64,000 nucleotides of DNA from Longimicrobiales bacterium (GTDB lineage Bacteria; Gemmatimonadota; Gemmatimonadetes; Longimicrobiales; Gaopeijiaceae), in the NCBI GenBank assembly GCA_951813395.1, contig OX638356.1, positions 2,492,501 to 2,556,500 on the forward strand, written 5' to 3'. The position numbers and the translations under genes were made by a program. Of the stretch, positions 1 through 64,000 are shown one piece after another (the stretch's first letter is position 1; each line of letters starts with the position of its first letter). The notes under the pieces are model-generated. The model saw only the letters and a program-made list of their open reading frames with translations. It did no database searches and was not told the origin of the DNA.

Positions 1-92
1 GACTCTCAATCGCTGCAGGAAAACGTTTTGGACGGCGACGCGGGCCCGCTGGCTCCGCCGCCCGGGCTCGAACAAGGAGAGCATGGCACGGC

Positions 93-120
93 GGGGCCCA
101 GGAGGCAACTCCTGGACCCC
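93..120 (-). terminator. Hairpin downstream of the susD-like gene, possible terminator
   Basis: A 12-base-pair inverted repeat (93-104 with 109-120) has one internal C:A mismatch and closes on a GCAA tetraloop. It lies about 64 bases past the susD-like stop codon, where the susC/susD transcript should end. No T-run follows it on the minus strand, so it is not a classical intrinsic terminator. It may act with Rho or stabilise the 3' end. Otherwise nothing recognisable lies in 1-183. Confidence 0.45.
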
Positions 121-183
121 GCCCGGTCATGCGTCGGCGGACCGACCGCCGTCAATCAATCTGCTGTTGTGCTCTTGCTACCC

Positions 184-1509
184 CTACCCGCAAGGATGGT
201 TCGCGTTGTCCGGGTGGTGACAGTTCGCGAGGATCTCGATCCGGGTGATCGGCAGCATGAGGCCCGGCGTGGTGACCGCGGGAGAACCCGACAGCCAGTT
301 CATGCTCTTCACGCCGAAGCGGTAGTGGTCCTGCAGCCGCTTGTACTGCATGAACAGATTCACCCGCCGCTCATGCTGGAGCATGTCGATCGCGGGGATC
401 TGACCCGAGTAGGCCGTCAGACCGTCGAGCCCTTCACGAATCATGTTGATGTGGTTCGTGAACCCATCCATGTCACCGGTCGCCAGCGCTGCCTCGGCCA
501 CCATCAGCCGCAGGCCACGCTCACCCACGACCGTCAGGGGCGCATACCCACCGTTGTCGAGGAACTCGTCCACGCGCGTCTTGTAGCGCGTATCCAGGGC
601 ACCCTCGATCGGATCCATGAGGTTATGCGAAGTCAGGGTCGGCGGGTCGGCCGGGTCCTTCGTAGCGTACTCCGGCCCGATTTGCAGTTCGCCCCGCTCG
701 TTGACCTGCCACGAGAGGTTGTTCCCCACGGTAGAGCCCGAGTATGAGAACCGGTACGCCCAATCAGTTCCGGCCACCGACGAAAGCACCGCCATGGCGT
801 CGCTGTTCGCGTTGGAGTCGTTGATGAGCGGGTTGCCCGGCGTGGAACCCGGCGGGTTCAGCAGGCCCCAGATGGCCTTCTGGTGGTAGGCCTGCGCACG
901 CGCAGCCTGAGCCCGCACGGCTGTCTCGCCCCCGCCCGCCATCGCCGCGCTGTAGTACGCGATGGCCTGATCGAAGACGGTGTGCATGTTGGCTTCGCCG
1001 ATAAGGGGTCCGGGTTCGGTGCGGTCGCTGAACGCGAAGTCGTCGAACATCTGCGCGATCGACGAGTAAGCCACGCCCGCGTACAGATTCGCCCGCGCCA
1101 GATCCGCCTGCAGGGTTGCGTTCCCTGCGCTCTCGGCGACGTGGCCCTCAAGCAGGCCGACGGCGAACTGGGACATCCACCGCGCCTGCGCTATCCCTGG
1201 GAACGACCCGTCAGCAAACTCGTTGCCGGGGTTGTCCGGCGTCCCCTGGTCAAGCTCGTTCCACGCGTCGCGGGAGCCGATCCAGGTGATCTCGTCCCCC
1301 ACCGTGGAGAACGCCGCGTAGATCCCGCCGACGCCGTTGGCCACCAGCGCCTGGGAGCCGTTTACGGCCGCTGCCGCGGCCTCGACCTTCTCGATGTCGG
1401 CCTGCACCAGAGCGTTGGGGTTGTCGACGTCGAGGATGTCGCAAGCGCCGAGAAAGGCAACCGCCCCCAGCGCGGTCAGATACGATCCTGATTTTCTGTT
1501 GATCATCAT
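184..1509 (-). CDS. SusD/RagB-family outer-membrane lipoprotein
   Basis: This 441-residue protein should be the extracellular lipid-anchored partner of the SusC-like transporter encoded just upstream, capturing nutrient at the cell surface. The N-terminus has a basic stretch, a hydrophobic run and a lipobox ending at Cys23 (LGAC), followed by the DILDVDNPN start seen in SusD-type proteins. The helical repeat region and the late basic segment with NLFMQYKRLQDHYRFG fit the family. The start at 1509 follows an AGGAGGGAG ribosome site. Only 12 bases separate it from the susC-like stop, so the two are co-transcribed. The substrate cannot be told from sequence. Confidence in the family is high from the pairing and lipobox. 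Confidence 0.88.
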   Translation of the reverse strand: MMINRKSGSYLTALGAVAFLGACDILDVDNPNALVQADIEKVEAAAAAVNGSQALVANGVGGIYAAFSTVGDEITWIGSRDAWNELDQGTPDNPGNEFADGSFPGIAQARWMSQFAVGLLEGHVAESAGNATLQADLARANLYAGVAYSSIAQMFDDFAFSDRTEPGPLIGEANMHTVFDQAIAYYSAAMAGGGETAVRAQAARAQAYHQKAIWGLLNPPGSTPGNPLINDSNANSDAMAVLSSVAGTDWAYRFSYSGSTVGNNLSWQVNERGELQIGPEYATKDPADPPTLTSHNLMDPIEGALDTRYKTRVDEFLDNGGYAPLTVVGERGLRLMVAEAALATGDMDGFTNHINMIREGLDGLTAYSGQIPAIDMLQHERRVNLFMQYKRLQDHYRFGVKSMNWLSGSPAVTTPGLMLPITRIEILANCHHPDNANHPCG

Positions 1510-1521
1510 GTCATCTCCCTC

Positions 1522-4500
1522 CTAGAAGCCCGCACGCAGCGAGAAGGTGAACCGGCGCGGAATCGGCACGCCGAAGGCTTCCGTTCCCGTGAGGAAGTTG
1601 CAGTTGACGCCGCCGCCCGTGCAGTTGGCGGACGGGTTGATCTCCGGGTCGATTCCCCGGTAATCCCCGAACATCCAGAGCTTCACGTTGCGGCCGCCGA
1701 ATGTGATTGCGGCGTTGTCCAGCCCGAATCCCTCGATCATGTCGGAGGGCAGCCGGTACGTCAGCGAGATCTCACGCAGGCGCAGGAAGTCGGAGGTCCA
1801 GATCTGGTTCATTCCCGACATGGGCGCCAGCGCCCGATACTCCCTGGCCCATTCGAGCGCGGCCTCGAGCCGCTGCTCGGCGGTGGACGCCGGATTCTGC
1901 ATGACCGACGCCACGCGGGCGGTGCCCGGCACGTTGCGTCCGATGACCGCGTTGGCCTGGCGGAAGGCACCCGTCAGATCCTGGGTGTGGTAGTTGCCCG
2001 CCCGGTACTCGAAGTTGCTGGACAGATCGAAGCTGCCCAGGAAGTTCACGTTGAACCCCGCCGAGCCCGCAAAGTCCGGAGTCGGCTTGCCGATGTAGCT
2101 GTCGAGGTATTCCGCGGAACCCCCGGCGCAACCGACCGGGATGACCTCGAACGAGGACGGGTTGCGCGGCTCGCTGAAGAACTCGAGAGCCTGGGCCCGC
2201 GTGGGCTCCTGGCAGGAAGTCCCGGAGACGTCCAGCGGAATGGCCATGTTCGGGTCCAGGATGGCACCGAAGAATGCGCCGGGCGCGTAGCCCTCCTTCA
2301 GGAAGTTCCGGTACCTGGGATACGATCCTCCGGTCTTCAGCGGAGGCGCGCCGCCCATGTCCGTCACGATCTCGTCGATGTACGCCGTGTTGGCGAAGAC
2401 GTTGATGGAGACGTTCTCGCTGTTGTAGACCGAGCCGTTGATGGTCGCCTCGATTCCCGTTGCGTCCATCTGCCCGATGTTGTCCAGCTGCGTCGCGGTG
2501 AAGCCACCCGTTACCGGGAACTGGCGCGCGACAAGTGCATCGCTGGTCGCCCGGTCCCAGTACGTGAGGTCAAGGGCGAACCGGTCGTTCAACAGGCCGA
2601 ACTCCATGCCGAATTCGAGTTCCTCCGAGATCTCGGGTCTCAGCGCCTGGTTCCCCAGGTTGCTGGGAGCGAGCCCCGGGCCCACCTCGGCCGGCTGCGG
2701 CCGGAAGGTGGTGAACTTGTCGAAGGCGCCCGGCTGCTGTCCGGAGCGTCCCCAGGCGGCCCGGATGCGGAAGGTCGACAGCGTCTCGTTGTCCCAGTCG
2801 AAGAGGTCGGTCGGGATGACCGAGAACGCGGCCTTCGGATAGGTCGCCGTCTCGAAGTCCGCACCGAACGCGCTGTTGGCGTCAAAGCGCGCGCCCAGGG
2901 TCACGAACGCCCAGTCCTGCCAGCCCAGCTGCTCCTGGAAGTAGATGCCGGCGTTGACCACTCGGGTCCAGCCCTCGGACGTCCACTGGTCGGCTCCGGC
3001 ACTCGCAACCTCCAGGCCGGGGCCCGGGAAGCTCGTTCCGCCACCGCCGTGATAGACGTTCTGGCTCAGGAAACCCTGCGTGCCGACGAGGAGCGTGCTG
3101 GTGATGTCGTCGGTGAAGGTGTTGTCGTAGGACAGCTTGAAGTCACCGGTGACCTCGCGATGGTTGCGGTCCCCGAAACTGCGGGTGCCCTCGGTGTTGT
3201 AGGTGGTGAACCCGTCCACGTTCCAGCCGAAGGGGAAGAAGGAGACGTTCGTGCCGTTGGTGACGTCCACGCCGAACGTGCCGTCGAAGACCATCCCGTC
3301 CATGATCGTCCAGTTGGCGTTGACGCTTCCGGCGAAGTGCTCGACATCCTCGAAGATGTCGCGCTCGGCGGTTTCACGGAGCGTCGCGAATGCCAGGCTG
3401 CCGTACCGATTGTTGTCGTCGGCGAGCCGCAACTGGCCCATCAGGCCGAGAGAGAACACCCCGAAGATGTTGTTGCCCCCCGCGAGGCTGCTCCTGTTGA
3501 GCTCGGAATAGAGGCCGCTCACCCGGATGCGCACGTTGTCGAACGGGAAGATGCTGAGGTTCAGCGTTCCCTGCCGGCGCACGACCGTGTCCTCGTTCTT
3601 GAGCCTGCCACCGTCGGCGAAGATGCCGTCGAGCGTGCTGAACGGGCCGTTCTCGTTGTGGTAGCGCCCCGACGCGAAGTACTGGATGAGGTCGCTGCCA
3701 CCCGAGACGGAACCCGAATAGGTCTGCCCGTAGCCGGTGTTGTAGAGCTCGCTCATGTAGTCGACTTCGTGCACCTCGTACGGCTGCAGGCTCACACCCC
3801 AGCGATGCTGCATGCGGGCGACCTGCTCCGCGTCGCGCGGGAAGTCGGCGTGGGGGATGAAGCGATCGAAGGGCGCGACGACTGCGGTCTGGTCGGTCTG
3901 GATCGACCAGCGCGGTGCCCCCTGCTGGCCCCGCTTGGTGAAGATCTGGATCACGCCGTTCGACGCCTCGGTGCCGTAGAGCGTCGCGGCCGCGGCCCCC
4001 TTGAGGATCTCGATCCGCTCGATCGAGTTGGGATCGATGTCGTCGATACGCCGCGAAGATGCCTGCGCCGCTCCCCAGCCACCGCCGCCGCCGCGGTCGA
4101 TACGGACGCCATCAAGGTAGATGATGGGCTCGTTCGACTGCGAAAGCGACGCCGACCCGCGAATGCGGATACGGCCGCTGGAACCGGTGTCGCCGCCGCC
4201 GGGCAGGCCCACGACTCCGGCCTCGCGGCCCTGGAGCACGTCGCTGAAGCTGGTAATCGGCGCGTTCTCCAGTGAGGAGACGTCCACCGTGGCAATCGAG
4301 TTGCCGAGCTTCTTCTTCTCGGTCGCCACCCCGGTCCCTGTGACCACGATCTGGTCCAACTGAATCGCGGTGACGGACAGGCCGAAGTCCACGGTCGACG
4401 TGCCACCGGCGGTGACCGTCACGGTTTCGGAAGCCGACCGGTAGCCGACCAGCTCCGCGATGACCGTGTGCTCCCCGACGGGCGCGTTCACGAACAGGTA

Positions 4501-4713
4501 GCGGCCGGTGCTGTTGGTCAGCGTCCCGAGAGCCGTGCCCTCGATGTAGACCTGCGCCGACTCAAGCGGCCGGCCCGACGCGGCGTCGGTGACCTGTCCC
4601 GTGACGGTGGCGGTCTGGGCCGCCGCCGCGGATGCGAAGGCCAGGCTGGCCAACAAGGCCAGGCAAAGCCCTCCTGCCCCATTCCTGAGGCTTGCGAACG
4701 AATTACGTGTCAT
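1522..4713 (-). CDS. SusC/RagA-family TonB-linked outer-membrane transporter
   Basis: This 1063-residue TonB-dependent barrel imports a substrate presented by the SusD-like lipoprotein. A signal peptide ends near AAAAQ. A CarboxypepD_reg domain follows (about residues 33-115: VTGQVTDAASGRPLESA, then GRYLF). A TonB-box-like segment (QIVVTGTG) precedes a plug domain with LQGREAGV and the SusC hallmark IRIRGSASLS. The remaining roughly 800 residues form the 22-strand barrel and end in an aromatic RAGF. The start has a GGGAGGA ribosome site. The upstream 280 bases (4714-4993) have no gene and should hold the promoter, though I see no clear consensus. SusC/SusD pairs in this type of organism often take up peptides as well as glycans, so glycan use should not be assumed. 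Confidence 0.92.
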   Translation of the reverse strand: MTRNSFASLRNGAGGLCLALLASLAFASAAAAQTATVTGQVTDAASGRPLESAQVYIEGTALGTLTNSTGRYLFVNAPVGEHTVIAELVGYRSASETVTVTAGGTSTVDFGLSVTAIQLDQIVVTGTGVATEKKKLGNSIATVDVSSLENAPITSFSDVLQGREAGVVGLPGGGDTGSSGRIRIRGSASLSQSNEPIIYLDGVRIDRGGGGGWGAAQASSRRIDDIDPNSIERIEILKGAAAATLYGTEASNGVIQIFTKRGQQGAPRWSIQTDQTAVVAPFDRFIPHADFPRDAEQVARMQHRWGVSLQPYEVHEVDYMSELYNTGYGQTYSGSVSGGSDLIQYFASGRYHNENGPFSTLDGIFADGGRLKNEDTVVRRQGTLNLSIFPFDNVRIRVSGLYSELNRSSLAGGNNIFGVFSLGLMGQLRLADDNNRYGSLAFATLRETAERDIFEDVEHFAGSVNANWTIMDGMVFDGTFGVDVTNGTNVSFFPFGWNVDGFTTYNTEGTRSFGDRNHREVTGDFKLSYDNTFTDDITSTLLVGTQGFLSQNVYHGGGGTSFPGPGLEVASAGADQWTSEGWTRVVNAGIYFQEQLGWQDWAFVTLGARFDANSAFGADFETATYPKAAFSVIPTDLFDWDNETLSTFRIRAAWGRSGQQPGAFDKFTTFRPQPAEVGPGLAPSNLGNQALRPEISEELEFGMEFGLLNDRFALDLTYWDRATSDALVARQFPVTGGFTATQLDNIGQMDATGIEATINGSVYNSENVSINVFANTAYIDEIVTDMGGAPPLKTGGSYPRYRNFLKEGYAPGAFFGAILDPNMAIPLDVSGTSCQEPTRAQALEFFSEPRNPSSFEVIPVGCAGGSAEYLDSYIGKPTPDFAGSAGFNVNFLGSFDLSSNFEYRAGNYHTQDLTGAFRQANAVIGRNVPGTARVASVMQNPASTAEQRLEAALEWAREYRALAPMSGMNQIWTSDFLRLREISLTYRLPSDMIEGFGLDNAAITFGGRNVKLWMFGDYRGIDPEINPSANCTGGGVNCNFLTGTEAFGVPIPRRFTFSLRAGF

Positions 4714-4993
4714 GAGTTGTCCTCCCTTTTCGAGTCCTGGACATGCGACACACCCTATCTATTTCTTACCGGGCATCTCCCGGTCAGGGCCTTGGCCCAA
4801 TGTTCGGGTCCTCCAACTCGCTCCGCAACCCCCCGCCCCGGACGGACGATTCCCCCGGAGACACCCGGGCCCCTGGAAGGAAACGCGCCGCCACGCGAAC
4901 AATCACCAAGGTTGCCCCTCGGGCTTCGCGTGTCAAGCACGGTGTTGCGGGCAGGGTTTTCGACGGTCGTGTGGTCTTTCGCGGGACGGGTAT

Positions 4994-5380
4994 TCAGGCG
5001 ACCCTTGCGACGACTTCGATTTCGACATCCACTCCGCTGGGCAACCCGCCGACGCCAACCGTGGCGCGCGCGGGGCGGTGGTCGCCGAAGTGGCGCGCGT
5101 AGACGGCGTTCATGTCGGCGAACAATGCCATGTCGGAAAGGAATACGGTGGTCTTGACGACCGTCTGCAGACTGCCTCCCGCGGCCGCAAGCACGGCGGC
5201 CAGGTTTCTCAGCACCTGGTCCGCCTGCGCCTCTACTCCGCCCTCGACGAGTTTGCCGGTCGCCGGGTCGATCGCAATCTGACCGGAGGCGAAGATCCAG
5301 CCGTCGGTCACGATGGCCTGGGAGTACGGCCCAAGGGCGCCGGGAGCGTCGTCGGTTTGAATCGTGGTAAGCCGGGGCAT
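4994..5380 (-). CDS. RidA-family (YjgF/YER057c/UK114) enamine/imine deaminase
   Basis: At 128 residues this is the usual RidA length. RidA hydrolyses reactive 2-aminoacrylate and related imines released by PLP enzymes. GPYSQAI near residue 17, the FASGQIA segment and Arg105 (RATVGVGGLP) match the family; Arg105 normally binds the substrate carboxylate. It lies 79 bases downstream of a PLP-dependent D-amino-acid enzyme on the same strand. That is a sensible pairing, because such lyases can release the imines RidA removes. Subgroup cannot be fixed by eye, but the Arg and overall pattern resemble deaminase-active members. Confidence 0.9.
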   Translation of the reverse strand: MPRLTTIQTDDAPGALGPYSQAIVTDGWIFASGQIAIDPATGKLVEGGVEAQADQVLRNLAAVLAAAGGSLQTVVKTTVFLSDMALFADMNAVYARHFGDHRPARATVGVGGLPSGVDVEIEVVARVA

Positions 5381-5459
5381 GTTCGGATGAGTCCTTTGGG
5401 TGGATTGTGGATGCAGCGTTGTGCGATGCCGCCGCGTTCAATCGGGGCGGCAAAAGCAG

Positions 5460-6635
5460 TCACCATTTGGAGGTGGACCGCCTCGCGGCGCAAGGGGCCC
5501 GGGCATGGAACCGCTCCGCGACCCTGACGTCTTCCGCCCCGGGGACGCGCAGTCGCCCACGCCCCTCGAGCCACACCGGTCTGGCGGCCGAGTCCGCGCC
5601 CTCGATCCCCCACAGGTGATCATGAAGGTTGACCGACACGCACACGTGGTTGGGCACAAGCCGCACCTGGTCGCCCACCGCCGGCCGCCACGCCGTCCCG
5701 CTGAGGTCCAGGATACCGTGCTCCTCGTTGATCGCCTTGACGGTCACTTGCGGCCGGTCGAACAGAACCCCATAGCCCGGAGCTCCCGACCCCAGCGTCT
5801 CCTTCGAAAGCGCCTTCGAGCCCGCATCCACCACCGCTGTGCCGGGCACAGAGTTGCTGATGACGGTCGCAAGTACAGTGTAGGCCACGTCTTCCGGGGC
5901 GGCGGCGCCCATCCCGACGATGTCGCGGTCGTTGTAGATGCAGGTGCCGGACCGGACCTCGGTCACGCCGGGCAGCAGGTGCGAATCCCACAACGTGGGC
6001 GTGGAACCGCCGGACACCACCCGCGGCGGCAATCCGGCGCGGCCGAGTTCGGCCACAAAGGCCGCGATGCGCTCTGAGAGCCGCGCGAGCCGCCCTGCCT
6101 GGCGGCTACGCCGGATACGGATATGTCCCGGGTAGAACATGAGGCCGTCGAAGCGGACACCGGGCAGCGACGCTGCTTCCTCGGCCACACGCACGGCCGC
6201 GGCGGGATCGACGACCCCGGTCCGGCCGAGCCCGGCATCGAACTCCACCAGGATGCCGAAGGTTCGCCCCGCCTCGGCTGCGCTGCGGGCCAGAGGCCGC
6301 AGGACCGCGATCGAATCGAGACCCACCTTGAGGTCGACGCTGCGCGGGAGCGCGCACAACCGATCCACCTTGGCCGCCGACGCCGGCGGATGTGCGAGCA
6401 GGAGGTCACCTGTCACCGCGGACATCACTTCCGCCTCGTGCGCGGTGGCCACCGTCAGGCCCGTCGCACCGAGCTCCAGCTGGAGCCGTGCCATCTCCAG
6501 CGACTTGTGCGTCTTGACGTGGGGGCGCCACGCCATGCCGTGTGCCCGGCAGTAGGCGATCGCCCGTTCGACGTTCTTCCTGGCGCGGGCCAGGTCCACG
6601 ACCCCGACGGGCGTCTCCACGCCTGCAAGTTCCAT
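5460..6635 (-). CDS. D-threonine aldolase / D-serine dehydratase-like PLP enzyme
   Basis: This 391-residue enzyme belongs to the alanine-racemase-fold family that cleaves D-beta-hydroxy amino acids. The PLP lysine is expected at Lys41 in RPHVKTHKS. An alanine-racemase N-terminal barrel follows, then a C-terminal D-serine-dehydratase-like domain whose PNHVCVSVN supplies the His and Cys that bind the divalent metal. The ATG directly follows the TAG stop of the upstream lipoprotein gene, so the two are translationally coupled. RidA is downstream. Whether it acts as D-threonine aldolase, D-serine ammonia-lyase or on another beta-hydroxy acid cannot be decided here. Confidence 0.87.
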   Translation of the reverse strand: MELAGVETPVGVVDLARARKNVERAIAYCRAHGMAWRPHVKTHKSLEMARLQLELGATGLTVATAHEAEVMSAVTGDLLLAHPPASAAKVDRLCALPRSVDLKVGLDSIAVLRPLARSAAEAGRTFGILVEFDAGLGRTGVVDPAAAVRVAEEAASLPGVRFDGLMFYPGHIRIRRSRQAGRLARLSERIAAFVAELGRAGLPPRVVSGGSTPTLWDSHLLPGVTEVRSGTCIYNDRDIVGMGAAAPEDVAYTVLATVISNSVPGTAVVDAGSKALSKETLGSGAPGYGVLFDRPQVTVKAINEEHGILDLSGTAWRPAVGDQVRLVPNHVCVSVNLHDHLWGIEGADSAARPVWLEGRGRLRVPGAEDVRVAERFHARAPCAARRSTSKW

Positions 6636-7907
6636 CTACGGAGTCCCCCAGGCATCCAGATCGAGTACCGCGGCGCGCACCCGACTCCCGCCGGATGGAT
6701 CCGTCCAGGCGAGCATGAGCCGATCCGGGCCGAGGCGGGCGATACGGGGGAACCCCGACGCACGCGCGGCATCGGAGTCGGCCAGCGGACGCGCATCCCC
6801 CGCCGCGCCGTCCGCCGCCACCCGCCGGCCGAGGATCACCGTCCCTTCTCCAATTCGTTCGAGCCACGTTACGATCGCCGAGCCGTCGTCCAGCATCACG
6901 GCATCCACCCGGCCGATGGGCTGTCCCGTGTCGACGCGCACCGGCCACCCGAACGAGGCTGCCGCGTCCTCCGAGAATGCGATGTTTACGCGGGCCTCGC
7001 CCTCCGGCGCCGTGAACCATGCGACGGCGACCCGGTCGCCCCGCGCGGCCATCGCCGGACCGTTCACCGGACAGCCACCGATCACCCAGCCGTCCTCGTG
7101 CACCGGCACGCTCGGCGTCCAGGCGGATCCGCCGTCCGGCGCGGCCACCCAGCGGCTTACGTGGATGTCGCGCACTTCACCCTCCGCCCGATCCCGAAAA
7201 GCCAGAACCGGCACCCCGCCTGCCACCACCGCATCCGTCTGGCAACACTCGCAGCTGCGCGCATCGACGACCGTTTCCGCCGCGGCCACGCGTACGCCCC
7301 CCGGCCCTGGAAGCGGCAGCGAACGCGCCCTGACCGCCATCGGGCCGCCGGGCTCGATCATCGCGCGTCCATCGAGCCAGGCCGCCCACACGCTTTCTTC
7401 GGTCTCGAAGATCGACACGAAGCCGTGTTCGGTCGGCGTGCCGTCCTCGTGCGGCGTCCATGGTTCGGACCAGGTCGACCCGCGGTCGTCGGACCACGAG
7501 ATCCTGACTCCGTAGTCGTAGGTGCCCTGTCCGCCACGCCAGAGCCAATGCGCCACAAGACGGTCTCCCACGGTGTGGACGGAGGGAAAGTCGGCCCAGT
7601 TCACGAAAAACCCGTCGCCTTCGGCAACGGTCTCCGGAGCGCTCCACCCGTCGGCTTGCGCGTCGAAGTGCGATACGGCCACGCGGTGGCCCGCCGCGGC
7701 CGGCTCCGTCCAACTCATCCATACGCCGCCGCCGTCGGTCGCGAGGAAGGGCTGTCCGCTGCCCGGCGCCGCGGGCGTTTCCACCTGGCCGGGCAGGCCC
7801 GGATTGGCTTCCGCGCACGCAACGAGCACGGGCAGAGCCGGGAGTGTGGCCAGCGCCGCGACGGCGCGGATCCGGGCACGCGGTCGCGACGTGCACGCGT
7901 CGGTCAT
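6636..7907 (-). CDS. Lipoprotein with sialidase/BNR-like beta-propeller
   Basis: The 423-residue protein starts at the ATG at 7907, which has an AGAGGTG ribosome site. A longer reading upstream has none. The N-terminus has Arg residues, a hydrophobic run and a lipobox (LVAC) at about residues 29-32, so it should be a lipoprotein. The body has repeated aspartate-box-like units such as SWSDDRGSTWSEPW and SEDAAASFGWPV, typical of BNR/sialidase-fold six-bladed propellers. Catalytic sialidase residues cannot be confirmed, so glycosidase activity is not claimed. It leads a gene set continuing with a D-amino-acid PLP enzyme, with zero spacing, and RidA. It is divergent from the gene at 8119. Confidence 0.72.
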   Translation of the reverse strand: MTDACTSRPRARIRAVAALATLPALPVLVACAEANPGLPGQVETPAAPGSGQPFLATDGGGVWMSWTEPAAAGHRVAVSHFDAQADGWSAPETVAEGDGFFVNWADFPSVHTVGDRLVAHWLWRGGQGTYDYGVRISWSDDRGSTWSEPWTPHEDGTPTEHGFVSIFETEESVWAAWLDGRAMIEPGGPMAVRARSLPLPGPGGVRVAAAETVVDARSCECCQTDAVVAGGVPVLAFRDRAEGEVRDIHVSRWVAAPDGGSAWTPSVPVHEDGWVIGGCPVNGPAMAARGDRVAVAWFTAPEGEARVNIAFSEDAAASFGWPVRVDTGQPIGRVDAVMLDDGSAIVTWLERIGEGTVILGRRVAADGAAGDARPLADSDAARASGFPRIARLGPDRLMLAWTDPSGGSRVRAAVLDLDAWGTP

Positions 7908-8118
7908 GAGAGACACCTCTTGTATGTTGGTTGTGGTCATCGTGCTGCCACGGGTGTATTGTGAGTTATCGATCCTGTAAGGACCTCCAGCACATACGTA
8001 GGGTAGTAGGTGTAATGGGCCGGTGGGAGGCTGCCGGCAACACTTCGCCTCCCCCGCCGGTCCTCGGACCGAACGAACACTCGCTTGCTCGCAAGCGTCA
8101 ACAGGGAAGAGGCCGGGC

Positions 8119-11100
8119 ATGACACCGACAACACACCCCCCTGGGCACGCAGTCCCCGCCGGACACCCGGAGACCGGTTCTCCGACCCGTTTCGGTATCG
8201 CAACCGGCGCGGGCACCGTCGGGAAGCGGAGTTTCCGCTACCTGTGGGCGGTGGCGCTCGCCTTTCTCGTGGCTCCCGTTCCCGTGTCGGCCCAGTACTT
8301 CGGGCGCAACAAGGTGCAGTACGAGCAGCGCGATTTCCGCAAGCTGACAACGGAGAACTGGGACATCTACTACTACGCGGAAGCGTCGGAGCCGATCGAG
8401 GACATCGCCCGCATGGCGGAGCGGTGGTACGAGCGCTTCTCCCGCGTCTTCCAGCACGAGTTCGACACGCGCAAGCCGCTGATCATCTACGCCGATCACC
8501 CGGACTTCCAGCAGACCAACACGCTCGGGGGCGCAATCGGCCAGGGAACCGGCGGCGTTACCGAATCGCTCAAGAACCGGGTGATCATGCCCCTGACGGC
8601 GTCCTACGGCGACACGGACCGCATCCTGGGTCACGAGCTGGTGCACGCCTTCCAGTACAACATCGCCCAGAGCCGCACGGGCGGCGGCATCATGAAGCTG
8701 GCCCAGCTGCCGCTCTGGGTCGTGGAGGGAATGGCCGAATACCTCTCGATGGGCCGCGAGCATCCGCACACGGCCATGTGGCTGCGCGACCACATCCTGC
8801 GGGACGAAAAACCGACCCTCAAGGAGATCACCCGCAATCCGAAGTACTTCGCGTACCGATTCGGCCAGGGCATGATCTCGTACCTGGGGGGAACCTATGG
8901 CGACGATGCCGTCCAGGATTTCTTCCGCACTGCGTTGCAAGGAGGATGGGAGCGGGCGATCGAGCAGGTTTTTGCAATGCCCAGCGACACGCTGGCGATG
9001 CAGTGGTGGGACGCGATCGAGGCGGAGTACAGGCCGCTGATGGCGGGCAAGACCGACCCGTACGAGACCGGAGACGTTCTCCTGTGCGTCGAATGCGGGG
9101 CGGGCCGCACCAATGTCGCCCCCTCCCTGAGTCCCGACGGCCGGTACATCGTCTTCCAGTCGGAGCGTGATCTCTTCTCGATGGACCTGTTCCTGGCGGA
9201 CGTCCACACCGGCGAGATCCTCCGGCCGCTGCAGCGCAACGAGGCGCCGTACATCGACGGGATCCGCTACATCGACACGAGCGGATCGTGGTCGCCCGAC
9301 GGACGCAACCTGGCTTTCGTGGTCCTCGCCAACGGCAACAACCAGCTGGCCATCCTCGATGTGCGGAGCGGAAACATCGAGGAGCGGATCGAAATCGAGG
9401 GGCTCGGGGCGATACAGAATCCGGCCTGGTCCCCCGACGGCCGCAGAATCGCCTTCTCGGGGCTGAAGGGCGGGATCACCGACCTCTATCTCTACGACCT
9501 CGAGACCGGCGGCGTCCAACAGCTCACCAACGACAAGCACGCCGACCTTCACGCGGCCTGGTCGCCCGACGGGCGCACCCTCGCCTTCACCTCCGACCGC
9601 GGCCCCGAAACGGACTTCGACGCGCTGACGTTCGGCAACCATGTCCTGTCCTTCCTGGACGTGGAGTCACTGGCGGTGGCGACGCGGATCCCCTTCCCCG
9701 GGGCAAAGCACATCAATCCCGTGTACGACCGGACCGGGGACGGCATCTTCTTCGTCTCGGACCCGGACGGGTTTCCCGACATCTACCATCTGAGCCTGGC
9801 CGACGGTGAAATGCGCCGGATCACGCACGCGGTCACCGGCGTGAGCGGCATCACCGCGCAGTCGCCGGCGTTCACCTACTCGCCCGACGCCGACCTGCTC
9901 GCCTTCTCGGTCTTCCATGAGCGCGGCTACATCGTCAACACGGGACGGCCCGACGAGATGGGGACCTACGTGGACGTCGTCGCGGACGCCACTCCCCACC
10001 CCGGACGCATGCTCCCGCCGGGTCTCCCGGCCGTCGGCAGCCGGATCGCGAGGTACCTGTCGGACCCGTACACCGGACTCGTTTCCGACCAGGTCTACAC
10101 CTCCGACCAGTCGGAGCCCTACCGGCCTTCGCTGCAGCTCGACTACATCGGTCAGCCGAGCGTAGGCGTCGGCGCCGACACCTACGGCTCCTACATCGGC
10201 GGCGCGACCTCGGCCTACTTCAGCGACATGCTGGGCGACCAGAGGGTGTTCACGAGCCTGCTCGCCAACGGCACGATCAAGGACATCGGCGCGAACGTGT
10301 TCTACCTGAACGAGAAACGGCGCTGGAACTGGGGCGGCGGGATCCAGCACCAGCCGTATCTGCGCAATTACTTCCAGTTCGGACGGAACAACTTCCAGAT
10401 CATTCGCCAGCGCATCTTCATCGATTCGGCGGAAGGGCTGGTCCAGTATCCCCTCTCGGCCACCCGCCGGCTCGAGGGCGGAATCGGGTTCACGCGGTAC
10501 AGCTTCGATCTGGAGAGGGAAACGTACCACACCGATGTATTCCAGCGTGTTGTCGGCTACGAGCGCGAGGGTCTCCCGTCGCGCGATGCGCTCAACCTGG
10601 CCTCCGTTTCCATGGCGTTCGTGGGGGACAACCACTATTCGGGATTCACGAGCCCCGTTCGTGGAGGGCGGTTCCGGGTCGGCGTGCAGGCGCTGTCCGG
10701 CACCGTCAATTTCCAGAACCTCACCCTGGACTACCGCCGCTACTTCAACAACGGCGGCCCGGTCACCCTGGCGCTGCGGGGAATGCACCTGGGGCGCTAC
10801 GGGGACCTGCGCGCGCTCGATGAGCAGCAGCTGGGCACGTATTTCCTGGGCTACGAACACCTGATCCGGGGCTACTCCTACGAGTCCTTCAACCAGAACC
10901 AGGAGTGCACGATCAGCCTCAGCGGCTCGAGCTGCCCGGAACTGGATCGCCTGTTCGGACACCGGCTGGGCGTGTTCAACATGGAACTCCGGCTTCCCTT
11001 CACGGGAATCGAGGAGTTCGGGCTCATCAACTTCCCCTATATCCCCCTCGAATTCACGGTGTTTACCGATATCGGGTTCGCGTGGGATTCGGAGCGGACG

Positions 11101-11274
11101 GGGACGTTGACCTGGTCGCGGCACTCGGCGGACCGGATCCCGCTGGCATCCAGCGGCGTGTCGGCCCGCATGAACATGCTCGGTTTCCTGATCCTGGAGG
11201 CGTACTACGCGTATCCCTGGCAGCGGCCCGAGAAGGGCTGGCACATGGGCTTCGTGGTTGCTCCGGGCTGGTAG
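8119..11274 (+). CDS. HExxH metallopeptidase / TolB-type propeller / C-terminal beta-barrel fusion
   Basis: The predicted protein has 1051 residues. The ATG at 8119 has an AAGAGG ribosome site. A signal segment (YLWAVALAFLVAPVPVSAQ) lies unusually deep, about residues 37-56. The first domain resembles gluzincin 'peptidase MA' proteins: GHELVH puts HExxH at residues 172-176, with a likely third ligand at Glu203 or Glu207 (VVEGMAEYLS). At least four PD40/TolB repeats follow between about residues 330 and 500 (WSPDGRNLAF, WSPDGRRIAF, WSPDGRTLAF). The last 400 or so residues alternate like an outer-membrane barrel and resemble Omp85/surface-antigen ends. It is probably anchored in the outer membrane with the peptidase domain at the surface or in the periplasm; orientation is unknown. 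Confidence 0.8.
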   Translation: MTPTTHPPGHAVPAGHPETGSPTRFGIATGAGTVGKRSFRYLWAVALAFLVAPVPVSAQYFGRNKVQYEQRDFRKLTTENWDIYYYAEASEPIEDIARMAERWYERFSRVFQHEFDTRKPLIIYADHPDFQQTNTLGGAIGQGTGGVTESLKNRVIMPLTASYGDTDRILGHELVHAFQYNIAQSRTGGGIMKLAQLPLWVVEGMAEYLSMGREHPHTAMWLRDHILRDEKPTLKEITRNPKYFAYRFGQGMISYLGGTYGDDAVQDFFRTALQGGWERAIEQVFAMPSDTLAMQWWDAIEAEYRPLMAGKTDPYETGDVLLCVECGAGRTNVAPSLSPDGRYIVFQSERDLFSMDLFLADVHTGEILRPLQRNEAPYIDGIRYIDTSGSWSPDGRNLAFVVLANGNNQLAILDVRSGNIEERIEIEGLGAIQNPAWSPDGRRIAFSGLKGGITDLYLYDLETGGVQQLTNDKHADLHAAWSPDGRTLAFTSDRGPETDFDALTFGNHVLSFLDVESLAVATRIPFPGAKHINPVYDRTGDGIFFVSDPDGFPDIYHLSLADGEMRRITHAVTGVSGITAQSPAFTYSPDADLLAFSVFHERGYIVNTGRPDEMGTYVDVVADATPHPGRMLPPGLPAVGSRIARYLSDPYTGLVSDQVYTSDQSEPYRPSLQLDYIGQPSVGVGADTYGSYIGGATSAYFSDMLGDQRVFTSLLANGTIKDIGANVFYLNEKRRWNWGGGIQHQPYLRNYFQFGRNNFQIIRQRIFIDSAEGLVQYPLSATRRLEGGIGFTRYSFDLERETYHTDVFQRVVGYEREGLPSRDALNLASVSMAFVGDNHYSGFTSPVRGGRFRVGVQALSGTVNFQNLTLDYRRYFNNGGPVTLALRGMHLGRYGDLRALDEQQLGTYFLGYEHLIRGYSYESFNQNQECTISLSGSSCPELDRLFGHRLGVFNMELRLPFTGIEEFGLINFPYIPLEFTVFTDIGFAWDSERTGTLTWSRHSADRIPLASSGVSARMNMLGFLILEAYYAYPWQRPEKGWHMGFVVAPGW

Positions 11275-11298
11275 CTGGCGTCGAACGGCAGCGGCGCG

Positions 11299-12246
11299 TC
11301 AGAAGATCTCGATCCTGACGTAGCGGTCGGGGTTCTCCCTGATGTCCTCGAGTAGCGCCTGCAGACTCAAGGCCGCCTCGTCGAGCGAGTCGTAGAGCGA
11401 GTCGTCGACCGAGAGCCTGCCCAGCGTACCCTCGCCGCGCTCGATGCGCCCGAGGATGACGTTCAGCGAGGCCACTCCCGCGTCAATCGCGCCGGAGGTG
11501 CGCTCGACGGTTTCGAGCGTGGCTTCGGCAGATGCCAGCGCCCGCCTCCACTCGTCGGCCCCTGAAATCTGCTCCACGTTTTCGGCGGCCAGCCTCAGGC
11601 TCTCCGTGATCGACCGGACCTCGGTGGCCTGGCCCTCGACGATCTCACCGAACTCGCCCAGAAGGTCACGCATTTGCGCAACCACTTCGCCTGTGCCCGC
11701 AATCGTGGAATCCGACAGAACGTCCTGAATCCTCGTCAGCACGTCCTCCGTTTCGCCGGCCAGGCCTTCGACGGTGTCGAGAACACCGCCCCCACCCGTC
11801 CCGGGGACCATTGTCCAGGGTTCGACGAAGCCGTCTCCGTCACCGGGGATGACCGAAACCACCATTCCACCCAGAAAGCCCAGCGAGACCAGTTCCGTGC
11901 GCGATCCCGCGGGGATCGGCCAGTCGCCCTCGACCTCGAGGGTGATGACCACCCCGCCCGCAGGCGCCAGCTCGAACGCGTGCACGCGCCCGATATTGAT
12001 CCCGCGCATCCTGACGGGGTCACCCCTGCGGATCCCCTGCGCGTCCTCGACATGCGTGGTGACCATGTACCGCCCCCTGAAAGTCCCTGGGCTCGTCATC
12101 AGAAAGAGGACCGTGAAAAACGCGACGATTCCCAGTATGACGAAGATTCCCACGCGGAACTGGCGCGCGCCCGGGGTGGGAGGGACGGCCCGCAGAACCT
12201 CCGCGTCCGATAGACGCCGACTGCGGCTGGTTTCCGTATTGCTCAT
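11299..12246 (-). CDS. mlaD: MlaD-family (MCE domain) lipid-transport substrate-binding protein
   Basis: The 315-residue protein has a short cytoplasmic start, one membrane helix (VGIFVILGIVAFFTVLFLM, about residues 32-50), then an MCE/MlaD domain with GIRRGDPVRMRGINIGRV and a late hydrophobic GFLGGMVVSV. A coiled or helical tail with regularly spaced acidic residues follows, as in longer MCE proteins that span the periplasm. It would bind phospholipid in the periplasm and pass it to or from the MlaE/MlaF complex. Its ATG overlaps the mlaF stop by four bases (ATGA). The assignment rests on the domain and the mlaE-mlaF-mlaD order. Confidence 0.9.
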   Translation of the reverse strand: MSNTETSRSRRLSDAEVLRAVPPTPGARQFRVGIFVILGIVAFFTVLFLMTSPGTFRGRYMVTTHVEDAQGIRRGDPVRMRGINIGRVHAFELAPAGGVVITLEVEGDWPIPAGSRTELVSLGFLGGMVVSVIPGDGDGFVEPWTMVPGTGGGGVLDTVEGLAGETEDVLTRIQDVLSDSTIAGTGEVVAQMRDLLGEFGEIVEGQATEVRSITESLRLAAENVEQISGADEWRRALASAEATLETVERTSGAIDAGVASLNVILGRIERGEGTLGRLSVDDSLYDSLDEAALSLQALLEDIRENPDRYVRIEIF

Positions 12247-13025
12247 GACATCTCCAAAACATCGAGGGCGGCTTCCGCGGCCGCCCGGTCAACGAAAGCC
12301 CTGACTACGGGATCGGAACTGATCCGGAATTCGTCCGGCGTCCCGCAAAACCGGATTACTCCTCCCTCCAGCATCGCGACGCGGTCGCACATCCACAGCG
12401 CACCCTCCACGTCGTGGGTCACGAGTACCGAAGTCACCCTCAGCTCTTCCGACAGCTGCTTGATCAGCCTTTCCACCGCCGCGGTGTTCACCGGATCCAG
12501 ACCCGTGGTGGGTTCGTCCCAGAGGAGGATCGCAGGGCGTCCCACGATGGCACGCGCAATGCCCACGCGCTTCTTCATTCCGCCTGACAGCTCCGCGGGG
12601 AGGATGGACAGGACCGAATCCGGATCGAGGTTGACCAGTTCCAGGGCCTTCCACACCGCTCTTGCGAGATCGGCGCGGGTCATGCGCCGGATCCGGTCCA
12701 CGGGCAACCCCATCTCGACGTTGCCGTAGACGTTCAGGGAGTCGAAGAGCGCGGCGTGCTGGAACACGTATCCGACCTGCTGGCGCACGGTCTCCTTGGC
12801 TCCATGGGCTCCGAAATAGACCGAGCTGCCGTTGACCTCCACATCGCCGCGGTCGGGCACGACGAGGCCGATGGTGGTCTTCAGCAGCACGCTCTTTCCC
12901 GTGCCCGAGGGACCGAACAGGGCGAACATCTCGCCCTCGTGGATGTCGAGATCGACGCCCGACAGCACCGGGTGGTTGAAGGCCTTGTGCGTGTTGCGGT
13001 AGCGAATGACGGGGGTGGTGGTCAT
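12243..13025 (-). CDS. mlaF: MlaF-type phospholipid ABC transporter ATPase
   Basis: This is a 260-residue ABC ATPase from the ATG at 13025. A GTG at 13037 would add four residues and cannot be excluded, since neither has a clear ribosome site. Walker A is GPSGTGKS (38-45), the signature is LSGGM (146-150) and Walker B ends in Asp170-Glu171 before PTTGLDP. It should drive phospholipid movement by MlaE in the inner membrane as part of outer-membrane lipid asymmetry maintenance. It sits between mlaE and mlaD in one operon. Confidence 0.92.
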   Translation of the reverse strand: MTTTPVIRYRNTHKAFNHPVLSGVDLDIHEGEMFALFGPSGTGKSVLLKTTIGLVVPDRGDVEVNGSSVYFGAHGAKETVRQQVGYVFQHAALFDSLNVYGNVEMGLPVDRIRRMTRADLARAVWKALELVNLDPDSVLSILPAELSGGMKKRVGIARAIVGRPAILLWDEPTTGLDPVNTAAVERLIKQLSEELRVTSVLVTHDVEGALWMCDRVAMLEGGVIRFCGTPDEFRISSDPVVRAFVDRAAAEAALDVLEMS

Positions 13026-13041
13026 CGGCGCGGGCACTGAT

Positions 13042-13833
13042 TCACTGCAGGAAGAGGGGTGGGAACAACGCGTCCAGGATCAGGACCGTGAGCGTCTGGA
13101 ACATCACGGAGGCTGTGGTGGTGCGGCCCACGCCTTCGGCGCCTCCGGAGGTGCGGAACCCCATGTGGATCGCGATCACGGGAATCGCGAAGCCGAAGGC
13201 GAACGCCTTCATGAACGAGTACAAGAGGTCCCACGAGTGCCAGTACAGGCGAGCGCCGTACAGGAAGGTCTCGAAGCTGAGTCCCAGGGACAGCTGTGCC
13301 GCCACCATCCCCGAGAATATGCCGACGATGTTGGACAGCCCGACCAGGAGGGGCATGACAATGAGGCCGGCCAGTATGCGGGGCGCCGCGAGCATGATCA
13401 CCGGGTCGCGGCCCAGCGAGCGGTACGCGTCGATTTGCTCCGACACCACCATCGTGCCCAGCTCGGCGGTGATCCGGGCGCCGACCCGCCCCACCAGGAC
13501 GACTGCGGTAAGAACCGGAGCGAGCTCGAGCACCACGCTGGTCACGGTCACGCTGCCCAGCACGTACAACGGGATGTTCGCGGTGAACTGATACCCCCCC
13601 TGCTGCGAAGTCACGATGCCCGAAAGGATCGACGTGACCGCGACGATGGGGATGCTCTGGACGCCCATCACGTAGAGCTGGCGAACGAATTCCCGGGACG
13701 AGATCCGCAACCGCACAGCGGCCACGGCCGTTGACCAGACCAGGAGACCGAGTTGGCCGCCGTGTTCCGCCCAGTCCTCCCACAACCGCCCCATCGCCCT
13801 GACGGGCCGCTCGTAAAAAGCGGCTTGTCTCAT
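13042..13833 (-). CDS. mlaE: MlaE-family phospholipid ABC transporter permease
   Basis: The 263-residue integral membrane protein shows the MlaE pattern: an amphipathic start, several hydrophobic segments and the conserved stretch ELAPVLTAVVLVGRVGARIT followed by ELGTMVVSEQIDAY. It forms the inner-membrane core of the lipid transporter with MlaF. Its start overlaps the preceding small surface-protein gene by four bases (ATGA), and mlaF follows within a few bases. No other Mla component (MlaC, MlaB or MlaA) appears in this cluster. Confidence 0.93.
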   Translation of the reverse strand: MRQAAFYERPVRAMGRLWEDWAEHGGQLGLLVWSTAVAAVRLRISSREFVRQLYVMGVQSIPIVAVTSILSGIVTSQQGGYQFTANIPLYVLGSVTVTSVVLELAPVLTAVVLVGRVGARITAELGTMVVSEQIDAYRSLGRDPVIMLAAPRILAGLIVMPLLVGLSNIVGIFSGMVAAQLSLGLSFETFLYGARLYWHSWDLLYSFMKAFAFGFAIPVIAIHMGFRTSGGAEGVGRTTTASVMFQTLTVLILDALFPPLFLQ

Positions 13834-14411
13834 CCGCGCCCCGGACCGCGGGGAGCGGCGCGGGCGCGCGACGGGCTGAGCAGAATGCCCACCGCGAAGA
13901 CCTGCTTGTTCAGGTCCGACCCGACTTCCTGGCGCAATTCGACATAGGGAACGATCACGGGCAGTACCGGAAGGCGTACACCCGCCACCAGGGTGAACAC
14001 CCAGTCGTCATCGAGCGGCTCCGCCCCCCCGGATCCCGGATCGGGCCCTCCCGGCGGACGTGTGAATTGCTGGTGGGATGCCCCGGCGCCGAAGTAGATC
14101 GACCCTTGCGACGCCAGAAGGACCTGCCCGCCGATGCCCCGGTAGGAACACCCGTCGCAGTCGGGAAGCAGGTGGTCGTAGATCCCGGCCACGGTGAGCC
14201 CGCTGCGAATGAACCCGAGTTCGAGTTCGGCTCTGCCCCCGTAGCCGAACGTGCCGTCGAAGATCTGCGACTGGTACAGGGCGTGAGCGCCGGCCTTCAT
14301 CCTCAGCTGCCCGGCTGCGGGAACGGCGGTCGTGGCCGCCAGGACGGCGATCGCCGCCAGGATGCCCGACGCGGTCCGAACGCTCGAACGGACCGTCGCG
14401 CACAACTCCAC
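13830..14411 (-). CDS. Small predicted outer-membrane/periplasmic protein heading the mla operon
   Basis: I do not recognise a named family. The start is taken as the GTG at 14411, giving 193 residues, because an open frame further upstream would run into the divergent gene at 14481. From that start the N-terminus is a good signal peptide (ILAAIAVLAATTAVPAAGQ). The mature part has alternating polar and hydrophobic stretches (RAELELGFIRSGLTVAGIYDHLLP, shortened here in meaning to a beta-strand-like pattern), suggesting a small barrel. A DCDGC pair could form a disulfide. It is coupled to mlaE by a four-base overlap, so a role in envelope lipid transport or OM anchoring is a reasonable guess only. 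Confidence 0.6.
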   Translation of the reverse strand: MELCATVRSSVRTASGILAAIAVLAATTAVPAAGQLRMKAGAHALYQSQIFDGTFGYGGRAELELGFIRSGLTVAGIYDHLLPDCDGCSYRGIGGQVLLASQGSIYFGAGASHQQFTRPPGGPDPGSGGAEPLDDDWVFTLVAGVRLPVLPVIVPYVELRQEVGSDLNKQVFAVGILLSPSRARAAPRGPGRG

Positions 14412-14480
14412 GGCTGGAAGCTTTTGTCGTAGATTGATCAGACGATCCCCCTGGTTGCTCTCCAAGCTGTCGGTGTTTGA

Positions 14481-15035
14481 ATGTACCGCAATCGCTCGGC
14501 TTTCGTCTTGTCGCCCGGCCTCCGGATCTGCGTGGTCTGCCTGGCGTCGCTGGCCGCGGCCGCCTGGACAGCCCCGGAACCGCTCCACCCCTTTCGGCTT
14601 TCGGTCGCGGACGTGCGTGTCACGGATGCGATCCTCGAGGTTCGGGTCCGCTTTTTCTGGGACGATCTTCAGTTCGCGGTGATGGAAAGCACCTCGGACA
14701 TGGACTTCGAGCTGTCCGAGACCCCCGAGGTCGACACCGCCATACAGAACTACATCAATGAGAAGCTGGTGTTCCGGGCGGACGACGCACCGTTGGCGGG
14801 TACGCTCATCGAGCGCGGCGTGGAGGAGGCAGCCAGACTCGACGAAGTCATGTGGTGGTACCGGCTCGAATACGCGCTCCCCGCCCCGGTGGAACGGGTG
14901 CATATCCGCAACAGGCTTCTGTTCAACATGTTCGAGGATCAGCGCAACCTGGTGAACCTCAAGACCCGAAGCGGGAGGGAGCGGACCTACTACTTCACGT
15001 GGGACGAGGACAACCTCTCGGTCCCGGTCACCTGA
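14481..15035 (+). CDS. DUF6702-type secreted protein
   Basis: This 184-residue protein has an N-terminal signal segment (about residues 14-31, ending AAAAWTA). A DUF6702-like body then begins at HPFRLSVADVRV and continues with FFWDDLQFAV and late NRLLFNMFEDQRNLV. Members of this family are small periplasmic or surface proteins of unknown function. The gene is divergent from the mla operon, so the 69 bases between them should hold both promoters. Its stop overlaps the converging YncE-like gene by eight bases. Family assignment is from recall of the motif pattern and is moderately sure. Confidence 0.68.
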   Translation: MYRNRSAFVLSPGLRICVVCLASLAAAAWTAPEPLHPFRLSVADVRVTDAILEVRVRFFWDDLQFAVMESTSDMDFELSETPEVDTAIQNYINEKLVFRADDAPLAGTLIERGVEEAARLDEVMWWYRLEYALPAPVERVHIRNRLLFNMFEDQRNLVNLKTRSGRERTYYFTWDEDNLSVPVT

Positions 15036-16107
15036 GGGACGGTGGCGACCGCGCTTCCTCCATCCTCCAGAAAACGATCCCGCCAGCTTGCTGCCCTACC
15101 TCCAGATCGGCCACTCGCACGAAACGGGTGAGGTCGAAGACATCGACCTTCCCCGGCTCCGCGCCCACGCCCTCGACCGACACGAAGGCGTATCGCCCGT
15201 CGGGACTGACCGTCACGCCATGAGTCACGGTTGTGGAAGAAGGCGCGCTGCCCAGCTCCCGCCCGTCGACGAGATCGAAGAACTGTACGGCAGCCCCCTG
15301 CTTCAGCGTGGCAACGAGGATCCGGTCGTCCGGAGTCAGCGCCAGGTTGTAGGGTCCGGCCCCCGTCTCGAAGGTGCGCTTGAGGGACCACGATTCGCGG
15401 TCGATCTCGAGGATGCGGTCGCCCCGGTTGCACGCGGCCAGCAGCGATTCTCCGTTCCGCGTGGGGACGACCCAGGTCGGGGAGCAGGGCGCCTCGGCGT
15501 GAAAGCGCCGGCTGACCGCGAAGGTGCGGGTATCGACCTCGACGATCTGGTCATCCATCATGCACGCCGAGTACAGGAACTCCCCGGCCGCGTCCAGGCG
15601 GGCGCCGTGGGGCATCGTGCAGGTCTCTATCTGTGCCACTTCCATCATCTCGGGGGCGTACACCACCGAGATGGTCGAGGGCACGGGCTCGCCGTGGAGA
15701 TTGAAGTTGGCCACGAAAGCGTAGAGACCGTCGGGCGTGAGGTCGAGTGTCGCGGGAAAATAGCCGAGAAGGATGGGGTCGCCGACGAGCGTATCGGGAC
15801 CTGCGTGGAACTTCCACAGCTTGCCGTCGGGAACTCCGTGCCCGGTGGTCATGTACAGGAAGCGTCCATCGGGGGAAAGATTGAGGCCGTGCGGACCCTC
15901 GGTTTCGGTGGCCATCTCGCCCACCGCGATGGTGCGCTCAAGTGACGCGCCACCCGGTCCGAAGCGTACCCTGTGAAGGAGATCGGCGGACTCGGCGCCT
16001 ACGTAGACATAGTAGTCTGCCGTCGGCGGTTCCTGGGCGCCGCCGGCACGCGGGGCCAGCAGGAAGGGAATCAGCAGAGCGAGTGCGGCGGGCGACCGAC
16101 GAAACAA
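15028..16107 (-). CDS. YncE/YVTN-type beta-propeller secreted protein
   Basis: The 359-residue protein is started at the TTG at 16107, because a perfect GGAGGA ribosome site lies five bases before it. It then opens with a clean signal peptide (SPAALALLIPFLLAPRAGGAQ). Longer readings from 16146 or 16326 lack ribosome sites or overlap the divergent gene. The mature part has repeats of about 45 residues with LSPDGRFLYMTTG, LTPDGLYAFVANF and VSPDGRYAFVSVEG, the pattern of YVTN/lactonase-like propellers. The function is unknown; such proteins often bind metals or serve as secreted scaffolds. Confidence 0.78.
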   Translation of the reverse strand: MFRRSPAALALLIPFLLAPRAGGAQEPPTADYYVYVGAESADLLHRVRFGPGGASLERTIAVGEMATETEGPHGLNLSPDGRFLYMTTGHGVPDGKLWKFHAGPDTLVGDPILLGYFPATLDLTPDGLYAFVANFNLHGEPVPSTISVVYAPEMMEVAQIETCTMPHGARLDAAGEFLYSACMMDDQIVEVDTRTFAVSRRFHAEAPCSPTWVVPTRNGESLLAACNRGDRILEIDRESWSLKRTFETGAGPYNLALTPDDRILVATLKQGAAVQFFDLVDGRELGSAPSSTTVTHGVTVSPDGRYAFVSVEGVGAEPGKVDVFDLTRFVRVADLEVGQQAGGIVFWRMEEARSPPSLR

Positions 16108-16240
16108 CGCGCTCCTCCATCGAAGTGAACAGGCGGGGACAGGCATCGATGCCGAACGGTAGAGACGGGCAGCGGACGAGGGCAAGGCCATCCGGTCCGG
16201 CGCACCGGTCCGGGATGCCGCGACCCGGGCGGACCGTGTC

Positions 16241-17461
16241 ATGATCAAGCTGCTGGCGGTGGTGGGCGTTTCATTGTCGATCTCCTTCCTCTGCTCGGTG
16301 CTCGAAGCCGTGCTCCTGTCGGTCAACCGCTCCTACCTCGTGCTGCTGCAGCGCCGCGGCGAGGTCGCCGGCAATATCCTCGGCAGGATGAAGGAGCGGA
16401 TCGACGAGCCCATCGGGGCGATCCTGACCCTCAACACCATCGCCCACACCGTGGGGTCGGCCTGGGGCGGCGCCATTGCCGTCCAGATCTTCGGCGAGGT
16501 CTGGATCGGGGCGTTTGTGGGGGTCCTCACCTTCGCCGTGCTGGTCTTCTCGGAGATCATTCCCAAGACGCTTGGAGCCACCTTCTGCAATCAGCTGGCC
16601 CGGCCGACGGCGCACCTGCTGCGGGCGATGGTGTTCGTGATGAAGCCGGTCCTGGGGCCGCTGAGCCTCATGAGCCGCTGGATTACGCCGAAGGGACATC
16701 GGGGAGCCACGATCAGCCGTGCCGAAATCGAGGTGCTCGCGGAACTCGGACACCGCGAGGGCGCTCTCGACAAGGACGAGTTCCAGGTCATGTCGAACCT
16801 CATGCAGCTCGACGAGATCGCCGTGAGCGAGGTCATGACGCCGCGGATCGACATCGTCGCCGTGCCGGTCGGGGCGTCGGTGGGCGAGGCGATGGACGTC
16901 ATGCTGGAGCACGGCAAGCTCCGTCTGCCCGTCTACGAGGGGAACCTCGATCAGATCGTGGGGATCCTGCTCGCCCGGGACCTGTGGAGAGCCGCCCGCG
17001 ACGGGGGCGAGGAGATTCGCGCCGTGGCACGTCCCGCGCAGTTCGCTCCCGCGTCCAAGCCGGTCGAGGAGCTGATCCACGAAATGCGGGCGAAGCGGAC
17101 CAACATGCTCATCGTCCTGGACGAATTCGGAGGCACCGCGGGCCTGGTCACCCTGGAGGACCTGATCGAGGAGATCGTCGGCGAAATCCAGGACGAACAC
17201 GAGACCAACGAACCGGTCGACTTCCAGGAGCCGGGCGACGGCCGAACCGTCATTCGGGGTGGCACGCCCGCCAGGGACGTGGAGGACCGCCTGGGCATCG
17301 ACCTGGGCGAGGACTACGACACGGTCGGCGGTTACGTGTTCGGCACGCTCGAGGGCATCGCGAAGGCCGGCGATTCCATTCCCGTCGAGGGCGGCCGGCT
17401 CAGAGTCGCCCGGGTGCGCAGGCGCCGGATCGAAACCATCGTCTTCGACCCGGAGGGGTAG
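16241..17461 (+). CDS. CNNM/CorC-HlyC family membrane transporter
   Basis: The 406-residue protein has a DUF21/CNNM membrane domain (about residues 1-150) with SEIIPKTLGA and several hydrophobic segments. Two CBS domains follow (from about residue 195, VSEVMTPRIDIVAVPV, and about 260-320 with LEDLIEEIVGEIQDE). A C-terminal CorC_HlyC domain begins near residue 325 (VIRGGTPARDVEDRLGIDLG). Related proteins export Mg2+ or Na+ ions; the 'hemolysin' label is historical. It converges on lspA with 66 bases between stops. Confidence 0.9.
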   Translation: MIKLLAVVGVSLSISFLCSVLEAVLLSVNRSYLVLLQRRGEVAGNILGRMKERIDEPIGAILTLNTIAHTVGSAWGGAIAVQIFGEVWIGAFVGVLTFAVLVFSEIIPKTLGATFCNQLARPTAHLLRAMVFVMKPVLGPLSLMSRWITPKGHRGATISRAEIEVLAELGHREGALDKDEFQVMSNLMQLDEIAVSEVMTPRIDIVAVPVGASVGEAMDVMLEHGKLRLPVYEGNLDQIVGILLARDLWRAARDGGEEIRAVARPAQFAPASKPVEELIHEMRAKRTNMLIVLDEFGGTAGLVTLEDLIEEIVGEIQDEHETNEPVDFQEPGDGRTVIRGGTPARDVEDRLGIDLGEDYDTVGGYVFGTLEGIAKAGDSIPVEGGRLRVARVRRRRIETIVFDPEG

Positions 17462-17527
17462 CAGTTCGGGCTGGTGGGCCCGCGCACGGCCGGCACGATG
17501 GGTGGACGAGGTCCAGCGACGGCCCCG

Positions 17528-18079
17528 TCAGCCCCGGGTGGGCTCCGGGTCGGGCCGGACGACCTCCGCGGGCCCCTCGTCGGTTTCGGCTCCTTCGCGC
17601 TTGAGCCGTCGTTCCTCGATCCAGAAGGAAATCACGAGAAGTACGACTCCGCAGCTGATCGCCATGTCCGCGACGTTGAAGATCCACCAGTCCATGAACC
17701 CCAGTGAGACCGGACCGATGAAGTCCACCACGCCCTGATCCCAGCGGACGCGGTCGTACAGGTTGCCGAGTGCGCCGCAGATCACGAGCGTCAGGGCGAC
17801 GATGCGCACGTTGTCGTCCGGTCTGGCCTGAATGATCAAGGCGACCATCAGGGCAAGGGCGAGGAGCGCGACCGGGACGAAGAACCAGCGCGGATCGCTG
17901 CCTATCGAGATTCCGAACGCGGCTCCGGTGTTGTACGCCAGCGTCAGCGGCACGTAGCCGCCCAGAAAGTCCGGGCGGGACGCTTCGGTCAGCGCCGCCA
18001 CCGCCCACCGCTTGGTCGCGATGTCGGCGATGAGGATGATCGGCAGGGTGACGCCCAGGATCGTCAGTTTGCGCTTCAA
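17528..18079 (-). CDS. lspA: Lipoprotein signal peptidase II
   Basis: At 183 residues with four hydrophobic segments, this is the aspartyl protease that cleaves prolipoproteins after lipidation. The two catalytic aspartates are expected at Asp119 (VVDF) and Asp138 (FNVADMA), and the upstream GALGNLYDRV motif is present. The window encodes several predicted lipoproteins that would be its substrates. A cytosolic tail of about 25 mixed-charge residues follows the last helix. Confidence 0.95.
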   Translation of the reverse strand: MKRKLTILGVTLPIILIADIATKRWAVAALTEASRPDFLGGYVPLTLAYNTGAAFGISIGSDPRWFFVPVALLALALMVALIIQARPDDNVRIVALTLVICGALGNLYDRVRWDQGVVDFIGPVSLGFMDWWIFNVADMAISCGVVLLVISFWIEERRLKREGAETDEGPAEVVRPDPEPTRG

Positions 18080-18124
18080 GGCTCTGTGGTCTCCAGCAAG
18101 ACGTTCTGTTGCCGCGGGGCAAAG

Positions 18125-18479
18125 TGGAGGCGGCGGGAGTCGAACCCGCGTCCGCGAATGGGTCCTTCCGAGCTTCTACGTGCGTAGATCGCCGTTCGGT
18201 TCACTTCCGGACGGGTCGGCGAACGACCCTGCCCGGAGCTAGCCACATTGTGTCTCGTCCTGCGGTCCCGTGGCGTGGACCGAAGACCAGCCCGACTCGT
18301 CGACGCTCCCGCGACCCGCCTCGGGCGGGCAGATCGGGGAACGGGCAGCTATTGGTTAAGCTGCCAGTGCCAGATCGTTGTTGGCATTTGTTTGGTTTTC
18401 CGGGTTTTTTTACGAGGATTCCCCGGACCTCGGCACGCAACTCCGAAATCTCCAAACCCGTCGAAGCCGTGTCGCCCCC
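18125..18479 (-). ncRNA. ssrA: Transfer-messenger RNA (tmRNA)
   Basis: The 5' end (18479 downward) reads GGGGGCGACACGGCTTCGAC, the diagnostic tmRNA start. The 3' end carries the T-arm GGGTTCGACTCCC and an acceptor strand that pairs with the 5' GGGGGCG with one G:U. The last encoded base is the discriminator A at 18125; CCA is not encoded. The tag reading frame runs from 18385 to 18356: GCC resume codon, encoded tag ANNDLALAA, then TAA. A long A-rich stretch (AAAAAAACCCGG) precedes the resume codon. The product rescues stalled ribosomes with SmpB, which is not encoded here. It is a one-piece tmRNA of about 355 nt between lspA and dusB. Confidence 0.96.
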
Positions 18480-18563
18480 AATGCTTTCAATCAACCGGTG
18501 GCTGTCCGGTCATCACCGGCCCCCGCGGCCACCTTTCCTCAGGTAACGATAAGTCCGGCGCGG

Positions 18564-19646
18564 TCAGACGAGAACCCCGGCCCTGGAGGCGGACCTCCGA
18601 GCTCCCCCGCCCGGCCCCGTCGCGGCCCGGGGCCGCCCGTCCGCCATGGACACGCCCTGAGGTGAATCGACCCGGGCCAGGTAATCGTCGAGAACGGACC
18701 GAACTTCGTCGAGATCGTGCACCTGAAACAGTCGCTGGCGCAGGGCTCTGCCGTCGCGCAGACCCTTTGTGTACCAGCCGAGGTGCTTCCGGAACTCGCG
18801 CACCGCCTTGTCGGGATCGCCCTCGAATGCGATCGCGTTGTGGGCATGCGCCACACAGATCTCGAAACGTGCCCGCACACCGGGCTGTCCCGGGACCGGC
18901 CGGCCGTCCAATGCGGCCCGCGACTGCCTGAACAGCCACGGCGCCCCGTGCGATCCACGGGCGATCATGATGCCGTGGCATCCGGTCTGCTCCTTCATTC
19001 GCAGCGCGTCCTCCCCCGAGCGGACGTCGCCGTTGCCGATCACGGGCACCTCGAGCGCACGAGCCAGGGCCGCGATCTCGTGCCAGCGGGCCCGGCCGGA
19101 GTACATCTCGGCGCGGGTGCGCGGGTGCAACGTCACCATCCGTGCTCCCGCGTCCTGGCAGATCAGCCCGAACCGTACGGGGTCCCGGGTGCTCTCGTCG
19201 AAGCCCGAGCGGATCTTCACGGTAACCGGCAGCGGCGTCGCCGCCTCGACGGCACGAACGATCCTGTGCACCAGTTCCGGATCGCGCAGGCATCCCGAAC
19301 CGCCGTTGCGCTTCACCACCTTCTTAACCGGACACCCGAAGTTGATATCGACGAAATCCGGAGCGTAGGCGTCGGTCACGAGCGCCGCGGCATCTCCCAT
19401 CGTGGCGGGCTCGGCGCCGAAGATCTGGATACCGATCGGGCGCTCCTCGTCATCGAAGCGCAGGTACGCCGCGGTCCGCTCGTTTGCGCGCATGATCCCC
19501 TCGGCGCTGACGAATTCCGTAAGCACGACATCCGCTCCGAAGCCGCGGCAAAGACGCCGGAACGGGGCCTCCGACACGCCGGCCTGCGGGGCAAGGAAGA
19601 GGGGGGTCGCGGGGTTTCCGGGTATCTCGAATGGCAGCCTGTTCAT
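18564..19646 (-). CDS. dus: tRNA-dihydrouridine synthase (DusB/Nifr3 type)
   Basis: The 360-residue flavoprotein would reduce uridines in the tRNA D-loop. The TIM-barrel start LFLAPQAGVSEAPFR, the active-site region DINFGCPVKKVVKRNGG with its catalytic Cys, a KIRSGFDE strand and TLHPRTRAEMYSG all fit Dus enzymes. VIGNGDVRSGEDAL and MIARGSHGAPWLF supply the FMN phosphate site. The last 30 or so residues are Gly/Arg-rich and probably disordered. The gene lies upstream of the tmRNA gene on the same strand. Confidence 0.92.
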   Translation of the reverse strand: MNRLPFEIPGNPATPLFLAPQAGVSEAPFRRLCRGFGADVVLTEFVSAEGIMRANERTAAYLRFDDEERPIGIQIFGAEPATMGDAAALVTDAYAPDFVDINFGCPVKKVVKRNGGSGCLRDPELVHRIVRAVEAATPLPVTVKIRSGFDESTRDPVRFGLICQDAGARMVTLHPRTRAEMYSGRARWHEIAALARALEVPVIGNGDVRSGEDALRMKEQTGCHGIMIARGSHGAPWLFRQSRAALDGRPVPGQPGVRARFEICVAHAHNAIAFEGDPDKAVREFRKHLGWYTKGLRDGRALRQRLFQVHDLDEVRSVLDDYLARVDSPQGVSMADGRPRAATGPGGGARRSASRAGVLV

Positions 19647-19743
19647 TGTCCAAAGCTAATCCGCTGGTTTTCCCTGGCCAGTGCGAATAACTTCCCGCCG
19701 CACCAGGCTCACGTTCCCGGGAAGGGCTTCGTCCCCACAGCAA

Positions 19744-20196
19744 ATGATTCTCAGTGACTTCTTCGCCCGCGACCGGGTCAGCCTCGATCTGACCGGGGAG
19801 ACGCGGGACGATGTTCTGGGCGCGCTCGTTTCCCTGCTGACGCTCGATGAGCGCTCGGAGGGGACCCTGTCGCGGACGCTGCGCAGGCGTGAAAGCCTGG
19901 GTTCGACCGGGATCGGTCGCGGGATCGCCATTCCCCACTGTCGCTCACTGATGGTGCGTCGGCTGCGCGTGGCCTACGGACGGCACCGCGGTGGCGTCGA
20001 ATTCCACGCCATCGACAACCGGCCCGTGCATCATTTCTTCCTGATCGTCGCGCCACCGGTGGAGGTGTCCGTTCAGTATCTTCCGGTCCTCGGGAAGCTG
20101 GCGCAGTTCGCGAAGCACCGGGACGTGCCCGGGAAACTGACCGGGTTGCGCTCCGCGGACGAGTTCTTCCGGCTGCTGGAATCGAAGGGCGTCTGA
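19744..20196 (+). CDS. PTS EIIA (PtsN/fructose-type) domain protein
   Basis: The 150-residue protein is a stand-alone EIIA of the nitrogen/fructose type. The ATG at 19744 starts exactly where the domain begins (MILSDFFARDRVSLDL); the GTG at 19681 would add 21 unlike residues. The phosphorylated histidine is expected at His65 in GIGRGIAIPHCRS. With no EIIB or EIIC near it, a regulatory job is likely, with phosphate coming from HPr and EI encoded at 26.8-28.8 kb. It is the only plus-strand gene between 17.5 and 50.8 kb. Confidence 0.85.
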   Translation: MILSDFFARDRVSLDLTGETRDDVLGALVSLLTLDERSEGTLSRTLRRRESLGSTGIGRGIAIPHCRSLMVRRLRVAYGRHRGGVEFHAIDNRPVHHFFLIVAPPVEVSVQYLPVLGKLAQFAKHRDVPGKLTGLRSADEFFRLLESKGV

Positions 20197-20204
20197 AGGA
20201 CTGC

Positions 20205-20222
20205 GGGGCCAAGGCGGGCCCC
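20205..20222. terminator. GC hairpin between converging genes
   Basis: A perfect six-base-pair stem (GGGGCC with GGCCCC) with a six-base loop lies between the converging stops at 20196 and 20262. It is placed to end transcription from either side, but no T-run is seen. Confidence 0.35.
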
Positions 20223-20261
20223 CACACCGGCTGCGGCCGGCCCACGGCTCCGCAACCCCGG

Positions 20262-20699
20262 CTACTTGGTGACGAACATCCTCCGGATCACGGGCTCGCG
20301 GCCGTTCACCACCATCTGGACGAAGTAGACGCCCGACGCGACCTGACGGCCGGTTCGGTCACGCCCGTCCCAGTAGGCCTCGTACTGTCCGGGGGATGTG
20401 TATTCGAGTTGCAGCATCGGCAGTCCCTCTCCGCCGGGGAACCCCAGGGCAACAGGCGCCGCAACGAATTGTTGCAGGATGTTGTAGATGCGGATCGACA
20501 CCGTGGCCGAGCCTTCCTCCACGAAGAGGGACTCGTACAGCTCGAACGGTATCCGCGTCTCGGGGTTGAAGGGGTTCGGGTAGTTCTGCTCCAGCGTGAA
20601 TCCCGGGTCCTGCTCACCGGGCAGAGGACGCTCCTGCCCCTCAGCGCGGCCGAAGACGCCGAAACAGAGAAACAACCCGACGCAAACGATGCGTCTCAA
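20262..20699 (-). CDS. Secreted protein consisting of a Por/FlgD-like C-terminal sorting domain
   Basis: The 145-residue protein has a signal peptide (VGLFLCFGVFGRAEG) and then little more than one domain of the T9SS type A / FlgD-like kind. The hallmark LEQNYPNPFNPET lies near residue 36, and late segments include YWDGRDRTGRQVASGVYFVQM. In other bacteria this domain is the C-terminal sorting tag of large type IX secretion cargo. Here the cargo is missing. It may be a decayed gene, a small anchor or a partner of another surface protein. No frameshifted cargo is visible upstream; the neighbour there is selB. Confidence 0.75.
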   Translation of the reverse strand: MRRIVCVGLFLCFGVFGRAEGQERPLPGEQDPGFTLEQNYPNPFNPETRIPFELYESLFVEEGSATVSIRIYNILQQFVAAPVALGFPGGEGLPMLQLEYTSPGQYEAYWDGRDRTGRQVASGVYFVQMVVNGREPVIRRMFVTK

Positions 20700-20748
20700 A
20701 ACTTGTCCTGCCTTCGTTCAGTAGCGTTCGTGCGATCGCCCCCCAGGG

Positions 20749-20769
20749 CATGGGGCCTGTGGCCCCGTG
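20749..20769 (-). terminator. Hairpin downstream of selB
   Basis: A nine-base-pair stem with one G:T pair (20749-20757 with 20761-20769) and a three-base loop lies about 47 bases past the selB stop and 50 bases before the next gene. It is suited to ending the selB transcript, but without a T-run the call is weak. Confidence 0.35.
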
Positions 20770-20815
20770 GACTGGCAACTCGTGTGCCAATAGTACCCGG
20801 GGGAGCTGCCCGAAG

Positions 20816-22771
20816 TCAAGCAGTTTCGCCCGGCGCGTTGCTCGAGACCCGTCGTCCGTCGTCCAGCCGTTGCGTGACGCCCCGAGCGTCCAGGTAGGCG
20901 AGGATCGGTATCAGGTGCTTGCGCGTCACCGGCAGCACTTCGCGGAAATCGGCCGGGCCGAGTCCTTCGCGGCCGCCCAGCTCCTCCACCACCCGTGTGG
21001 CGGCCCGCTCCAGCGCCGCCGCCGTGAACCAGTAGAGATCCCCCAACATGCGCACACGGCCCTGCGTGGCCAGAAACCGGAGGACCGCGCCGGTTCCCAA
21101 GTCGTCCAGGGCCTCCCGGAGCTGACTGGTGTCCGGACCCTTCAGACCTGCATCGCGAAGAATTGTCAGGATGCGCTCGGCCAGCCGCTCCTCGGCAGGC
21201 GACAGGGTCGGCTCAAAGCCCGGCAACCGCGCAGCCCTTGCCTCGACGACCAGACGGTTCCGTGCGGCCAGGCGGGACGCGAGCCCATCGGCCAGCCTGG
21301 GGTGCGCCGTCCCGGGGAGCGCCGTTCGCAGCGCGCTCAGCGGGACTCCGGGCTCAAGCGGGTGTTGCCCGTGATGCCGGCGGACGAGTCCCAACAGCTT
21401 CTCCTCGCCCGCGGTAACCATCTCACGGTCGAAGAGTACCCCGTCGAGCCGCCATACGAGATCGGCCAGGTCGTCGCTCGCACTGTCACGCCATCCCGCC
21501 GCCACGCCCAGGGCGTCCACCTCCAGTCCCGCCCAGCCGGCCAGGCGGACAGCGCCCAGCACCGCTTGCCGGCCACCCTTCGACAATGCCCCCAGGGCAT
21601 CCCGATCGGCGCGGGACAGGCGCTTGCGCTTCGGTGGCACGGGTTCCAGAACGGTGCCCCCGGCGATGGTGGTTACGGGCGAGTAGGAGCGCACCACCAA
21701 CCGGTCACCGCATCGCGCGACCACCGGGGATTCGAGTCGCAGCTGCGCGGGAACCGGCTCGCCCGGCACGGCCTCGTCGACGCCGAACAGGACCAGCCTG
21801 CCCATCACCTCGACGGTTCCGAGGTGTACGCGCACCCTCTGCCCGGTCTCTATCCGCCATCCGCTTCCCGCCAGCGCGTTGAGTTGCACGGTGAGCATCA
21901 GGGATGGCGACCAGCTTCTGCTCGACACGATCACGTCGCCGCGCGCAACGTGCCCCCGCCTCACCACCGCGCCCGTAAGGGCCGCGGCCGTGCGCTGTCC
22001 CGCCACGGCTTCGTCGACCTGCGTGCCGTGCACCTGGAGCGCACGGATCCTGGCTTCGTCTCCCCGCGGCAGGATCCGCACCACGGATCCGCGCGACAGC
22101 CGTCCGGACCACAGTGTCCCGGTCACGACCGTGCCGGCACCCTCCATGACAAAGACCCGGTCGACCGGAAGGCGCGCCAGGTCATCGGCTGTCCTGGCCC
22201 GCGCCCGGTCGGCGCAGCGCGAGATGGCCTCGGCCAGCTCCGGCAGCCCGATCCCCGTCCGAACCGACGTGGGAACGATCTCGGCAGCCTCATAGGGTGT
22301 CTCGGCGAGCAGCTCCCGTACCTCGTCGACAACAAGTTCGAGCCACTCGTCGTCCACAAGATCCGTCTTCGTGATCGCCACCACCATCCCGGCGACGCCG
22401 AGCAACCGTACGATGGCCAGATGCTCGCGCGTCTGAGGCATCACGCCCTCGTCGGCCGCCACCACCATGAGGACGAGATCCATGCCCGATGCGCCGGCAA
22501 CCATTGTGCGGACGAATCCCTCGTGACCGGGCACATCCACGATGCCGAAGCTCGGACCCTTCCCGGACTCGTAGCGCGCGAATCCCAGTTCGATCGTAAT
22601 CCCGCGTCTCTTCTCCTCGGCCAGACGATCGGTGTCGACGCCCGTGAGTGCTCGCACCAGCGCGGTCTTGCCGTGATCGATGTGGCCCGCGGTGCCGAGG
22701 ATCAGCCCCGCATGGCCGGGCCGCTCATCGGGGTTGGCGCCGGGAGTGTCACCGCCCGTTACCGGAGTCAT
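20816..22771 (-). CDS. selB: Selenocysteine-specific translation elongation factor SelB
   Basis: The 651-residue GTPase should carry selenocysteyl-tRNA to UGA codons that have a SECIS element. G1 is [11 protein letters not shown] (26-36), G3 is DVPGHEGF (79-86) and G4 is TKTD (134-137). Translation-factor beta-barrel domains and a C-terminal winged-helix region (from about residue 390) follow, as in SelB and unlike EF-Tu. The gene overlaps recO by 23 bases. Neither selA, selD nor the selenocysteine tRNA lies in this window. The product is full length, so it is not obviously decaying. Confidence 0.93.
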
Positions 22772-23522
22772 CGATTTCGCCTGGTGGAGAGGGATCGAGA
22801 AAGTCGAACGACGCCAGGCGGCGGCCGCCCAGCATGTGATACGTGAGAAAGTCGTCGAGCAGCGTCAGGTGGGCCCCGTGTCCACGCAGTCGCGCGGGGA
22901 CTTCCCCCGCGAGCAGGGCGAGCAACTGGGCCCGGGCCATCGGTCCAATGCGCCGCGATCCGTCGGCCGCGGGGCATTCCGGTCCCCGCACTCCACCGGC
23001 CGAGAGGTCGAAGCGCGCCATTTCGTCCCGCTCGAGAATCCGGCCGCACCCTGTGCATGCGGCCAACTCCGGGGCGAAACCGAGGGTATGGATAATGCAC
23101 CAGCCGAGCGCGAGAACCTCTCCGACGATGTTCTCGGCCCCGGCGCTCCCCAGCCTGTCCAGGCCGGCGGAGAGCGCCCGGTAGAGTTGCGCATTGGGCT
23201 CCTCGCCCGCGTGCCGGAGTATGATCTCGGCGGCGATCGAGGCCCCGGCGAGCCGCCGGAAGTCTCCGGCGAGCCCGAAGCGCACCTTCACCGGGCTGAA
23301 CTCGCGCAGGGATTGCAGATCCCGGCCATCGCGCATGAAGATCACGGCGGTGCCTTCGCCGAACGTGTCGACGCCACCGTGGCCGCGGGAAGCACCGCGG
23401 CGGATACCGCGTGCCATCACGCCGACCAGTCCGAGGTCGCGCGTGTAGAATCTGAGGACCCGGCTGCTTTCGGAGAACGGGTGGGCACGCAGCAGGATCG
23501 CGTCGGTCGTTACGATGGCCAT
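22749..23522 (-). CDS. recO: DNA repair protein RecO
   Basis: The 257-residue protein starts at the ATG at 23522, where the family pattern begins (MAIVTTDAILLRAHPFSESS). An upstream open reading frame continues but is low in similarity. The N-terminal OB fold includes VGVMARGIRRG. A zinc-binding set is suggested by CTGCGRI and a later Cys in GPEC. RecO loads RecA with RecF and RecR during gap repair. selB overlaps its 3' end. Confidence 0.88.
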   Translation of the reverse strand: MAIVTTDAILLRAHPFSESSRVLRFYTRDLGLVGVMARGIRRGASRGHGGVDTFGEGTAVIFMRDGRDLQSLREFSPVKVRFGLAGDFRRLAGASIAAEIILRHAGEEPNAQLYRALSAGLDRLGSAGAENIVGEVLALGWCIIHTLGFAPELAACTGCGRILERDEMARFDLSAGGVRGPECPAADGSRRIGPMARAQLLALLAGEVPARLRGHGAHLTLLDDFLTYHMLGGRRLASFDFLDPSPPGEIDDSGNGR

Positions 23523-23577
23523 GCCGCAGCCCGTGCCGGCGGGGAACGTCGGTCTCCGGCCGCAAGAGGGGCGGCGC

Positions 23578-24723
23578 TCATCCTTCCAGCTCCCTGAGCA
23601 GTTCGGTGCGGCGGCGGTCGTACTCCTCCGCCTCGATTGCTCCGGCTTGCCACCGTTCATCGAGCCGAGCCACCTCGACGAGAGCGCGTCGGCGCCGCCC
23701 GGCGGCCGTGGCGGCCGTTCGGGTGCGGGAGCGGAAGGCAAGCGCCGCACCCACCAGCGCCAGCGCCAGCGCCAGCATCGCGGCGACAAGTGGCAGCCCG
23801 CTTCCCGGAAGCAGGCGCGAACCGGACCCGACGGCAACGACCGAGGGCGCCACCTCGCGTCCCGCGAAGCGCCGGTAGGTCACCCCCTCCAGCGTCACCG
23901 GCTCGGTGGACATGAGTCCGCTGACGGAGAGGTCTCCAGCCGGCTCGCGGAACAGCAGTTCCATGGACTCCGTTACACCCTCGAGCGGAATGGTGAATTC
24001 GCCCGCGGGGATTCTGTAGCGTACCAGGTAGACGCTCTCGCCGGGTGGCACGGGGGCCGATACGTGGAGTCGTCCTCCGCCGAAGCTCGCCGCTCCGGGC
24101 GGAAGGTCGCTTTGGCCGACCTCGAAGTCGACGGCACCGGGCGGCAGGGCGTACGACCACGCGGCACCGGCTTCGCTCGCGACCACGGTGGCCTGGAGGT
24201 CGTTGCGCAACTCGAAGAGGTCGCTCACCGACCATCCGCCCCCCCCGTCCTCCCGTACGGCAAAGAAGTTGCGCACCCTGATGGGCAGCGAGACCCGGGG
24301 TCCGGCAGCGACGGTCGGATAGGCTCGAATGACATATTGGTCCGCGAGATCGCCCGTGTCGGTTATCGCGCCCCCGACATAGAGCACGTTCCGGTGTCTG
24401 ACCGACGCAAAGAAGACGTCGTCGGTCGCGTCGTCGGATAGCCCGGCGAGTGGCATTTCGAAGACACCCCCCCGCCCCACCCGGACGCTGTCCACCGCAC
24501 CCGTGAAAGTCGGCGAGACCCGGTGCAGCACGACGGTTCCCGTGTCCGCCGGAGCGTCCCCGATGAGCACCTGTCCCGAGAGCATGAAGCGATCCGGGGA
24601 CTGTTGCATGCTCCAGGTGGGCGGAGGCGCGAAGCCATCGCACGGCCACGGTTCGTGGCACGACGCGGTGACCGCCGACACCGGCGCCGTCACCGCCGCA
24701 TACAGCAGCGCCAGGGCACACAC
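23578..24723 (-). CDS. Membrane-anchored exported protein of unknown function
   Basis: I do not recognise a named family. The GTG-started protein has 381 residues. It begins with a short signal segment (ALALLYAAVTAPVSA) and then an exported part rich in beta-strand-like segments with a few Cys near the start (CHEPWPCDGF). One membrane helix lies near residue 320 (LPLVAAMLALALALVGAAL). The cytosolic tail ends in a SHOCT-like helical motif (RLDERWQAGAIEAEEYDRRR). The C-terminal tail resembles those of cytochrome-biogenesis and short-domain proteins. Its neighbours recO and DUF151 give no clear clue. Confidence 0.6.
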   Translation of the reverse strand: MCALALLYAAVTAPVSAVTASCHEPWPCDGFAPPPTWSMQQSPDRFMLSGQVLIGDAPADTGTVVLHRVSPTFTGAVDSVRVGRGGVFEMPLAGLSDDATDDVFFASVRHRNVLYVGGAITDTGDLADQYVIRAYPTVAAGPRVSLPIRVRNFFAVREDGGGGWSVSDLFELRNDLQATVVASEAGAAWSYALPPGAVDFEVGQSDLPPGAASFGGGRLHVSAPVPPGESVYLVRYRIPAGEFTIPLEGVTESMELLFREPAGDLSVSGLMSTEPVTLEGVTYRRFAGREVAPSVVAVGSGSRLLPGSGLPLVAAMLALALALVGAALAFRSRTRTAATAAGRRRRALVEVARLDERWQAGAIEAEEYDRRRTELLRELEG

Positions 24724-24791
24724 AGTGCGGCCGAGGGACGTAGTCGGAAGCCCGTGGCCGGTCGGTGCCGGATTTGTGGAGCTGACGGAGA

Positions 24792-25301
24792 TCAGTGGTC
24801 GAACCGTCCGAAATCTTCGGGGCGGAGCCTGCGCAGGTGCTCCTCGAGAGCTTCGCCGCTAATGCGCGATTCCCCGTTCTCCTCACCGTCGTCGTCCCCG
24901 ACGGGCATGGCCTCGGGTACGGCCGCGAGAAGGGCGTCATCCGCGAAAATGCGCGCCTCCGCGCGCAGGGCGATGGCGATCGAATCCGAGGGCCGCGCGT
25001 CCACGGATATCAGGTCGCCGTCCCGGTCGATGATCAGCTCGGCGAAATAGGTGCTGTCCTCGACGCGCGTGATCAGGACCCGTTGCAGCGTGCCCCCGAG
25101 TCCGCCCAGGACCGAGACGAGAAGATCGTGGGTCAAGGGTCTCTGGAAGGACACGCCCCCCAGTTGCATGGCGATCGCGCTCGCTTCTCCCGGCCCGATC
25201 CAGATCGGCAGCACACGATCGGTCCCGACTTCCCTCAGAATGACAACCGGCGTATTCGAAGTGCGATCAAACGCGAGGCTCTGCACATTGACCTCAATCA
25301 C
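24792..25301 (-). CDS. DUF151 bifunctional-nuclease family protein
   Basis: The 169-residue protein starts at a GTG at 25301, four bases after a GAGGAGG ribosome site. The overlapping ATG is in another frame and meets TGA at once. The family core runs from MIEVNVQSLAFD through VLPIWIGPGEASAIA and RPLTHDLL to SVDARPSDSIAIALRA. DUF151 proteins have reported nuclease activity in plants and some bacteria, but their bacterial role is unclear. An acidic C-terminal tail follows (DDDGEENGE). Confidence 0.9.
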   Translation of the reverse strand: MIEVNVQSLAFDRTSNTPVVILREVGTDRVLPIWIGPGEASAIAMQLGGVSFQRPLTHDLLVSVLGGLGGTLQRVLITRVEDSTYFAELIIDRDGDLISVDARPSDSIAIALRAEARIFADDALLAAVPEAMPVGDDDGEENGESRISGEALEEHLRRLRPEDFGRFDH

Positions 25302-25464
25302 ATGACCTCCTCGCCTGGCGGCTTTCTTCGGCGGCCGGGGACAACAGGGGGCTAACAAGTTGTATCCCGCACCCGTCCCGCGCCACCCGTCCGATGCGTG
25401 AAGCGAAGCGGCCCGGCCCGGATGCATCGGCGCTCGAATGCCGGGGGGATTTGTCCACGGACCG

Positions 25465-26652
25465 CTATAGTGCCAGCGCCGTCCGCAACTCGCCGATCCT
25501 GTCGGTGCGCTCCCAGGTGAACAGGCTGATGTCGCGTTCTCCCGCCTTCGCGGCGGCCGGCGCACGGCCGAAGTGCCCGTACGCCGCGGTTGGACCGAAG
25601 ACCGGTCCCCTCAAGCCGAGGTCGCGGATGATCCGTGTGGGCCGGAAGTCGAACACGTCCTGAACGGCGGCCGACAGAGCGCGATCCGGCACGCACCCGG
25701 TGCCGAACGATTCCACCCACACCTGCACCGGCTCCGGCTGGCCGATCGCGTATGCCAGGCGCACTTCGCACCTCGAGGCGGCCCCGGCAGCAACCAGGTT
25801 CTTGGCGGCCCACCTGGCCGCGTAGGCGCCCGACCGGTCCACCTTGGTCGCGTCCTTGCCGGAAAACGAGCCGCCGCCGTGCCGGCCCATCCCTCCGTAG
25901 GTATCGACGATGATCTTGCGTCCGGTAAGCCCCGCATCCGCTTCGGGCCCTCCCGATACGAAGCTGCCGCTCGGGTTCACATGGATCTTCGCGCTATCGA
26001 CGGAAAAATGGCGCGCAGGCAGGACCGGGAGGATGACCTTGCGAATGACCTCGGCGCGGATGTCGTCCTGGGACAAGGTGCGGCCCTTATGCGTTGCCGC
26101 GTGCTGCGTGCTGACGACGACGGTGGAGATCCGGACGGGCTCGACGCCATTGTACTCGTAGGTGACCTGCGACTTGCCGTCGGGACCCAGCCAGGGGATC
26201 TCGCCCGACTTGCGCGCCTGCGCCAGGCGCTTGACCAGCGCGTGAGCAGCGGAAATCGGCGCAGGCATCAGCTCCGGAGTATCGGCGCAGGCAAACCCGA
26301 ACATCATGCCCTGGTCGCCTGCCCCGCCGAGGTCGACGCCCGCCGCGATCTCCGGCGACTGGGAGGACAGAGCCAGATCGCAACGGGTGCCGTCCAGACC
26401 GTACATGGGCCTGGTGTAGCCCGCGTCACGCATGACGCGCCGGACAAGCTCCGGGACGTCGGGGTGTTGTCCGTCCAACGTGATCTCTCCCGCCACCAGG
26501 ACCCTGTCCGCCGCGACCAGCGTTTCGCAGGCGACGCGGCCTTGTGGGTCCCTGGCCAGGATGGCGTCGACGACGGCGTCCGATATCTGGTCGGCAATCT
26601 TGTCGGGGTGCCCTTCCGTAACGGATTCGGATGTGAAAAGACTCGGGCTCAA
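25465..26652 (-). CDS. metK: S-adenosylmethionine synthase
   Basis: The enzyme makes SAM from methionine and ATP. It has 395 residues from a TTG at 26652, placed so that the family start [17 protein letters not shown] follows at once. An ATG at 26742 would add about 30 unlike residues and is less likely. The motifs [10 protein letters not shown] and [12 protein letters not shown] that bind ATP and phosphate are intact. It follows ptsI on the same strand after 124 bases, in which I could not see a SAM riboswitch. Confidence 0.93.
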
Positions 26653-26776
26653 GGTGTCGGCTTCTTCTGGCAGAAGTGAACTGTTCGGCGGGACCGTGCC
26701 CGCGCCATGACAAACGCACCGGACGGTCAGGGGTACTGCCACGGCACAGCGCCGCCGGGACTGTGACGGAAGAAGA

Positions 26777-28531
26777 TTATGGGGGACTCGTCAAGTCCCC
26801 CAGCGATTCCCTGAGTCCCTGCCTCACGTTGCAGCCTGCCGGCGCACTCAGGGCCGCGGAGGCCGCGGCCCGCACCGCGCTCATCCGACACCGGCGGATC
26901 AGTCTCTTGATCTCGAGCAGGGAGGGCCAAGCCACGGAGAGACCCTCCACACCGAGACCCAGAAGCAGCAGGGCACCGAGTGGCCGTGCGGCCATCTCCC
27001 CGCAGGCACTCACCTCCACACCCGAGCGCCGGCCGGCATCCGCTACCATCGCGATCTGCCGCAATACGGCCGGATGCAACTCATCGAAGAGATGGGCCAG
27101 GCGGGTGCTCGTCCGGTCGACCGCCAGCGTGTACTGGACCAGATCATTGGTTCCGATGGAAAGGAAGTCCGCTTGCTCGGCCAGTTGCCGGGCCTGCAGG
27201 GCGGCCGCGGGAGTTTCGATCATCGCGCCCAGTTCGACCTGCTCGGAGAAGGGCACGCCCTCCCGGCGCAACTGATCCCTGGCCGTGCGAAGGAGCCTTC
27301 GTACCGAAACGATCTCTTCTGCGGTGTTGACGAGCGGCACCATGATCCGCACGTCGCCATGAGCCGAGGCCCGCAGGATCGCGCGCAATTGTGTGAGAAA
27401 CAGCGCGGTCTCGTCCGGGAAGACGCGGACTCCCCGCCTGCCCAGGAGCGGGTTTTCCTCGGCCGGAGCGCGCAGAAAGACGGGGAACTTGTCCCCACCC
27501 AGGTCAAAGGTGCGAATCAACACGGGATGATCCGCAAAAGTCTCCGCCACACTCCGATACGCGCGGTACTGCTCCTCTTCCTCCGGGGCCCTGTTGCGGC
27601 CCACGACCAGAAACTCGGTGCGGAAGAGCCCGACCCCGTCGGCGCCGTGCTCGAGTGCCCGGGCGGCCTCTCCGGGCAGATCGAGATTCGCCCGGAGCAC
27701 AACCCTGGTACGGTCGAGCGTCACCGCATCCTCACGCGCAATCGCCGCAATCTCGCGACTCCATCCCAGGATGGCGGAGCGACGCAACTCGAAGCGCTCC
27801 GCCTCTCGCGCGTCCGGATCGATTACGACCCTGCCGGAGCGTCCGTCCACCACCATCACCTGCCCGTCCTTCGCCCGCGAGGAAACCCCATTCAGTCCCG
27901 CTACGGCCGGGATCTGCAGGGACCGCGCAAGGATCGCCCAGTGGGACGTGCGCGTACCCTCGTCGGTCGCCAGCGCCACCACCCGATCGGTATCCAGCGT
28001 CGCCACGAAGCTGGGGGTGAGGTCTCGGGCCACGGCCACGACCCCGGACGCGGGACCCAGCTCCCACGGCTCGGGCAGCGCCAGCAGGCGGCTCAGAACC
28101 CGCAGCTTGAGGTCCGCAAGATCGTTCAGCCTGTCCAGCACCATGGGGTGGGAGGTCCGCGACCAGCGTTCCTTGAGTTCCAGCATCCGCCAGTCGAAGG
28201 CACGTGCCGCCGCAAGGTGATTCTCGGCGATGTAGCCCTCGGTTCCCTCGACGACGTCGGGATCGTCGAGCATCAGGATCTGGGGATCGAATATCCTCGC
28301 CTCGACGAGTCCGAGCCGGGCCTCGGTCTCGCTCTTGAGTGTTTCAAGCTGGCGGCGCGCATCGTTCAGCGCCGCGCGAAAACGCTCAAGTTCGCGATCC
28401 ACCGAGCGGGCCCGTACGACGGTGTGCGCAACCTCGGGGATGCTCCACACGATCCGCCGCACCGTCCCCTTGGCGATCCCTTCGGCGGCGGGAAACCCCT
28501 CGAGAACGGCAGGGGCCGCAGGTTCACTCAT
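26777..28531 (-). CDS. ptsI: PTS enzyme I (phosphoenolpyruvate-protein phosphotransferase)
   Basis: The 584-residue enzyme takes phosphate from PEP and passes it to HPr. The active histidine is His197 in [13 protein letters not shown]. The PEP-binding barrel carries [24 protein letters not shown] and a late CGEMA. The ATG at 28531 overlaps the ptsH stop by eight bases (ATGAGTGA). The longer frame upstream lies inside ptsH and is ignored. It belongs to the hpf-hprK-EIIA-ptsH-ptsI cluster. Confidence 0.95.
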
Positions 28532-28790
28532 CGAACCCGCCACGCACGAGATTCGCCAACGCCTCCACCGCTTCCTCGGCGTCATCCCCATCGGCCGTGA
28601 TCGTCAGCGAACTGCCCTTCTCGGCGGCGAGCATCAGAACGCCCATGATGCTCTTGCCGTTGACGCGCATTTCGTTCCTGGTCACGAGAATCGACGACGA
28701 AAAGCCTCCTGCAAGCTTCACGAAATCGGCGCACGGCCTCGCGTGCATGCCGAGCCGGTTCGGCACCTCGACGTCGACGGAGCAGGCCAC
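28524..28790 (-). CDS. ptsH: PTS phosphocarrier protein HPr
   Basis: This is an 88-residue HPr. The phosphorylatable His16 lies in LGMHARPC and the regulatory serine is Ser47 in NGKSIMGV, the site for HPr kinase. Both being present, beside an hprK gene, suggests the serine switch is in use. It follows the mannose-type EIIA gene by three bases and overlaps ptsI. Confidence 0.96.
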   Translation of the reverse strand: MACSVDVEVPNRLGMHARPCADFVKLAGGFSSSILVTRNEMRVNGKSIMGVLMLAAEKGSSLTITADGDDAEEAVEALANLVRGGFDE

Positions 28791-28793
28791 GGC

Positions 28794-29279
28794 TCAGAGC
28801 AGCTGCGGACGCGGCCGGTTGCCCGCGATCGCAACCTGTCCCTTGACTGCAAGGCGCGGGACCAGTTCGTCGAAATCAAGCCTGCGGTTGAACACGAAAT
28901 CCAGCAGCATCGGCAGGTTCACCCCCGTGATCACGGGAACCTCCGGCCGTTCCCGGGTCACGATGAGTGCCGCCAGATGGCACCCGCCGCTCGGCAGATC
29001 GGTGAACAGCAGGTTGCGACGACCGCGCAGTTCGCTCACCGCGCGCTCGCACAGTTCCTGCCTGTCCTCGCCACCGTGCGACACGCCCACCAGCGCGTCA
29101 TCGGTGACACCGGCAATCTGGCGAACGGCGGCCACCAGGCCTTCGGCAAGTCCTCCATGGGCCAGCACCACGCCGCGCGCCGGCGCTGGCGACATCCGTC
29201 CTTCATCGGAGGAGGCGGCGCCGGTCGCCTCCAACCGGCTCCGAGCCACCGGGGGCCTGGGGCCTCCGAGGTCACTCAT
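28794..29279 (-). CDS. PTS mannose/fructose-type EIIA (EIIA-Man) protein
   Basis: The 161-residue protein carries an EIIA-Man domain with the active histidine in VVLAHGGLAEG (His41 from this start). The ATG at 29279 overlaps the hprK stop by eight bases in the same ATGAGTGA form seen at ptsH/ptsI. Met29, inside the frame, is a less likely alternative that would trim a weakly conserved start. No matching IIB, IIC or IID gene is in the window, so a signalling rather than sugar-import job is likely. Confidence 0.85.
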   Translation of the reverse strand: MSDLGGPRPPVARSRLEATGAASSDEGRMSPAPARGVVLAHGGLAEGLVAAVRQIAGVTDDALVGVSHGGEDRQELCERAVSELRGRRNLLFTDLPSGGCHLAALIVTRERPEVPVITGVNLPMLLDFVFNRRLDFDELVPRLAVKGQVAIAGNRPRPQLL

Positions 29280-30231
29280 AGTCTTCGATCAATGAATCAC
29301 GACGGTTCAGCGCCTGGCGCAATCCGTCGTCGAACCGGGTGGGGACATCCACGCCCGAGTAGGCCAGGAGCTGGTTCATCGCGATCACCTCGCTGATGGC
29401 GGCCAGGTTCTTGCCCGGGTTGAGCGGGATGGTCACGCGCGGGATCTCGACTCCGAGGATGCTCGTCATCTCGCGCTCGAGACCCGTCCGATCGTACTCT
29501 CGCGCATCGTCCCAGTTCTGCAGATCGACGATGACCTCGACCCGCTTCCTCTGACGGGTGGCCCTCGTACCGAACATCGAGGCGACATCGATGATGCCGA
29601 CGCCGCGGATCTCCATGTGGAAGCCCTGGAGTTCATGCCCCTTGCCCATCAGCACGTCGTTCCCCCGCCTGGAAACGAATACGAGATCGTCGGCGACCAG
29701 GCGATGTCCCCGGGCCACCAGGCCCAGCACGCATTCCGACTTGCCGATCCCGCTGGGACCGGTGAAGAGCAGGCCGATTCCAAAAACGTCGGCCAGCGAG
29801 CCGTGTACGGTCGTGGTGGGAGCCAGCACATCCTCGAGATAGGGCTTCAACACCCTGTAGAAGTCCCTGGTGGCAAGACCCGTGCGAAAAACCGGCACCG
29901 GGGCGCGGGCCGCGGCCGACAGGAAGCTCCCGGGAACGTCCAGGCTGCGGGTGACGAATACGGCCGGCACTTCGCGCGCAAAGACCGCCGTGAGACGCGC
30001 CGTCGCCTCTTGCGGGTCCAGCGTCGCCAGAAAGCTCATCTCGGTCTCGCCGAAGACAAGCGCCCGGCCATCGGGAAAACGCGCCGTGTACCCCGCCAGC
30101 GCAAGGCCCGGACTGGAGACGTCAGGGGTGCCGATGCGGCCGTCCAGCGACACCTCGGGGGTGAGCAGTTCCAGTTCGAGCGCCACCTCCCTCGCCGTGA
30201 GGAGGTCACGGACGGTAATCGACGACGTCAC
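29272..30231 (-). CDS. hprK: HPr kinase/phosphorylase
   Basis: At 319 residues, this enzyme phosphorylates and dephosphorylates HPr on its serine. The N-terminal domain is followed by the kinase domain with His144 (VHGS), Walker A GPSGIGKS (158-165), the Asp181-Asp182 pair and a late EIRGVGIID segment. It begins the tight set with EIIA-Man, ptsH and ptsI. Outside Firmicutes such genes usually belong to regulatory PTS systems. Confidence 0.95.
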   Translation of the reverse strand: MTSSITVRDLLTAREVALELELLTPEVSLDGRIGTPDVSSPGLALAGYTARFPDGRALVFGETEMSFLATLDPQEATARLTAVFAREVPAVFVTRSLDVPGSFLSAAARAPVPVFRTGLATRDFYRVLKPYLEDVLAPTTTVHGSLADVFGIGLLFTGPSGIGKSECVLGLVARGHRLVADDLVFVSRRGNDVLMGKGHELQGFHMEIRGVGIIDVASMFGTRATRQRKRVEVIVDLQNWDDAREYDRTGLEREMTSILGVEIPRVTIPLNPGKNLAAISEVIAMNQLLAYSGVDVPTRFDDGLRQALNRRDSLIEDYE

Positions 30232-30285
30232 GGGCGGTCGACCCGCCGGCCGGTGAGGGATGCGCGCGGCTTCACCGCACGCGTC

Positions 30286-30603
30286 TCAGCTCTGCACGCC
30301 CGATGGCGTCTGACGAAAGTCCTTCCGTCGCGACCGGTCGCGCTTGAGAATTCGCTTGACATGGTCATCCAGCTCATCCAGGGCCACCCGAAAGTCCGGC
30401 CCTTCACCACGGGCCACGACCGTCTGTCGGCGCTGCCGCGACACGATGGCCTCGACGGTGCGCGAACGACCCTCCTGCCGAAAAACGAAACTGACGTCCA
30501 TCACGGCAGGGTCGAAGCGGGGCCAGCGCTCCGCGAGCATCTCCGCGCGGTTCCGCGAGCCGAGACTGACTTCACATCTGTGTGCGGTGATCCGTGTCGC
30601 CAT
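30286..30603 (-). CDS. hpf: Ribosome hibernation-promoting factor / RaiA family, short form
   Basis: The 105-residue protein matches the short HPF/YfiA fold. Signs include VSFVFRQEGRSRTVEAIV and a late DFRVALDELDDHVKRILKR, whose pattern matches the helix that contacts 16S rRNA. It lacks the C-terminal dimerisation domain of long HPF. It lies 54 bases upstream of hprK on the same strand, the order often seen in proteobacterial rpoN-hpf-pts clusters. No rpoN is present here. The 117 bases between it and the glycosyltransferase hold no gene. Confidence 0.85.
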   Translation of the reverse strand: MATRITAHRCEVSLGSRNRAEMLAERWPRFDPAVMDVSFVFRQEGRSRTVEAIVSRQRRQTVVARGEGPDFRVALDELDDHVKRILKRDRSRRKDFRQTPSGVQS

Positions 30604-30720
30604 GAGAGTGATCTCCCGAGCCTGAGGGAACGGTGTGCCGCCGGAGTGTCCCCGGCCAGGCCGGGCGGCGACGCTTCAACAGGGTCCAAGTTAGCAAAAA
30701 GCGCAGCGGATACCCCGCGC

Positions 30721-31848
30721 TCATCGGTGCCTCCTCGCTTCCGCGACCAGACGACGCAGGAGATCCTCGAACGCGGTGGCGACAGCCTCCCAGGTGTATT
30801 GCCGGGTCATCCGCCGTGCGGCCACACCCATGCGGTCCCGCGTCGACGGGTCCATGACGCGGGCCAGGGCCGCCGCCAACGCCTCCACATCGCCATGGGG
30901 CACGAGGACCCCGGTTTCGCCGTCACGCACCGTTTCGCGCAGTCCCGGAGAGTTGGACGCCACCGTGGCGGTCCCGCATGCGGAAGCTTCGATGCTCGCG
31001 ATTCCCCACCCTTCCTTGGGGGAGGTCAGCGCGTGCACCCAGGACCTGGACAACAGCTCGCGCTTTTCCTTGTCCGGCACGAAGCCCGCGAAGCGCACAC
31101 GATCCCCGATTCCGAGGCCGCGCACCGTGCGCTCGAGCGCGTCACGTGCGTCTCCCCTCCCCGCAACGACCATCCTGACGTCCATGCCCCGGTCACGCAG
31201 CCGCGCGACAGCCTGCAACACCAGGTCGACCCGCTTGTATCGCTTCAGCCGGCCCAGAAACACCACCGTGGGGTCCGGAAAGCGCTCCGCCGCGGGACCA
31301 AGCCCGTCGAGATCCACTCCATTGCGGATTACGGAAATGCTGTCCGGTTCGAGTCCCCGGCGGACAAGATCGTCTCGCGTGCTGTCCGAGACGGCAACGC
31401 AGTCGATACCGCGATAGACCGCGGGGATGATGCGTTCGAACAGCCAGGTGGCGCTCGCCAGAGCGGGGTTGGCCTCGCGAAAGGCCGTGGCGCCGAAGAG
31501 GTGATGTACCAACAGCAGCCGTGCCGGCGATTCGACCCAGCGGGTGGACAGCATCGGGACCTTGTTGAGATCCTCGACGACGACGTCGAAGCGCTCTTCG
31601 GCCAAACGGCGACCATACCCCAGAGGCCCCGCGATATTGAAGGTGTAGCGTCCGCCCGCCCGCAGTACCCGGATCCCGTCGACCTCCAGCTCTGGCCGGG
31701 CCCCTCTCCAGCCGGAGCAAAGCAGCGTGACCCGATGACCTCTCGCGGCCAGTCGGCCGAAGACCTGGTGGAGATGTTCCTCGGCGCCCCCGGCGTTGGG
31801 GTTGTGGCGGTCCTGCCAGTTAACCACCAGAACCCGCAGGGGATTCAC
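30721..31848 (-). CDS. GT4-family glycosyltransferase
   Basis: The 375-residue enzyme starts at the GTG at 31848, overlapping the nusB stop (GTGA). The GT-B fold is seen in the N-terminal VNWQDRHNPNAGGAEEH and the C-terminal donor site (VVFLGRLKRYKRVDLV, then SPKEGWGIASIEASACG). It probably transfers a sugar to a surface polysaccharide or lipid at the inner membrane. Donor and acceptor cannot be inferred. Confidence 0.88.
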   Translation of the reverse strand: MNPLRVLVVNWQDRHNPNAGGAEEHLHQVFGRLAARGHRVTLLCSGWRGARPELEVDGIRVLRAGGRYTFNIAGPLGYGRRLAEERFDVVVEDLNKVPMLSTRWVESPARLLLVHHLFGATAFREANPALASATWLFERIIPAVYRGIDCVAVSDSTRDDLVRRGLEPDSISVIRNGVDLDGLGPAAERFPDPTVVFLGRLKRYKRVDLVLQAVARLRDRGMDVRMVVAGRGDARDALERTVRGLGIGDRVRFAGFVPDKEKRELLSRSWVHALTSPKEGWGIASIEASACGTATVASNSPGLRETVRDGETGVLVPHGDVEALAAALARVMDPSTRDRMGVAARRMTRQYTWEAVATAFEDLLRRLVAEARRHR

Positions 31849-32312
31849 GGTCCCGCGGGCCCGGGGGAGTCGGCGGATCCGGCCGCCCGAAACACGGCAT
31901 CCAGGACTCCGTTGACGAAGCGTGGAGATTCCGATCCGCCGTAGCGCTCGGCCAGCCGGACGGACTCCTGAATGGACACCTTGCCCGGCAGGTCCGGCAG
32001 ACACAGGATCTCGGTGGCGCCCAGCCGCAGGATTCCCCTGTCCATGACCGAAAGTCGCTCGAGGCGCCAATTGTCCAGGCACTGCGATATCGTCGACTCG
32101 ATCACCTCCCGGTTCTCCTCGAACGCGCCGACCAGGCGTTCCAGATACGGGAGCCTCGAGGGCGCGATTCGTCGGGCCCGCACGGTTGCTGCGAGCGCCT
32201 CGCCGGGGGTGAACCCGTCCCCCTCGGACTCCCAGCGGTAGTGCACCTGCAGGAACCACGCCCGTGAGCGCGTACGGTCGCGCCGCGCACGGGGGTCGAG
32301 GATACGGTTCAA
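31845..32312 (-). CDS. nusB: Transcription antitermination factor NusB
   Basis: At 155 residues, the protein starts at a TTG at 32312 that overlaps the ribH stop (TTGA). NusB helices are seen in RSRAWFLQVHYRWE, then LDNWRLERLSVMDRGILRLGATEIL and SIQESVRLAERYGG. It joins rRNA antitermination complexes with NusE. The ribH-nusB order is widely conserved. An open frame continues upstream of 32312 but lies inside ribH. Confidence 0.9.
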   Translation of the reverse strand: MNRILDPRARRDRTRSRAWFLQVHYRWESEGDGFTPGEALAATVRARRIAPSRLPYLERLVGAFEENREVIESTISQCLDNWRLERLSVMDRGILRLGATEILCLPDLPGKVSIQESVRLAERYGGSESPRFVNGVLDAVFRAAGSADSPGPAGP

Positions 32313-32770
32313 CTCTCGCCGTCCACGCCATGGGCATCGTACAGATCGAGCAGCGAGAGCGCAGCCTCGGCGAATTCGCGTCCCTTGTTGGCGCCGCCGA
32401 CATCCGCCCGGGCCATCGCCTGTTGTCCGTTGTCGGTGGTCAGCACGCCGAATACGACCGGGATCCCGGCCGACAGGGCCACTTGCCCCAGTCCGTCGCT
32501 CGCGTGCCCGGCCACGTAGTCGAAGTGGGCGGTCTCTCCGCGGATTACGCAGCCGATCGCAATGATCGCATCGTACCGGCCGGAATCGGCCATGCGCCGC
32601 GCGCTCTGTGGCAGGTCCCACGCTCCCGGCACGTAGTTCACGCGGATCCGCTTCGCGGGAATTCCCTCGGCGAGCAGGCGTGCTCGGGCCCCCTCCAGCA
32701 ACTGCTCGGTCACCAGGCTGTTGAAGCGTGCCACGAGCAGGCCGATCCCGGTGTTCGGTACCCTGGTCAT
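32309..32770 (-). CDS. ribH: 6,7-dimethyl-8-ribityllumazine synthase
   Basis: The 153-residue enzyme condenses the pyrimidine and dihydroxybutanone-phosphate precursors of riboflavin. The start at 32770 overlaps the ribBA stop (ATGA). Motifs VARFNSLVTEQLLEGA, VPGAWDLPQSA, AIGCVIRGETAHFDYV and GVLTTDNGQQA are intact, with the catalytic His in AHFDYV. The protein normally forms icosahedral or pentameric shells. Confidence 0.94.
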   Translation of the reverse strand: MTRVPNTGIGLLVARFNSLVTEQLLEGARARLLAEGIPAKRIRVNYVPGAWDLPQSARRMADSGRYDAIIAIGCVIRGETAHFDYVAGHASDGLGQVALSAGIPVVFGVLTTDNGQQAMARADVGGANKGREFAEAALSLLDLYDAHGVDGES

Positions 32771-33954
32771 CCGAGGGGCTCCCTCCCCGGGCCGGGGGCG
32801 ACCGGGACACGCCATGCTCCACCGTCCATGGTCGCTCCCGAAAAGCTCTCCCGGCCTGTCACCTGAAGCGCGTATCCGTCCAGACCCACGATGTGCTTTC
32901 GGCTGTTCGTGAGCAGCCGGATCGTCGTCAGCCCCAGGTCGAGAAGGATCTGGGCGCCGATGCCGTAGTCCCTGAGCACCTGTCCCCCGCCCTGGGAGGA
33001 CTCGGGAATCGGCGGTTGGTGGGACGTATGCCGCAGCCGGTCAATCAGGCGATCACCGGCGCGGGCGCGGTGGATGTACACGACCACGCCCTCCTGTTCC
33101 TCCTGGATTCGGCGCATTGCGCCAGCCAGGAGATTCCCGCCGGGCTCGTCGACCGACACGAAGGTATCCGCCAGCGGATTCTCCGCGTGCATCCGGACCA
33201 TGATGTCCGCACTGCCGGCCACGTCTCCCAGCACGAGTGCCAGGTGAACCCGATCGTCGATGTCGCTCCGGTAACCGATGCACAGAAACTCACCCCACGG
33301 GGTCCGCAGCGGTGCTTCCACGACGCGCCTTACAAGGCGTTCGCGGGCAAGCCGCCAGGCGACGATCTGCTCGACCGTGATCAGCTTCAGACCGTGCTCG
33401 CGGGCCATGACCTCGAGTTGGTCCCGGCGCGCCATGGTCCCGTCCTCGTTCAGGATCTCGCAGATCACCCCCGCTGGTGAAAGTCCCGCCATACGTGCGA
33501 GATCGACAGCCGCCTCCGTCTGGCCGACTCGCCGCAACACGCCACCCCGTCGCGCCCGCAAGGGGAAGATGTGCCCCGGCCGCCGAAGGTCCCCGGGCGT
33601 CGACTTCGGGTCCACCAGCACCTCTACGGTTTTCGCGCGGTCGTGCGCCGAGATGCCCGTGGTCACCCCGAAGCGGCGGTGCGCGTCCACCGACACGGTG
33701 AACGCGGTCTCCTGCGGGTCGGTGTTGCGATCCGTCATGAGCGGCAGTTCCAGCGCGTCCGCGCGCTCGGCGGTCAACGACACGCAAATCAGTCCCCGCC
33801 CGAACTTGGTCATGAAATTGATCATGTCGGGGGTGATCTTCTCCGCGGCGCACACCAGGTCGCCCTCGTTTTCGCGATCCTCGTCGTCCGCGACGATCAC
33901 CAGTCCGCCATCGGCAATCTGCTCCAGGGCGTCGAAAACGGTGTCAAACGGCAT
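32767..33954 (-). CDS. ribBA: RibBA: DHBP synthase fused to a degenerate GTP cyclohydrolase II domain
   Basis: The 395-residue protein starts at the ATG at 33954, inside the last codons of ribE. The N-terminal DHBP synthase is complete: DDEDRENEGD (23-32), FGVTTGISAHDRAKT (95-109) and GHIFPLRA (127-134). The C-terminal half aligns with GTP cyclohydrolase II (TPWGEFLCIGY; late GIGAQILLDLGLTTIRLLTN). However, the zinc site normally read as HSEC and LRCDCG is HAEN at 256-259 and VSVDEPGG here, so all three Cys are gone. The catalytic GHEGRGIGL-type loop is also replaced (IHRARAGDRLIDRL). The GCH II half is therefore probably inactive. It sits in a ribD-ribE-ribBA-ribH run. Confidence 0.88.
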   Translation of the reverse strand: MPFDTVFDALEQIADGGLVIVADDEDRENEGDLVCAAEKITPDMINFMTKFGRGLICVSLTAERADALELPLMTDRNTDPQETAFTVSVDAHRRFGVTTGISAHDRAKTVEVLVDPKSTPGDLRRPGHIFPLRARRGGVLRRVGQTEAAVDLARMAGLSPAGVICEILNEDGTMARRDQLEVMAREHGLKLITVEQIVAWRLARERLVRRVVEAPLRTPWGEFLCIGYRSDIDDRVHLALVLGDVAGSADIMVRMHAENPLADTFVSVDEPGGNLLAGAMRRIQEEQEGVVVYIHRARAGDRLIDRLRHTSHQPPIPESSQGGGQVLRDYGIGAQILLDLGLTTIRLLTNSRKHIVGLDGYALQVTGRESFSGATMDGGAWRVPVAPGPGREPLG

Positions 33955-34573
33955 GGCCAGGGGGGTTGCCCGGAGACGCGCCGGATCGGGTTTCCAGGAC
34001 CCGGCGCACGTATCGGCCGACGAGGTCCGCCTCCACATTGACCGCGTCTCCCGGTCTGAGGGAAGAGAGGTTGGTGTGACTCCAAGAGTAGGGGATGATG
34101 GCGACCTCGCAAACAGACGCCTCGCGAAGGTCGTTGACCGTCAGGCTGATTCCGTTCAGCGTGATCGAGCCGTGGGGGATGGTCGTGGCGAACACGTCGT
34201 CGGGCAGGGAAAAGGTCAGGAATCGCGTGTCGCCGGTGCGCAGTTTCTCGAGCAGGAGGGCGCGTCCGTCGACATGCCCCTGGACCAGATGCCCATCGAG
34301 TCGGTCGCCGGCCCTCACCGCGCGCTCCAGGTTCACGAGCGACCCGATCCCGTAGTCGCCGGCAACGGTTCGCTCCAGGGTGGAGGCGGCGACATCCACC
34401 GCGAAGCTGCCGTCCCCACACGCGCATGCCGTCAGACACGCTCCGTCGACCGCCACCGATTGTCCCACGCTCAGCCGGTCGGCGAAGGGCGCCGCAATCA
34501 CCAGGGTGCGACCGCTCGGTCGCGCGCCCGTATCAACCACTTCGCCGACCGCTTCGATGATTCCGGTGAACAC
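33944..34573 (-). CDS. ribE: Riboflavin synthase, alpha subunit
   Basis: The 209-residue enzyme dismutates lumazine to riboflavin. The first lumazine-binding barrel begins MFTGIIEAVGEVVD, and the second is marked by LVQGHVDGRALLLE. It follows ribD after three bases. It overlaps the ribBA start by eleven bases. Confidence 0.94.
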   Translation of the reverse strand: MFTGIIEAVGEVVDTGARPSGRTLVIAAPFADRLSVGQSVAVDGACLTACACGDGSFAVDVAASTLERTVAGDYGIGSLVNLERAVRAGDRLDGHLVQGHVDGRALLLEKLRTGDTRFLTFSLPDDVFATTIPHGSITLNGISLTVNDLREASVCEVAIIPYSWSHTNLSSLRPGDAVNVEADLVGRYVRRVLETRSGASPGNPPGHAV

Positions 34574-34576
34574 GGG

Positions 34577-35707
34577 TCAGTCTCCCCGGTCGAGAACGAT
34601 GAGGGTGTCGTTTCCGAATCTTGAAGGGCCGATCACCGACTGCCACCCCTTGAACCGAAACGCTTCCGGAGCGCGCTCCTCCGGTTCGCCCATGGGGAAC
34701 GCCGGCACGCCGCGCTCCCCGATGACTACGGGCGCGACAAGAAGATACAGCCTGTCGACCAGCCCTTCACGGAGCAGTGAAGCCGCAAGCACTCCTCCAC
34801 CCTCGCACAGCACGCTGGTCACCCCGCGTTCTCCCAGCGCCTCCAAGAGGACCGCAAGATCGAGCCCCGCGCCCCGCACCGGCACGGCAACGACATCCGC
34901 ACACCCGGAAAGCGCTCGATCCAGGTCTCCTGCCCTGTCCGGCGCCGTGGCGACGACGGGGCGTGGGCCGGACCGGCGGCGCAGCGCACGCAGCCCCGGG
35001 GACGCCCGGCCGCAACGATCCAGCAGCACGGCGACCGGGGGCACCCGCGGCACCACGGCGCCCCGAACGGTGAGCATCGGGTCGTCGGCCTCCCACGTCC
35101 GGCTACCCACCAGGATGGCATCGAATCCGGCGCGCAAGCGGTGCACCTCACGGCGCGACGCTTCTCCTGTCAGCCAGACACGCTTTCCTCCGGGCGGGGC
35201 GATGCGCCCGTCCACGCTGACGGCAAGCTTCAGCGCCAGGTATGGGCCCCCGCCCGACGCGCTGTGGAAGAAGACGGGATTCTCCGCAGCCCACTCGGAC
35301 GGCTTCCCAAACGGTCCATCCACGACCAGGCCCCGGCTGCACAGCCACTCCGCACCCCCCCTCTCCTCCATTCCGGGTTCGGCCGCCCAGAAAACCACCC
35401 GGGCAACTCCGGCCGCCAGGATCGCCCCGGTACAGGGCGCCGTCTTCCCGTGGTGGTTGCATGGCTCGAGGCTGCAGTACAGCGTTGCGCCCCGTGCATT
35501 GTCCACAGCCGCGAGAGCGGAGACCTCGGCATGGGGCCCGCCGTACGCGGCATGGAACGCTTCGCCGAGGACTTCGTCTCCACGGACGATCACCGCGCCC
35601 ACCATCGGATTGGGGTGTACGCGCCCCCACCCGCTCCGCCCACACTCGATCGCCCGCGCGAGGAAGCGCCGGTCCGCCCCACTCAGGCGTCCGCCTTCCG
35701 ATCCCAC
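34577..35707 (-). CDS. ribD: Bifunctional riboflavin deaminase/reductase RibD
   Basis: The 376-residue protein is started at a GTG at 35707. A TTG at 35725 that overlaps the stop of the preceding gene (TTGA) is an alternative adding six residues; neither has a strong ribosome site. The deaminase half has the zinc site HAE (59-61) and PC...C with Cys83 and Cys92. The reductase half starts near LKLAVSVDGRIAPPGGKRVWLTG and ends in SVIGPSRFGNDTLI. It carries out two early riboflavin steps. I saw no FMN riboswitch ahead of it; it sits in a polycistronic run. Confidence 0.92.
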   Translation of the reverse strand: MGSEGGRLSGADRRFLARAIECGRSGWGRVHPNPMVGAVIVRGDEVLGEAFHAAYGGPHAEVSALAAVDNARGATLYCSLEPCNHHGKTAPCTGAILAAGVARVVFWAAEPGMEERGGAEWLCSRGLVVDGPFGKPSEWAAENPVFFHSASGGGPYLALKLAVSVDGRIAPPGGKRVWLTGEASRREVHRLRAGFDAILVGSRTWEADDPMLTVRGAVVPRVPPVAVLLDRCGRASPGLRALRRRSGPRPVVATAPDRAGDLDRALSGCADVVAVPVRGAGLDLAVLLEALGERGVTSVLCEGGGVLAASLLREGLVDRLYLLVAPVVIGERGVPAFPMGEPEERAPEAFRFKGWQSVIGPSRFGNDTLIVLDRGD

Positions 35708-35721
35708 GCGCGGCGGCGCGA

Positions 35722-36756
35722 TCAAAGCGTAATCCGCACGGCGCCCGAGACGAACCAGTCCCGCCCGGCGGGATCGTATCCCCCGCCCCGACCGGTGAAA
35801 GGATCGGTCACGCCCTCCGCAACGCCAACCTCCAGCGAGATCTGGGATATGAGGAAGTTGAACCATCCGCCCGCGAAATAGAGCGAACGTTCGCTCCTGA
35901 CCGGGCCCGCCACGGATGCAGTGTTTCCGCCCGGCTGCGGCACCGTGACGTCGGCATCCGCGTCGTAGCGGTCCCACCCCACGCCGGCCATCAGCCCAAG
36001 CACGAACCAGTTCTTGCCCACCGTTGCCCGCAGCGATGACACCGTGAGGTCCATGCGAACCTCGCCGGGGTTTCCCGCGGCAACGTCACCCGCCTGCACA
36101 TCATTGTGCCAGCGACGGACCGCGGAGACCGAAATGCCGGGCAATGTGAACGACTCGCGCAGCAATCCGATCCGGGTCCCCAGGCCGACACCGGAAGACG
36201 ACCCGGAGAATCCGGAGCCTCCGGGGAGCCTCAGCACCGAATAGGACGCGATCAGGTCGGCCGAGAGGACTCCTCCCACGGCGGGCGCCGGCTGAAACCC
36301 GTCGACGACGCCCGCGACCACGGTGCCTCGAAGCCCCACGACCGCAAGGTTCTCCTCCTCGGCCAGTTCCTGGACCGACTGGACGGCCACCCGGGGCATT
36401 TGCATGGGAAGGCCGATGGCCGAGAATGCCACACTGACCCGGGGGGCGGCGCCCAGACGCTTCCCCAGTGTGCTGGGGGTCCCGGGGTTGTCGCTGCCCA
36501 GAGCGGTGGCCAGGCCGACTCCCTGCTGTATCGCCAGCGCCGTCAGCGCCAGTTCGCGGCACGGCGTCACGAGGTCCGGCACGCTCCCCGCGCACTGGTC
36601 CGCCAGATCCACGATCCCCTCGACCGACGCGCCGAAGCCGGGCAGGTCCTGGGCGACGGCAGCGGGCGTGCGAATCCCGGACGCGATCAGAACCGCGACG
36701 CACGGCAGTCCGTGGATCATCCCCCGTGAACACAGGGAGCGGCCAGACCGCGACAT
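35722..36756 (-). CDS. Predicted outer-membrane beta-barrel protein of unknown family
   Basis: The 344-residue protein is started at the ATG at 36756, preceded by GGGGA. An upstream ATG at 36798 that overlaps the purM stop by one base is also possible. Residues about 13-36 form a signal peptide ending PAAVAQ. A Cys pair lies early in the mature protein (DQCAGSVPDLVTPC). The rest shows amphipathic strands such as VSVAFSAIG, GVGLGTRIGLL and DWFVSGAVRITL ending in a hydrophobic residue, the pattern of a barrel protein. I do not recognise a specific family. It lies inside a metabolic operon between purM and ribD. Confidence 0.62.
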   Translation of the reverse strand: MSRSGRSLCSRGMIHGLPCVAVLIASGIRTPAAVAQDLPGFGASVEGIVDLADQCAGSVPDLVTPCRELALTALAIQQGVGLATALGSDNPGTPSTLGKRLGAAPRVSVAFSAIGLPMQMPRVAVQSVQELAEEENLAVVGLRGTVVAGVVDGFQPAPAVGGVLSADLIASYSVLRLPGGSGFSGSSSGVGLGTRIGLLRESFTLPGISVSAVRRWHNDVQAGDVAAGNPGEVRMDLTVSSLRATVGKNWFVLGLMAGVGWDRYDADADVTVPQPGGNTASVAGPVRSERSLYFAGGWFNFLISQISLEVGVAEGVTDPFTGRGGGYDPAGRDWFVSGAVRITL

Positions 36757-36797
36757 GCGATTTCCCCGGCGGGCAACGTCAGGTTGTTGGCTCCTCA

Positions 36798-37823
36798 TCA
36801 CACTCCCACGAGTTCGACCCCTTCGCTCTCGACGACTTCGCCAACACTCCACGAGTCTCGTCCAAGCGTTTTCAGCACCTGGGCCTCCCGCTCCCGCGCC
36901 ACCACCACGAGCATGCCGACACCCATGTTGAAGACGCGATACATCTCGGTCCGCGATACGCCGCCCCCCTGTTCCAACTGCACAAAGACGTTGGGGACGG
37001 TCCACGATCCGCAATTGATGCGAGCACCCAGTCCCTGCGGCAATACCCGCGGGAGGTTGCCTTCGATCCCTCCGCCGGTCACATGCGCCAGTGCGCGGAT
37101 CATGCCCTCTTCCATCAGCGGCCACATCGTATCCAGATACGACCGGTGCACGGTCAGGAGCACGTCGGCGACCGAGCGCTCCTCGCCGGGGAAGGCGTCG
37201 TCGACCCCAAGCGCCATGCGTTCGAAGACGATCGTGCGCGCCAGGGTGTAGCCGTTGGTGTGCAGGCCGGACGATGGCACCGCGACGATCCGGTCCCCGG
37301 CTTGCACGGCCGAGCCGTCGAGGATCCTGTCGCGTTCCACGACGCCTACGATGAATCCGGCGAGGTCGTATTCGCCGGGCGCGTAGAAGTCCGGCATCTG
37401 GGCCGTCTCGCCGCCAAGCAGGGTGCAGGAGTTCTCGCCGCACGCCCGCGCGACCCCCCCGACGATCGCAGGCACCACGTCCCCCTGAAGGTCTCCGGTG
37501 GCAAGGTAGTCGAGAAAGAAGAGTGGCCGGGCGCCCTGCACCAGAATGTCGTTCACGCAATGGTTGACCAGGTCCTGCCCGACCGTATCGTGCCGACCCG
37601 CGGCGAATGCCACCTTCAGCTTGGTGCCCACGCCATCCGCGCTGGAAACGAGAACGGGCTGCGACAGTCCCGCCGGAACGGCGTACAGTCCGCCGAACGC
37701 GCCCAATCCGGACAGGGTGTTCTCGTCGCTGGAGGCGTCGATGAGGGGGCCCAGCGAGCGCTTGGCGCGATCGGCCGCTTCCAGGTCGACGCCGGTATCC
37801 TTGTAGGTGAGAGATTCGTTCAT
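36798..37823 (-). CDS. purM: Phosphoribosylformylglycinamidine cyclo-ligase (AIR synthase)
   Basis: The 341-residue enzyme makes aminoimidazole ribotide in purine synthesis. LVSSADGVGTKLKVA, VNHCVNDILVQGARPLFFLDYL, LLGGETAQMPDFY and HVTGGGIEGNLPR match PurM and its ATP site. The ATG at 37823 overlaps the upstream kinase stop (ATGA). The longer open frame that covers the region in another phase is its shadow. Confidence 0.94.
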   Translation of the reverse strand: MNESLTYKDTGVDLEAADRAKRSLGPLIDASSDENTLSGLGAFGGLYAVPAGLSQPVLVSSADGVGTKLKVAFAAGRHDTVGQDLVNHCVNDILVQGARPLFFLDYLATGDLQGDVVPAIVGGVARACGENSCTLLGGETAQMPDFYAPGEYDLAGFIVGVVERDRILDGSAVQAGDRIVAVPSSGLHTNGYTLARTIVFERMALGVDDAFPGEERSVADVLLTVHRSYLDTMWPLMEEGMIRALAHVTGGGIEGNLPRVLPQGLGARINCGSWTVPNVFVQLEQGGGVSRTEMYRVFNMGVGMLVVVAREREAQVLKTLGRDSWSVGEVVESEGVELVGV

Positions 37824-38731
37824 GACAATCCGCCAAGCTCCCGGAGGCTGCAAACACGGCGAGCCACAGAGCTCGCTTCGAGGGCCCTGAAGCGATCCAC
37901 CGAAAAAGCCTCGACCGCGTACGAACCCATCGCGGACCCGTACGCGGCCGCCCTGCACAATCCTTCGCGGTCGAATGAGCCGGTGCGCTCCAGATGCCCC
38001 AGAAACCCTCCGGCGAAGGCATCGCCGGCGCCGGTGGGGTCGATCACGTCGGCGACAGGCCAGGCGGGACACTCGAAAGCCCAGTCGCGACCGAAGACGA
38101 TGGATCCGTCATCGGCTTTCTTGACCACTACTACGGCGGGGCCCAGGTCCTGGATCCGCCCGACGGCGCCGGTCAGATCGTCGTCGCCCGCCAGCTGAAT
38201 CGCCTCCTCGTCGTTGACGAGCAGCACGTCCAGACGCGCAAGCACGCGCTCCAGCGCACCCCGCGTTCGCTCGATCCAGAAATTCATGGTGTCGGCCGCC
38301 ACCAGCCGGGGCGCCCGCACCTGGTCCAGCACCTTGATCTGAAGCTCCGGATCGATGTTGCCGAGGAACACCACGCGCGAATCGCCGTACGCGGGAGGAA
38401 CCGCCGGATTGAAGTCGGCAAAGACACCGAGCCGGGTTTCGGTCGTTACCCGGGCGCGGAAGTCGTCACTGTAGCGTCCACCCCAGAAGAAGCTTTCGCC
38501 GGCTGTCCGCACGAGGCCTTCGAAATCCACCCCGCGGTCGCGCAAGAAACCGAGTTGGGCAAGAGGGTAGTCGTCACCCACGACGCCGACGACGCGCACC
38601 TCGGTCAGCAGTGAAGCCGCGGCCGAGAAGAAGACGGCCGAGCCGCCGATCACCCCGTCGACGCTGCCCGCTCGAGTTTCCACCGCATCGAGGGCGACCG
38701 AGCCCACCGCCAGGATGGCCACCGGACTCAC
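37820..38731 (-). CDS. PfkB-family carbohydrate/nucleoside kinase
   Basis: The 303-residue kinase is of the ribokinase fold. The second PfkB signature DPTGAGDAFAGGFLGHLE is complete, with the catalytic Asp in GAGD, and the first is seen near VGVVGDDYPL. It overlaps purM. Substrate is not clear; the joint placement with purM suggests a sugar or nucleoside, but adenosine or ribose is not shown. Confidence 0.88.
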   Translation of the reverse strand: MSPVAILAVGSVALDAVETRAGSVDGVIGGSAVFFSAAASLLTEVRVVGVVGDDYPLAQLGFLRDRGVDFEGLVRTAGESFFWGGRYSDDFRARVTTETRLGVFADFNPAVPPAYGDSRVVFLGNIDPELQIKVLDQVRAPRLVAADTMNFWIERTRGALERVLARLDVLLVNDEEAIQLAGDDDLTGAVGRIQDLGPAVVVVKKADDGSIVFGRDWAFECPAWPVADVIDPTGAGDAFAGGFLGHLERTGSFDREGLCRAAAYGSAMGSYAVEAFSVDRFRALEASSVARRVCSLRELGGLS

Positions 38732-38807
38732 TGGATCCGGATCGTCGTGCCGGGACGTCCCGAACCGGATCCCGGGGACCCTCGGCAGGCTGTGAGATGG
38801 TGCCCGA

Positions 38808-40478
38808 TCACAGCCTCACCATTCGCTCCGGGGCCTCGATCCCCAGGACCGCCAGCCCGTTGCGCAACACGATCCGCGCGGCGCCCGCAAGCGTCAGGCG
38901 GGCATCGCGCAGTTGCTCGTCCTCAACCAGAACGGCCCGTTCAGGGCTCCGGGTCGGGTGCCCCGTCTGATACCAGGAGTTGACCAGGCCAGCGGTCTTT
39001 TCGAGATAGTCGCAAACGACGTGGGGGGCGCGAGCTGTCGCGGCCCGACGCAGGGAATCCGGGAATTCGCGCAGCCGGTTGATCAGCTCCCGTTCCATGC
39101 GAGAAGCGAGCGGGCGTGTATCGGCGCCTCGGGGGCACTCCCACCCCCGTTGCCGTGCGAGTTCGAAGAGCCGGCACACGCGGGCATGGGCATACTTGAC
39201 CTTGTACACCGGATTCTTGTCGGACTGGTCCAGCGCCAGGTCCAGATCGAAGGTCAGGTGAGCTTCGGGACGGCGCATGAGGAAGAAGTAGCGAGCCACG
39301 TCCGCTCCCACCTCTTGCACCAGCTCGGCAAGGGTCGTATACGAACCGGCCCGCTTAGAGAACCGGACTTCTTCGCCACCCCGTTCCACGGTCACCATCT
39401 GATGCAGCACATACTCCGGGTACCCTGTCGGCCGGCCCAGGGCCTGGAGCCCGGCGCGCACACGGTCCACTGTGCTGTGGTGGTCGGACCCCTGCACGTT
39501 GACCACTTCACGGAAACCCCGGTCCCACTTGGACATGTGGTACGCGACATCCGGAAGGAAATAGGTCGGTGAACCGTCGCTCTTGACCATGACCCGGTCC
39601 TTCTGGTCGCCGAACGCGGTGGTTCGGAGCCAGGCGGCGCCGTCCTTCACATAGGTAAGCCCGGTGTCGTCGAGATCCCGGATGGTGGCGGCTACCCGGC
39701 CGTCAGCGTAAAGGCGCGTTTCCGGATAGTACTCGTCGAAGCGGACGCCGAACGCCGCCAGATCCCGCTCCTGTTCCGCCCGCAACACGCGCACCGCGTG
39801 TCGGCGCATTGCCCTCAGGGCCGCATCGCTGTCGTCATTGTCGTAACGGTCGCCGACCTCGTCGTGGAACGAACGCGCAATGTCCGCGACGTACGCGCCG
39901 TGGTAGCCCCCGTCCGGCACCGCCGCCTCGTGGCCGAGCACCTGCCGGTACCGTGCGCGCACGCTTTCCGCCAGCCGCTCGATCTGCACGCCGGCGTCGT
40001 TGAAATAGAACTCCCGGTGCACACTCCAGGCCGACCACTCGAGAAGGCTGGCAATCGCGTCGCCCAAAGCCGCCTGACGACCATGTCCCAGATGGAGCGG
40101 ACCGGTGGGATTGGCCGATACGAACTCCACCATGATCTCGCGCCCGCCCCCATCCGAATTCCGTCCGTACGCCTCGTCCGCCTCCCTTATCTGATGGAGG
40201 ACCTGCCCCACAGCCGACTCTTCGAGGAAGAAGTTGAGGAATCCCGGACCGGCGATCTCGATGCGGTGGACGCCGCCGATCCCCTCCAGCCGCGCTTGCA
40301 ACTCCTGCGCGATCTCGCGGGGCGCCCGCCGAAGCCGTGACGAAAGCGCCAGGGCCAGGTTGGAGGCCAGGTCGCCGTGGTCCGCGTCCCGGGGCCGGTC
40401 CAGCCGGAAGCGCACGTCCGCGGCGCCGAACTCGCTGGCCGCCTGGCGCAGCGCGTCCGAGATTCGCTCGGCGGCCAT
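38808..40478 (-). CDS. argS: Arginyl-tRNA synthetase
   Basis: The 556-residue class I enzyme starts at the ATG at 40478, four bases after the fmdB stop. The HIGH signature is in ANPTGPLHLGHGRQA. The KMSKS position reads FSKRAG, a usual ArgRS variation. The N-terminal additional domain (FLNFFL) and the anticodon-binding C-terminal helical part are present. It charges tRNA-Arg. Confidence 0.95.
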   Translation of the reverse strand: MAAERISDALRQAASEFGAADVRFRLDRPRDADHGDLASNLALALSSRLRRAPREIAQELQARLEGIGGVHRIEIAGPGFLNFFLEESAVGQVLHQIREADEAYGRNSDGGGREIMVEFVSANPTGPLHLGHGRQAALGDAIASLLEWSAWSVHREFYFNDAGVQIERLAESVRARYRQVLGHEAAVPDGGYHGAYVADIARSFHDEVGDRYDNDDSDAALRAMRRHAVRVLRAEQERDLAAFGVRFDEYYPETRLYADGRVAATIRDLDDTGLTYVKDGAAWLRTTAFGDQKDRVMVKSDGSPTYFLPDVAYHMSKWDRGFREVVNVQGSDHHSTVDRVRAGLQALGRPTGYPEYVLHQMVTVERGGEEVRFSKRAGSYTTLAELVQEVGADVARYFFLMRRPEAHLTFDLDLALDQSDKNPVYKVKYAHARVCRLFELARQRGWECPRGADTRPLASRMERELINRLREFPDSLRRAATARAPHVVCDYLEKTAGLVNSWYQTGHPTRSPERAVLVEDEQLRDARLTLAGAARIVLRNGLAVLGIEAPERMVRL

Positions 40479-40482
40479 CGGC

Positions 40483-40869
40483 TTACTCGCCGCCTGTCGA
40501 ACCGGCCGCCTTCTCCGCTTTGCCCGCCGGCTCGGAGCCGCCGCCCGCTCCGCTCCTCTTCGCCCCGCCACCCGTGGTCTTGTCCGCAGCCTCGGATTTC
40601 ACCTTCCCGCCATCCGCACCCGCGCCGTTTCCGGATCCGACGTCCGCCCCTGCCCCGGACTCCCGCCTGGCCCGCTCCCGGTACGCCTCGGAACGGTAGT
40701 CGGTGATGTAAAACCCGTCGCCCTTGAACAGCAGTCCGGCGCCCCCCGAGATGAGGCGCTCGGCCCGGCTGCCGCAAACCGGGCACGGAGCACGGGGCTC
40801 GTCGCTCATCCTCTGGAAGAGCTCGAAATCGCGGCCGCAATCGCGGCATCGGTATTCGTACGTGGGCAT
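40483..40869 (-). CDS. FmdB-family zinc-ribbon protein
   Basis: At 128 residues, it opens with the typical [16 protein letters not shown] and has two CxxC pairs (CRDC near 8-11, CPVC near 29-32). They should bind one zinc. The C-terminal half is a disordered tail rich in Gly, Ala and Lys. FmdB family members are small regulators or unknowns often found near tRNA or acetamidase genes. It sits directly upstream of argS. Confidence 0.88.
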
Positions 40870-40981
40870 GGTTGCGTCTGTCCGGGGGCTCTGCGAGAAA
40901 CCGTCCTGGCGGCTTCAATGATAACACGACCCGCGCGAATCACCGCCGGCCATTCGCCGACCCCGACGCGGCGGTTTCGAA

Positions 40982-42529
40982 TCATGTGCTCGCGCCGTAG
41001 GTCCCCCACACACTCCTGAGCGCGTCGCTGATCTCACCGAGCGTGGCCTCGGCCTTCACCGCGTCGACCATGACCGGCAGCAGGTTCCCGTCACCGCGAG
41101 CGACCTCCTTCACACGGCTCAGCCGGTTTTCCACCGACGCGCCGTCCCTGTTCGCCCTGAGCGTGCCGAGCGCCTCGATCTGACGCGATTCGAGCTGGCG
41201 AAAGCCGGGACCGGGAGGAGGTTCCGCAAGGTCCTCGGTCTCGTACCGGTTTACACCCACGACCACCCTCGCTCCCGATTCGACGTCGAGCTGATGCCTG
41301 TACGCTGTACGGTGGATCTCGTCCTGCATGAACCCGATGGCCTCCGACGCGCCACCAAGTTCGTCGATCCGCTCCATGTACGCCAGCGCCTCCGCCTCGA
41401 TGCGGTCCGTCAGGTGCTCGACAAGAAAGCTGCCGCCCAGGGGATCGATCCGGTCCGCTACGCCCGACTCCTCGGCCAGGACCTGTTGGGTCCGCAGAGC
41501 CAACGCGGCGGCCTTCGCGGTGGGCAGCGCGAGCGCTTCATCGTATCCGTTCGTGTGCAGGGATTGGGTGCCGCCGAGCACCGCGGCCAGGGCCTGGACG
41601 GTCACGCGGATCACGTTGTTCATCGGTTGCTGGGCGGTCAGCGTCGATCCCCCGGTCTGGGTGTGGAAGCGGAGCCGGCACGATCTGTCGGAGGCGCCGA
41701 AGCGCTCCCTCATGGTGCGGGCCCAGATCCGGCGCGCCGCGCGAAACTTGGCCACTTCCTCGAACAGGTCGTTGTGGGCGGCAAAGAAGAAGGACATCCG
41801 GGGCGCGAAGTCCTCCAGCGCGATTCGCCGGGCCCGTGCGTGCCGCACGTACTCCAGACCGTTCGCGAGCGTGAAGGCAACCTCCTGGGCCGCGGTCGAC
41901 CCGGCCTCGCGTATGTGGTAGCCCGAGACCGAGATCGCATTCCAGCGAGGCAATTCACGGGAGCAGAAGGACATGAGATCGCCGACCAGCCGCAGCGACG
42001 GCTCTACCGGGTAGATATACGTGCCCCGGGCGATGTACTCCTTCAGCACGTCGTTCTGGACGGTGCCGCGGAGCTGCTCCCGCGGCACGCCGGCCTCGTC
42101 CGCCACGGCGGTGTACAGCGCGAGCAGGATGGGAGCCGTGGCGTTGATGGTCATCGAGCACGAGACGGCGCCCACATCGATGCCGTGAAGAAGTGTGCGC
42201 ATGTCGGCGATGGAATCGATCGCGACCCCGACACGGCCCACCTCCCCCGCCGCCACGGGAGCGTCCGAATCGTATCCCATCTGGGTCGGGAGGTCGAAGG
42301 CCACTGAAAGTCCCGTCGTGCCCTGGCCAAGCAGAAAGTGGTAGCGCGCGTTGGTTTCCTCGGCGGTGCCGAAACCGGCGTACTGACGCATGGTCCAGCG
42401 CCGCCCCAGGTACATGGTGCGGTGGATGCCGCGCGTAAAGGGAAACGCGCCCGGTTCGCCGAGATCCTCGTCCGTCCGAAAGCCCGTGGGCAGGCTGTCG
42501 AAGACGGCGGAGTCGCCCTGCGCGCTCAC
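40982..42529 (-). CDS. Methylmalonyl-CoA mutase-family large (catalytic) subunit
   Basis: At 515 residues this is the mutase barrel without the cobalamin-binding C-terminal domain. [18 protein letters not shown], then [12 protein letters not shown] and [21 protein letters not shown] match. [12 protein letters not shown] is also canonical. Such split mutases need a separate small B12 subunit, which is not in this window. It overlaps the biotin-carrier gene upstream (ATGA), so propionyl-CoA metabolism is likely, but isobutyryl- or ethylmalonyl-CoA mutase types cannot be excluded. Confidence 0.9.
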
Positions 42530-43074
42530 TGCGGCTCTACCTCGCCGAACTCCACCAGGATCTGACCCTTTTCCACGGCCTCGCCGGGGGCGACAAGGAT
42601 CCGCTCCACCCTCGCGGCGGCCGGCGCCCGCAATTCGTTCTCCATCTTCATTGCCTCCACGATCACAACCGCTGCGCCCGGTCCCACAATCTCGCCGGTC
42701 TCCACGGCGACCTGCACGACCAGGCCCGGCATGGGCGCCTTGAGATCGGCGGGTCCGCGTTCGCTTCCGACGGCCGCCGACAGGGCCCTTACCCGTGCCG
42801 CCCGGGCGTCCATGACCTCGGCGCTCACGAACTCGCCGTCCAGGCCGAGTTCCCAGAGCCCCCCGGTCCGTCTCCCCGCGTACACCGCCCGGGGCTTCCC
42901 ATCGAGGATCAGCGTTCGCATGCGAGCCGGGCCGCGACCGGAAAGCGAGACGTCATGCGTGGTGCCGTCGATCACGACCTTACCGTCCACGCCGACGACG
43001 ACATCGTGCGTTTCTCCCGCCAGGCACACAACGTAGCGCGACCCGCGTCGATTCATCGCCCGCGGCGACCTCAT
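42526..43074 (-). CDS. Biotin carboxyl carrier protein of an acyl-CoA carboxylase
   Basis: The 182-residue protein ends in a biotinyl domain with the biotinylated lysine Lys143 in EAMKMEN. A variable N-terminal half of about 100 residues precedes it. The start at 43074 overlaps the biotin carboxylase stop (ATGA); Met at 43056 is an alternative. It should carry CO2 from the adjacent biotin carboxylase to the carboxyltransferase encoded at 45.7 kb. Confidence 0.88.
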
Positions 43075-44588
43075 CCGTTCCCGTCGGGAATCGGGGCGAC
43101 CCATGGGGCGGTCCCGGCCCGCCAATCGGAAAAGCGGGCGCCGTCGCCCGGGATCCGCGGCGCCGGCACGGTTGCGCGGCGCTCGTGCTCCAACAGGACC
43201 GCCGCCGCCACCGCAGCCGTGCGCGAAGCATCGCCGAGGTCCGAGTCGAACAGCTCGGGGTGTTCGGTCAGGTACGCGGTAGAAAGCCGCCCGGCGAGAA
43301 AGTCGGGTTCATCCAGGATCCGACGCAGAAGCGGAGTGCCGGTCGAGACGCCGGCGATACTCAACTCGGCCAGCGCGCGTCTCATGCGCCTGATCGCCGA
43401 CTCGCGGTCGGGGCCCGCCGCGATCAGCTTGCCGAGCAGCGGATCGTAGTGAAGGCCGATTTCGTTGCCCACTCGGATACCGCCGTCCCAACGAACGCCG
43501 GGACCTCCCGGAATCGCCAGGTGACGCACCGTTCCCGTCGCCGGGAGGAACCCTTCGAACGGCGACTCGCTGGTAATGCGGCACTCGATCGCGTGTCCGC
43601 GCAGCGGGATCTCGGACTGCCTCATCGGGAGGGCGCCTCCGGAAGCCACCCGGAACTGCCATTCGACCAGGTCAACGCCGGTCACAAGCTCCGTAACAGG
43701 GTGCTCGACCTGCAGCCGCGTGTTCATCTCCAGGAAGAAGAACTCTCCGTCCTGATGGAGGAACTCGACCGTTCCCGCACCGATGTAGTTCACCGCACGC
43801 GCGGCGCGGACCGCCGCCTCGCCCATTTCCCGACGCTCCGCGGGGGTGAGCAGCGAAGACGGAGCTTCCTCGATCAGCTTCTGGTGCCGCCGCTGGATCG
43901 AGCACTCGCGTTCATGGAGATGCACCACGTTGCCGAAGCCGTCGCCGAAGAGCTGCACCTCGATGTGACGGGGGCGCTCCAGAAACCGTTCCACATACAC
44001 GCTGCCGTCCCCGAACGCCGCCCTCGCCTCGCGAGCCGCAGCCTCAAACCCGGCCGCCACCTCATCGAGACGGCGCACAACGCGCATCCCCTTTCCGCCG
44101 CCACCCGCCGCGGCCTTGAGCACGACCGGGAACCCCACCGCCGTCGCTGCCTCCCGCGCCTCCGAGCCGGAGGCCAGCGGAGCCGTCGTGCCCGGAACCA
44201 CGGGAACTCCGGCGGCGGCCATGCGCCGACGCGCTTCCGTCTTGTCCCCCATGGCCCCAATGGTCTCGGCCGCCGGCCCGACGAAAACCAGTCCGGCGTC
44301 CGCAACGGCCCTGGCGAAGTCCGCGCGCTCCGCCAGAAAGCCATAACCCGGATGAATCGCCGCCGCCCGCGCAGCGCGCGCAGCGCCGAGGATCCTGCCG
44401 ATGTCCAGGTAGCTTCGCGACGCGGCCGCAGGACCGATGAGTACGGCCTCGTCGGCCTGGACCACGTGCGGAGAGTCCCGATCCGCCTCCGAAAACACGG
44501 CGATCGTGCGGATACCCAGTTCTCGCGCACCCCGAATCACACGCAGCGCGATTTCACCCCGGTTGGCGACCAGTACCGATTCGATCAT
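43071..44588 (-). CDS. Biotin carboxylase subunit of an acyl-CoA carboxylase
   Basis: The 505-residue ATP-grasp enzyme carboxylates biotin. Features are MIESVLVANRGEIALRVIRG, ATP loop AAGGGGKGMRVV, HERECSIQRRHQKLIEEAPS and EMNTRLQVEHPVTELVTG, followed by ATGTVRHLAIPGGPGVRWD. The extra C-terminal 50 or so residues fit AccC proteins of acyl-CoA (propionyl) types. It is clustered with the carrier and mutase. Confidence 0.92.
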   Translation of the reverse strand: MIESVLVANRGEIALRVIRGARELGIRTIAVFSEADRDSPHVVQADEAVLIGPAAASRSYLDIGRILGAARAARAAAIHPGYGFLAERADFARAVADAGLVFVGPAAETIGAMGDKTEARRRMAAAGVPVVPGTTAPLASGSEAREAATAVGFPVVLKAAAGGGGKGMRVVRRLDEVAAGFEAAAREARAAFGDGSVYVERFLERPRHIEVQLFGDGFGNVVHLHERECSIQRRHQKLIEEAPSSLLTPAERREMGEAAVRAARAVNYIGAGTVEFLHQDGEFFFLEMNTRLQVEHPVTELVTGVDLVEWQFRVASGGALPMRQSEIPLRGHAIECRITSESPFEGFLPATGTVRHLAIPGGPGVRWDGGIRVGNEIGLHYDPLLGKLIAAGPDRESAIRRMRRALAELSIAGVSTGTPLLRRILDEPDFLAGRLSTAYLTEHPELFDSDLGDASRTAAVAAAVLLEHERRATVPAPRIPGDGARFSDWRAGTAPWVAPIPDGNG

Positions 44589-44635
44589 TGTCTGGCCTCT
44601 CCGGGGCCGGGAACTGGGAGCTTTGGGGACGGAAA

Positions 44636-45583
44636 CTACCCGATGGTACCCCGGACCGTCGTCTCCGCGCCATCCCGCCAGATTCGGAACGCAGCCTCCT
44701 CGCCCTCCTCGTACGACCGCAGAATCCGTCTGAACTGTGCGGCGCTTCGGACCCTCCGGCCATCGACATCGACCACGACGTCGCCGGGCCGCAGGCCAAG
44801 CTCGAAATCGTCGTCGGCGTCCGCCACGAGGACTCCCTCGTCCGTGCCGAAGTATGCACCGAGACCGGGGTTGAGTTCGACCAGCTCAAGCCCGTGAGCG
44901 CGGTCCTGCAGCCACTCCCGCGTCCATTCCCCATACCCCTGGAAAACGCCGGGCCCGTCGGGGGAATGCAGCCTCGGGGCGTCCCGCTCGACATCCCACT
45001 CGATATCGCGGTACTGGTCGCGCAGGCGGTCCGCCATTTCGCGCACCCGGACACTGATCCTCGACGGCAGGCCCCATCCCTGAAGTTCTTCCGGGACCAT
45101 GGCAAACACGAGCGATTCCCCGTTGCGGTCTACCTCGATCTCGATCTCTTCGCCCTCCTCGATTTCCCTGATCAGGGCGACCAGGCGCTGGCCGGGCAGC
45201 GAGGCATCCCGGTTCATGTCCATGTCGTCTTCCCCGTCCAGCGGCTGCGTGAGGTCGAAACCCCCCGCCGCCACGATGATGTCGCCCTCGCGCACGCCGG
45301 CTCTGTCCGCCGGGCCGCCCTCGCGCACGCCGGTCACCCGGACCCCGACGTCGTCGAGGTCGGTGTCCATGTTCAGCGAGACGCCGAGCATGGGGCGTCC
45401 ATCCAGACTCGGGAAGGCAACCTGCCCCCCGTCGCCGTCCCAGACGAAGACGCTCGGCTCGCAGTTGCAGTCCTCCTTCTCCTGTGCCGCGACCGGGCCC
45501 CTCAAGCCCGACAAGCCGACCATCGCCACTGCGGCGAATACCGCCAATACCCGGAAATCCTTGAAGAATCTTGCCTTGCGCAT
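44636..45583 (-). CDS. Exported two-PDZ-domain protein
   Basis: The 315-residue protein has a G-rich ribosome site before the ATG at 45583, a signal peptide (VLAVFAAVAMVGLSG...AAQ) and a CNC motif near the mature start. A first PDZ is seen around residues 60-110 (GVRVTGVREGGPADRAGVREGDII) and a second near the end (LGLRPGDVVVDVDGRRV). It lacks a protease triad, so a scaffold or substrate-recognition role is more likely than proteolysis. It is inserted between the carboxylase genes and may not be functionally linked. Confidence 0.83.
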   Translation of the reverse strand: MRKARFFKDFRVLAVFAAVAMVGLSGLRGPVAAQEKEDCNCEPSVFVWDGDGGQVAFPSLDGRPMLGVSLNMDTDLDDVGVRVTGVREGGPADRAGVREGDIIVAAGGFDLTQPLDGEDDMDMNRDASLPGQRLVALIREIEEGEEIEIEVDRNGESLVFAMVPEELQGWGLPSRISVRVREMADRLRDQYRDIEWDVERDAPRLHSPDGPGVFQGYGEWTREWLQDRAHGLELVELNPGLGAYFGTDEGVLVADADDDFELGLRPGDVVVDVDGRRVRSAAQFRRILRSYEEGEEAAFRIWRDGAETTVRGTIG

Positions 45584-45693
45584 CGTGTTTCCCCCCCGTT
45601 GTCTGTCTCCAGCCCCCCGGCCCGCCCGTTGGACTGTCCACACTCTCTGACGCCCGAGCGCCCCGGCCGGGTTGCCCCGCGGACGGAGCGTCC

Positions 45694-47244
45694 CTACAAG
45701 GGGATGTTACCGTGCTTCTTCGGTGGATTCGAGTCCCGCTTGTCGCGCAACATGTCCAGCGCATTGATCAGTCTGCCGCGGGTGTCGCGCGGATCGATCA
45801 CATCGTCGACGAACCCGTGTGCCGCCGCTACGTACGGGTTCGCGAACTTCTCCCGGTATTCCGCCATTCTCGCCTCGGTCGCCGCCTCCGGGTCTTCGGC
45901 CGCCGCAATCTGCTTGCGGAACAGGATCTCCACGGCGCCCTTCGGACCCATCACCGCGATTTCGGCGGACGGCCAGGCCAGGTTGATATCGCCCCGAACG
46001 TGCTTCGAGTTCATCACGTCGTAGGCGCCGCCATACGCTTTGCGAGTGATGACGGTGACCTTGGGCACGGTCGCCTCGCAGAACGCATAGAGCAGCTTGG
46101 CCCCGTGCCGGATGATCCCGCCGTGCTCCTGCCCGACCCCCGGCAGGAAGCCCGGGACATCTTCGAGGACGACCAGAGGGATGTTGAAGGCATCGCAGAA
46201 ACGCACGAAGCGGGCGCCCTTGTCCGAGGCGTCGATATCCAGAACGCCGGCCAGTACCGCGGGCTGGTTGGCCACGATCCCGACCGAGTGACCCCCGAGA
46301 TGAGCGAATCCCGTGACCAGGTTGCGCGCGAATCCGGCATGGACCTCGTAGAAGTCCCGCCCGTCGGCTATTTCATGGATGACTTCGGTTATGTCGTAGG
46401 GCCGGTTGGGATTATCTGGTATGATCTCCAGTATTTTCTCGCTACGTCGAGCGTGGGAGTCCCGATCTGCGCCGAGAGGTGGGGGCTCGGCGTTGTTGCG
46501 TGGCACATAGCGGAACAGTTCGCGCACGGCCGTCAGGCACTCCGTTTCGCTGTCGTGGGCAAAGTGGGCGACGCCGGATGTCTCGGCGTGAACATCCGCG
46601 CCCCCCAGCCCCTCCATGTCGATTTCCTCGTGCGTCACCGTCTTCACCACCCCCGGCCCCGTCACGAACATGAAGCTCGTGCCCCGCACCATGTACACGA
46701 AGTCCGTGATTGCCGGCGAGTAGACGGCTCCTCCCGCGCACGGGCCCAGGATCACGCTGATCTGCGGGATCACGCCCGATGCAAGAGTATTGCGAAGGAA
46801 GATGTCGGCGTAGCCTCCCAGCGAGACGACGCCTTCCTGAATTCGGGCTCCGCCGGAGTCGTTGAGACCGATCACCGGCGCTCCGTTGCGCAGCGCCATG
46901 TCCTGAATCTTGACGATCTTCTCCGCATGGGCCGCGCCGAGCGACCCGCCGAAGACCGTGAAGTCCTGCGAAAACACGTAGACGAGCCGCCCATGGATCA
47001 TCCCGTAGCCGGTGACCACGCCGTCACCCAGGTGCTTTCGCGAATCAAGCCCGAACTCGGTCGAACGGTGCGTGACGAACCGGTCCAGCTCGACAAAGGA
47101 GTCCTCGTCCAGGAGGAGTTCCAGCCTTTCCCTCGCCGACAGCTTGCCGCGCTCGTGCTGGGCACGAATACGCGCCTCTCCCCCTCCCAGCGCCGCTTCG
47201 CGCTTGAGGGCCTCCAGGCGCTCGATTGATTCGTGCATCGTCAT
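45694..47244 (-). CDS. Acyl-CoA (propionyl-type) carboxylase carboxyltransferase subunit
   Basis: The 516-residue subunit transfers the carboxyl group from biotin to acyl-Co[19 protein letters not shown] and [16 protein letters not shown] in the N-terminal half, and later [24 protein letters not shown] and [14 protein letters not shown], are typical of PccB-type proteins. It lies upstream of the PDZ, biotin carboxylase, carrier and mutase genes on the same strand. Acetyl or propionyl preference is set by few residues that I cannot call here, but the mutase favours propionyl-CoA. Confidence 0.92.
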
Positions 47245-47265
47245 GGGGAACGGCAGCGGCGTCTG

Positions 47266-48558
47266 CTAGCGGGAGTGAGGGCGCGGACCGACCGGACCCG
47301 GCCGCCTCGCTTCAGGGAATTCCGTGTCGACGGGGTGCACCGAGCCGCCATAGATCCGGACCGGGAAATACTCCCGGGTCAGTCGGCCGTCGGCGAAGGA
47401 GTAGCTTCCGGTCACGCCGGTGAAGCGGTGAAGCCGCTCCAGGGCCGCGACAAGGTCCCCGGAAGTGCGCCGACCCGCGCCATAGGCTGCCAGGGCCACG
47501 CGGAACAGGTCGTAGCCCATCGCGGGCACCATGCTGTGCAGCGACCGCCGAAAGTGGCGTTCATAGGCCGCGACAAAGTCGGCGGGCAGGTCCTCGACCG
47601 TGCCCGGAGCCAATGGGCTGACGGAGATTACCCGGTCGGTATGACGGCGGGCGACACTCTCCATGACGGCGGTGCCGGTCCATCCCGCGGTACCGGCTAC
47701 CTGCACCCCGATGGTGTCGAGACCGAAGAAAGCAATCTGCGGAGCGATCAACTCGATGTCGGATGGTGGCGCCGCGACCACCAGCAGCCCGGGAGCGAGC
47801 GACTTCGCCTCGAGAAGCGGCTCCTCGAAGGTCGTGGTCCCGGGCAGGTACTCGATGCGCCTCCGCACCGCGCCGCCCCCCGCCCTGAACGCCTCCGCGA
47901 AGGCTGTCGCTTCAAGCACCTCGCCGGGGCTGCGCGGGTGCATGACGACCGCATCGAAGTAGCCGAGATCCGTCGCGGCGTCGGCGAGTACCAGCCCCGC
48001 AGCGGGATCCCCGGCCCCCATGCTGTACACGCCCCTGTGTCCGTCGGGGAGATCCCGTGCCGTGGGCGAGAGGAACACCAGGTTTCGCGGCGCAACTCCC
48101 GACGCCGCACGTACGTTGGGGGTGGCCAGCGGGCCGAGTATGGCGACTGCACCTCGGGCAGCGAGGGCCGAAACCCCGCGCGCGCTGCCCGACGCCGTGC
48201 CACCGTTGTCTTCAACGATGAGCTGCACGTTCACCCCCGCCCGACGGGCCAGATCGACCGCAACTTCGACACCGTCCAGGAACAGCCGTGCGTATTCCCG
48301 GCTGGACGGCGAGCCCGACATGGGAAGCAGCGCACCAATAACGGGAGCGTCCTGCGACCGGGTCGCGACGTTCAGTGCCGCTGCCTCCGCCATTACCGCA
48401 GGCGGTTTGCCCACGGTACGTTCCGGGACGCCCGGAGGTGTGACGGCAGGTTGGGCAGCGGGCGCACGTGCGGGACTCGGCGTCGAGGCGGCGCAGACGA
48501 GCGAGAAACCGGCGACCATTGTGGCATTGGCCACACGCTGTGCCAATCTCGTGTCCAT
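47266..48558 (-). CDS. Leu/Ile/Val-binding-type periplasmic ligand-binding lipoprotein
   Basis: The 430-residue protein is started at the ATG at 48558, after which VAGFSLVC gives a likely lipobox. A TTG at 48597 that overlaps the rpsA stop is an alternative. The body fits the type I periplasmic-binding fold: IGALLPMSGSPSSREYARLFLDG (leading strand) and ILGPLATPNVRAAS. LpoA-like penicillin-binding activators have the same fold. There are no ABC transporter genes near it, so a sensor or cell-wall regulatory role is as possible as transport. It is followed by the carboxylase gene after 21 bases. Confidence 0.72.
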   Translation of the reverse strand: MDTRLAQRVANATMVAGFSLVCAASTPSPARAPAAQPAVTPPGVPERTVGKPPAVMAEAAALNVATRSQDAPVIGALLPMSGSPSSREYARLFLDGVEVAVDLARRAGVNVQLIVEDNGGTASGSARGVSALAARGAVAILGPLATPNVRAASGVAPRNLVFLSPTARDLPDGHRGVYSMGAGDPAAGLVLADAATDLGYFDAVVMHPRSPGEVLEATAFAEAFRAGGGAVRRRIEYLPGTTTFEEPLLEAKSLAPGLLVVAAPPSDIELIAPQIAFFGLDTIGVQVAGTAGWTGTAVMESVARRHTDRVISVSPLAPGTVEDLPADFVAAYERHFRRSLHSMVPAMGYDLFRVALAAYGAGRRTSGDLVAALERLHRFTGVTGSYSFADGRLTREYFPVRIYGGSVHPVDTEFPEARRPGPVGPRPHSR

Positions 48559-48593
48559 GGTCTTCACAAGAACCCGCCGGTCCGGCCTCCTGA

Positions 48594-50516
48594 TCAATCG
48601 GACGCCGCGGCCTGCTCCCCGGTTGCGTCCGTCGTTTCTTCCCCGGTCGTCCCCGTTTCGTCCGCAGTGGCTTCCGCCGCTTCGTCGGCGGCGACGTCGG
48701 CCACGTCCCCCTCGGCAACGTCCGTAGCGGCCACGTCCTCCACGGCATCCGGGGCTTCGTCCCCGGTGGCATCCACCGCTTCCTCCCCGGTCGCGTCGGA
48801 CCCACGCCCTCTCTCGGGCGCCGCAAGCACTTCAAGTACGATGCGGCGATCAGCCGCGTCGGAGGCGATCACCCGGGCGGGGACTACATCGCCGGCCGAA
48901 TAGCGATCCTCGATTTCATCGGCCGGAACCGCGGAATGAGAGCCCGGCACGAAGCCTTCCACGCCGTCGCCCAGATCCAGAACCAATCCTCTGTCCTGGA
49001 TTCGCACGACGCGGCCATCCTGCTCGTGGTCCTTGTGGAAGCGCGAGACCAGCGCCGGCCACGGATCGTCGTACAACTGCTTGATCCCCAGGGAGATCCG
49101 CTTGTTGTCCGAATCCACATCGAGCACCATGACGTCGACGGTCTCACCCTTTTGCACCACCTCCGACGGATGTTCGACCCGCCGCGTCCAACTCATGTCG
49201 GAAACGTGCACGAGCCCATCGATCCCCGGCTCGATCTCGACGAACGCGCCGAAGGACGTCAGATTGCGCACGGTGCCGGTAAGCCTGGTCCCCGTCGGGT
49301 ACTTGAGCGGCAGGGCCAGCCACGGATCCTCCTCGATCTGCTTCATCCCGAGCGAGATCTTCTGATCCTTCGGATCGACCTTCAGCACCACGGCCTCGAT
49401 CTCGTCCCCGATCGACACCAGCTTGGACGGGTGCCGCACATTGCGGGTCCACGACATCTCGGAAATGTGAACCAGTCCCTCGACGCCCTTCTGAAGCTCC
49501 ACGAACGCGCCGTAGTTCGTGATCGACACCACCTTGCCCCGGACGCGGGCGCCCACGGGATAACGCTCCTCGATATCCGTCCAGGGATACGGCAGCAGCT
49601 GTTTCAGTCCCAGCGAGATGCGCTCCCGGTCCCAGTCGATGTCCAGCACCTTGATGTCGAGTCGCGCGCCGATGTCCACCACCTCGGAGGGGTGGCCGAC
49701 CCGGCCCCACGACATGTCGGTGATGTGGAGCAGGCCGTCGAGGCCGCCGAGATCGATGAACGCCCCGAAGTCCGTGATGTTCTTGACGACGCCCTCCCTC
49801 ACCTGCCCGGTGAGGAGCTCCTTGACCAGCGTGGAACGCTTCTTCTTGCGCTCGCGCTCGAGAATGACGCGCCGCGACACGACGATGTTCCGCCGGCGCT
49901 TGTTCAGCTTGATGATCTTGAAATCGTAGGTATCGCCGATCAGGTCCTCGATGTTCGGGACCCGGCGAAGCGCAATCTGGGAGCCGGGAAGGAAAGCGTC
50001 GACGCCCATGATGTCGACCGTCACGCCTCCCTTGATCTTGCGTGTCAAGAGCCCCTTCACCGGCTGGTCGTTCTCGAACGCGTCCTTGATCAGTTCCCAG
50101 ACCCTGAGGAAATCGGCCTTCTTCTTGGACAGGACGACGACACCGTCTTCGTCCTCAAGGCTCTCGAGGAGGACTTCGACATCCTGTCCCGGCTCGATCG
50201 TGTCGGGGTCCTTGAACTCTTCGAGCGGTACCGCACCCTCGCTCTTGAAGCCGAACTCGAGGATGACGGAAGACTCGGTTGTTCGGAGCACCCTGGCCTG
50301 CACGACCTGACCCTCGCGGATATCGCCGCGGGCGGTCTGGTGCTCGGAGAGCATCGCCTCGAAGTCGTCGCGAGAGATGTCGAGGACTTCTTCGCCGTAT
50401 GGATCGTTGAACAGCTCCGGTGAGATTTCGTCTGGAAGCCCGGAGCCGTCAGCAGGGGTTTCGGTGGTGGGACCGTGGCCGTCGGGGGCCGTTTGAGATT
50501 CCTGGGTTTCGTTCAT
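48594..50516 (-). CDS. rpsA: 30S ribosomal protein S1
   Basis: The 640-residue protein has six S1 repeats, starting near residues 64, 151, 236, 321, 408 and 498; motifs include NITDFGAFIDLGGLDGLLHITDMSW and the paired DMSW/EMSW sites. The start at 50516 (MNETQESQ) skips an unlikely 45-residue extension. A low-complexity acidic tail from about 570 to 640 (Ala, Thr, Asp, Glu) is unusual. S1 binds mRNA on the 30S subunit. In most bacteria it follows cmk; here an IS separates them. Confidence 0.94.
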   Translation of the reverse strand: MNETQESQTAPDGHGPTTETPADGSGLPDEISPELFNDPYGEEVLDISRDDFEAMLSEHQTARGDIREGQVVQARVLRTTESSVILEFGFKSEGAVPLEEFKDPDTIEPGQDVEVLLESLEDEDGVVVLSKKKADFLRVWELIKDAFENDQPVKGLLTRKIKGGVTVDIMGVDAFLPGSQIALRRVPNIEDLIGDTYDFKIIKLNKRRRNIVVSRRVILERERKKKRSTLVKELLTGQVREGVVKNITDFGAFIDLGGLDGLLHITDMSWGRVGHPSEVVDIGARLDIKVLDIDWDRERISLGLKQLLPYPWTDIEERYPVGARVRGKVVSITNYGAFVELQKGVEGLVHISEMSWTRNVRHPSKLVSIGDEIEAVVLKVDPKDQKISLGMKQIEEDPWLALPLKYPTGTRLTGTVRNLTSFGAFVEIEPGIDGLVHVSDMSWTRRVEHPSEVVQKGETVDVMVLDVDSDNKRISLGIKQLYDDPWPALVSRFHKDHEQDGRVVRIQDRGLVLDLGDGVEGFVPGSHSAVPADEIEDRYSAGDVVPARVIASDAADRRIVLEVLAAPERGRGSDATGEEAVDATGDEAPDAVEDVAATDVAEGDVADVAADEAAEATADETGTTGEETTDATGEQAAASD

Positions 50517-50741
50517 GGCATGCATCGCCGGCTGCAAGGCCGGCGCTCCGATACGATTGCCGGCCGGCGGGACGTGCGGGAGGCCGGGTTGAATGAGAAC
50601 AAGGGCAGGACGTGCCTCCCCGCGGAGGCCCGCCGCCGGCGCTTTTCCCATGCACCTCCAAGGGACGACCGGGCTCGCATTGCCGGCCCACGGCCGTTGC
50701 CCGTGGAAAGTACAGTCTTGAACAATAGTGCAAACCGGCCC

Positions 50742-50744
50742 TCA
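50742..50744 (-). other. Relic of the original cmk stop codon
   Basis: Joining the sequence left of the IS to that right of it, with one copy of the GCCCT duplication kept, gives the frame ...GAG GGC TCC CCT TGA. The TGA falls here. The pre-insertion protein would have ended LEGSP. This is an inference from exact removal of the element. Confidence 0.75.
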
Positions 50745-50750
50745 AGGGGA

Positions 50751-50755
50751 GCCCT
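50751..50755. repeat. Left 5-bp target-site duplication of the IS
   Basis: GCCCT directly precedes the left IS end and repeats exactly right after the right IS end, at 52297-52301. Confidence 0.88.
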
Positions 50756-50784
50756 AGTCTTGTCCAACGGCAAATGAGCCTGAA
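50756..50784 (+). repeat. Left terminal inverted repeat of the IS
   Basis: These 29 bases match the reverse complement of 52267-52296 with one gap and few mismatches. The outer AGTCTT and inner ATGAGCCTGAA blocks are exact. A second AAGTGAGCCTGAA copy lies at 50807-50819, perhaps a further transposase-binding site. Confidence 0.88.
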
Positions 50785-50851
50785 CGCGGGGCCGGTTTCC
50801 AGCGGGAAGTGAGCCTGAAGGCCGGGGCGAAGAGATCATTGGAGGATGATC

Positions 50852-52108
50852 GTGACACTTCGCACCGAACGAATCCGGACGCTCGACCAGATGCGCGCCT
50901 TCGTGGAAGGCAACGAATCTGCGGACTTCCAGATCACCGACCGCACTTCCGCCTACGTCTTCGTCCGCCGCACGCTGGTCCGCTTCGAGTACCACGGCCT
51001 CGGGAAGCCCGACAAGGGGCTGGTGAAGCGGTTCCTTGAGAAGGCGACGGGCATTTCCCGCGCCCAGGTCACCCGCCTGATCCGACAGCACCGCCGGACG
51101 GGCCACATCCGCGACCACCGCAACAAGCCCCCGGCCAACGCCTTCCGGCGGCGCTACACGCCCCACGACGCCGCTCTGCTCGCCGAGGTCGACGAAGCCT
51201 TCGGCCAGCCCTCCGGACCCGCCACCAAGGTGGTCCTGCAACGCATGCACGAGGTCTACGGCGACGGACGCTTCGCACGCCTCGCCTCGATCTCCAACGG
51301 CCACATCTACAACCTCCGCAAGACCCGCGCGTACCGGACCGGCCGCCTCACCTTCCGTAAGACCCGGTCCACTCCCATCGCCATCGGGATCCGCCGCAAG
51401 CCGCGGCCGGATGGCAAACCCGGCCATCTCCGCGTCGACACCGTCCACCTCGGCGACCGCGACGACCGGAAGGGCATCTATCTCATCAACGTCGTCGACG
51501 AAGTCACGCAGTTCCAACACCTTGGAGCCGTGCCGCGCATCACCCAGCACTTCCTCGTCCCGCGCCTCGAAGCCCTGCTGGCCGCCTTCCCCTTCACCGT
51601 CCACGCCTTCCATGCGGACAACGGCAGCGAATACGTCAACGGCCGGGTGGCCGCGCTGCTCAACAAGCTCCACGTCGGCGTCTTCACCAAGTCCCGGCCC
51701 CGCCATCCCAACGACAACGCGCTGGTCGAGACCAAGAACGGAGCCGTCGTCCGCAAGTGGCTCGGCCACATCCACGTCCCCCACGCCCTCGTCCCCCAGG
51801 TCAACGCCTTCCTCCACGACCACCTCTGCCCCTTCCTCAACTTCCACCGGCCCTGCCTCTTCCCCACCGAAATCACCAGCCCCACCGGCCGAGTCAAGCG
51901 GCGCTACCGGCAACAGGACGTGACCACGCCCCACGAGCGCTTCAAGGCCCTGCCCGGCGCCGAAGCCTTCCTCCGGCCCGGTGTCACCCTCGGTGCCCTC
52001 GACCAACTCGCCGCCGCAACCACCGACCTCGACGCCGCCCAAGCCGTCCAGCGCTCCCGCGACGAACTCTTCCGCGCCATCGGCCAGTCCAGCAACTCCG
52101 CCGCGTGA
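50852..52108 (+). CDS. IS transposase with rve/DDE integrase domain
   Basis: A GTG at 50852 is six bases past GGAGG, giving 418 residues. The ATG at 50846 touches the GGAGG and is less likely. An N-terminal helix-turn-helix (about 50-90: GLVKRFLEKATGISRAQVTRL) is followed by the integrase core with Asp in RVDTVHLGD (near 197), Asp in HADNGSEY (near 257) and Glu in LVETKNGA (near 294), a D-D-35-E arrangement. The C-terminal part carries many Pro residues and a late TLGALDQLA. No frameshift is seen, so it should be active. Confidence 0.88.
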   Translation: MTLRTERIRTLDQMRAFVEGNESADFQITDRTSAYVFVRRTLVRFEYHGLGKPDKGLVKRFLEKATGISRAQVTRLIRQHRRTGHIRDHRNKPPANAFRRRYTPHDAALLAEVDEAFGQPSGPATKVVLQRMHEVYGDGRFARLASISNGHIYNLRKTRAYRTGRLTFRKTRSTPIAIGIRRKPRPDGKPGHLRVDTVHLGDRDDRKGIYLINVVDEVTQFQHLGAVPRITQHFLVPRLEALLAAFPFTVHAFHADNGSEYVNGRVAALLNKLHVGVFTKSRPRHPNDNALVETKNGAVVRKWLGHIHVPHALVPQVNAFLHDHLCPFLNFHRPCLFPTEITSPTGRVKRRYRQQDVTTPHERFKALPGAEAFLRPGVTLGALDQLAAATTDLDAAQAVQRSRDELFRAIGQSSNSAA

Positions 52109-52215
52109 TCCGACTCGCGCCAACCGCAAGCTTGCCGGAGACCCTCCTGCCTCTCCGGCGTCCCACGGCCCGCCGGTTGCCTCTCTCCCCCGTACAAGGA
52201 GATAATGATACACCC

Positions 52216-54342
52216 TCAACTGCCACCTGCCCCGGGCTCGGGCCTCACCCCTCGCACCTTCTCCGGTTCAGGCTCATCTCCGTATTGGAAAAGACTGCCC
52301 TCCAGCCCCCTTACCAGGCGGACGACAGCCTCCGTTTGCGCCTTCGGGTCCATGTGGGTCGTATCAAGGAGCACGGCATCGCCTGCGCGGACAAGGGGGG
52401 CGAGCGACCGGGACGAATCGCGTTCGTCGCGGCTCTTCAGTCTGTGCGCCTCTTCCTCGATCTTCGCCGCGTCCGGGGGTTCGCCCCGCTGGAGCAGACG
52501 GCGCCGGGCGCGCTCCCGCGGGTGCGCGTCGAGGTAGATCTTCGCCACCGCGTCCGGGAAGACCACGGTGCCCATGTCGCGGCCTTCCGCCACGAGCCCG
52601 GGCCCCTCGGCGGTCGCGCGCTGCAGCTCCAGCAAGTGTTCGCGTACGGCCGCGAGCGCCGAGACGGTGGACACCACGCTGTTGACGCGCGCCGCCCTCA
52701 GTGCCTTCTCGGGCACCCGGGAGCCCCGCATCCGCACCGCCATGGCGCGGCCGTCCCACTCGATCGCGACGTCCAGCGCTTCCAGATCCGCCGGCGTCAC
52801 CGCGCCCGCGGCAATGGAGGGGTCCCGATCGAGGAGTCCCAGCGTGACGGCCCTGTAGAGCGCTCCCGAATCCAGATGCCGGTACCCGAGTTGGCCTGCC
52901 ACGGCCGCAGCGGTCGTGGACTTCCCCGATCCGGCCGAGCCGTCGATCGCCACTACCGTGCACCCGGCCGACCCCGCCGCCGAAACCCCGGGCTCCCGCG
53001 CGGGCTGCGGGGGCCGCCGTGTCCCGTGGCTCATCGCCTCCCACCACGTCCGTACCCGGGCGAGAAGATCCCAGAAGCCGGGAAAGCTCACGCTGGCCGT
53101 GCCCGGATCGTCGATCTGGATGTCGCAGCCGGCCGTGGCGCCGAGGACCCCGAATGCCATTGCGATACGATGGTCGTGAAAGCTCTCGACGACACCCGCC
53201 AGGGGCGCATCGGTCCCCTCGATCTCAAGACCGTCGCCAAGCTCCTCCGCGCGGACGCCGATCCGGCGCAGGTTGGTCGCGAGCGCCGCGATCCGATCCG
53301 ACTCCTTCACTCGGAGCTCACCGGCGCCCGTGATGCGCGAGGTGCCCTCGGCACGTGCCGCCAGGACGGCGAGGATCGGCACCTCGTCGATCATCCCGGG
53401 GATTTCGTCCTCGCCCACCGCCACCGCGCGAAGTGCCCCCGAGTCCCCCGTGACAACCAGGTCCCCGACCGCCTCGCCGCCGGTGGTGCGGCGGCCCTGG
53501 ATGCGGACGCCGGCCCCCATCCGGTCGAGCGCGGGCAGCAGTCCCGTCCGCGTCGGGTTGACGCCCACCGCCTCCACGGCAAGGAGGTCGCCGCACCCCG
53601 CCAGGGCCGCCCACGCCAGAAGGAACGCGGCCGACGAGAAATCGCCGGGAACGTGCATCTGCAACGGTGACAGGCGAGGCGGGGGCTCCGGCACCCTGAT
53701 CGTCCATCCTTCCGCCGCCGCCCCTTCCATCACCTCCACGCCCATCCCCTCGAGCATTCGTTCACTGTGGTCGCGCGAGCGTCGCGGCTCCAGGACCTCC
53801 ACGCCCACGCCGGCCCCCACCGCGGCGAAAAGGATCGCGCTCTTGACCTGTGCGCTCGCCACCCGCCCTTCGTGACGGATCCCGTCCAGGCGCCCGCCCG
53901 TAATCCGGAAGGGCACGACCCCGGGGCGTTCCAGGTACTGGACCGACGCGCCCATTTGCCGCAGCGGGCCCGTGATTCGGTCCATCGGCCGACGCGACAG
54001 CGATTCGTCGCCGGTGAGGACCGCCGTGAGCGGCTGGGCCGCAAGTGCGCCGGCCAGAAGGCGCACGCCGGTGCCGCTGTTGCAGAGATCGAGAGTCCCT
54101 GTCGGACTCGTCCACGAGCGCAGCCCGCGGCCCGCGATGCGCACCACCTGCTCCTCGCCGGCGCCCAGACCGTCGATCTCCACCCCGAGCCTGGCCAGAG
54201 CGCGCCCGGTCGCCACCGGGTCCGCTCCCCGGAGGGCGCCCCCGATGCGGCTCCCGCCGTCGGCCATGGCGCCCAGAATGAGGGCGCGCTGGGTGATGGA
54301 CTTGTCGCCTGGAACGCGGACGCTCAGTCCTGCGGGCCGCAC
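52216..54342 (-). CDS. aroA-cmk: Fused AroA (EPSP synthase) - cytidylate kinase, 3' end replaced by an IS
   Basis: The 708-residue fusion begins at a GTG with a GGAGG site, 19 bases inside tyrA. AroA spans about 5-432: PGDKSITQRA (11-20), LCNSGTGVRLLAG (86-98) and DEVPILAVLAA (319-329) are intact. A Pro/Ala-rich linker follows (436-460). Cytidylate kinase takes 462-680: P-loop GSAGSGKST (468-476), LDSGALYRAVT and AEGRDMGTVVFPDA. An internal ATG for Met438 with GGGAGG just upstream could also give free Cmk. Residues 683-708 are read from the IS end. The product joins shikimate synthesis with CMP phosphorylation. Confidence 0.9.
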   Translation of the reverse strand: MRPAGLSVRVPGDKSITQRALILGAMADGGSRIGGALRGADPVATGRALARLGVEIDGLGAGEEQVVRIAGRGLRSWTSPTGTLDLCNSGTGVRLLAGALAAQPLTAVLTGDESLSRRPMDRITGPLRQMGASVQYLERPGVVPFRITGGRLDGIRHEGRVASAQVKSAILFAAVGAGVGVEVLEPRRSRDHSERMLEGMGVEVMEGAAAEGWTIRVPEPPPRLSPLQMHVPGDFSSAAFLLAWAALAGCGDLLAVEAVGVNPTRTGLLPALDRMGAGVRIQGRRTTGGEAVGDLVVTGDSGALRAVAVGEDEIPGMIDEVPILAVLAARAEGTSRITGAGELRVKESDRIAALATNLRRIGVRAEELGDGLEIEGTDAPLAGVVESFHDHRIAMAFGVLGATAGCDIQIDDPGTASVSFPGFWDLLARVRTWWEAMSHGTRRPPQPAREPGVSAAGSAGCTVVAIDGSAGSGKSTTAAAVAGQLGYRHLDSGALYRAVTLGLLDRDPSIAAGAVTPADLEALDVAIEWDGRAMAVRMRGSRVPEKALRAARVNSVVSTVSALAAVREHLLELQRATAEGPGLVAEGRDMGTVVFPDAVAKIYLDAHPRERARRRLLQRGEPPDAAKIEEEAHRLKSRDERDSSRSLAPLVRAGDAVLLDTTHMDPKAQTEAVVRLVRGLEGSLFQYGDEPEPEKVRGVRPEPGAGGS
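52267..52296 (-). repeat. Right terminal inverted repeat of the IS
   Basis: It pairs with 50756-50784. It also codes for part of the present Cmk C-terminus (SLFQYGDEPE) on the minus strand. Confidence 0.88.
52297..52301. repeat. Right 5-bp target-site duplication of the IS
   Basis: GCCCT, identical to 50751-50755. It lies inside cmk codons Glu681-Gly682. Confidence 0.88.
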
Positions 54343-55232
54343 CAGCGCCTCCCCTGCTCCAGCAGCTGCGCCACCCCTTCGACGTCACCCTGTTCCAACA
54401 TCCCGCGGATTGCGCGAATACGCTCTTCGAGCGCGGCCAGTGCCCCGGCGTCAGCCGCGGCGGCGGCCCGGAGCAACGGCGTCCACATCCGGGCACCCGA
54501 CCCCGCGATTCGCGTTGCGTCCCGTCCGCCGGGGCCAAGCGCCGCACGGGCGATCCCGGCGTCTGCGAGGGTCGTGGCGAGCGCGCTGGCCACGAGTTGC
54601 GGAAGGTGGCTCGCCCAGGTCATCACGCGATCGTGGTCCTCTGCGCCCACGACTCGCGGGCGGGCGCCCAGGACCTCCCAGAATGCGCACGCCCGCCGCA
54701 CCGCATCGGCAGCGGTGCTCGCCGGCCCCGGACCGCGGTCCGCATCCGCCGGGGCACAGGGACTGATCCAGACGTCGGCTCCCTGGAAGAGATCGGCGCG
54801 GGCTGCCGCGTAGCCGGAGCGCTCCGACCCGGCCATCGGGTGCGCACCGACGAACGTGCCGGCCGCCACCGCGCCGTGGGCCGCCGCGGCCTCGATCACC
54901 GGCGCCTTGAGGCTGGCCACATCGGTCGTCAGCGCGGCCGTGCTCCACTCCGGGGCGGTCTTCCCGACCAGCTCGACGGTTGTGTCGAGTGGTGTGGCGA
55001 AGACGACAACGCCGCCGGCGAGCCGACACCGGTCCAGCGAGCGTACGAGCCGCACGCCGTCACGCGCCGCGAGTACGGCGCTGTCGGGATCGGGCTCGAT
55101 ACCGTAGACCGGCACCTCGGGAAGCCGGTGGCGAAGACACTTCGCGACCGATCCCCCCATGACGCCCAGGCCGACCACGGTCACGGCGCCCGAAAGCTCC
55201 GGAGGCATCGTGGACACCCCGGCTTCACCCAT
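54324..55232 (-). CDS. tyrA: Prephenate/arogenate dehydrogenase
   Basis: The 302-residue NAD(P)-linked enzyme has a Rossmann start VTVVGLGVMGGSVAKCL and the downstream GAHPMAGSERSGY, with catalytic His in AHPMAGSE and a helical C-terminal half (EDHDRVMTWASHLPQLVASAL). It makes the tyrosine precursor. The start at 55232 overlaps the rnz stop by eight bases; an ATG at 55208 is possible. It leads into aroA-cmk. Confidence 0.9.
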   Translation of the reverse strand: MGEAGVSTMPPELSGAVTVVGLGVMGGSVAKCLRHRLPEVPVYGIEPDPDSAVLAARDGVRLVRSLDRCRLAGGVVVFATPLDTTVELVGKTAPEWSTAALTTDVASLKAPVIEAAAAHGAVAAGTFVGAHPMAGSERSGYAAARADLFQGADVWISPCAPADADRGPGPASTAADAVRRACAFWEVLGARPRVVGAEDHDRVMTWASHLPQLVASALATTLADAGIARAALGPGGRDATRIAGSGARMWTPLLRAAAAADAGALAALEERIRAIRGMLEQGDVEGVAQLLEQGRRWCGPQD

Positions 55233-56136
55233 CGTAGCCGAGCTCCACCTCCAGGCCGTCGTACGCTACCGTGGCCTGGGGAAACACTTCGCGCGCCTGG
55301 TCCCGCAACCGCTCCGGAGACTCCGAGTACCGGGCGGAAATGTGGGTCAGCACCAGTCGCCGCACCCGCGCCCTCGCGGCCACCTCCGCAGCCTCCAGCG
55401 CGGTGGAGTGCCGCGTTTCCCGCGCGCGCACCGCTTCGTCCGATCCGAACGTGGTCTCGTGGATCAGGAGGTCCGCCCTCAACGCGGCCCGGACGGTGGC
55501 GCGACTCGGCCTCGTGTCGCCCGTGTATACCACGGTGCGGCCGGGACGGGACGGACCCACCACGTCGTCCGGCGAAATGGTCCGATCCCCGACCTCGATG
55601 GTCTCCCCACGGTGCAGCCTGCCGAAGAGGGGCCCTTCGGGGACGCCCAGCCGACGGGCGGCCTCCACATCGAACCGGCCGAGGCGCGCCTCCTCGATCA
55701 GTGCGTATCCGAGCGCGGGGATCCCGTGTTCGGCGCGAAACGCGTGCACGGCCCAATCGTCGAAGTCGACGCGGTCGCCGGGCTTGAGACTCCTGACTTC
55801 GATCGGAAACGGCAGCCTCTCCACACCCAGCCGCGCGGCCGCGTCCAGCGTGGCGACGGCCCCGGCCGGACCGTAGATGCGCATGCGCTCCTCCCTGCCC
55901 TGCAGGCCCATTGTCCTGAGCAGACCCGGAAGACCCAGAAAATGGTCGGCGTGGGCGTGGGTGATGAAGATGTGCGAGAACGAGAAACCCGTGCCGAAGC
56001 GCATGATCTGACGCTGGGTTCCCTCGCCGCAGTCCCAGAGGATGGAACGGCCCTCCCGCTGGATCGCGATGGCCGACACACTCCGCCGGACGGTCGGTCG
56101 CGCGGCGGCAGTCCCCAGGAAACGGACTCGAATCAT
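55225..56136 (-). CDS. rnz: Ribonuclease Z (tRNA 3' endonuclease)
   Basis: The 303-residue enzyme removes tRNA 3' trailers. It starts at the ATG at 56136, where the family start MIRVRFLGTAAARP appears. Longer frames upstream add about 70 unlike residues. The metal site is seen in THAHADHFLG (His60, His62, Asp64, His65), YTGDTRPS and LTHISARY. The absence of encoded CCA in the nearby tmRNA fits use of such an enzyme, though that is only a correlation. Confidence 0.92.
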   Translation of the reverse strand: MIRVRFLGTAAARPTVRRSVSAIAIQREGRSILWDCGEGTQRQIMRFGTGFSFSHIFITHAHADHFLGLPGLLRTMGLQGREERMRIYGPAGAVATLDAAARLGVERLPFPIEVRSLKPGDRVDFDDWAVHAFRAEHGIPALGYALIEEARLGRFDVEAARRLGVPEGPLFGRLHRGETIEVGDRTISPDDVVGPSRPGRTVVYTGDTRPSRATVRAALRADLLIHETTFGSDEAVRARETRHSTALEAAEVAARARVRRLVLTHISARYSESPERLRDQAREVFPQATVAYDGLEVELGYDG

Positions 56137-56390
56137 CTGGTCGCTCGGCGATTGGTAGGCGTGAGCGCGCGTTGGCGGACAACCCGAAGCAACACCCGGG
56201 CCGGGCACCGGCACAGCAGCAGCGGTAAAGATAACCGCCCGCCCCATCCGTCGTTTGCCCACCCCCTGCGGGGCGCTTATCGTAGTCTGTTGAGGTGTCG
56301 TGTCCGGTACACGGACCCGATAGCGAGCATGTCGCCCCCGCCCGCCACGGAGCACCGCGGGCAGTCAAGACAAGACGCGGAGGAATCCTG

Positions 56391-57725
56391 ATGAAGGCCA
56401 GCGCAACGAAGAAACCGAACAAGCGGCCCGCCCCGAGCAGAAGGGACTTCCTTGGATCGGCCGCGGCGGCCCTCGGAGCTTCGCAGTTGCCGGCGTTCAA
56501 TTCCCGCGCCACCCACATCGCACGCGAACTCGCCCGACACCCGGGGTCCGCGGCCGAAATCGCCGACGACGAGAGCTACTGGTCGGAAGTGGCCCGGGCC
56601 TTCACGGTGGACAGGACGCTGGTGAATCTCAACAACGGCGGTGTAAGCCCGTCGCCCACCTTCGTCCAGGACGCGATGAAGCGGCATCTCGACTACTCGA
56701 ACGAGGCCCCCACCTACACGATGTGGCAGATCCTCGGGCCGCAGCGGGAAGGGGTCCGGGCCCGGATGGCGCGCGAGTGGGGGGTCGACGCGGAGGAGAT
56801 CGCGTTCACGCGCAACGCGTCCGAGGGACTGCAGACCTGCCAGTTCGGCTATGACCTGGAACCGGGCGACGAGGTGCTAACCACGACGCAGGACTACGGA
56901 CGCATGCTCACAACGTTCCGGCAGCGGGAACGGCGCGAAGGCATCGTCATGCGGCAGATCAAGGTGCCCGTTCCGGCCGAAGACCCGGCCGAGGTCGTGC
57001 GCCGCTTCGAGGAGGGCATCACTCCGCGCACCCGGCTGATCCTCATGTGTCACATGATCAACCTGACGGGTCAGATCCTGCCGGTGCGCGACATCGTGAC
57101 GATGGCGCGGGGCCACGGCATTCCCGTGATCGTCGACGGCGCCCACGCGATGGCGCACTTTCCGTTCAAGCTGCGCGACCTGGAGTGCGACAACTATTCG
57201 ACAAGTCTCCACAAGTGGCTGTTCGCTCCGCACGGGACCGGCCTGCTGTATGTGCGGCGCGACGAGATTGCCAACATCTGGCCGCTGATGGCGGCACCCG
57301 ACCGCATGGACGGCGACATCCGCAAGTACGAGGAGATCGGGACGCATCCCGCCGCCAATTACCTGGCCATCGGCGAGGCCCTGACCTTCCACCAGGGGAT
57401 CGGAGCCGAGCGGAAGGCGGCGCGCCTTACCTATCTGCGCGACTACTGGGCGAACCGCCTCCTCGAGAACGATCGCGTGACCCTCAACACGAGCCAGAAG
57501 CCCGGATTCGCGTGCGGAATCGCGAACGTGCACGTCGAGGGCCTGGACACCGGAGCCCTGAGCCGGTGGCTTTGGAGCGAACACCGCATCATCAACGTCC
57601 CGATCGGTCACGAGGAGTGCACCGGGTTGCGGATCTCGCCAAGCGTGTACACGACGCTCGAGGAGCTCGACCGGTTCAGCGAGGCCATGGAGTCGGCAAT
57701 CGAGCACGGGTTGCCGGAGGCCTGA
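56391..57725 (+). CDS. Tat-exported class V aminotransferase-fold PLP enzyme
   Basis: The 444-residue protein starts at 56391 with GGAGGA seven bases ahead. A twin-arginine signal SRRDFLGSAAAALGA lies at residues 16-30. The aminotransferase V core includes NGGVSPSP, FTRNASEGLQT and HMINLTGQILPV; the PLP lysine is Lys275 in SLHKW. It resembles isopenicillin-N-epimerase-like enzymes. It would act folded in the periplasm. An S9 peptidase follows with one base between stop and start, so they share a transcript. Confidence 0.85.
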   Translation: MKASATKKPNKRPAPSRRDFLGSAAAALGASQLPAFNSRATHIARELARHPGSAAEIADDESYWSEVARAFTVDRTLVNLNNGGVSPSPTFVQDAMKRHLDYSNEAPTYTMWQILGPQREGVRARMAREWGVDAEEIAFTRNASEGLQTCQFGYDLEPGDEVLTTTQDYGRMLTTFRQRERREGIVMRQIKVPVPAEDPAEVVRRFEEGITPRTRLILMCHMINLTGQILPVRDIVTMARGHGIPVIVDGAHAMAHFPFKLRDLECDNYSTSLHKWLFAPHGTGLLYVRRDEIANIWPLMAAPDRMDGDIRKYEEIGTHPAANYLAIGEALTFHQGIGAERKAARLTYLRDYWANRLLENDRVTLNTSQKPGFACGIANVHVEGLDTGALSRWLWSEHRIINVPIGHEECTGLRISPSVYTTLEELDRFSEAMESAIEHGLPEA

Positions 57726-57726
57726 C

Positions 57727-59826
57727 GTGCGTTCGCGAGCCCTGGTCGCGGGCGCCCTGCTGGCGTTGCCCGCGGTCGCGGCCGCGTCCCGGCCGGCGTC
57801 CGCGCAGGACGGCCCGACGGACCTCGACGCGCTGGTGGGATGGCCCTTCCCCACCGCGTTGACCGCGGCCCCGGCGGCCCCCGTCGTCGCCTGGGTGCGC
57901 AACGAGCGCGGGGCGCGCAACGTCTGGACGGCGGCCGCACCGCAGTGGAGCGGGCGCCGTCTGACCTCCTTTGCGCGTGACGACGGCCAGGAGATCGCGG
58001 AAGTCGCGGTGGCCGCAACCGGTTCGCTGGTCGCGTTCGTGCGGGGAGGCGCCCCGAACCGCGCCGGGGAGATCCCCAATCCCGAGAGCGACCCCTCCGG
58101 AGCGGACCGGGAGATCTGGGTGGCGGGCACCGACGGCGGCGTTGTGCACAGGCTGGGACCAGGTCACTCGCCCCTCCTCTCACCGGACGCTGCATGGGTC
58201 ATCTACATCGACCGCGGCGTGATCCGGCGCAGACCCGCGGACGACCCCACCACCGCCCCCGAGCCCCTGGTCACCGGACGCGGCAGCCCGGCCGAACTGC
58301 GTCTCTCACCCGATGGCACCCGCCTGGCGTGGACGAGCCGACGTGGAGATCACGCCTTCATCGGCGTACTCGATCTTGCGAGTCGAACCCTTCGGTACCT
58401 GGATCCGTCGCTCGATCTGGACGGAAGCCCGGCGTGGTCGCCGGACGGACGCGAGATCGCGTTTCTGCGCACCCCCAACCGACGCGACCGCCTGCCGTTC
58501 TTCGCCGTGCGGGAGTCGATCCCCTGGAGCATCCGGGTCGTCCGGCTCGAGACAGGAGCCGCGCGCACGGTGTTCACCGCCCGCGAGGGACCCGGGAGCG
58601 TTTTCCGTGCCATCTCGGGGCCCAACAACATCTTCTGGGGCGCCCACGACCGCATCGCGTTTCCGTGGGAAGAAAACGGCTTCACGAACCTCTATTCGGT
58701 CGATGCCCGGGAGGGCGGCGAGCCCCGGCCCATCGCCACCGGCGAATTCGAGGTGCAGTACGTGGCCCCCGCCCCGGGCGGGGAAGCGCTCGTCTTCTCG
58801 TCCAACGAGGGAGACATCGATCGCCAGCATCTCTGGTGGGGACCGCTGGACGGCAGCGGCGCACGTCTGTTGACGCCGGGTGCGGGCATCGAATGGCAGC
58901 CGGCCCCCACGACGGACGGATCGGTGGTCTTTCTCGCTTCCGCGGGGACCGTTCCCGCCCACGCGGAGGTGCTCTCCGGAGACGAGCGCCGCTGGCTTGC
59001 GCCCCGGGCGATGGACGGAATCCCCGCCGGCCTCGCCGACCCGCGCCAGGTCGTCTTCCCCGCCACCGACGGTCTGCCCATCCACGGCCAACTCTTCCTT
59101 CCCGCCGGTGAACCCCCGTCGGGCGGCTGGCCCGGCGTCCTCTTCCTCCACGGCGGTTCCCGCCGACAGATGCTGCTGGGGTTCCACCACCGCGGCTACT
59201 ACCACAATACCTATTCCTTCAACCAGCACCTCGCCGCGAACGGCTACGCGGTCCTGTCGGTCAACTATCGCAGCGGCATCGGGTACGGCATGGAGTTTCG
59301 CGAGGCGCTGCATTACGGCGCGGACGGCGCGTCCGAGGTCAACGACGTCCTGGGCGCGGGCGCGTACCTCGCGTCGAGGGACGATGTGGACGGCGACCGG
59401 ATCGGCCTCTGGGGCGGCTCCTACGGCGGCTACCTGACCGCCCACGGACTCGCGCGCGCGTCCGGGTTGTTCAAGGCCGGCGTGGACATCCACGGCGTTC
59501 ACGACTGGAACAAGGCGATCCGCAATTTCGTACCTTCCTATGAACCCGCCGCCAGGCCCGAGGTAGCGCGCCGCGCATTCGAGTCCTCGCCCCTGGCCCT
59601 TGTCGAACGATGGACTTCTCCGGTGCTGCTCATCCACGGCGACGACGACCGCAACGTTCCCTTCGCGGAATCGGTCGAACTGGCGGAAGTGCTGCGCGGC
59701 AACGGAGTGCACGTGGAACACCTGGTCTTCCCCGACGAAGTGCACGGTTTCCTGCTGCACCGTAACTGGATGGCCGCTTTTCGGGCCGCCGAAGACTTCT
59801 TCGGCCGTTTCCTCAAGGCACGCTGA
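57727..59826 (+). CDS. Exported S9-family (prolyl-oligopeptidase-like) peptidase
   Basis: The 699-residue protein has a signal peptide (LVAGALLALPAVAAASRPASAQ) from a GTG start. Propeller repeats such as LSPDGTRLAWTS and WSPDGREIAFLR fill about 90-430. The alpha/beta-hydrolase half carries nucleophile Ser565 in GGSYGG, an acidic residue near 641 (GDDDRNVPF) and His673 in VHGF. It should cleave peptides in the periplasm or outside. It couples to the Tat aminotransferase gene upstream and the carboxypeptidase-regulatory gene four bases downstream. Confidence 0.9.
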   Translation: MRSRALVAGALLALPAVAAASRPASAQDGPTDLDALVGWPFPTALTAAPAAPVVAWVRNERGARNVWTAAAPQWSGRRLTSFARDDGQEIAEVAVAATGSLVAFVRGGAPNRAGEIPNPESDPSGADREIWVAGTDGGVVHRLGPGHSPLLSPDAAWVIYIDRGVIRRRPADDPTTAPEPLVTGRGSPAELRLSPDGTRLAWTSRRGDHAFIGVLDLASRTLRYLDPSLDLDGSPAWSPDGREIAFLRTPNRRDRLPFFAVRESIPWSIRVVRLETGAARTVFTAREGPGSVFRAISGPNNIFWGAHDRIAFPWEENGFTNLYSVDAREGGEPRPIATGEFEVQYVAPAPGGEALVFSSNEGDIDRQHLWWGPLDGSGARLLTPGAGIEWQPAPTTDGSVVFLASAGTVPAHAEVLSGDERRWLAPRAMDGIPAGLADPRQVVFPATDGLPIHGQLFLPAGEPPSGGWPGVLFLHGGSRRQMLLGFHHRGYYHNTYSFNQHLAANGYAVLSVNYRSGIGYGMEFREALHYGADGASEVNDVLGAGAYLASRDDVDGDRIGLWGGSYGGYLTAHGLARASGLFKAGVDIHGVHDWNKAIRNFVPSYEPAARPEVARRAFESSPLALVERWTSPVLLIHGDDDRNVPFAESVELAEVLRGNGVHVEHLVFPDEVHGFLLHRNWMAAFRAAEDFFGRFLKAR

Positions 59827-59830
59827 CGAC

Positions 59831-60628
59831 ATGCACACGAGGGTCCCGGTCGCGACGCCCGTGCGGCTCCTGACCATCGGGGCGTGGTGCGTCCTGTCGG
59901 TGGCCGCGGTTCCCGTTCCGGGGATCGCAGGAGCGGCGTGGGCACAGGACACGCTGCCCGACCCGCCACCCTCCTTCACCTTTCGGGGCGAGGTGCGCGA
60001 CTACGTGACCGAGTTCCCGATACCCGGTGCATCCGTACAGATCGCGGAACTCAAGCGCGCGGTCTTGACCGATCGCGTCGGCCGCTTCGATTTCCCCGAC
60101 CTGGTCCCCGGCCGCTACACGTTCGTCACCTCCGGCCTTGGGTACGAGACGAACCGGGAACGTTCGGCCATCGGCGTGAACGCCTTCATGGTGGTGCGCC
60201 TCAACCCCATGGCAATCGCCCTCGAGGGGATAGAGGTCACCGTGGAACGTCTCGTCCGCGAGCTGGAGGTTCGCCGCCTCAGCACGCCGATCGCTTCGGA
60301 GACGTTCGAGGCCGAGGCCATGCAACGGACCATGGAGGTCGACGTGGCAGCGTTCGTGGACACGCGGACCAGCCTCACGGTCTACCGCGATCAGATGGAT
60401 CGATTTCAGGTCCGCCTCCGCGGACGGCCGCAGCCCCTGAGGGTATGCCTTGACGAGGTGGCTGTCGCCAGCGGGTTCCTGGGCAACGTCCAACCCGGCG
60501 AACTCGGTCTCCTCGAGGTCTACGAGGGCATGGGCATGATCCGCATGTACACGAAGGACTTCCTGTCCCGGGCGGCAACGGAGGGATTCTCGCCCGCCCC
60601 CATACCGCTTTTCGGAAAGGGATGCTAG
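59831..60628 (+). CDS. Secreted carboxypeptidase-regulatory-domain protein with a plug-like end
   Basis: The 265-residue protein has a signal peptide (residues about 12-38, PGIAGAAWAQ) and a CarboxypepD_reg domain (FRGEVRDYVTEFPIPGASV to GRYTFVTSGLGYE). The rest (EVTVERLVRELE; RGRPQPLRVCLDEV) resembles the TonB-receptor plug entry, but no barrel follows. It may be a free plug-like adaptor, or an early-terminated relative of SusC-like receptors. The reading frame ends at a clean stop with no barrel code in the next 700 bases. Confidence 0.7.
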   Translation: MHTRVPVATPVRLLTIGAWCVLSVAAVPVPGIAGAAWAQDTLPDPPPSFTFRGEVRDYVTEFPIPGASVQIAELKRAVLTDRVGRFDFPDLVPGRYTFVTSGLGYETNRERSAIGVNAFMVVRLNPMAIALEGIEVTVERLVRELEVRRLSTPIASETFEAEAMQRTMEVDVAAFVDTRTSLTVYRDQMDRFQVRLRGRPQPLRVCLDEVAVASGFLGNVQPGELGLLEVYEGMGMIRMYTKDFLSRAATEGFSPAPIPLFGKGC

Positions 60629-60683
60629 TATCGGGCCCAGAGACGTCGCGGCAATCGAGCACCTCCGGGACACGACACCAGCC

Positions 60684-61358
60684 ATGGAAGATTACGGTTC
60701 AGGGAACACCGCCCCGCATCGCGCCAGTGTGCGTGGACGACACCAGCCGTTCGGTCCGCGTCCGTGGGTTGCCGTTGCGCTGCTGGCCTGCGTCGCGGGC
60801 TCGGGCGCGTGCGCGTCGGCACCGTCGGCCGCCGAGTCGGCATCCCGTCTCGAGGCGCTCGCGCCGTTCGCCGGCAGCTGGAGCCACGACGAAGCGGCCA
60901 CGGCAGAAGCGGCCAGGACGACCGGAGGAGGCTCCGGGGAAGGCCTTGCGCAGCGCGCCTCGGACATAGGGATGACCGAGCTGCGCGACCGGAGCGAGAC
61001 CGGCAACACCGTCGACGGCACCCCCGCGGGACTGCGCCAGACCATGGTGATGCTGGGCGTGACTCCGAGGACGCTCACCTTTGGGGTCCTGGAGGACGCT
61101 TTGTCGGTGGGCTACGAGGGAGACGCCCCCCTGGCTCTGTCCGTGGGTGGCGGCTGGGCGGACGCCACCGCTCCCCAGGGATCGATCGAAGCCCGTCTCC
61201 GCTGGGACGGAATGCGGTTCGCGGTGGAACGGCGGATTTCGGGCGGAGGAACCATCCGCGACAATTTCTCCATCCTCGAGAGCGGACACCTGCTCCTGAC
61301 CCGCGAAATCGTGTGGCGCCGGCCGCAGCCGGTGGGGCTGATCGTCTTTCGGCGGTAG
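60684..61358 (+). CDS. Putative lipoprotein, unknown function
   Basis: I recognise no family. The 224-residue protein has a hydrophobic segment with a lipobox-like GSGAC near residues 39-43 after a long basic start, so the real start may be further in. The mature part has mixed strands (TPRTLTFGVLEDALSVG, then EARLRWDGMRFAVERRI) like a lipocalin-type small domain. It follows the S9/carboxypeptidase-regulatory genes on the same strand. Confidence 0.6.
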   Translation: MEDYGSGNTAPHRASVRGRHQPFGPRPWVAVALLACVAGSGACASAPSAAESASRLEALAPFAGSWSHDEAATAEAARTTGGGSGEGLAQRASDIGMTELRDRSETGNTVDGTPAGLRQTMVMLGVTPRTLTFGVLEDALSVGYEGDAPLALSVGGGWADATAPQGSIEARLRWDGMRFAVERRISGGGTIRDNFSILESGHLLLTREIVWRRPQPVGLIVFRR

Positions 61359-61359
61359 G

Positions 61360-62613
61360 CTACGCGAGCGCCTTCGCGAAGTCCTTTCCGGTCGGCGCCT
61401 GAAACGCCCTGAGTCCGAATTCCGGCAGAATCGAAATGAGGTGGTCGAAAACGTCGGCCTGGAATCCTTCGTAGTTGGCCCACGCGGTGTCGTTCGAGAA
61501 GCAGTACATCTCGATTGGGACCCCCTGCGGGCCCGGTTCCAGCTGGCGCACCAGCAGGGTCATCTCCTTGTGCGTCTGCGGGTGTGTCTCCAGGTAGCGC
61601 TGCACGTAGGCGCGGAAGGTTCCCAGGTTTGTGAGGCGCCGGATTTCGGGAACAACCGAGGGGTCGCCGCTTGCCACCTTGGCAGCGTTGTAGCGATCGA
61701 TCTCCACCCGCCGCTCGCGCATGTAGTCCCTCAGCAGCTCTCTCCGCGAGAGCTCCCCGATCTCCTCGTCCGACAGGAAACGCACCGACCCCATGTCGAT
61801 CCGCAGCGACCTCTTGATCCGCCGGCCTCCGGATTCGGACATCCCGCGCCAGTTCTTGAACGACTCGGTGATGAACCTGTGGGTCGGGATCGTCGAGATC
61901 GTCTTGTCCCAGTTCTGAACCTTGACGGTGTGGAGCGCGATGTCGATCACCTCCCCGTCGCAGTTCGCCTGCGGAACCGACACCCAGTCGCCGATCCGGA
62001 TCATGTCGTTGGAGGCCATCTGGACGCTTGCCACGAGTGACAGGATCGTATCCCGGAAGACGAGCATGAGCACCGCGGCCAGGGCGCCGAGCCCCGACAG
62101 GAAGAACAGGGGGGAGAGACCGGCCAGGACGGCCACGATGACGACGCCGGCCGCGAGATGGGCCACGAGGCTCACAACCTGCAGGTAGCCCTTGATGGGC
62201 CTCGACTTCGCCTCGGCGTAGGTCTCGCTGTAGATGTCGTTGGTGGCGTCGAGGAACCCCTTGAAGGCCCTCACCACGGCCAGTACCAGGTACGCGGCAG
62301 CCAGCCGGCGCGCAAAGGTCCACAGGATCGCCGACACCGCGCCCGGATCCGCCTCCAACGAAGCCGGCGTCACGCCCAGTGCGGAACCGATCCCCAGGTA
62401 GACGACCACCGCGGGGACGACATGGGCGAGACGGCGGAAGACTTTGCGTTCGACGATGTGGTCGTCCCAGGTCGAACGCGTCCGCGAGGTCGCACCGCGG
62501 ATCGCCCGGTGCAGGAGGCGCGAGGTCAGCCAGTACGAGAGCCAGGCCGCGACGCCCAGGGCGCCCGGCAACAGGAGCAGCGCGGGCCAGTCGGGTGGGA
62601 GGGAGGGGATCAT
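61360..62613 (-). CDS. MscS-type mechanosensitive ion channel
   Basis: The 417-residue protein has five or so membrane helices in its first 180 residues and then the MscS core (GLSPLFFLSGLGALAAVLMLVFRDTILSLVAS). A beta-domain follows (NDMIRIGDWVSVPQANCDGEVIDIALHTVKVQNWDKTISTIPTHRF). The C-terminal cytosolic part is long, as in YbdG/MscM-type channels. It would release solutes under osmotic downshock. Its stop is one base from the converging lipoprotein stop. Confidence 0.88.
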   Translation of the reverse strand: MIPSLPPDWPALLLLPGALGVAAWLSYWLTSRLLHRAIRGATSRTRSTWDDHIVERKVFRRLAHVVPAVVVYLGIGSALGVTPASLEADPGAVSAILWTFARRLAAAYLVLAVVRAFKGFLDATNDIYSETYAEAKSRPIKGYLQVVSLVAHLAAGVVIVAVLAGLSPLFFLSGLGALAAVLMLVFRDTILSLVASVQMASNDMIRIGDWVSVPQANCDGEVIDIALHTVKVQNWDKTISTIPTHRFITESFKNWRGMSESGGRRIKRSLRIDMGSVRFLSDEEIGELSRRELLRDYMRERRVEIDRYNAAKVASGDPSVVPEIRRLTNLGTFRAYVQRYLETHPQTHKEMTLLVRQLEPGPQGVPIEMYCFSNDTAWANYEGFQADVFDHLISILPEFGLRAFQAPTGKDFAKALA

Positions 62614-62620
62614 GTTCGTC

Positions 62621-63841
62621 CTATCTCGATTCGCCCAGTTCCGCGGCCAGCAGATCCAGAGCCAGCCGCGTCAAACGCACCAGGTGCGGGTGGGCGCGGT
62701 TTCCGTTGGTCAGGAGTGCGACACCGAACCCCCGGGTCCGGTTCCCCGATGCGAACGCGGTGTACCCCGGCACGCTTCCCGAATGCGCGAAGAAGCGTTC
62801 GCCGTCGCGGGTCGAGATCCACCAGGTCAGGCCATAGCCCGGGTTCTCGTATCCCCAGCCGCCTCCCATGGGCGTTCCGGCAAACTGCTCGTACTGGAGC
62901 GAGTGCATCTCGTCCAGGGTGGCCGTCCGAAGCAACCGCTCGTCCCCCCACATGCCGTCGCCAAGGTTGAAGCGGACCCAGGCCGCCTGATCATGCACCG
63001 TTCCGTACACGATTCCCGCCGGCCACACGTTCGCCGTCAGGCGTTGGGTGGGGGCGTTGCGCCCCGAGTCCTCGTCGGGCACGTAGGGCACCGCGAGCCG
63101 CTCGGCCATCTCCGGGGACGGGTTGAAGGCCGTCGAGGTCATCCCCAGCACCCCCCAGACACTGTCGCGAACGTACTGCTTGTACGGCACGCCCGAGAAC
63201 CTCTCCACCAGGTGCCCCACCAGCGAGTAGGCCATGTTCGAGTACACGACGCCTTCAAGCGGCGGCGTGTCCACGCGCAGGGAATCGCCCAGATAGGCAT
63301 CCAGGGAAAGCGGCGCGGAGTCGCCCCAGAGCGCGTGCGGTCCGAAGTCCACGGGCATTCCCGAGGTGTGGGTGAGGAGATGGCGGAAGGTGACGGGGCG
63401 CTCGATGTCCTCGCCTCGGATGACGAGGCCGTCGAGGTGGTCGCTCACCGGGTCGTCGAGCGCGAACGCCCCTCGCTCCATCTGCTGCAGCAGCGCCACG
63501 GTCGACTGGGCCTTGAAGGTGGACCCGATCAGGTAGACGGTCTCGGTGGTGGCCGGCGTGCGCGCCCACAGGTTCGACTCGCCGTAGGCCCCGCTCCAGA
63601 GTTCGTCGCGGCGGTCGGTAAGGGCGATGGCCAGCGAGGGGATCTTCCCCTCCACCATTGCGCGCCGGATCTCGGGCTCGAGCTGCGCGACGACGCGGGC
63701 GACCGTGGCACGGGGTTCCGCGGCAGCGGCCCGGGAGGATTCCTGCGACGACACCGTGGCCGGCAGGACCGCCAGGGCGACGGCCGCCATCGAGACGACC
63801 GGGAGAGCCGCCACGGAAGTGAGGGGGTTATGGCGCGCCAT
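62621..63841 (-). CDS. Exported class C beta-lactamase-fold serine hydrolase
   Basis: The 406-residue protein has a signal peptide (VVSMAAVALAVLPATVSSQ). The active Ser107 and Lys110 lie in GSTFK (SxxK), Tyr200-Ser201-Asn202 supply the YxN motif, and HSGSVPGY stands for the third element. The family includes esterases, DD-peptidases and beta-lactamases; no feature shows resistance activity. It leads the short minus-strand pair with the MscS gene. Confidence 0.85.
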   Translation of the reverse strand: MARHNPLTSVAALPVVSMAAVALAVLPATVSSQESSRAAAAEPRATVARVVAQLEPEIRRAMVEGKIPSLAIALTDRRDELWSGAYGESNLWARTPATTETVYLIGSTFKAQSTVALLQQMERGAFALDDPVSDHLDGLVIRGEDIERPVTFRHLLTHTSGMPVDFGPHALWGDSAPLSLDAYLGDSLRVDTPPLEGVVYSNMAYSLVGHLVERFSGVPYKQYVRDSVWGVLGMTSTAFNPSPEMAERLAVPYVPDEDSGRNAPTQRLTANVWPAGIVYGTVHDQAAWVRFNLGDGMWGDERLLRTATLDEMHSLQYEQFAGTPMGGGWGYENPGYGLTWWISTRDGERFFAHSGSVPGYTAFASGNRTRGFGVALLTNGNRAHPHLVRLTRLALDLLAAELGESR

Positions 63842-63941
63842 CGGCGGACCTCCGTTGCCTGGGGTTCTCTTCCGGGATGCGGGCGGGAGTTGCCCGGACA
63901 GCCGTATCCGGGGACTCCGAACCGGCGTTGTATCTTAGTTC

Positions 63942-64000
63942 ATGATCAAAATGGCACGCGACTCAAGCCGCCAGCCGCCCATTCTGCCCGACGAGATGCG
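63942..64000 (+). CDS. Possible start of a plus-strand gene, cut by the window end
   Basis: An ATG at 63942 opens a frame without stop to the window end (MIKMARDSSRQPPILPDEM). It is divergent from the serine hydrolase, and a TATCTT element sits just upstream. With only 19 codons visible, it cannot be named and may be false. Confidence 0.3.
   Translation, partial: MIKMARDSSRQPPILPDEM

Follow-up and report, generated by a model that had tools for sequence, protein, structure and literature searches.

The window, a 64,000-nucleotide stretch of the genome of a Longimicrobiales bacterium, carries a permease-less, probably regulatory phosphotransferase system (PTS) of the Brucella and Geobacter kind, newly resolved here in Gemmatimonadota. 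This system is likely to have arisen when an intact mannose-family PTS operon lost its permease genes by deletion, and the phosphorylation states of its EIIA proteins are predicted to report energy state. Because the phosphate-passing proteins have been kept and the sugar pore has been lost, though most of the phylum has the pore in the same operon, the locus offers a clearly resolved example of a transporter cut down to what is probably a metabolic signaling relay. The debate over whether regulatory PTS chains are transporter remnants or arose separately usually relies on distantly related genomes; in this case, a single genomic site displays intermediate steps and decayed stubs, with EI, HPr, PtsN, and mostly HprK as the survivors.

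Five genes identified by Pfam profiles lie head to tail on the minus strand in the order hpf–hprK–EIIA-Man–HPr–EI (positions 26777 to 30603), which bears out the tight cluster with overlaps described in the initial annotation. The first gene, hpf-like (S30AE; 30286 to 30603; 105 amino acids), is a weak call (PF02482, 27.1 bits against a cut-off of 23.7; TIGR00741, 22.6, under its cut-off of 40.9) that occupies the same position in relatives. hprK (29272 to 30231) encodes an HPr kinase/phosphorylase of 319 amino acids with N- and C-terminal domains (PF02603 and PF07475), a Walker A motif (GPSGIGKSE), and a TIGR00679 score of 321.5 (cut-off, 240); together with the target serine of HPr, these are the features of a bifunctional HPr kinase/phosphorylase. 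The orphan EIIA-Man (28794 to 29279; 161 amino acids; PF03610, 39.3 bits; cut-off, 21.4) matches IIA-Man chains in the PDB, and alignment places its phosphoacceptor at His41. Only a 3-nucleotide junction (28791 to 28793), the point at which relatives have IIB-IIC-IID (about 1.9 kb), separates its stop codon from the GTG start of HPr (28524 to 28790; 88 amino acids; PF00381 and TIGR01003, over cut-off), which has both His16 and Ser47, as had been noted, the latter aligning within VNGKSIMG. EI (ptsI; 26777 to 28531; PF05524, PF00391, PF02896, and TIGR01417, over cut-off) begins with an ATG that overlaps the HPr stop, and this start at 28531 is better placed than the open reading frame opening at 28591. 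The sequence ATGAGTGA forms the overlap at two junctions, between the end of hprK and the start of EIIA-Man and between the end of HPr and the start of EI. A PtsN-like EIIA_2 protein, previously placed at 19.7 kb, is real (plus strand, 19744 to 20196, with 19744 as the likely start; PF00359, 82 bits; His65 by alignment) and lies 7 kb from the cluster. By Pfam, sequence, and alignment, the phosphoacceptor histidines are intact in EI, HPr, and at least one EIIA. Pattern scanning found, on the minus strand, a weak terminator-like hairpin upstream of hpf (30706 to 30718; four in the region against 2.2 expected) and a 10-bp hairpin at the end of EI (26780 to 26802) that is kept in the three nearest relatives. 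No known RNA or riboswitch was matched in Rfam at E values up to 1 between 26500 and 31000, covering the operon and the EI–metK gap, and no sigma-70-like promoter was found between 25300 and 31000, a scan that says little for Gemmatimonadota.

The absence of IIB, IIC, and IID, reported earlier from the sequence, applies to all three subunits at the locus. An operon for them elsewhere in the genome, the finding that would have contradicted that reading, was sought for IIC and IID by whole-genome HMM searches of the assembly (one contig of 4.09 Mb, 97.9% complete), and neither was found: there was no match to PTS_EIIC (PF02378), EIID (PF03613), or EII-Sor (PF03609), with PF03830 (IIB) and a few rarer EIIC families (EIIC-GAT, PF03611; EII-GUT, PF03608) lying outside the search. 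A RapZ partner, as in proteobacterial clusters, was also absent (no PF03668 match).

In a survey of 220 Gemmatimonadota genomes, 17 of them from the window's genus, EIID occurs in 180 genomes of the phylum and in none of the 17, EIIA-Man in 187 and 10, and HprK in 200 and 15, respectively. The 10 genomes with EIIA-Man and without EIID all belong to the window's genus, the sole such lineage among the 220, as judged by comparing two survey lists in which part of the absentees was derived as a complement. In the fetched loci of relatives, IIB–IIC–IID lie exactly between EIIA-Man and HPr, and comparison gives a class-wide operon of hpf-hprK-IIA-IIB-IIC-IID-HPr-EI. L088, in which Pfam confirms IIB, IIC, and IID, L090, and other Gemmatimonadota loci carry this complete mannose-family operon with the gene order and flanks of the window, from which it differs by having IIB-IIC-IID. 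The comparison of these sequences shows that the window's genus lost IIB-IIC-IID out of this very operon. The deletion of the permease from its own operon had been overlooked by the initial annotation.

The losses at the locus are graded, from the full operon through the permease gone (the window), EIIA-Man gone, and HPr–EI only, to nothing. Both flanks could be read at 63 loci: the operon is full in 34, IIBCD alone is missing in 12, and EIIA is missing as well in 7, while 1 retains hpf, HPr, and EI only, 1 retains hpf only, and 8 are empty or hold stubs; decayed hprK and EI stubs persist in three species. A 61-locus state count was drawn from 80 named loci, the other 19 being set aside because contig ends or rearrangement left no GT4–MetK pair that could be read in order; L090 and L094, read on the opposite strand, were left out of it, L127 (hpf present, MetK not nearby) stands outside it, and L103, which repeats L143, was omitted from the tree. 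On the flank-gene tree, the minimum numbers of changes are at least three for IIBCD, at least six for EIIA, at least four for HprK, and at least three for HPr-EI.

At a minimum, the lineages with a relay keep EI–HPr–PtsN, in most cases together with HprK. PtsN stands between SelB and Dus in all 31 relay-bearing loci (30 of them distinct) and in none of 8 relay-less loci; the independent events behind this co-loss are few, the tree showing 3 losses. A strong EIIA_2 match was found in all 8 family genomes that have HPr and lack EIIA-Man and EIID. EIIA_2 has no match in two genomes (G138 and G159) that do carry EIIA-Man, HprK, and EIID, so a permease is not always accompanied by PtsN; a third genome (G210) has EIIA_2 matches but no HPr match, possibly because of an assembly gap. 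In the mechanism that we propose, PEP would phosphorylate EI, EI would pass the phosphate to His16 of HPr, and HPr would pass it on to His65 of PtsN and His41 of the orphan EIIA-Man, whereas HprK with ATP would phosphorylate Ser47 of HPr and throttle the flow. With no sugar draining phosphate, the two EIIA phospho-states could report PEP/pyruvate and energy state to protein targets. PtsN would be the core output, since it is the sole stand-alone EIIA once EIIA-Man is gone and vanishes with HPr-EI, and EIIA-Man would be a further output that can be dispensed with. The joint disappearance of PtsN and HPr–EI points directly, and in a way that can be tested, to what the relay chiefly acts through.

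At 3.78 Mb, the genome encodes a second EIIA_2 domain as part of a fusion with an amino-acid permease, and it is conceivable, though rather doubtful, that this APC permease-EIIA_2-TrkA_C protein is a further output, phosphorylated by HPr and gated by the relay. Its single frame of 709 amino acids has AA_permease_2, PTS_EIIA_2, and TrkA_C over cut-off, and the EIIA part keeps its histidine (GVVLPHLH). However, several relay-less genomes of the family have one weak EIIA_2 match (E values of 1e-7 to 1e-11), which may be the same fusion, and if so, the domain works without the relay. A literature search on permease–EIIA–TrkA fusions gave nothing relevant among the matches listed.

If the relay were a dead remnant, functionless and drifting away since the permease was lost, the neighboring lineages that shed EIIA-Man, then HprK, and then everything, and the species with decayed stubs, would show its course. 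This is unlikely, since the active-site residues are intact, dN/dS is about 0.07 to 0.29 for EIIA-Man, HPr, HprK, and EI among permease-less species, and, within the genus, 21 of 22 genomes keep HPr and 16 of 17 keep EIIA_2. For EIIA-Man, dN/dS was 0.11 to 0.29 in orphans and 0.12 to 0.24 in full operons (8 pairs of orphans and 6 pairs from full operons, one of the latter giving no usable dS; species are shared and pairs are not independent), and relaxed selection on the orphan was not seen. The phosphoacceptor histidine is retained in all aligned orphans. Because the protein has disappeared more than once within the clade, it cannot have an essential role; judged from these sequences, it is dispensable yet under purifying selection. 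One tentative explanation is that the orphan EIIA-Man was re-purposed after the permease loss and may now bind and control a metabolic enzyme or transporter, which would keep the phosphohistidine under purifying selection. If true, the clade shows a transport subunit becoming a dedicated regulator, with the before-and-after relatives as natural controls.

The initial annotation had further suggested that the relay reads PEP and possibly nitrogen state and could tie ribosome hibernation to it, taken here as nitrogen sensing plus control of hibernation by way of a co-transcribed hpf. This proposal draws on hpf opening the same tight cluster, at a position kept across the family, and on the whole-operon excisions that usually took hpf too (L153, L156, L159, L170, L171, L175, L177, and L178), but it now appears improbable. 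EI has no N-terminal GAF domain of the PTS-Ntr (PtsP-PtsO-PtsN) type, Pfam finding only the PEP-utilizers N-terminal, mobile, and C domains; it scores 343 bits on the PtsP model NF008283, below the cut-off of 583, and PtsN scores 58.8 on the nitrogen-regulatory model TIGR01419 (cut-off, 138.7). hpf is an inherited neighbor, because outgroup genomes carry the order rpoN–hpf–hprK–HPr–EI; it occupies its place with or without the permease and is still there in L118, from which the whole relay is gone. The signaling role put forward with that proposal remains likely for a relay without a permease, but its nitrogen and hibernation components are not supported.

As described in the consulted parts of the respective reports, similar systems are known elsewhere. 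The incomplete PTS of Brucella melitensis (EINtr, NPr, EIIA-Ntr, an EIIA-Man-like protein, and HprK) relays phosphate in vitro without a permease (PMC2937029), and the window resembles it in having EI, HPr, two EIIA proteins, and HprK, with hprK, EIIA-Man, and NPr clustered there. In Brucella, EI bears a GAF domain and is located elsewhere, and the Brucella cluster carries a two-component system, whereas the window's EI is a plain ptsI inside an operon with hpf, and its permease deletion is traceable in close relatives. The Geobacteraceae likewise have a vestigial signaling PTS without IIBCD, whereas their relative Pelobacter carbinolicus has a full PTS in which IIBCD lies between IIA and HPr (PMC3543383); there, one IIBCD genome is set against a group without, whereas the Gemmatimonadota offer 63 loci with intermediates, stubs, and HprK kept. 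The regulatory EI-R phosphoryl-transfer chain and rpoN-ptsK-ptsI-ptsO-ptsN cluster of Comas et al. 2008 (PMC2405797) share with the window a GAF-less EI without PTS transporters, an ancient rpoN cluster, and lineage-specific losses of IIA-Man and HprK; the parts consulted cover Proteobacteria and some other phyla, with no Gemmatimonadota seen. Nor did the retrieved portions of the literature treat the PTS in Gemmatimonadota or phosphotransferase in sponge-symbiont Gemmatimonadota.

The EIIA-Man fold is common to DhaM, and with the rarer EIIC families outside the search, the relay might still energize a permease or DhaK encoded elsewhere, a reading that is largely refuted and highly improbable given that PTS_EIIC, EIID, EII-Sor, and Dak1 are all absent from the genome. 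The DhaM assignment of EIIA-Man, within a DhaKLM dihydroxyacetone kinase, was rejected for lack of a Dak1 (PF02733) match. HMM searching found a single EIIA-Man copy in the genome, and the EIIA-Man family also has matches in Haloferax.

The window, at positions 2492501 to 2556500 of a single 4,091,820-base contig, carries hpf, hprK, EIIA-Man, HPr, and EI in that order on its minus strand (26777-30603), flanked by a family-4 glycosyltransferase gene (GT4) and metK. The sequence shows two ATGAGTGA overlaps, and EIIA-Man is separated from HPr by 3 nt. EI has the TSHW and CGEM motifs, and hpf is a weak family match. The genome contains one EIIA-man and two EIIA_2 matches, and searches of it for PTS_EIIC, EIID, EII-Sor, Dak1, and RapZ returned no match to any of them. 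The window sequence and the lack of PTS_EIIC, EIID, and EII-Sor matches confirm the packed, overlapping, permease-less PTS cluster described in the initial annotation, as does the sequence for an HPr with both His16 and Ser47. A GC-rich hairpin followed by TAATCTTCTTCCGTCACAGT lies at the EI end, before metK (26780-26802, minus strand); it is also present in loci L108, L109, and L110 of relatives, was not found with the same pattern in L111 to L128, and had no match in Rfam.

The locus was compared in forty stretches no longer than 20 kb, almost all of them from the window's family, and in 80 named loci located via the adjoining GT4. As far as the contigs extend, both sets share the flanks RibAB-RibH-NusB-GT4 and MetK-BFN-RecO-SelB-(PtsN)-Dus. 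The named loci belong to metagenome bins of Gemmatimonadota, several of which are labeled Longimicrobiales; bin prefixes such as RHO, SB, COS, and APA presumably refer to reef sponges. In L088, the 1.9 kb separating EIIA-Man from HPr encodes the mannose-family permease IIB, IIC, and IID (IIBCD) by Pfam. The same gap, with EIID inside, occurs in L105 (genome G006), from another family of the same order, which indicates that the full operon predates the window's family. In the one-contig genome G072 (L091/L176 and L092), the cluster is in two parts, hpf-hprK-EIIA-IIBCD at 2.30 Mb and HPr-EI-metK at 3.33 Mb, and in L114 (11662-12619) hprK forms two overlapping pieces, from a frameshift or an assembly error.

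Both flanks could be read in 63 loci. Of these, 34 carry the complete operon (hpf undetected in 5), 12 lack IIBCD alone, as the window does, 7 lack IIBCD and EIIA-Man, 1 retains hpf, HPr, and EI, 1 retains hpf alone, and 8 have lost all genes, with a GT4-metK spacing of just 84 to 240 bases in five of these. Three of the eight retain decayed stubs between GT4 and metK: L153 (6868-7122) has 84 residues from the N-terminal part of HprK, L156 (11264-11436) has this same part in two pieces, and L159 (11136-11351) has 72 residues from the C-terminal part of EI. A quick-method tree of four flanking genes (63 rows, 1293 columns) places the window's 20-locus clade, no member of which has IIBCD, on a single starred branch, and requires at least 3 changes for IIBCD, 6 for EIIA-Man, 4 for HprK, and 3 for HPr-EI. 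The tree is unrooted, and we infer loss as the direction of change because other families of the class have the full set. The value of the case is that a single site displays the steps from transporter to signaling relay.

Four families were searched for in each of 220 genomes of the phylum with a completeness of at least 90%: EIIA-man was found in 187, EIIA_2 in 212, the HprK C domain in 200, and EIID in 180; the corresponding counts among the 17 genomes of the window's genus, its own included, are 10, 16, 15, and 0. On every contig for which both are listed, EIID is no more than about 2 kb away from EIIA-man. Comparison of the two lists gives 10 genomes with EIIA-Man and no EIID, every one in the window's genus, and three (G120, G124, and G133) with EIID and no EIIA-man match. 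HPr occurs in 64 of 81 genomes of the family and 21 of 22 of the genus; none was found in genera g4 (n=8), g6 (n=1), g8 (n=3), and g11 (n=2).

In all aligned sequences, EIIA-Man without IIBCD retains its active-site histidine, as well as the conserved aspartate in the TDLPSG loop. Its dN/dS values (0.11 to 0.29, 8 pairs) resemble those of full-operon EIIA-Man (0.12 to 0.24 in the 5 pairs that gave a usable value), so the level of constraint is similar with and without the permease. The repeated EIIA-Man losses in and near the window's clade indicate that it can also be spared.

The PtsN-like EIIA_2 gene (19744-20196, plus strand) lies 7 kb from the operon on the opposite strand. Where SelB and Dus are both visible, PtsN is present in 31/31 loci bearing HPr-EI (30 distinct, since L068 and L111 are the same record) and absent from 8/8 loci without them, counts that rest on few independent events (three losses); SelB and Dus almost adjoin in four of the eight. 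In L118, where the relay is also lost, PtsN was not found within 3.9 kb past SelB, Dus being outside the visible part. All eight family genomes with HPr and without EIIA-Man and EIID (G015, G064, G095, G149, G156, G185, G212, and G219) have an EIIA_2 match at an E value of 1e-20 or better. No EIIA_2 match was found in G138 and G159, although both carry EIIA-Man, HprK, and EIID, which ties PtsN to the permease-less relay, not to every PTS.

Two loci of family f10, which belongs to the phylum's other class, have rpoN-hpf-hprK-HPr-EI without EIIA-Man or permease (L188 and L190), and a third has hprK-HPr-EI (L189). By this comparison, the EIIA-Man-IIBCD block behaves like a cassette in an older cluster, with hprK on one side of it and HPr on the other; either a gain in the window's class or a loss in f10 may account for the difference. 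Control of ribosome hibernation through hpf, as first proposed, was not upheld, its support being gene order, nor was nitrogen sensing, since the usual GAF input is missing.

The permease-less PTS is real and is another case of an already known kind of system. In Brucella, EI, NPr, EIIA-Ntr, EIIA-Man, and HprK constitute a functioning relay that has no permease, and SucA is bound by EIIA-Man (PMC2937029); the likeness to the window lies in a permease-less set of EI, an HPr-type protein, two EIIA proteins, and HprK. A similar signaling set in Geobacteraceae is described as vestigial, whereas Pelobacter has IIBCD (PMC3543383). The window's set probably functions in the same way as these permease-less sets. 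By these precedents, phosphate would flow from PEP through EI and HPr to PtsN and EIIA-Man, and HprK would act on Ser47 of HPr. The genome also encodes a 709-aa fusion of an APC amino acid permease, PTS_EIIA_2 (histidine in the usual place), and TrkA_C (genome 3778953-3781082; L003, 40-2169, plus strand), a possible further phosphate acceptor of the relay.
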